DNA of 21,180 nucleotides from a virus: IMG/VR virus record IMGVR_UViG_3300003937_000029, positions 1 to 21,180 of that record; one strand, given 5' to 3'. A program made the translations under genes and the position numbers. Below, piece by piece: positions 1 through 21,180 of the stretch; within the stretch, counting starts at the first letter, position 1, and the number at the start of each line of letters is the position of its first letter. The notes beneath the pieces are model-generated. The model was not told the origin of the DNA. It did not search any database and saw only the letters and a program-made list of their open reading frames with translations.

Positions 1-81
1 TTTAAGATTTCGGATTTGGATATCCGATATGTGGTGAATGTGTTTAAGTTTACGAAATGGAACTTTTAAAACATTCGTCAT
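1..81 (-). CDS. Partial gene of unknown function, runs off the left edge
   Basis: The first 27 codons of an open frame starting MTNVLKVPFRKLKHI are visible before the window ends. Its ATG overlaps the TGA stop of the primase gene in an ATGA junction, the kind of stop/start coupling used throughout this operon, and it lies on the same strand as every other gene. I do not recognise the product. The plus strand is also open over bases 1-69, but nothing else in the window is coded on that strand, so the minus reading is preferred. Confidence 0.5.
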   Translation of the reverse strand, partial: MTNVLKVPFRKLKHIHHISDIQIRNLK

Positions 82-1025
82 ATATTAATACTCTTTTTTG
101 GTTTACCTTTCAGCTTATATCTCATTAAGTCTGAAAATTTCATTTTCTCTGTTTCTTTTAATAACGGAATAACATTTTCAAATCCCAAGTCTGATGGGTC
201 TTTTTCCGGCAAATTAACAAAATATACATCAATATCATTCTTCATAAATTCTTCAACCATTTTTAGAGAATCTAATATAGCGTCTCTATCTAAAGATATA
301 TATATCTGTTTTACTTTTTTCTCAATAATTTTCCGTCTGAGATTTGATAGTATTGTTTTTCCAAATAAAGGGATGGCATTTCGTTTAATTGCAATTGCAT
401 CAAACGGGCCTTCACATAAAACTATTGGTTCATCCCAATTTATAAATAACTCAAATCCAACAACATCTTTCGGTGTCGGTGAATTTCTATATTTCATTTT
501 ACTCTGAAATATATCTCTACCTACAAAAAAATTTAACTGTCCATCTTCACTATACGATGGAATAATAACTCTATTTGTATAGAGTCCTTGGTCACAATAA
601 CCAATATTATATTTTAATATATCCTCGTATGTAATTCCTCGTCTTTGTAAATACATCATTGCATTTTTATAAACGGGTGATGGATGTTTGTATACCAAAG
701 ATAAAAACTCCTTTGGTAATTCTACCTTTCCTTTTTTCCTTACTTCCTTACTTTCATATCCATACGAAATTTCATCTACTATGCCACGCAATTCTCTAAA
801 TTGTTCTTGTGTGGCATTTAATTTTTTAAATAACTGAAATAAATTATGTCCGCCCGCATTAGAAACCCAACAATGCCATTTACCTGTAACTATATTAATT
901 TGTAATTTTGGTTTGTGGTGTGAAACAAATGGACTCCAATACATATACTCATTCTGTTTCTTGAGTTTTTGTCCCTTTGAACCAACTGTTATATCTATAA
1001 GATATACTAATTTATTCGAATCCAT
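78..1025 (-). CDS. 61: T4 gp61-like DNA primase with eroded zinc ribbon
   Basis: This 315-residue protein should make RNA primers for lagging-strand synthesis with a gp41-type helicase. Residues about 27-65 follow the CHC2-type zinc-ribbon layout of phage primases (SPFVSHHKPKL, then TGKWHCWVSNAGG). A TOPRIM domain follows, with the acidic motif VLCEGPFDA (Glu205) and the metal-binding motif ISLDRDA (Asp246, Asp248). T4 gp61 is 342 residues, so the length fits. The odd point is the ribbon: of the four expected cysteines only Cys52 remains. The others are Ser31, Val34 and Ser55, although the scaffold between them is well kept. Its ATG overlaps the stop of the upstream glycosyltransferase (TAATG) and its own stop overlaps the next gene. 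Family assignment is firm from the motifs; zinc loss is seen directly. Confidence 0.87.
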   Translation of the reverse strand: MDSNKLVYLIDITVGSKGQKLKKQNEYMYWSPFVSHHKPKLQINIVTGKWHCWVSNAGGHNLFQLFKKLNATQEQFRELRGIVDEISYGYESKEVRKKGKVELPKEFLSLVYKHPSPVYKNAMMYLQRRGITYEDILKYNIGYCDQGLYTNRVIIPSYSEDGQLNFFVGRDIFQSKMKYRNSPTPKDVVGFELFINWDEPIVLCEGPFDAIAIKRNAIPLFGKTILSNLRRKIIEKKVKQIYISLDRDAILDSLKMVEEFMKNDIDVYFVNLPEKDPSDLGFENVIPLLKETEKMKFSDLMRYKLKGKPKKSINI

Positions 1026-1381
1026 TATAAGCTACTCGGTTGTAATTTACCTGGTAACCAAACACCATCTTCTGATTTATTATAAACACTCAAAAGTTTA
1101 TCTCTCCACTCAATTTCACTTGAAAATTTTGATAAATATTCTCTAAGTTTCTCTAAATAAATATCTCTTTCTTTTACTGAAAGTTCTTTTATTTTACCAA
1201 CGTGGTTCTCAAATTGTTTAACAGTATTTGCCCTAAATGGATAATCCATATCTTTACACCAATCTTTACTTATTATTGGTATTTTACCATAATCTACTGC
1301 TTGAAAAATACTATATCCAAATGGTTCTTTTACATAAGCCCCATGAAAAATACCCCAATCTTTACTATCGATTCTATATTT
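1025..1381 (-). CDS. Glycosyltransferase, C-terminal part (after a frameshift)
   Basis: This frame encodes the C-terminal 118 residues of the glycosyltransferase that begins at 2064. It starts with KYRIDSKDWGIFHGAY and contains VKEPFGYSIFQAVDYGKIPI, which looks like the sugar-nucleotide-binding end of a GT-B fold enzyme (an E-P-F-G motif followed by a Q-A-x-x-Y-G stretch). There is no sensible start codon here. The first in-frame ATG is at 1249, in the middle of the domain and without a ribosome binding site. It is therefore a fragment of the upstream gene, not an independent gene. It ends in a TAATG junction with the primase. Confidence 0.75.
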   Translation of the reverse strand, partial: KYRIDSKDWGIFHGAYVKEPFGYSIFQAVDYGKIPIISKDWCKDMDYPFRANTVKQFENHVGKIKELSVKERDIYLEKLREYLSKFSSEIEWRDKLLSVYNKSEDGVWLPGKLQPSSL

Positions 1382-2064
1382 TCTAAATAATGAAAGTTTT
1401 TCCTTGCCTCTGATCTTGCAGCATATCCAACAACATTACTATCTATCGCCTTTAAATTATGTTCAAACTTATAAAAATTTGGAATATGTTGGCCAATATC
1501 TTTCCGTTCATCTACTCCTATCCATACTATTTCATTTGCAACTTCATTCAATCCTTCATGAAACGTAATTCTTTGATTTTGATCAAATATTTCTCTTGCC
1601 CTCCTATAATGAAATTTTCTTTTACTTACACCAGAAGTTTCCCTCTGTGAACTGTGACATACAATACTATCAATATTACCGTACTTTTCAATAACTTCCT
1701 TAGTTTTTCTTCCATATACTGCGGCGAGTGGACATGATAATAAATGAACTTTTCTTGCATTTTTTATTATCTTATCAGTATATTCAGTAGTGGGTAATGA
1801 AAAATAATTTTCTAATTGTAATCCTGGGTATCTCCATTCATACTTATGTTCTGTTCCTGGTCTATCTAAAACTAACACAAACGATTTTGCATATTGTATC
1901 CAACCATAAGATGATTCAACCTCTATAATAAGAATAGGTTTAACTCTTAAATGTGGAACTACATATCTAATCCAGTTATCAACCCAGAACGACACTCCAC
2001 CTACTGAGAAATCTCCTACTTCTGATGTTACATATACATCATACTCCTGGTCAAAATTAACCAT
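1330..2064 (-). CDS. Glycosyltransferase (GT-B-like), N-terminal part of a split gene
   Basis: The open frame starts MVNFDQEYDVYVTSEVGDFS and runs to a stop at 1330, but only about the first 228 residues belong to the protein. After HYLE the frame reads a short unrelated tail, while the -1 frame continues naturally as KYRIDSKDWG. Restoring one A in the A-run at 1379-1382 joins the halves into one protein of about 346 residues. The N-terminal half has alternating hydrophobic strands and helices (ILIIEVESS, FVLVLDRPG, KVHLLSCPL), as expected for a GT-B enzyme, and the C-terminal half carries the EPFG motif. It overlaps the stop of the GT25 gene by 8 bases. The exact family (GT4-like is my guess) and acceptor are unknown; virion or host-surface glycosylation is inferred from the neighbour. 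Confidence 0.72.
   Translation of the reverse strand: MVNFDQEYDVYVTSEVGDFSVGGVSFWVDNWIRYVVPHLRVKPILIIEVESSYGWIQYAKSFVLVLDRPGTEHKYEWRYPGLQLENYFSLPTTEYTDKIIKNARKVHLLSCPLAAVYGRKTKEVIEKYGNIDSIVCHSSQRETSGVSKRKFHYRRAREIFDQNQRITFHEGLNEVANEIVWIGVDERKDIGQHIPNFYKFEHNLKAIDSNVVGYAARSEARKNFHYLENIESIVKIGVFFMGLM
1379..1382 (-). other. Frameshift site in the glycosyltransferase gene
   Basis: On the coding strand the sequence is GAAAATAT. The upstream frame reads GAA AAT and soon meets a stop; the -1 frame reads AAA TAT and continues through a good glycosyltransferase C-terminus. Adding one A restores a seamless HYLEKYRIDSKDWG. There is no classic X-XXY-YYZ slippery heptamer, so a homopolymer error or a real one-base deletion is more likely than programmed frameshifting. 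Confidence 0.8.
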
Positions 2065-2923
2065 ATGTTCTCAATTTCATCATTACAATATATTCATCTC
2101 CAAACTTTGTAAAATTAGAACTCTTTGGATAATTAGTAAATTCCACTGATTCCACTATATCATCAACTGCACAAGTTGTTAATTTTCTCTCATTGTATAG
2201 ATTCCAAAATGTATCTGAATCTGGATTATTTTTTTCTATCGGATTACTGAGATTTAACTCATCAATTAAATCTCCATGCTGTCTAATAAATGACCTTGAA
2301 ACTGAAAATACTTTTAATTTTGAAATTTCTTCCTCCAGAAATATATCTACTGCATAACTTATCGGTACATATTTATCAAGTAATTTTTTCACACTATTTT
2401 TATTAATAACATATGCATGTGCTCCATACCTTGAAACTCCAAACTTGGGAATTACTAAATTTTCTGTAACTTTTTCTCCTGGTACTTCTTGGGTTTTCTT
2501 TCCCAAAAATACAACATCCCAATCATTTAATGAATTTATCTCATCAAGTAGTGTTTGAAATTCAATTCGTGGTTTTCCAAACTCTAGATCCATTTGATTT
2601 CTTACAACTTCTCTTGTAAGAAAAATATCATCTTCTAATATTAAACACGTATCAAGACCACTCTTTAAAAATCTTTTCCATACTTTAATATGAGATAAAC
2701 TACATCCTATAATATTACGAGTCAATACACCATTTGGATCATAATATTCTGTATTAAGTAATCCATCTTTGATTAATTTTCTTACCTTTAACTTTTGTCC
2801 GTCAATAGCATCCACAATTTCATAATCAATCCCCCGTAATGTTTTTTCCATTTTATCCCGTCTTTCTTGACGAGATTTTAAATTGATTACATAAGTCTTA
2901 TCAAATCCTATATCAGTAGACAT
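2057..2923 (-). CDS. GT25 family glycosyltransferase (LPS glycosyltransferase type)
   Basis: This 288-residue protein has the hallmarks of glycosyltransferase family 25. These are an N-terminal YVINLKSRQERRDKM, then CSLSHIKVWKRFL (about 74-86), the acidic metal/nucleotide-sugar motif LILEDDI (Glu97-Asp98-Asp99), WDVVFLG (135-141) and YGAHAYVINKNSVKKLL (166-182), with a further acidic site at Asp193. Family members transfer sugars such as galactose to lipopolysaccharide or collagen; phage members are thought to decorate virion proteins or alter host surface sugars. It lies between a PD-(D/E)xK nuclease (3-base gap) and a second glycosyltransferase (8-base overlap), so the two sugar transferases are likely co-translated. 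Donor and acceptor cannot be read from sequence. Confidence 0.88.
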   Translation of the reverse strand: MSTDIGFDKTYVINLKSRQERRDKMEKTLRGIDYEIVDAIDGQKLKVRKLIKDGLLNTEYYDPNGVLTRNIIGCSLSHIKVWKRFLKSGLDTCLILEDDIFLTREVVRNQMDLEFGKPRIEFQTLLDEINSLNDWDVVFLGKKTQEVPGEKVTENLVIPKFGVSRYGAHAYVINKNSVKKLLDKYVPISYAVDIFLEEEISKLKVFSVSRSFIRQHGDLIDELNLSNPIEKNNPDSDTFWNLYNERKLTTCAVDDIVESVEFTNYPKSSNFTKFGDEYIVMMKLRTYG

Positions 2924-2926
2924 ATT

Positions 2927-3259
2927 CTATTTTATTAATTTTAAAAATTCTTCTAACTCTATAGTAACATAAGTTTTACTTCTATTTCTTTTGAATATCA
3001 AAATAGGTGGATATTCACCACTATTTTCTTCGGCCTGTTCTAACGATGACCAAATATTAAGTTTTTCTTGATTTTTACATTCGAATGAGTAAGGTATCTT
3101 TCTTCTTGCAGCAGGTGAAAGTTTGATATCTTCACCAGTTTCTCCCATAATTGCTGTACGGATATCGTCTGGTTCTAATTCTTTGAATTCTTCGAGAAGT
3201 AAATCTCGTATTTTATTTTGTAATCTTCGACCTTTGGCCTTAGCTGAGCGTGTTTTCAT
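2927..3259 (-). CDS. Small PD-(D/E)xK-type nuclease
   Basis: This 110-residue protein has the core of a restriction-like nuclease. Asp44 lies in GEDIKLSPAARRKIPYSF and Glu60-x-Lys62 in FECKN, followed by a helix with Gln75 (LEQAEE) and a strand PILIFKRN. The layout is a basic N-terminal helix (SAKAKGRRLQNKIRDLL), the catalytic beta strands, then a closing strand YVTIELEEFLKL. Comparable small phage proteins are annotated as Holliday-junction-resolvase-like or VRR-NUC-like nucleases. The fold call is firm; the DNA structure cut is unknown. It starts just after a 33-base gap and probably works in recombination or DNA packaging rather than in the virion. Confidence 0.78.
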   Translation of the reverse strand: MKTRSAKAKGRRLQNKIRDLLLEEFKELEPDDIRTAIMGETGEDIKLSPAARRKIPYSFECKNQEKLNIWSSLEQAEENSGEYPPILIFKRNRSKTYVTIELEEFLKLIK

Positions 3260-3266
3260 AACCTTT

Positions 3267-3275
3267 AATAAATAT
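3267..3275 (+). other. AATAAATAT motif in intergenic gap (copy 1 of 4)
   Basis: One of four WATAAATAT motifs, one in each gap longer than 30 bases, all on the strand opposite to the genes. This copy lies about 18 bases downstream of the stop of the zincin-like gene and 8 bases before the start of the nuclease gene. Function unknown. Confidence 0.4.
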
Positions 3276-3292
3276 AACCCTGTTTTGTCAAA

Positions 3293-3685
3293 TTAACTAA
3301 ATTTTCGCTTCCATTTTCTACTATATTCTTTTCGTGCCCATTTTTCTGCTTTTTCTTCAAAAGCGTTGTCATCGTGGAAATCACGACCTTTATTTACGGC
3401 TATATCACCTGCCTTTTGATATTCCTTTTCATACTTTCTTGCACCCATTGTTTTTCTATCATTTGCGTGATCTATTTCATGTAATACTGTAATTATAAAT
3501 TCTTTAATTGAAGAATAACTTTTTTTGAGATTGATTATATCTTTAACCCAATCGTAATCTGCTTTGTTTCCACCTCTAACAGTACCAACTTTTACTTTGG
3601 AACGGAGCCCGTAATCTTTTACTAATTGGCTTGCAATTTCATGATAATCAATTCTCTCTACTAATAAACTTTTTAATTTTATCAT
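3293..3685 (-). CDS. Zincin-like metallopeptidase (HExxH)
   Basis: This 130-residue protein contains VLHEIDHAND, an HExxH zinc-binding and catalytic motif (His69, Glu70, His73). A helix with NAFEEKAEKWARKEY follows about 35 residues later, in which one of Glu110, Glu111 or Glu114 could be the third zinc ligand. Such an arrangement is typical of small SprT- or IrrE-like zincins. The N-terminus MIKLKSLLVER resembles the short Leu-rich leaders I associate with many marine T4-like phage proteins. It is coupled to the upstream 50-residue gene by TAATG. Substrate unknown; virion maturation or cleavage of a host protein are both possible. The motif is seen directly and the function is inferred. Confidence 0.7.
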   Translation of the reverse strand: MIKLKSLLVERIDYHEIASQLVKDYGLRSKVKVGTVRGGNKADYDWVKDIINLKKSYSSIKEFIITVLHEIDHANDRKTMGARKYEKEYQKAGDIAVNKGRDFHDDNAFEEKAEKWARKEYSRKWKRKFS

Positions 3686-3837
3686 TACCTTCTTCCATAT
3701 ACAGGTAATTGTGGTCCTTTTGTTTTTTCCTTAGCCAACCACTTTTTGTGTTGAACTGCAGTTCTACCTTCAGTAGCCCACTTTTTATTTAATGCTGCTT
3801 TTTTACGTTTTCTATCTTTTGCTTTACTGTTTGGCAT
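3685..3837 (-). CDS. Small basic protein of unknown function (50 aa)
   Basis: A 50-codon gene that fills the space between the thioredoxin-like and zincin-like genes exactly: its ATG overlaps the upstream stop (TAATG) and its stop overlaps the downstream ATG (TAATG). The product begins MPNSKAKDRKRKKAALNKKW and continues with GRTAVQHKKWLAKEK. It is very rich in Lys and Arg with no hydrophobic segment, so it should be a soluble, nucleic-acid-like or acidic-partner-binding peptide. I have a general memory of similar short Lys/Arg-rich proteins in marine myoviruses but cannot name a family. Perfect stop/start coupling at both ends is the main reason to believe it is real. Confidence 0.75.
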   Translation of the reverse strand: MPNSKAKDRKRKKAALNKKWATEGRTAVQHKKWLAKEKTKGPQLPVYGRR

Positions 3838-4280
3838 TAGAACACATCTCCAGACATCGCATCTTGAATTGCCTTTTTAAGATGTTTATTAGTTACATCT
3901 ACAACACCATCCATATCAGCTTTCCAAACTTCTTTCTTTTTTCCATTATGAAATAGTGCAATAGATGGATAATTTCGTATTCTGAGTTTCTTAGCAACTT
4001 TTTTAACTTCTGAATGGTCTACTTTATAAATAACACATCCTTCAAATCCTTTTACTCCATCAAATAATTTCTTATCAAGAGTTGCAAATTGATATGGTGC
4101 TGTAAAATGAATAAGAACAAATCCTTTTGCTATTTTCTTTTTAAAATTGTCATCGGTTAATGATTCTATTGGTGATTTAGGTTTATCTTGTGCGTTTACT
4201 ACGTTTCCACACAATACAATTGTTATTCCAATTACACATAACAATTTAAAACCCCATCTAATTAATTGTGATTTATTCAT
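3837..4280 (-). CDS. Exported thioredoxin-fold protein lacking the CxxC
   Basis: The first 30 residues form a signal peptide or signal anchor (hydrophobic core LLCVIGITIVLCG, likely cut after NVVNA). The rest has the thioredoxin order. A beta strand FVLIHFTAP sits where WCGPC should be, then GCVIYKVD, then a helix VAKKLRI, then RNYPSIALFHNGK with the conserved cis-proline (Pro105). The active-site cysteines are missing: the loop reads A-P-Y-Q-F-A (residues 61-66). It therefore cannot be a dithiol oxidoreductase and more likely acts as a binding or chaperone-like domain in the periplasm. Cys82 is the only cysteine left in the mature part. It follows the MshEN-like membrane protein after two bases. 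Fold call is by motif pattern; role unknown. Confidence 0.7.
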   Translation of the reverse strand: MNKSQLIRWGFKLLCVIGITIVLCGNVVNAQDKPKSPIESLTDDNFKKKIAKGFVLIHFTAPYQFATLDKKLFDGVKGFEGCVIYKVDHSEVKKVAKKLRIRNYPSIALFHNGKKKEVWKADMDGVVDVTNKHLKKAIQDAMSGDVF

Positions 4281-4282
4281 AA

Positions 4283-4864
4283 CTATTTATCCCTCTTTCT
4301 TCGTTCAAGTGATTTTATATCGTTTTGTAATTCTTTGATAACATCTTGAAGTTCTTCTATCTTACCATACGCATCATCCATTTCATCTTGTAGACCTTCA
4401 ACATTATCTTTATATTGTTCATATGAACGAGGCCAGTTATATCCCTCTGGTCTTGATGGATATTCTGCCTCATATAAACTTTTCAAACTTGGAAGTTCTT
4501 TTGCCTCTTGAATATCTGCCTGTAACATATACCACATTCCTACTAATGAAGCAATTCCTGTTGCAGCTGCAATTATTGTTTTAACATCTAATGCAAACTT
4601 TGTTTTCATTACTGCATCTTGACTTATATCTATTGGTTGTGCCACTACTTTTTCCTCTACAATTTCTTCTTTTTCTTCATGCCGAGTATTTAACATCGCA
4701 TCTGTTAAATCCGCGACGGTAATTATACCCATTTCAATTAGTATGTCCCCTAACTTCCTATCATCTCCCTGTACTTGTTTTTGGATGGCCTTGGCTAGCT
4801 GTCTCTTTGTAATAACATCTGCCTCCATTAAGAGTTCGCCTAATCTCTGTCCATTCTCTGCCAC
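4283..4864 (-). CDS. Membrane protein with N-terminal MshEN-like domain and coiled coil
   Basis: Residues 1-60 carry two copies of the pattern found in the N-terminal domain of type II secretion/MSHA ATPases (GspE_N/MshEN): RLGELLMEADVITKRQLAKA and KLGDILIEMGIITVADLTDA. Copy 1, including Arg7 and Gln30, matches the known c-di-GMP-binding pattern of MshEN; copy 2 begins with Lys and ends in Thr60 instead of Gln. There is no ATPase domain. Instead there is one membrane helix (about 92-115, IIAAATGIASLVGMWYML), a Tyr/Pro-rich linker and a long coiled coil (about 148-193) ending in RRKRDK. The likely topology is MshEN inside the cell and coiled coil in the periplasm. Translation starts at GTG (4864), four bases after the upstream stop. 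A nucleotide-sensing role is inferred, not shown. Confidence 0.72.
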   Translation of the reverse strand: MAENGQRLGELLMEADVITKRQLAKAIQKQVQGDDRKLGDILIEMGIITVADLTDAMLNTRHEEKEEIVEEKVVAQPIDISQDAVMKTKFALDVKTIIAAATGIASLVGMWYMLQADIQEAKELPSLKSLYEAEYPSRPEGYNWPRSYEQYKDNVEGLQDEMDDAYGKIEELQDVIKELQNDIKSLERRKRDK

Positions 4865-4867
4865 TTT

Positions 4868-5191
4868 TTATCCCCATTTTCTCTTTTTTCTAAGATGTTT
4901 ATTCCATCTCTTTTTATTAAATCCTTTTTTCCAAGATTTACTACCTTTATGAAAAACAATTACCCTTGGACCAGAATGTATACCCCACCTATAACTCATA
5001 GTAAATCGTGGATCTGACCAATAATGTCCATGTCCATCTACATAAATATTAACTACTTTTGTAGAATCATTAATAACTATTTGTTTGTCTGGTTTTTTAT
5101 GATGTTCGTTGGAATGTCGTTTATATCCAAGTGTACTTCCAAGATTAAAACAAAGTATACCAACTAACATAATTTCAAATACTCCTGGCAT
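4868..5191 (-). CDS. His-rich, basic membrane-anchored protein of unknown function
   Basis: This 107-residue protein has an N-terminal hydrophobic segment (PGVFEIMLVGILCFNLGSTLG) that should anchor or export it. After it come the His-rich stretches RHSNEHHKK, DGHGHYW, GIHSGP and FHKGSK (eight His in all), and a very basic Lys/Trp/Arg-rich C-terminus ending HLRKKRKWG. The ATG at 5191 overlaps the upstream stop as TGATG, which I prefer to an in-frame TTG one codon earlier. No family recognised. The His clusters could bind metal, and the neighbours are also Cys-rich, but this is only suggestive. Confidence 0.65.
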   Translation of the reverse strand: MPGVFEIMLVGILCFNLGSTLGYKRHSNEHHKKPDKQIVINDSTKVVNIYVDGHGHYWSDPRFTMSYRWGIHSGPRVIVFHKGSKSWKKGFNKKRWNKHLRKKRKWG

Positions 5192-5811
5192 CAATGTCCC
5201 CCATAATCAGAATACGGTGTATTTGCTGTATCCTTCTCTACTTTTAAATTTGTAAATTCTATTCTACCTTCCATATTAGCTTCTGCATATGGATTATAAA
5301 ATATACCTTCACCTTCACCACTTATTGTCCAACTATCTCCACTTTGACTTATTGTTTCTATATGTGCTTCTCCTGAAACGGCTACATCTGAATCACCAAT
5401 AATTTCCATTCTTACCCATTTACTTGGTTCTCCATGCATACAAGCTCTTGGACATACTGGACATACACTTGGCCATTGATACTGTCCTTCATCGATTGGT
5501 AATCCATTAGATGTATCACCTTCCCAATCTGTAAATATTACGGCGTAGTGTTCTTTATTTAAGTCTACTCTACTATCTTCCTTTTGAAAGTGAATAACTA
5601 ATATTTTCTTAACAAATGTTTTTGTAGTATCAAATCCCACATATTCAATTTCTTCAGCAAACGTTGTAATTCGTTGATATTCTGCTTGTACATCTATTTC
5701 TTCACCATTTAACCATAACTTCATTGGATATTCTTCTTCCAATAAATCTTCACAGCTCCATGAACTCCAAGTAAACATTAAAGTTAATACCAAAAATAGT
5801 TTTTTAATCAT
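5191..5811 (-). CDS. Secreted protein with a CxxCxxxC cluster, unknown function
   Basis: I start this gene at the ATG at 5811, giving 206 residues that begin with a clear signal peptide (MIKKLFLVLTLMFTWSSWS, then Cys-Glu-Asp). The frame is open a further 23 codons upstream, but that stretch is the cysteine-rich small gene read in another frame. The junction is TAAAATG, with GGAAAG as a plausible ribosome binding site. A Cys directly after the hydrophobic core (SWSC) may be a lipobox, making this a lipoprotein. The mature part is beta-rich and acidic, with SVCPVCPRACMHGEPSKW in the middle and a closing strand-rich region (GDSWTISGEGEGIFYNPYAE). The three cysteines CPVCPRAC could bind metal or form a disulfide. 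No family recognised. Confidence 0.68.
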   Translation of the reverse strand: MIKKLFLVLTLMFTWSSWSCEDLLEEEYPMKLWLNGEEIDVQAEYQRITTFAEEIEYVGFDTTKTFVKKILVIHFQKEDSRVDLNKEHYAVIFTDWEGDTSNGLPIDEGQYQWPSVCPVCPRACMHGEPSKWVRMEIIGDSDVAVSGEAHIETISQSGDSWTISGEGEGIFYNPYAEANMEGRIEFTNLKVEKDTANTPYSDYGGH

Positions 5812-5812
5812 T

Positions 5813-5893
5813 TTACTTTCCTTTCCCACATTGACAATTTTCACAAGTGCAATTTTCACATTCACAATTTGGATTGTCACAGTTATTTTTCAT
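5813..5893 (-). CDS. Cysteine-rich metallothionein-like peptide (26 aa)
   Basis: A 26-residue open frame with seven cysteines at positions 5, 10, 12, 15, 17, 20 and 22; the core reads CECENCTCENCQC. The five-residue unit C-E-N-C-x is repeated, and in DNA this is a repeated 15-base unit. Alternating C-x-C and C-x-x-C spacing with no hydrophobic residues is the signature of metallothioneins, which bind Zn, Cu or Cd through thiolate clusters. A good ribosome binding site (AGGAG, 8 bases before the ATG) overlaps the end of the upstream gene, and the stop is one base from the ATG of the next gene (TAAAATG). Real gene status is strongly supported by the start signal, tight fit and composition. Metal binding is inferred. 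Confidence 0.75.
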   Translation of the reverse strand: MKNNCDNPNCECENCTCENCQCGKGK

Positions 5894-5903
5894 TTTAGTT
5901 CTC

Positions 5904-6305
5904 CTATAATCTTAATCTTTTACGCCAACGGTCATATGTTGCTCCATCGGCCGTCATATATATTTTACTCGAAATCTTATACTGTTTCTTTCCATCACGA
6001 GTAACTTCCCATTCTGCGACTCCATATTTCACACTAAGATTGTGGTCATATGGTATCGTAATTTTTTTATGTTTACCACTTATAAAATCGGACTTAGAAA
6101 TACTTTTAAAGTGTGGAATACTTGTAGATTGTTTTCTTCCACTTTTCTCTGCCTGTTTCTTTAATTGTTGTACTTGTTTGTCAATCTTCTGTGCTTCTTG
6201 AGATGCCTTCTCTACTTTCTTTAGAAATTTTTCCCATTTACTTTGACCAAAAGTTACATCGGGTAATCCCACCAATAATATTAAACTTAATAGTATGTAT
6301 TTCAT
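5904..6305 (-). CDS. Secreted coiled-coil protein of unknown function
   Basis: This 133-residue protein starts MKYILLSLILLVGLPDVTFG, a typical Sec signal peptide with the mature part beginning QSKWEKFLKK. A Lys/Gln/Glu-rich helix follows (KVEKASQEAQKIDKQVQQLK) that should form a coiled coil. The C-terminal half is a small beta domain (KITIPYDHNLSVKYGVAEWE). I choose the ATG at 6305 over the TTG at 6317 because TAAAATG spacing to the upstream stop matches the next junction in the operon. No enzyme motif is visible. It follows the beta-rich outer-membrane candidate directly and may be its periplasmic partner; that is inference. Confidence 0.65.
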   Translation of the reverse strand: MKYILLSLILLVGLPDVTFGQSKWEKFLKKVEKASQEAQKIDKQVQQLKKQAEKSGRKQSTSIPHFKSISKSDFISGKHKKITIPYDHNLSVKYGVAEWEVTRDGKKQYKISSKIYMTADGATYDRWRKRLRL

Positions 6306-6306
6306 T

Positions 6307-7593
6307 TTATAATCCAAGTCCTAAAAATTGATAATTCAAACCAACTTTAATATCATAGGCTGGTCTTTCCCAGTAATCTAAATATTTTCCTTCAACATAG
6401 AATCCCAAATTTTCTTGTAATTTAAATCCTATAATTGCTCCAAGGTCATAATCCATCCAAATCTCTGTCCCTTTATCTAAAAATTCAAAGGTTTCAGGTT
6501 CTCTTCCTGCCTCATCATGTTCTTTCCACGCAACTGCGTTATGATAAGAATACTTATCTAACCCATAATGATACGGATATAAACTTCCCCATGCATGAAT
6601 CCAAAAATTTTCAGTATATTGATACCAATCTAATCCAAGTGATACTGATATTTCTCTTTGACTTCCCAATCCTTTTAACTGTTTATCAAACCAATTTTCT
6701 AATAATCCTGGAAAATGATATTGATAAAATTCTCTATCAGACATTGCCATTAGATTTCCATCTCTGTCAAACCATCTCCAATCTTGACCTACATATCCTA
6801 CATATTCACCAGTATTATTATCATAAATAGATATTCCACCATCACCAATTCCATCACCATCTATATCACCACTGTATCCTCGGTCATCTACTCCAAATTC
6901 ATCTTCTGCGAAATCCCACCAAGATGAAGTATACCAACTTGAATCAAGAACAGTTGGTGCGAATCCATATGCTGGATGTGTTCTTGCTCCCAGTCCAACT
7001 GAAATATTAAAACTACCACCTTCAGTTTCAAATTCTTTTCTTAATCTTAAATCACCTTGACCATATCTTAAATCTTCCATCTCCATATCTTGATATTTTA
7101 ATTTAAGAATAAACCAATCACCAAGATATCTCAAAAAATATTCTTGTGATTTAAATTGTTCATCCCACCTGCGATTTTCTGAATACTTTAAAAGATACTC
7201 AAATCCTTTTACTCTGCCTATTGTAGCAGCTTCATTAGGATTTGCTTGACCATTTCCTTTATACCAATCTCCACCTACACCAGCGTTTTTCACACCTCGT
7301 TTTGCTTCATAATGAAATCTGGCAATTTTTCTTATTCCAAATGAAATATCAAAATCTGGTTCTAAATCTCTTTCTTCTTTATGTACAGTTAATTCACCAC
7401 TTAACCAATTTTCCATTCCCGTTTCAGGATCAATCATTGAAAGTACATATCTATCATCTTCCCATTTTGGTGAAGATAGATTGAACCCGGCATAAACCGT
7501 TGAATACTTAAAAAAGTTTTGAAATGCTCCTTCTAATCCCTGTCCAACTAAAAAGGATGTTGATAACAACAATCCTACTAATACTTTTCTCAT
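6307..7593 (-). CDS. Exported beta-rich protein, probable outer-membrane beta-barrel
   Basis: This 428-residue protein has a signal peptide (MRKVLVGLLLSTSFLVGQG) followed by many short amphipathic, aromatic-rich strands (YVGQDWRWF, EYFLRYLGDWFILKLKY, REISVSLGLDWYQY, LGFYVEGKYLDYW). It ends in the strand AYDIKVGLNYQFLGLGL, as expected for an outer-membrane barrel, although the last residue is not the usual Phe or Trp. An insertion near residue 240-255 contains DIDGDGIGDGG, a calcium-loop-like Asp/Gly repeat. The gene has a good ribosome binding site (GGAG) and lies just downstream of the MscS-like gene. I do not recall a named family. A host-envelope destination is supported by the signal peptide; whether it is a barrel or a virion component is open. 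Confidence 0.68.
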   Translation of the reverse strand: MRKVLVGLLLSTSFLVGQGLEGAFQNFFKYSTVYAGFNLSSPKWEDDRYVLSMIDPETGMENWLSGELTVHKEERDLEPDFDISFGIRKIARFHYEAKRGVKNAGVGGDWYKGNGQANPNEAATIGRVKGFEYLLKYSENRRWDEQFKSQEYFLRYLGDWFILKLKYQDMEMEDLRYGQGDLRLRKEFETEGGSFNISVGLGARTHPAYGFAPTVLDSSWYTSSWWDFAEDEFGVDDRGYSGDIDGDGIGDGGISIYDNNTGEYVGYVGQDWRWFDRDGNLMAMSDREFYQYHFPGLLENWFDKQLKGLGSQREISVSLGLDWYQYTENFWIHAWGSLYPYHYGLDKYSYHNAVAWKEHDEAGREPETFEFLDKGTEIWMDYDLGAIIGFKLQENLGFYVEGKYLDYWERPAYDIKVGLNYQFLGLGL

Positions 7594-7623
7594 TTATATC
7601 TCCAATTAGCGTTGCTTTACAAC

Positions 7624-7632
7624 TATAAATAT
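7624..7632 (+). other. TATAAATAT motif in intergenic gap (copy 2 of 4)
   Basis: The octamer TATAAATA matches the T4 late promoter core but lies on the plus strand, against the direction of all genes. It directly abuts the stop of the MscS-like gene. See the copies at 3267, 8076 and 10992. Confidence 0.4.
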
Positions 7633-8039
7633 TAATGTTTTACAGTTTTCTCTTTTGAGACAGCATGCAATCCTTGTTTTTCTTTATCTGTGAGTTTATC
7701 AGTTGATTTTGGCAAATAACCATCTTTCGCCCTTCTTGATCCGGGCGGTAACCTTTTTTCTAAGGTCAGGTCTTTTAGCTTTTCGTTTGGTACAATCATT
7801 TTACTTCCCCTGTCAGTCATATAAAATGTTGTTTTAGTTATACCGACTCTTACGACTCTAGCTTCACGCCCACTTATATAGATAACATCATCATTATTAA
7901 AATCATTACCCATAAAGACTTGCATTCCTTGAATCATACTCATTATAGACTCTTTAAAAAAGAATCCTAATGCAAATGTAACAGCTATCCAACCATAATG
8001 ACCTATGAATTGTTCCATAAGCGTTTGTTGGCTGTCCAC
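7632..8039 (-). CDS. Miniature MscS-like membrane protein
   Basis: This 135-residue protein has one hydrophobic helix (about 13-45, GWIAVTFALGFFFKESIMSM). It is followed directly by a region (46-96) that matches the pore helix plus beta domain of MscS-family mechanosensitive channels: GNDFNNDDVIYISGREARVV, then GITKTTFYMTDRG, then MIVPNEKL. Compare the family pattern of F-x-x-G-D-x-V, G-x-V, T-x-x-x-T-x-D-G, and I-P-N-x-x-L. MscS itself has three membrane helices and a C-terminal cage. Here only a TM3-like helix and the beta domain remain, ending in a charged tail (KDGYLPKSTDKLTDKEKQG). It starts at GTG with the site AGGAG seven bases upstream. Channel activity is inferred; it could also oligomerise with host MscS. 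Confidence 0.72.
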   Translation of the reverse strand: MDSQQTLMEQFIGHYGWIAVTFALGFFFKESIMSMIQGMQVFMGNDFNNDDVIYISGREARVVRVGITKTTFYMTDRGSKMIVPNEKLKDLTLEKRLPPGSRRAKDGYLPKSTDKLTDKEKQGLHAVSKEKTVKH

Positions 8040-8075
8040 GTTCTTTCTCCTATATTATATTGTTTCTATTATACT

Positions 8076-8084
8076 AATAAATAT
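8076..8084 (+). other. AATAAATAT motif in intergenic gap (copy 3 of 4)
   Basis: Same nonamer as at 3267, 7624 and 10992, on the strand opposite to the genes, in the 61-base gap upstream of the MscS-like gene. It begins 17 bases from the end of the preceding gene. Confidence 0.4.
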
Positions 8085-8111
8085 AATATATACGGCTAAT
8101 TTACACGTCAA
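8083..8111 (-). promoter_or_regulatory. Possible sigma70-like promoter before the envelope gene run
   Basis: On the minus strand TTGACG (8111-8106) and TATTAT (8088-8083) are separated by exactly 17 bases, 44 bases ahead of the GTG start of the MscS-like gene. The -35 element lies in the last codons of the upstream virion gene (Phe-Asp-Val-stop), so it could be chance in AT-rich DNA. If real, it would let the envelope genes be expressed apart from the virion operon. Confidence 0.3.
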
Positions 8112-9174
8112 ATCTTAAAACAAATGATATATCTAATTCTGGATCATTTTTAATTGGCTTTGATGTTCTACCTATAACCAACAACTCATTGTTATCATTA
8201 TACAAACCTACAGTAGTAACATAAGGTGCAAAAGTTGAATGAGTAACAAAATTTTCTACAAATTGAGTAGCTTGGTATGAACTATTAAATGAACCACTCC
8301 CCACACCATCACCTGGATTATCTCCTGGTGGAAAATAATAATGTGGTTTTGCTCCTTCAACCACAGTAACACTTCCGCTTTGTTGATAAGTGGTACTTAT
8401 ATTTCTTGATGTGTTAAATTGACCTGCTGATGCTATAACCGTATATTCATGTTGATAAATTGTATGAGTGGATCTATAATCTATTTCAAATCCATCTGTT
8501 CCAGTTCCAAGTGCTACGTCTTTATACGAACCCGTATCTGTAAAAACTAACACTCCTGTTTTGTAAAAAACATTTCCTATGGCACTTCCACTACCTTGTG
8601 CAGTCCATCCTAAAGGATTCCAACTGCCACTTTTAAAGGCTGCAAAACTTGAAGAATAATTATAATCATAAAGATTACCATCACCATCATCTCTAATATC
8701 AAAAGTTACATTAGTACTATTATCTGTTAGTCTAACTGATTTAGGTTTTATTTGTTCACCAATTAATTTCTGTGGTATTGAGATAATAGAACATGAATCA
8801 TGTAAAAGTCTATATTGTTTATTTGGATTTGTTGGACCATAACTTAGAAATGGTTCTTTTCTTCCAGATGATTTTGGAAGTTTTGGATTTTTACTAAATC
8901 TTTCATAGTAAAGATTATTTATCGTATAATATACTGGTATAGAATAATATGTTCCAAGACTATATGTATCCGATTTTCCTAAACTTGCAGATAAAGAATT
9001 ATAAGATCCAAAACTTTGAGATGTCGCGGAACCACTTATAAAATTATAAATACTTCCACTTACTCCTCTCAAACCATATATTCCACTTCCACTATCTACA
9101 TTAGTAAATTGAAATCTTTTATATGTCTTGAAAGGATCAATGGAAACGTCTTGTGGGTGGACATTTCTTAACAT
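8101..9174 (-). CDS. Virion structural protein, paralogue of the preceding gene
   Basis: This 357-residue protein is rich in Ser, Gly, Tyr and Thr, like phage tail and fibre proteins. Its C-terminus, APYVTTVGLYNDNNELLVIG followed by RTSKP and a final FVLRFDV, closely parallels the end of the 342-residue protein encoded just upstream (TYITTVGLFNDSNELLAVAK, LSQP, ending VKLDF). The two are therefore paralogues at least over the last 45 residues. The N-terminus MLRNVHPQDVSIDPFKTYKR differs. Its start has a G-rich ribosome binding site. Proteins with this C-terminal pattern occur, as I recall, among structural proteins of marine T4-like phages. Position in the particle (baseplate, tail fibre or whisker) is unknown. 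Confidence 0.68.
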   Translation of the reverse strand: MLRNVHPQDVSIDPFKTYKRFQFTNVDSGSGIYGLRGVSGSIYNFISGSATSQSFGSYNSLSASLGKSDTYSLGTYYSIPVYYTINNLYYERFSKNPKLPKSSGRKEPFLSYGPTNPNKQYRLLHDSCSIISIPQKLIGEQIKPKSVRLTDNSTNVTFDIRDDGDGNLYDYNYSSSFAAFKSGSWNPLGWTAQGSGSAIGNVFYKTGVLVFTDTGSYKDVALGTGTDGFEIDYRSTHTIYQHEYTVIASAGQFNTSRNISTTYQQSGSVTVVEGAKPHYYFPPGDNPGDGVGSGSFNSSYQATQFVENFVTHSTFAPYVTTVGLYNDNNELLVIGRTSKPIKNDPELDISFVLRFDV

Positions 9175-9193
9175 AAAGTTTGCCCCCTATCAG

Positions 9194-10222
9194 TTAAAAG
9201 TCAAGTTTAACTTTTATAAGAGCTTCTCTCGAATAAGATTTAAGAACTGGTTGACTTAATTTAGCAACTGCCAATAATTCATTAGAATCATTAAAAAGAC
9301 CAACAGTTGTAATATATGTTTTTGGATCTTTAAAAAATGTATCCTGTGTAAATGTACCATCAGATGCTGTAAAAAATGTTGGATTATTACTGAAATTAAA
9401 TTCCTTGTTTCCTGCCCTACAAAAATAATGAGTGGAAGAAAGTCTTTCTTCTCTACGGGCTTGAAATAAAGCTCCTTGATTTAGTGATTGATAAAATCTT
9501 TTATTATTACCCCCAACTGTATTTGAACCTGAATCTGAAGTAATATCTGCTATTCTTCTATCTATTTGGTCACCATTCAACACAATTAATCCTACATCAG
9601 GATAAAATAACCCAAGACCACCTAATGTTTCAGATGATGCTGCAGTTTTTGTAGAAGCGGTTCCACCTTGAATAGAACCAGTAACAACATTAAATACACG
9701 ACCACCGACTCCTGATTCTGGATTTGTGGTTGCTTTACTGTCATCAATTAATCTGATTTGGTTTGTCCCACCGTCTAATCGTAATTCCCAATTTCCTGGA
9801 TCTACCTTTTCTCTCATTCTTGACCGTTTAAATGAAATAGCGTAAAAGTGATCTGATTTTTTATCACCGGCATATGTAAATCTATTGCTATTTGGTCCTA
9901 ATAATAAATTAACAAGTTGTGCGTGAATTGCTGCAGTGGATCTATTTCCTGTTGCTGCACCTACTGTACCTAAAGAACCACTACCATGTCTGTGTCCATA
10001 AGCAATAGAAAATTGAATTTCAGCTTCTGAATCTGTTTGTGGGTTTGTTTTATAAACATCATGAAAATATTGGCCCGTACTCGAACTTTGTGCAGATTGT
10101 GTATAAAACGCTGTAAGACTACCAGCTCCACCACTCCAAATTCCAGAAGATATAGTAGACTTGATATTCTTTACTACATCATTGTCGGTGTCAAATAATT
10201 TAAATGCTCCTGATAATGCCAT
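9194..10222 (-). CDS. Virion structural protein with a C-terminal domain shared with its neighbour
   Basis: This 342-residue protein begins MALSGAFKLFDTDNDVVKNI and is preceded by GGAGATAAC, a good ribosome binding site. The body is beta-rich, with AEIQFSIAYGHRHGSGSLG, YAISFKRSRMREKVDPGNWE and GLIVLNGDQIDRR. The last 45 residues (YITTVGLFNDSNELLAVAKL onwards) are shared with the downstream gene, indicating duplication followed by divergence of the N-terminal parts. No enzymatic motif is seen. It sits in the virion operon between a 222-residue structural protein and its paralogue, so a tail or baseplate role is inferred. Confidence 0.68.
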   Translation of the reverse strand: MALSGAFKLFDTDNDVVKNIKSTISSGIWSGGAGSLTAFYTQSAQSSSTGQYFHDVYKTNPQTDSEAEIQFSIAYGHRHGSGSLGTVGAATGNRSTAAIHAQLVNLLLGPNSNRFTYAGDKKSDHFYAISFKRSRMREKVDPGNWELRLDGGTNQIRLIDDSKATTNPESGVGGRVFNVVTGSIQGGTASTKTAASSETLGGLGLFYPDVGLIVLNGDQIDRRIADITSDSGSNTVGGNNKRFYQSLNQGALFQARREERLSSTHYFCRAGNKEFNFSNNPTFFTASDGTFTQDTFFKDPKTYITTVGLFNDSNELLAVAKLSQPVLKSYSREALIKVKLDF

Positions 10223-10246
10223 TGTTATCTCCTTCTATAATTCTTA

Positions 10247-10915
10247 TTAACTTGCTCCACCACCGCCTGGACTTCCAAGATTAGTCTTGTTAACAGTTAC
10301 AGCTACGGTAGTTGTTGCCCCTGTTTGATTACCTACAATTGTAATTTGAGTGGATTTTTGATTTGGATTTGTAAATACTTGTGGAAGTACTCTTGCTGTC
10401 AATCCACTTACATTCTGACTTTGTGTCAATTCTTCATCACTTAAAGTAACAGGAACTAATGGTGCTGATGGACTTGGTGCTGCCTGTGCTGCTTGTAATG
10501 TTGCCACCGTAGTATCATGTATAATAAAAGTATATCCTTGTTCACTGTCTGTTGAATTCAAGGTTCCAGGTGCAAGTAATTCACCATTTCCACCACCCTG
10601 ACTGAAAGCTAAAGTGGATACTGCAACATCAAGAATAGGTAATCTTGAAGTTTCTTTTGGTAAAGTTACAAGTTTATATTTTAATGCCTGTGTTTCATCT
10701 GAAACTGGCTCTAATAGAGGCATATTTTCAATAACTGCCCCATAATAGTTAGTTCCATTAGGATGTGCTGTATCCCAAAGACGATAATCAACTTCATCAT
10801 CTGCTAATGCGAACTTTGTTACTGCAAATTCGTTTCTACCACGTGCTAAGAGTTCTCTACCTCGCTTGGTAAGAACTGCATCTATCGTAATAGTTGTATT
10901 ATTAAGAAATCCCAT
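10247..10915 (-). CDS. Virion structural protein of the marine myovirus type
   Basis: This 222-residue protein begins MGFLNNTTITIDAVLTKRGR and continues ELLARGRNEFAVTKFALADDEVDY. This is a pattern I associate with a conserved structural protein of T4-like marine phages: a short hydrophobic lead, then 'vlTkrGRelLa', then 'tkFalaDDEvdY'. The rest is Ala/Thr/Val-rich and probably beta-structured, ending in a Gly-rich tail (NLGSPGGGGAS). It has a clear ribosome binding site (GGAGACAAAA before the ATG) and follows the largest gap in the window. A role in the tail or baseplate is inferred from its place in the virion operon. Confidence 0.7.
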   Translation of the reverse strand: MGFLNNTTITIDAVLTKRGRELLARGRNEFAVTKFALADDEVDYRLWDTAHPNGTNYYGAVIENMPLLEPVSDETQALKYKLVTLPKETSRLPILDVAVSTLAFSQGGGNGELLAPGTLNSTDSEQGYTFIIHDTTVATLQAAQAAPSPSAPLVPVTLSDEELTQSQNVSGLTARVLPQVFTNPNQKSTQITIVGNQTGATTTVAVTVNKTNLGSPGGGGAS

Positions 10916-11025
10916 TTTTGTCTCCTAAATAAAGGTATTTTTTGTTTTTAAACGGAGTTTAATATCTGATAGTGAATAAAACTTTCTCACTTATAAATAT
11001 ATCAAACTTTAATTTTTATTACTTT
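10916..11025 (-). other. 110-base intergenic region, no gene
   Basis: This is the largest gap in the window, between the 1326-residue tail protein and the 222-residue structural protein. On the minus strand it holds the ribosome binding site (GGAG) of the next gene and a weak 5-base hairpin (AGTGA/TCACT with an 11-base loop, about 10971-10991). The plus strand carries a TATAAATAT motif. I see no strong terminator or convincing promoter. Confidence 0.5.
10992..11000 (+). other. TATAAATAT motif in intergenic gap (copy 4 of 4)
   Basis: T4-late-promoter-like octamer TATAAATA plus T, on the strand opposite to all genes, about 27 bases before the end of the gap behind the 1326-residue tail gene. 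See the other copies at 3267, 7624 and 8076. Confidence 0.4.
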
Positions 11026-14000
11026 TTACTTGACTCTAAGCTTAGATTCTCCAGGTTCTTGTGTTACAAGTGTAGTTGGTGAAGTTACCACTATTGTAAC
11101 TGGATTTTCTAAGTCTAATGTACTATCTTTTGTTTGTAAACATCCACTATATGCCAATCTAAAATATGAATTGTCATATCCAACACTCTGCTTATCACTT
11201 CTATGTAATGACCGAGAAGAATAATTTCTTCGTTCTGTATCCCAAACGTATCCGTGATCTAATGATGCATTTTTTGCAGATGTATAGAAAAATTTATATT
11301 CATAATTGTGTTCTGAAAGTACAGATCCACTTATAACAGGATTCAATGTTTCAGAAAATACATATTCTGGCCCACCTACTTTTAAATCAAAATTACCATA
11401 TTCCTCTTTTCCGCCTGTCCATCCACTCAATGATGACGAAAGTTTAGATAAAGAACCTTTCCACAACGAAGATGTAATATGACCTTCATAATAATCATAT
11501 GAACCAGATAAACTTTGGGGGGCGACTGACATCGAAGCTTCGTAATATGGATAAGATCCAGTTGGTACAGGCATATGCTGTGGTATAGATGCAGAAAGTG
11601 GGAGTGTCTCTGCTGATGCAGACTGTACATACATAGGAACAGTACCTCTAACCATCAAATCTTCAAAATTAGGTTGTTTTCCTACAACTTCCTTAGCTCT
11701 TTCAAAAATATTTGGTTCAATCAATAATCCAAGACTTGCATTTGAACGGGCTGGTACAAATTTTCTCAATTGTTCAAAGAGCGATGTATCATAATATTTT
11801 ATCAACCTAATATAATCCCAAAAATTATTTGGAGAATCATATTTTTGCCAATAAGTTGTTGCAACATCTTCTAATGTTCTATATCTATATTTGTATTTAT
11901 CTCGTGGATCTCCAATATATTGATCAAAATCTAAATTTGCAACGGAATGGATAATATCTTCATTAATAACATCGGCAGGTGAAAAGTATATTCCTAACTT
12001 ATTAGAATCAAGTGAAGCTAAATCATATGCACTAAGTTCGGATCTCTTATCAACCGACAAACCACCAAATGATAATCTATTAGTTTCTAATCTAATTTTA
12101 TTTGAAACACGTCTATTTGGGCCTACATTTGGAATTAACATTTGCTGTTCATCTACTATAGAACGAAAGTGTGGTCTATTACCACTCGTATATCCGGCAG
12201 CTGTTCCAGCTTGAGTATAAGATTGGTCTGCACTTGTATCACGAATAGAAGTCGAACTATCAAGATTACTATCGTCATCAAATGAATATCGTAATACTAA
12301 ATCTGTCCAAGAGGCTGATACGTGATTTCCATCAAATGACTTTGGTGCCCTTACATGATTATCAAATGAACCAGAATTTAATGCTGAATTCCAATATCGA
12401 AATTCCATCATAGAACCACTAAATTGATTACCAAAATCATCACTTGATTTACCACCAATATATGCGGTTTCATCTCCTACAAACGAACTATTCCACGATG
12501 AACTTGCCGCAGGAATGGTCATAGTTGTATATGAAGAAAGATAAATTTTACTCCTGCCCTCATCATACTTCTTAACGTATAATCTATAATCAATAGGTTG
12601 TGTTGCAGAATCTGATGCTAATGCTATTCCACTCGATGAAACACGAGTCAGCATTACAGAATAAAACTCACCATCATAGACAGGTAAAGAATCAGATGTA
12701 AGTTCTGCGGCACTTCCTGCAGAAGCATTTAATACAAACGAAACAGACCCATAATTATCTGCCGAACCATTATCTTTTAATCTTATAGCAAAACCATGAG
12801 TAGTTCCTGCTTGAAATAAAGTTTGATTAGAACCACTCGCGGCTCTAAATCTAAATTCTATTGTATCTGGTTTTCTACTACTATTGGCATCATTTACCCA
12901 AGTTGTCTGAATATATTGTCCAGCTTTAAATTCTACCGCTTTAGTAAATTTTCTATCTACATTATATGATGGTTGTTCATTAGGCTTTGGATCAGGACCC
13001 CCATACTCTCTAACTCTTAAAATACTTGACGGAATACCATAACAATTTATTAGTCCCTTAAAAGAACGAATAGTTCCTCGTGTCTTGAGAAAGAATGGCA
13101 TATTGTTTATCATTCTTTTCCATATTTCTCTTGAAATATTTTTTTCGGATACTGAAGAATATTGAGTATAAGTATTTGAACTGGCCCCAGATCCCGTAGC
13201 TTCTTGTCCAAGAACATATCTTGGTAAATCTATTAAATCTTTACCATCATTAAAATAAAATCCAAGTGACCTACCCACCGCATAAATTAAATCCTTTGAT
13301 AAACCTTCTGTTAATTTTTGTCGTCTATCATAAATCTGTGGAATTTCGTTTATGTATGTCCAAATATTATCAAAATGTTCACCTGTCATGTTAATAAAAG
13401 TATGGAATGGTAAATTTCTATCATCATTTATTATATGATCAGGTATATTTTGTAACAATCTATCCCTGTTCCTTCTATCATATAAAGACGCGGATGTTAT
13501 TTGAGTATTATACCAACTCGTTGCCTTGGATGCAGTAGTTGGATAGAAAATATATGGATCCAATGGAGTACCTGAACCACCAGACTTTGGCCAGGTGTTT
13601 TCATAAAATTCTCCAAGTGAACTTGTAATATAAGAAGAACTTTGAAAATACATATAACTTTCAAATGGTGTAAATTCATTTTTTAGTTTTCTTACCTTCA
13701 TTGACAAACTTGATGTTTGTGCATAAGTTAAAGAACCAGATATACCAGATAAATTAGTACTTTGACTTGTATATAATTCTATCTTTTCTAACTTACGTTT
13801 AAAGTTTTTTAATCTATCTTCAATAGAACTAAAATGAATAAAATTATCCCATTGTCTATAATCTATACCAGTAAGTTCTATACTCTCCATAAAACTACCA
13901 CTTATTATTTCATTTTCAATGGCCTCTTTTATATCAGATTTATTGGTAACTAAGTCATTATATGATTTAAATTTTGTATCTCGTTCAACATAATAACTAT

Positions 14001-15006
14001 CAGCTGAAGTTTCACTATCCCATTTTGGATTTCTAAGAACTACCGCGTCTAAATCTTCCTCTACAAAATCTACTAATTCAACATTTTCTGTATAGGGTGG
14101 TATCATTTCTCTTACTACATAAGTTAAATCTCCTTCTGTAATATTATCAGAAAGTGGTTCATACAATTTATAAACTATTGAGTGTGGATATTCATTATAC
14201 TTATCAGTATCTTTTTGGAAATTAACAATAAGATTTGATTGATCATCATCAAACTGTAAATAAGTGTATAAATCTTTTGGATTTTTATAATAAGTAATAT
14301 TCCACTCATTATAGGCCTGTGAAAAATTAGCAAAATTACCAACTTCTTGACCTTGTGTTTCCCAAGTTGGTTCGGCAACTAATTCATTTTGATTTATAAC
14401 ACTAACTATATTTCCAACATATGGTTTATAAATTGGTATTTGTCCATCACCAGTTGTTTCATATTGTGGTTCTGTATCTTCGAACTTAATCCAAGCCCCA
14501 GGTGGATCTTTGTATACCCAAAGATTTCCATCTTCATCAACTATTTGTTGTCCTACAAATTCAGGAGGTATTGGTAATCCATCTTCATTAAATCCATCTA
14601 ACCCAGTATTTGCAGAACGATTTAAACTTCTAGCCCCTTCTATATCGAATCCAAGATTTGCATAATTTTCAGCATCAGATAAACTATAATCCCATTCGGG
14701 AATTCCACCAAGACCATCACCACCAGCACCACCAACGTCGCGTTTTTTCCGTAACATTATAACAGCACCAGCAACAGCGGCTAATGCTAAAGCTCCGAGT
14801 GCTAACGCTGGTAATAATCCTTTAAGTTTATCCCATAAACTTAATCCGTCTGGTACTGAGATTTTTGCTGATGGTTTTTGTGGTCCTCCACCACTTCCAC
14901 CACCTGCTCCACTTCCTGGATCTGCATCTACGCCCTCACCACATGCTCCCATTCGTGGAACTACAGTTTGGTCGTTACCGCCCCAATATATGATTCGGTT
15001 TTTCAT
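11026..15006 (-). CDS. Large tail/baseplate protein with membrane-like helix and lectin-like domain
   Basis: This 1326-residue protein has several regions. Near the N-terminus a Gly/Ser linker (GSGAGGGSGGG) is followed by a strong hydrophobic helix (about 62-86, LLPALALGALALAAVAGAVI) ending in LRKKRD. Residues about 520-665 hold a helical section ending in INNMPFFLKTRGTIRSFKGL and INCYGIPSSILRVREYGG, which resembles the P2 gpI-type tail protein motif also present in gp7-like wedge proteins. Residues about 690-910 look like a laminin-G/concanavalin-like lectin domain (AVEFKAGQYIQTTW; AYIGGKSSDDF; FSGSMMEFRYWN). The C-terminus is Ser/Tyr-rich. It lies in the gp25-gp6 operon, where T4 has gp7 and gp8, and is coupled to the upstream gene by TAATG. 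A wedge or fibre-attachment role is inferred; homology to gp7 is unproven. Confidence 0.7.
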   Translation of the reverse strand: MKNRIIYWGGNDQTVVPRMGACGEGVDADPGSGAGGGSGGGPQKPSAKISVPDGLSLWDKLKGLLPALALGALALAAVAGAVIMLRKKRDVGGAGGDGLGGIPEWDYSLSDAENYANLGFDIEGARSLNRSANTGLDGFNEDGLPIPPEFVGQQIVDEDGNLWVYKDPPGAWIKFEDTEPQYETTGDGQIPIYKPYVGNIVSVINQNELVAEPTWETQGQEVGNFANFSQAYNEWNITYYKNPKDLYTYLQFDDDQSNLIVNFQKDTDKYNEYPHSIVYKLYEPLSDNITEGDLTYVVREMIPPYTENVELVDFVEEDLDAVVLRNPKWDSETSADSYYVERDTKFKSYNDLVTNKSDIKEAIENEIISGSFMESIELTGIDYRQWDNFIHFSSIEDRLKNFKRKLEKIELYTSQSTNLSGISGSLTYAQTSSLSMKVRKLKNEFTPFESYMYFQSSSYITSSLGEFYENTWPKSGGSGTPLDPYIFYPTTASKATSWYNTQITSASLYDRRNRDRLLQNIPDHIINDDRNLPFHTFINMTGEHFDNIWTYINEIPQIYDRRQKLTEGLSKDLIYAVGRSLGFYFNDGKDLIDLPRYVLGQEATGSGASSNTYTQYSSVSEKNISREIWKRMINNMPFFLKTRGTIRSFKGLINCYGIPSSILRVREYGGPDPKPNEQPSYNVDRKFTKAVEFKAGQYIQTTWVNDANSSRKPDTIEFRFRAASGSNQTLFQAGTTHGFAIRLKDNGSADNYGSVSFVLNASAGSAAELTSDSLPVYDGEFYSVMLTRVSSSGIALASDSATQPIDYRLYVKKYDEGRSKIYLSSYTTMTIPAASSSWNSSFVGDETAYIGGKSSDDFGNQFSGSMMEFRYWNSALNSGSFDNHVRAPKSFDGNHVSASWTDLVLRYSFDDDSNLDSSTSIRDTSADQSYTQAGTAAGYTSGNRPHFRSIVDEQQMLIPNVGPNRRVSNKIRLETNRLSFGGLSVDKRSELSAYDLASLDSNKLGIYFSPADVINEDIIHSVANLDFDQYIGDPRDKYKYRYRTLEDVATTYWQKYDSPNNFWDYIRLIKYYDTSLFEQLRKFVPARSNASLGLLIEPNIFERAKEVVGKQPNFEDLMVRGTVPMYVQSASAETLPLSASIPQHMPVPTGSYPYYEASMSVAPQSLSGSYDYYEGHITSSLWKGSLSKLSSSLSGWTGGKEEYGNFDLKVGGPEYVFSETLNPVISGSVLSEHNYEYKFFYTSAKNASLDHGYVWDTERRNYSSRSLHRSDKQSVGYDNSYFRLAYSGCLQTKDSTLDLENPVTIVVTSPTTLVTQEPGESKLRVK

Positions 15007-16847
15007 TACATTACTACCCCAAATACTGCAGTTAAATTTCTATCCTGTGTCATTACCACAGTTCTTTCTCCAACAATATTTGTATGACCATCTAACCATT
15101 CCGCAAGTCCATAGTTATCTGATGGATCACTATCGTCCACTATTCCTATGTTAACCGCAGTACCTTCTACAATACTTTCATTATAACTTCTTCCAACATT
15201 ATTATCATCAATAGTAATATATCCATCTATTTCATGGTCTGGTTCACCATCTCCTTGTGTAAGAGTATATGGTAAACCTTGTGGCATATAAGTGGGGCCT
15301 TCAACTGTATCATATTTAAGAGTTATATTTAAAGTATAATAAGTAAGTTCAGGGCCTGAATCATCATCTCCTGAATCATCATCTCCTGAATCTTCTTCAC
15401 CATAAGTTCCTAACAAATATCCATCAGTTATGGGTTCATTTAATCCTATTGGATCTCCTGTTAGTTGGTCTCCACCTATATGTGGACCAACGGGGATATT
15501 ATTTATAAGACCAGTATACAATTCAACATCTGCGTCCTCTTCTAATCCTCTTATATCTCGTAATAAATCTATATTATATTGACTGGTAATCCACCTTCTG
15601 TGACCTGATTGAATAAAAAATCTCGAAGTTAAAGTAGCTGTTTGACCAGATACTTTCTGTGGTGTTCCATTCTCTGTATTCCCATCCCATTTAATAATTT
15701 TACCATCAAGTGGTGAACTTGGTGCGGGTGTCGCAGGGGATGCTGGATCATCAGTAGAATATGAAATACTTAAAGAATTATCTAATGTAACTGTATCTAC
15801 AAAATTAGGACTATTAATCACTACTGAAACATTCATATTTCCAGTTATAGTATAGGTATGTGAGATTTCAGGTCCGCCAAACTCTTGATGACCACATCCA
15901 AAATCCCAATAATAAGAAAGTTGTGATGGAGCTATATTTCCATTTTCTCTTTTTGCTGTAAATGTTACTGGAGTTTCCGTTGTTGCACTATTATCAGTAT
16001 AATTTGTTTCTATAGTTATAGATGGTATTGGATCTTCTAATGACCAATCTGAATTTTCTTCTGTATTGGTATTTTCCGTATACCCCACAACATATGCATT
16101 TTTAATACCCAAAGTACCACCTATAAACTTATTTTGAAGTCCTGCATCATCTTCTGCTCTCGTATCAAAAGAAAAATTACTATTATTCATTCCTTTAAAA
16201 TTACCTTTACCACTTACTTGAACTCCATTTGTTGTATTTCGTACTGGTGTATAAGTTCCATATTCATTTGATAAATCATCAAATTCTTCTTTATATCTAT
16301 CTAAATTAATTGATTGTGGAGCCAATCGAACTTCCGTTCTATCTGCAGATACTTCATCAATAAAAAATTTATATTCTTTTACATCAAGTTCATTTGGTGG
16401 ACTTCCATCTACAGGTGGCTTTTCTCCTTGAAATACTTTACCATCATCTACATAAAAATTTCCCATTGGTATGCCAGTAAGTTGTGGATTTCCACTATGA
16501 ATAATTCCTGATTCATCGCCTACGGTTTTGGTCAAAACAACTTCATCTGCACCTGCCAATCTTCTATAAAAGAAATATTCAACTTTATAATTGCCACGTG
16601 TAAATCCAACCTTTCTTAAATCATTACCTGGATTTAATTTTATTCCACTATCATCATTTTGGAAATCTTCACTTATACCATATTTAATATATCTACCATT
16701 TAAATCATATACATAAAATTTTACGAAATCTTCGATGTGATTGCCAAAGGTAGGGAAAAGAGGACCATTTTCTCCTAAAGTTTTAGTTCCTTCTTTTTTT
16801 AGAAGTTTAAAATCTTTATCACTTAATTTAGTTAGTTCTTGTGGCAT
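15006..16847 (-). CDS. Tail protein with PKD domain and acidic repeat linker
   Basis: This 613-residue protein starts MPQELTKLSDKDFKLLKKEG. The N-terminal 270 residues are beta-rich with YVYDLNGRYIKYGISEDF and YKVEYFFYRRLAGADEV. Residues about 276-361 form a PKD-type Ig-like domain (VTFTAKRENG; LSYYWDFGCG; SHTYTITGNMNVSVVINS, with the WDFG and HTY signatures). After a central domain (WDGNTENGTPQKVSG) there is an acidic linker of GDDDS repeats near residue 490. A C-terminal domain (YTLNITLKYDTVEG to LTAVFGVVM) resembles the bacterial repeat domains of InlB/Flg_new type (AEWLDGHTNIVGERTVVMTQ). Such modules usually bind surfaces or sugars, so a host-recognition or baseplate-periphery role is inferred. 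Confidence 0.68.
   Translation of the reverse strand: MPQELTKLSDKDFKLLKKEGTKTLGENGPLFPTFGNHIEDFVKFYVYDLNGRYIKYGISEDFQNDDSGIKLNPGNDLRKVGFTRGNYKVEYFFYRRLAGADEVVLTKTVGDESGIIHSGNPQLTGIPMGNFYVDDGKVFQGEKPPVDGSPPNELDVKEYKFFIDEVSADRTEVRLAPQSINLDRYKEEFDDLSNEYGTYTPVRNTTNGVQVSGKGNFKGMNNSNFSFDTRAEDDAGLQNKFIGGTLGIKNAYVVGYTENTNTEENSDWSLEDPIPSITIETNYTDNSATTETPVTFTAKRENGNIAPSQLSYYWDFGCGHQEFGGPEISHTYTITGNMNVSVVINSPNFVDTVTLDNSLSISYSTDDPASPATPAPSSPLDGKIIKWDGNTENGTPQKVSGQTATLTSRFFIQSGHRRWITSQYNIDLLRDIRGLEEDADVELYTGLINNIPVGPHIGGDQLTGDPIGLNEPITDGYLLGTYGEEDSGDDDSGDDDSGPELTYYTLNITLKYDTVEGPTYMPQGLPYTLTQGDGEPDHEIDGYITIDDNNVGRSYNESIVEGTAVNIGIVDDSDPSDNYGLAEWLDGHTNIVGERTVVMTQDRNLTAVFGVVM
15356..15400 (-). repeat. 15-base tandem repeat encoding the GDDDS linker
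   Basis: The plus-strand unit CTGAATCATCATCTC occurs twice exactly (15356-15370 and 15371-15385), and a third copy with three mismatches follows. On the coding strand this gives the acidic GDDDSGDDDSG linker of the PKD protein. In-frame 15-base units could change in number without breaking the gene. Confidence 0.85.
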
Positions 16848-16848
16848 T

Positions 16849-17181
16849 TTATGTAAGTTCCCTTATTTCTCTATCTAAAACTTGATTCCATAAATCACCT
16901 TTGTGGTATGATGGAGATTCTTTAGTAACTGAAATATATTGGTCTGGTCTATCATAATTTAAACCAGTATCAGGATCTTCAAATGCTAAAAATGTACCTT
17001 CCTTATTTCTCATTGATACAACCCCCTGGATACCTATCACTTCATCATTATCATTAACAATTTGATTTACACTTTTAAATGTCTCAGCCTGTTCAAGTTT
17101 TTTCTGATAGTCTACCCTGTCTTGTTCATGTAATCTTTGCCAAAACTCATTTTTCTTCAATTCTTCTATTGTATATGGCAT
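16849..17181 (-). CDS. Small virion-operon protein of unknown function
   Basis: This 110-residue protein starts MPYTIEELKKNEFWQRLHEQ. It has a helical N-terminal half (DRVDYQKKLEQAETFKSVNQ) and a mixed second half with EVIGIQGVVSMRNKEGTFLA and FEDPDTGLNYDRP. I do not recognise a family. It is packed between the DNRLRE-like protein (three bases) and the PKD protein (TAAAATG junction), so it is almost certainly co-expressed with virion genes. Its helical start and lack of any signal peptide suit a small baseplate or assembly protein, but this is inference. Confidence 0.62.
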   Translation of the reverse strand: MPYTIEELKKNEFWQRLHEQDRVDYQKKLEQAETFKSVNQIVNDNDEVIGIQGVVSMRNKEGTFLAFEDPDTGLNYDRPDQYISVTKESPSYHKGDLWNQVLDREIRELT

Positions 17182-17184
17182 TTT

Positions 17185-18303
17185 TTATCTCACCACTTTA
17201 AACGAATGTTTCTCATCGAAATATGTTACAGTTTCATCGGCAGACCCACTAGCATTTACTACTTTATAATTTATCCTATAAAATCTTTCCGATTGTAATC
17301 CGTCCATCCAGAAATTAAAATAATTTCCTGTTGTATCACAACTTACTTTCGTTCCATCACCAAATGGAACAAGTATATCTTCTGTGTATGCATCTTTAAT
17401 CTGATAATATGTACTTCCACTTGGTAGATATTTTACTGTATTATACCCAGTAGAATATTGTGTAGATGAGTATGTTCTTTCAGGAAATCTTTCTCTACCT
17501 ACAACTCTAAATTTCACCTTTGAAGTTTCTTTATATTCTGGACGAAATCCTCTCATATAAAGTACCGTATCTTCCAAATTAGCAGATGTAAGTGGTGATA
17601 AACTTCCCGTCGCCCAAGTAGAATCATCCCACACTACTTCTAATTTTGGTGGATATATTGTATGAGTTTCTCGTGAAAAGAAACTAAAATTTCCATATCT
17701 CGTGGTATTTCCTTCTTCAACATTTGTATCTGTATTTCCAATACTACCACTTCTCTTTAACATAAATCCTTCATTTGAAATTTTTCCACCTATCCATTTC
17801 CAAACAATATCTGTTACGTTCATTCTAACATCTGCAGGTTCATTCGTAAATGTCTGATAGGATTCATACCCACTTCCACTATACCAAGTTCCACCTGATC
17901 CCGAAACACTGTGCCATTGAGTTCTTGTAACACCATTATCCTTCCACTTCCAACTTGCCCCATCTTCTACTACAGGATTAAAAAGATATTTTCCAGACCC
18001 ATTATCCCATGATTGTCTAACTGGATATGCGTATAATTTTTGTGATGCATTTAATTTAGTTGAGTTAGCGTCATATAAATTTAAATAAAATTTTGTTTGT
18101 GAACCAGATGTAATTAATCCTGAAGATATTGATTTTGACACATAATTCAAATCGAATTTCAAAAGTGCCCTTGAAACTTTAACAACATCTCCGGCAGCAC
18201 TCATATCTTTTCTTATTTCTAATATTTCATCTTGGCCAGTATTCATACTCTGACTTACTTCATATAATGTTGTATCTTTAGTTGGGTATTCAAAATAATG
18301 CAT
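17185..18303 (-). CDS. DNRLRE-like virion structural protein
   Basis: This 372-residue protein starts MHYFEYPTKDTTLYEVSQSM. Residues 10-50 follow the DNRLRE-domain pattern: a 'D-T-T-L-Y' strand, 'N-T-G-Q-D-E-I-L-E-I-R', then SRALLKFDL. Further repeats of strand, Gly/Ser loop and Trp follow (YAYPVRQSWDNGSGKYLFNP; DIVWKWIGGKISNEGFMLKR), ending FDEKHSFKVVR. Such domains make beta-sandwich modules on surface proteins. It has a good ribosome binding site (GGAG, 8 bases before the ATG) and follows the gp6-like gene at a 13-base gap. In T4 this place is held by gp7, so a baseplate or fibre role is reasonable but not proven. Confidence 0.68.
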   Translation of the reverse strand: MHYFEYPTKDTTLYEVSQSMNTGQDEILEIRKDMSAAGDVVKVSRALLKFDLNYVSKSISSGLITSGSQTKFYLNLYDANSTKLNASQKLYAYPVRQSWDNGSGKYLFNPVVEDGASWKWKDNGVTRTQWHSVSGSGGTWYSGSGYESYQTFTNEPADVRMNVTDIVWKWIGGKISNEGFMLKRSGSIGNTDTNVEEGNTTRYGNFSFFSRETHTIYPPKLEVVWDDSTWATGSLSPLTSANLEDTVLYMRGFRPEYKETSKVKFRVVGRERFPERTYSSTQYSTGYNTVKYLPSGSTYYQIKDAYTEDILVPFGDGTKVSCDTTGNYFNFWMDGLQSERFYRINYKVVNASGSADETVTYFDEKHSFKVVR

Positions 18304-18316
18304 TTACATTCTCCAG

Positions 18317-19990
18317 TTAAAACATAACACCAACGGAATCACCTACGGCTCTTCCTTCTATGTCTGTATTGGGATATTTTAATTCAAATATGGATGGATC
18401 CAATGAAGGATATACTATTCCATCTTTTGTTGCGTAGTTTATATCATATACATTCCCAGAATATCCAGATGCTGCTTGCCACTTATTGGTAATTAACACG
18501 GGATGTTTTTGTGGATTATCTTGTGATGGTGGAACTACTGCACCAACACCTTCTACTAATGATATCTGATGTGCTAGTTCTGCTATAACAATTGGTTGAT
18601 TTATTTGCCATCTATCTATATTAAAAAACTCCTTAACCCTTTCTATACATCTTAAAGTTATTTCATTTTTATTAAATCCTTTTCGTGCTATAAAACCAAA
18701 TTTAATTCCAATGTTAATAATCCAAGCATTTTTAATATTAACAGCATCCGTCACTAATCTATATTGACTAAGATATGTTTTAAGATTCTGTTTAACTGCA
18801 ACATTTAATGGTATAAGTTTTTTACTCTGGTCATATCCAAGTGTGTATAAATTCATAGCCATTGGATTAGGAAGTTTACTAAGTGAAGATTGTATATTTT
18901 TAGCTTTAAGTTGATCCAAATTTCTTTCATCAATAAAAATACTTGAACCGTCTGAAGTTTCTTTTTGCATACTTGGAATATTTAATTGTTCATCTTGAAC
19001 GATATAAGCCTTTGCTACTGCCCCATATTTAGTATGCATAGCATAAGTTCTTGTAATATAATCTTCTTTTGTTACAGCTCTACCTTGTGCTTGAAAATAT
19101 GCTAAAGCGTTATTTTTAATTTCAGTTGTAGATTCTGCTGATTTTCCTCCTGTTGCTGGATATGGATTAGTCACAGCTACCGAATTCTGAGTTGAAGTAA
19201 CTAAATCTGTACTAAGACCAGTAGTTTCTTGAGTGAAACCAATATTGGTTATATTTTTTATTTTATCTGCTGCTACATTATCACCTATTCCACCCCCATA
19301 AGCATATTTAACAGTAAGAGTTGTACTTGAAGGTGCTTGACCATATGCCTTAGTTTTCAAAAAGTTTGCTGGATCAAAATATGTATCAAGTTTGCTTGGA
19401 CTACCTGGTAAAGATGAACCAACTGAATTCGGGTTTGGAACTATTTCTTCATCTGGACTATCTGATATACCAGAACCAAATCTTAATTCGGTTGAACCAT
19501 CTTGAATAATATAAGTAACAAATCGTCTTGGTGTCTTTTTTAGTTTTAATAAATAAGGAGCTTGGTCATTATACTGAACTAAACTTGGATCATTAGCGGC
19601 TGTATTCTCTACATCTATAAATGTAGTATCTTGTGCCAAATATGGAACTTCATACCATTTATTATTATCACTATCGATTACTGAGATTACTTCTATAATA
19701 TTTTTTTGTGCTAATTTAATTCTTGGATAAGATTCTGCCGTACCAAAAGTAAAGGTTTCTGACTTAATAGTTCCACTTTGTATTCTTATACCTTTTTTTA
19801 ATAAATAAAATGTTGGAACTTTAGTTGTTTGATTTATTTCATATACACTAATATCTAATGGATCAAATGAACTTGAATATTTAAAATTACAATCTTCTAA
19901 TGTTCTAAATACAACACCACTGTCTGAAGTAATTTGGGCTCCTTCATTAACAGTCAAAGCATAATTCATATCTGGTTTAACATTCTGCAT
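18317..19990 (-). CDS. 6: Baseplate wedge gp6-like protein, main part
   Basis: This 557-residue frame holds most of a T4 gp6-type baseplate wedge subunit. It starts at QNVKPDMNYALTVNEGAQIT and includes FRTLEDCNFKYSSSFDPLDI, FYLLKKGIRIQSG, TTLTVKYAYGGGIGDNVAADK and the helical EIKNNALAYFQAQGRAVTKEDY-like gpJ-type region near residue 290. It ends VGDSVGVMF. The first codon (ATG at 19990) is inside the 76-residue upstream frame and lacks a ribosome binding site, so it is not a real start. Together with the upstream piece it makes about 633 residues, against 660 for T4 gp6. From memory of related proteins about 35-40 residues are missing at the junction. gp6 forms the wedge with gp25 and gp53. 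Confidence 0.82.
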   Translation of the reverse strand: MQNVKPDMNYALTVNEGAQITSDSGVVFRTLEDCNFKYSSSFDPLDISVYEINQTTKVPTFYLLKKGIRIQSGTIKSETFTFGTAESYPRIKLAQKNIIEVISVIDSDNNKWYEVPYLAQDTTFIDVENTAANDPSLVQYNDQAPYLLKLKKTPRRFVTYIIQDGSTELRFGSGISDSPDEEIVPNPNSVGSSLPGSPSKLDTYFDPANFLKTKAYGQAPSSTTLTVKYAYGGGIGDNVAADKIKNITNIGFTQETTGLSTDLVTSTQNSVAVTNPYPATGGKSAESTTEIKNNALAYFQAQGRAVTKEDYITRTYAMHTKYGAVAKAYIVQDEQLNIPSMQKETSDGSSIFIDERNLDQLKAKNIQSSLSKLPNPMAMNLYTLGYDQSKKLIPLNVAVKQNLKTYLSQYRLVTDAVNIKNAWIINIGIKFGFIARKGFNKNEITLRCIERVKEFFNIDRWQINQPIVIAELAHQISLVEGVGAVVPPSQDNPQKHPVLITNKWQAASGYSGNVYDINYATKDGIVYPSLDPSIFELKYPNTDIEGRAVGDSVGVMF

Positions 19991-20207
19991 AAGCTAATAA
20001 CATTTCTTTAAATTGACTATCAACATAATAAGAAAGAACATCTCCAACATATGATGCCATTTCTATAAACATCATACCAGGAGAGGCCTCGTTAAAATCA
20101 TTATAGGTATTTGGATAATAAGTTTTTGCAAACTCTATTAGTCCTTCTCTAAAAGCACCAAAATCTTTATTTAAATATCTAACATCCTTTTGGACTCTTG
20201 TTGCCAT
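19977..20207 (-). CDS. 6: Baseplate wedge gp6-like protein, N-terminal fragment
   Basis: These 76 residues start MATRVQKDVRYLNKDFGAFR and contain FNEASPGMMFIEMASYVGDV and LSYYVDSQFKEMLLAYAE, the conserved N-terminus of gp6-like wedge proteins in marine myoviruses. A good ribosome binding site (GGAGAAATAAAATG) marks this as the true start. After AYAE the frame reads Cys and then stops, where relatives continue with another helix. The rest of the protein resumes in a different frame, overlapping by 14 bases. It follows the gp25-like gene by 17 bases. Confidence 0.8.
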   Translation of the reverse strand: MATRVQKDVRYLNKDFGAFREGLIEFAKTYYPNTYNDFNEASPGMMFIEMASYVGDVLSYYVDSQFKEMLLAYAEC

Positions 20208-20224
20208 TTTATTTCTCCACTAAA

Positions 20225-20653
20225 TTATTCACCAGTAAGAAAACTCATAGTTATAGCTTCATGAACATCTGGGTTCATTGTAAGACTAAATTCAAGTTCA
20301 ATATTTAACTGATTAACTTCTGCTTCATCTGGTTCAACCACAAGTTTATTAACTAATACGTGTGGCATCCAATCTGCGATTGCCTCTGATACTTTTTCTT
20401 CTACACTATTAATAAGTTGATCACTCATTGGTTCAAACAAAGTTAAAAGTATATCTGCACCAAAGGTTGGCTGTCCTACTCTTTCACCTCTATTTGTTAA
20501 AAGTAAATTTCTAATATTACTTCCAGTCTGAGAAAGGGTAGTTGATGTACCAGGAAAAAATCCAGTTACATCATCATATTCCATAGGTAAACCTAACCCA
20601 ATTGTTACATCTGGATCTAAATCTAATTCTAATACGCTTCGTGCTCTACCCAT
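20225..20653 (-). CDS. 25: gp25-like baseplate wedge / sheath initiator
   Basis: This 142-residue protein matches the gp25 (GPW_gp25) family, which joins the baseplate wedge to the tail sheath and starts sheath polymerisation. Key signs are NIRNLLLTNRGERVGQPTFG (residues 46-65, with the conserved L-x-T-x-x-G-E-R), ADILLTLFEPMSDQLINSVE (66-85, the family's core F-E-P), and an amphipathic segment VSEAIADWMPHVLVNKLVVE. T4 gp25 is 132 residues, so length is normal. Its ribosome binding site is GGAGTAAATAATG. It is directly followed by gp6, as expected since both meet in the wedge inner core. This is the best anchor for calling the window a T4-like myovirus. Confidence 0.88.
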   Translation of the reverse strand: MGRARSVLELDLDPDVTIGLGLPMEYDDVTGFFPGTSTTLSQTGSNIRNLLLTNRGERVGQPTFGADILLTLFEPMSDQLINSVEEKVSEAIADWMPHVLVNKLVVEPDEAEVNQLNIELEFSLTMNPDVHEAITMSFLTGE

Positions 20654-20664
20654 TATTTACTCCT

Positions 20665-21180
20665 TTATGGACGAAAATTCGGTCCACTTTTTTTCTGGTC
20701 GATTGCTTTCATAACAGCTGAATAATCTTTTGTTAATGCATCTTGTACATGCTCGGGAACTTGATCAACTGAAACACCGGCTTTCTTTATAGAATCAACT
20801 GCTGCTATTTCTCTTTTTATTTCCTTTGAACCTTCAGTATTTCCTAAACCTGTTGCCCCAGCAAGAACTTCATTCATCTTACTTGTATTATAAGTTCCAC
20901 CACTCATTGTTGGATACCCACTGCCATCACCCTGTGGAACTCCACCGGCGGTTTCATTCAAAACTTTATTGAGAGCTTTGTTTGATGTATAGTTTACTTC
21001 CTTTTTAGGTTTCGTTTTATACTCTTTCCTAATAGGTTCTTTGAACTCTTTTTCAGTTAATGGTTTTGAAACTAACTCGGTAAGTGAAGATGAGTCTTTA
21101 TCTTTAATAAATATCTCATTCATTTGTTTTTTCACTTCTTTGCGTACCACTGTTTCAATTATTTTTATTAACTCTTGTTT
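20665..21180 (-). CDS. Partial protein of unknown function, N-terminus outside the window
   Basis: The frame is open right up to the window edge, so the true start lies beyond base 21180. An in-frame GTG at 21150 is not needed. The visible part begins KQELIKIIETVVRKEVKKQM, a helix typical of small phage head/tail-associated proteins, then NEIFIKDKDSSSLTELVSK. A flexible Lys/Glu-rich stretch follows, then a Gly-rich segment (AGGVPQGDGSGYPTMSGG) and a Lys/Asp-rich end (DYSAVMKAIDQKKSGPNFRP). I do not recognise the family. Its place just upstream of gp25 puts it in the tail/baseplate module. Confidence 0.62.
   Translation of the reverse strand, partial: KQELIKIIETVVRKEVKKQMNEIFIKDKDSSSLTELVSKPLTEKEFKEPIRKEYKTKPKKEVNYTSNKALNKVLNETAGGVPQGDGSGYPTMSGGTYNTSKMNEVLAGATGLGNTEGSKEIKREIAAVDSIKKAGVSVDQVPEHVQDALTKDYSAVMKAIDQKKSGPNFRP

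Follow-up and report, generated by a model that had tools for sequence, protein, structure and literature searches.

A 26-residue cysteine-rich gene recurrent in environmental phages may encode a metallothionein-like peptide

INTRODUCTION

Is an open reading frame (ORF) of only 26 codons, wedged between two larger genes of an environmental phage, a genuine gene, and if so, does its peptide handle metal? The question is raised by a locus on the minus strand of IMG/VR virus record IMGVR_UViG_3300003937_000029, and the whole 21,180-nt stretch of DNA analyzed here is referred to as the window. A first-pass annotation had read the ORF as a phage-encoded metallothionein-like gene. If true, metal buffering would represent a type of accessory function new to phages. 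In the open-access literature searched, outside of which many subscription papers lie, we found no report of a phage or viral metallothionein, including metallothionein as an auxiliary metabolic gene, and a review of phage small proteins makes no mention of metal, zinc, or cysteine.

RESULTS

The ORF extends on the minus strand from an ATG at positions 5893 to 5891 to a TAA stop at 5815 to 5813 and encodes MKNNCDNPNCECENCTCENCQCGKGK, so that the proposed gene of 26 residues and seven cysteines was borne out at positions 5813 to 5893. Cysteine accounts for 27% of the peptide, aromatic residues and His are absent, and four acidic residues stand beside three basic ones. The core reads C-x-N-P-x-C-x-C-x-N-C-x-C-x-N-C-x-C, with the cysteines in CxC (three instances) and CxxC spacing, and the peptide contains neither a hydrophobic core nor a signal peptide. 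At the DNA level, the repeat unit TGTGAAAATTGyACT is nearly perfect in the window. The strong ribosome-binding site that had been claimed corresponds to an AGGAG sequence 7 nt upstream of the ATG (5905 to 5901, minus strand), which overlaps the upstream gene's TAG stop. The predicted exact stop/start spacing was likewise found, as a single base separates the stop of the peptide gene from the ATG of the next gene (5811 to 5809). The ORF is almost certainly a coding gene, of a kind that annotation pipelines would miss.

All three neighboring genes lie on the minus strand. The downstream gene (5191 to 5811) encodes a protein of 206 amino acids (aa) with a signal-peptide-like start (MIKKLFLV...), and the upstream gene (5904 to 6305) encodes a 133-aa protein, also with a signal-peptide-like start, that has homologues in two related loci (L031 and L032). 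Next to it lies the gene of a 428-aa protein (6307 to 7593) that we judged by eye to be outer-membrane-like and that had no match in Pfam and PHROG searches; in most relatives, the peptide gene lies directly 3′ of this gene, the anchor of a conserved slot. The first-pass annotation held that the peptide gene is hidden by a longer frame of the downstream gene, and a 229-aa frame starting from a GTG at 5880 is indeed present in the ORF list of the window. However, in four loci (L161, L162, L177, and L078) the homologue of the downstream gene directly follows the outer-membrane-like gene and starts at its own ATG without the extension. Since relatives that lack the peptide start the downstream gene in this way, the 23-codon extension is, by this comparison, spurious and the ATG at 5811 represents the real start. 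The first-pass annotation had also asked whether relatives conserve this extension in place of the peptide gene; the Cys pattern, the ATG, and the ribosome site recur, whereas the extension is not conserved.

The peptide gene is located in a variable block between the tail genes and the DNA primase. Its assignment to a late operon is plausible in that it lies on the same strand just after baseplate and tail genes, but it has to be qualified by the variability of this tail-to-primase block. Both the gp6-like baseplate gene and the primase share 37 to 44% identity with their counterparts in Flavobacterium phage immuto and Microcystis phage Mel-JY01, and the host is likely a member of the Bacteroidota. 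The peptide gene is also present in a near-identical contig of 94.7 kb. A scan of the window for tRNAs and Rfam families gave none.

Several other features of the window were recorded. Positions 3837 to 4280 encode a thioredoxin-fold protein (Pfam E value of 5 × 10−10) with a signal-peptide-like start; its usual CxxC site is apparently replaced (APYQFA, by eye), and the protein is kept in relatives. Positions 7632 to 8039 encode a short phage protein with a mechanosensitive ion channel beta-domain (Pfam MS_channel_2nd), 80 to 86% identical in relatives. Compared with the 94.7-kb contig, the window lacks 118 bases at about 1366/1367 and about 115 at about 19985. The first gap splits a gene (1025 to 1249 and 1330 to 2064) that is a single ORF in the related locus L114, and the second splits the gp6-like baseplate gene (18317 to 19990 and 19977 to 20207). 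Both are probably assembly faults and not biology.

A short cysteine-rich ORF could arise by chance. Simulating the window 400 times with a second-order Markov model produced no ORF with at least 7 Cys and at least 25% Cys, while the same count gave two such ORFs in the real window, the second apparently an 18-aa antisense ORF on the plus strand. Because of this second ORF, the simulation alone is not conclusive, and conservation constitutes the stronger evidence. A degenerate DNA pattern for CENCxCENCxC matched 75 IMG/VR contigs, compared with none for the reversed control, and almost every match lay within a short closed ORF whose start codon shortly precedes the match. Looser or shifted patterns matched 107 and 38 contigs, and a tighter pattern that included the start codon matched only 2. 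The matching contigs form several groups, between which no common flanking protein could be detected in the stretches compared.

For a sample independent of the peptide itself, 78 loci were gathered by means of the outer-membrane-like gene. Sixteen of them counted as close relatives, with at least 68% identity to this gene and a 3′ flank of 300 bp or more. In 13 of the 16, a short Cys peptide is encoded on the same strand no more than 1.5 kb downstream of the outer-membrane-like gene; a 14th (L167) carries one elsewhere, and L161 and L162 have none. None of the loci that are at most 50% identical in the outer-membrane-like gene has a Cys peptide downstream. Since the peptide is found in this place in 13 of the 16 close relatives and in none of the distant loci, it is an accessory gene with a fixed slot in one lineage; it also occupies other slots in other lineages.

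The signals of the gene are retained along with its pattern. A purine-rich Shine-Dalgarno (SD)-like site at similar spacing was present in 17 of 17 inspected relatives, in which about seven kinds of gene follow. In L031 and L174, the core differs from that of the window by exactly one in-frame 15-bp unit (CENCT). On the aligned phage cores (27 distinct sequences), pN/pS amounted to 0.29 over the core and 0.53 at the non-Cys columns; the invariance of Cys, N, and P in this alignment was partly produced by selecting sequences with the pattern. Pooled phage members contain 27% Cys, less than 2% aromatic residues, and less than 0.5% His, and the set ranges from 17 to 55 residues in length. Collectively, the notion of a phage-encoded metallothionein-like gene is partly upheld in that a coding gene recurs, but this gene is not unique to the present phage and belongs to a broad unannotated set.

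When the entire genomes of Flavobacterium phage immuto and Microcystis phage Mel-JY01 were scanned for the pattern, there were only scattered matches without the CxNC unit, mostly antisense in immuto, so that no named phage isolate with the peptide was found by these scans. A tblastn search of named phages with the peptide gave no match either, probably owing to low-complexity filtering. The neighbor genes of the other phage groups have only distant matches to cultured phages. Eight loci (L131-L133, L137, L138, L140, L142, and L143) carry a second version of the phage peptide, such as MCENPNCKCENCTCNPCKCTGRDCGC, in which C-x-P-C stands in place of the second C-E-N-C unit. The same Cys-rich array also occurs fused to other proteins (L082, L090, L086, L104, L112, and L115): N-terminally on a protein of about 200 aa that is GrpE-like by eye, C-terminally on a ferredoxin-like protein, and C-terminally on a phage protein beginning MPxxSKSQQRLFG.

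The same core, in the form CxNPxCxCxNCxC or CENCxCENCxC, is present in Bacteroidota chromosomes, namely in Parafilimonas (L083), in members of its family (L148-L156), and in Flavobacteriaceae (L092 and L096). The neighborhood of the 31-aa Parafilimonas version includes a Cation_efflux gene, a protein with a heavy-metal-binding domain (HMBD), and a TonB receptor bearing an HMA domain. Within the family of Parafilimonas, the motif was found in 10 of 296 genomes, against none for the reversed control. An HMA domain lies within 5 kb in 4 of these 10 genomes, compared with 0.11 expected, although the genomes are related and three of the four cases are one orthologous gene, leaving about two effective events. 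In 5 of the 10, there is a nearby AraC regulator with an N terminus that by eye has an HMA-like CxxC; Pfam matches only its DNA-binding part.

The 33-aa Flavobacteriaceae version adjoins an ECF-type sigma factor, and such a factor also adjoins chromosomal versions in Lentisphaeria and Arcobacter. Cys-rich peptides of 33 aa or longer stand beside an ECF-type sigma factor in the Flavobacteriaceae loci L088, L092, L093, and L096 as well as in L080 and L095, and the Flavobacteriaceae peptide is also found beside a gene that by eye is methylmalonyl-CoA-mutase-like. Peptide and sigma factor possibly form a metal- or redox-response pair. The sequences are short and of low complexity, and the resemblance between phage and chromosomal peptides might reflect convergence instead of common descent.

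DISCUSSION

Our analysis suggests, with a probability of roughly 65%, that the phage ORF is translated into a metallothionein-like peptide of the cytosol that acts as a metal-thiolate buffer. We favor this reading because of the CxC/CxxC arrays without a hydrophobic core, the in-frame change in unit number, and the metal genes that neighbor the chromosomal versions. The peptide would have no stable apo-fold and would wrap around the metal, so that all seven thiolates join in a single cluster with Cu(I) or with Zn/Cd; the metal bound is probably Cu(I) or Zn. In the cytoplasm of its host, an infecting phage could thereby buffer or store a soft metal ion, and might benefit from protecting the cell until lysis, from supplying metal to metal-dependent proteins, or conceivably from withholding metal. 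The gene seems to constitute a small accessory cassette that passes between phages and that their host bacteria perhaps share. It should be noted, against the buffer reading, that in the phage the peptide gene has envelope and tail genes, and not metal genes, as its neighbors. A broader version, in which many unrelated environmental phages exchange a cassette for a metal-thiolate peptide of 17 to 55 residues that holds Cu or Zn and either protects the cell or starves host metalloenzymes, including defence nucleases, we put forward only tentatively.

None of the alternatives fits as well as a metal-thiolate peptide. The best of them, which we still regard as unlikely, is a small peptide that binds zinc, or regulates in a metal-dependent manner, and acts on a single partner, such as a virion assembly factor, the host RNA polymerase, or a sigma factor, in place of a bulk buffer. 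The fixed position beside the outer-membrane-like gene in close relatives and the ECF-type sigma factors next to the Flavobacteriaceae, Lentisphaeria, and Arcobacter versions are in line with such a role. Nevertheless, the number of Cys units, the peptide length, and the flanking genes vary widely, and beyond the N and P beside the cysteines the peptide offers no conserved surface, hydrophobic or other, which makes it ill-suited to a specific partner.

Quite improbable is a Cys-rich leader ORF that attenuates or couples the next gene according to the cysteine supply, although such a leader would be in keeping with the window, where the ATG of the next gene follows the stop after a single base. 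Mycobacterial polycysteine leader ORFs (Canestrari et al. 2020, cited in PMC9094748) are leaderless attenuators at operon starts; like the phage ORF, they are very short, Cys-rich, and placed just before another gene. The phage ORF, in contrast, has its own SD-like site, lies inside an operon, and precedes not one kind of gene but about seven, which either overlap it or begin up to 25 nt away. Furthermore, N and P beside the cysteines are kept, whereas a leader needs Cys codons only.

We consider it more improbable still that the ORF encodes the precursor of a modified peptide, be it of the radical-SAM thioether type or another Cys-rich RiPP. The near-identical 94.7-kb contig does encode four radical SAM matches, but the only one with a SPASM domain lies about 74 kb from the peptide gene instead of adjacent to it, as in ranthipeptide-like systems, and neither a maturase nor a leader-core layout is found near the gene. 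The other seven records searched gave no clear link: eight radical SAM matches occur in a record without the core motif (G304, IMGVR_UViG_3300025096_002712), and none in six peptide-bearing or related partial records. As a separate observation, among the radical SAM matches of G304 and the four of G004 (IMGVR_UViG_3300032138_000680, 4102 to 40587), some carry B12-binding domains and one carries SPASM; such a gene content is unusual for phages. Finally, a noncoding 15-bp minisatellite or chance ORF, for which the near-perfect DNA repeat in the window might speak, is hardly credible, as relatives with distinct DNA keep the cysteines through TGT/TGC switches and retain the ATG, ribosome site, and stop, the gene was met in its slot by the unbiased route, and no frame-broken copy occurs among those inspected.

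At 17 to 55 codons, and with no metallothionein model match for any of the ten members tested, the peptide set escapes current annotation, and viral metal handling would therefore be undercounted. With 7 Cys in 26 residues, the peptide is close to the smallest metallothioneins known, and synthetic production and direct testing are thus feasible.

Regarding known metallothioneins, the peptide itself matched no metallothionein model in Pfam or NCBIfam, nor any PHROG entry, and a search of PDB chains returned only irrelevant weak matches. The term metallothionein-like thus stands with respect to composition, CxC/CxxC spacing, the in-frame unit change, and look-alikes near metal genes, but not with respect to membership in a named family: as far as sequence can say, the peptide would work like a metallothionein yet be filed in none of them. 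It shares the small size, the Cys content of about 20 to 30%, the CxC/CxxC spacing, and the paucity of aromatics that define the class operationally. A genetic link to metal homeostasis is absent around the phage gene and present for the chromosomal look-alikes, in few independent events.

Among bacterial proteins, the SmtA/BmtA/PmtA type is likewise small and Cys-rich, with metal binding that is known and not, as for the phage peptide, predicted. BmtA sequesters zinc in marine Synechococcus (PMC9337993), and the type combines a Cys9-His cluster with a folded zinc-finger part (PMC7387436). The phage peptide differs from it in that it has seven Cys, lacks both His and aromatic residues, and is matched by no Pfam model.

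Copper metallothioneins of Neurospora crassa and Agaricus bisporus (family fungi-I) are of about the size of the phage peptide, at some 25 aa, and are rich in Ser and Gly. Like the phage peptide, they have seven Cys and are thiolate-only, whereas the phage peptide is rich in Asn and Glu and built of C-E-N-C-x units, and the PDB search gave no sequence link. For such fungal proteins with seven Cys, binding of about six Cu(I) ions has been reported (PMC13107397). The Bacteroidota chromosomal peptides share the very core of the phage peptide, and some of them lie beside HMBD, Cation_efflux, or HMA genes; they differ from it in a longer N-terminal arm, at about 31 to 47 aa with 7 to 11 Cys.
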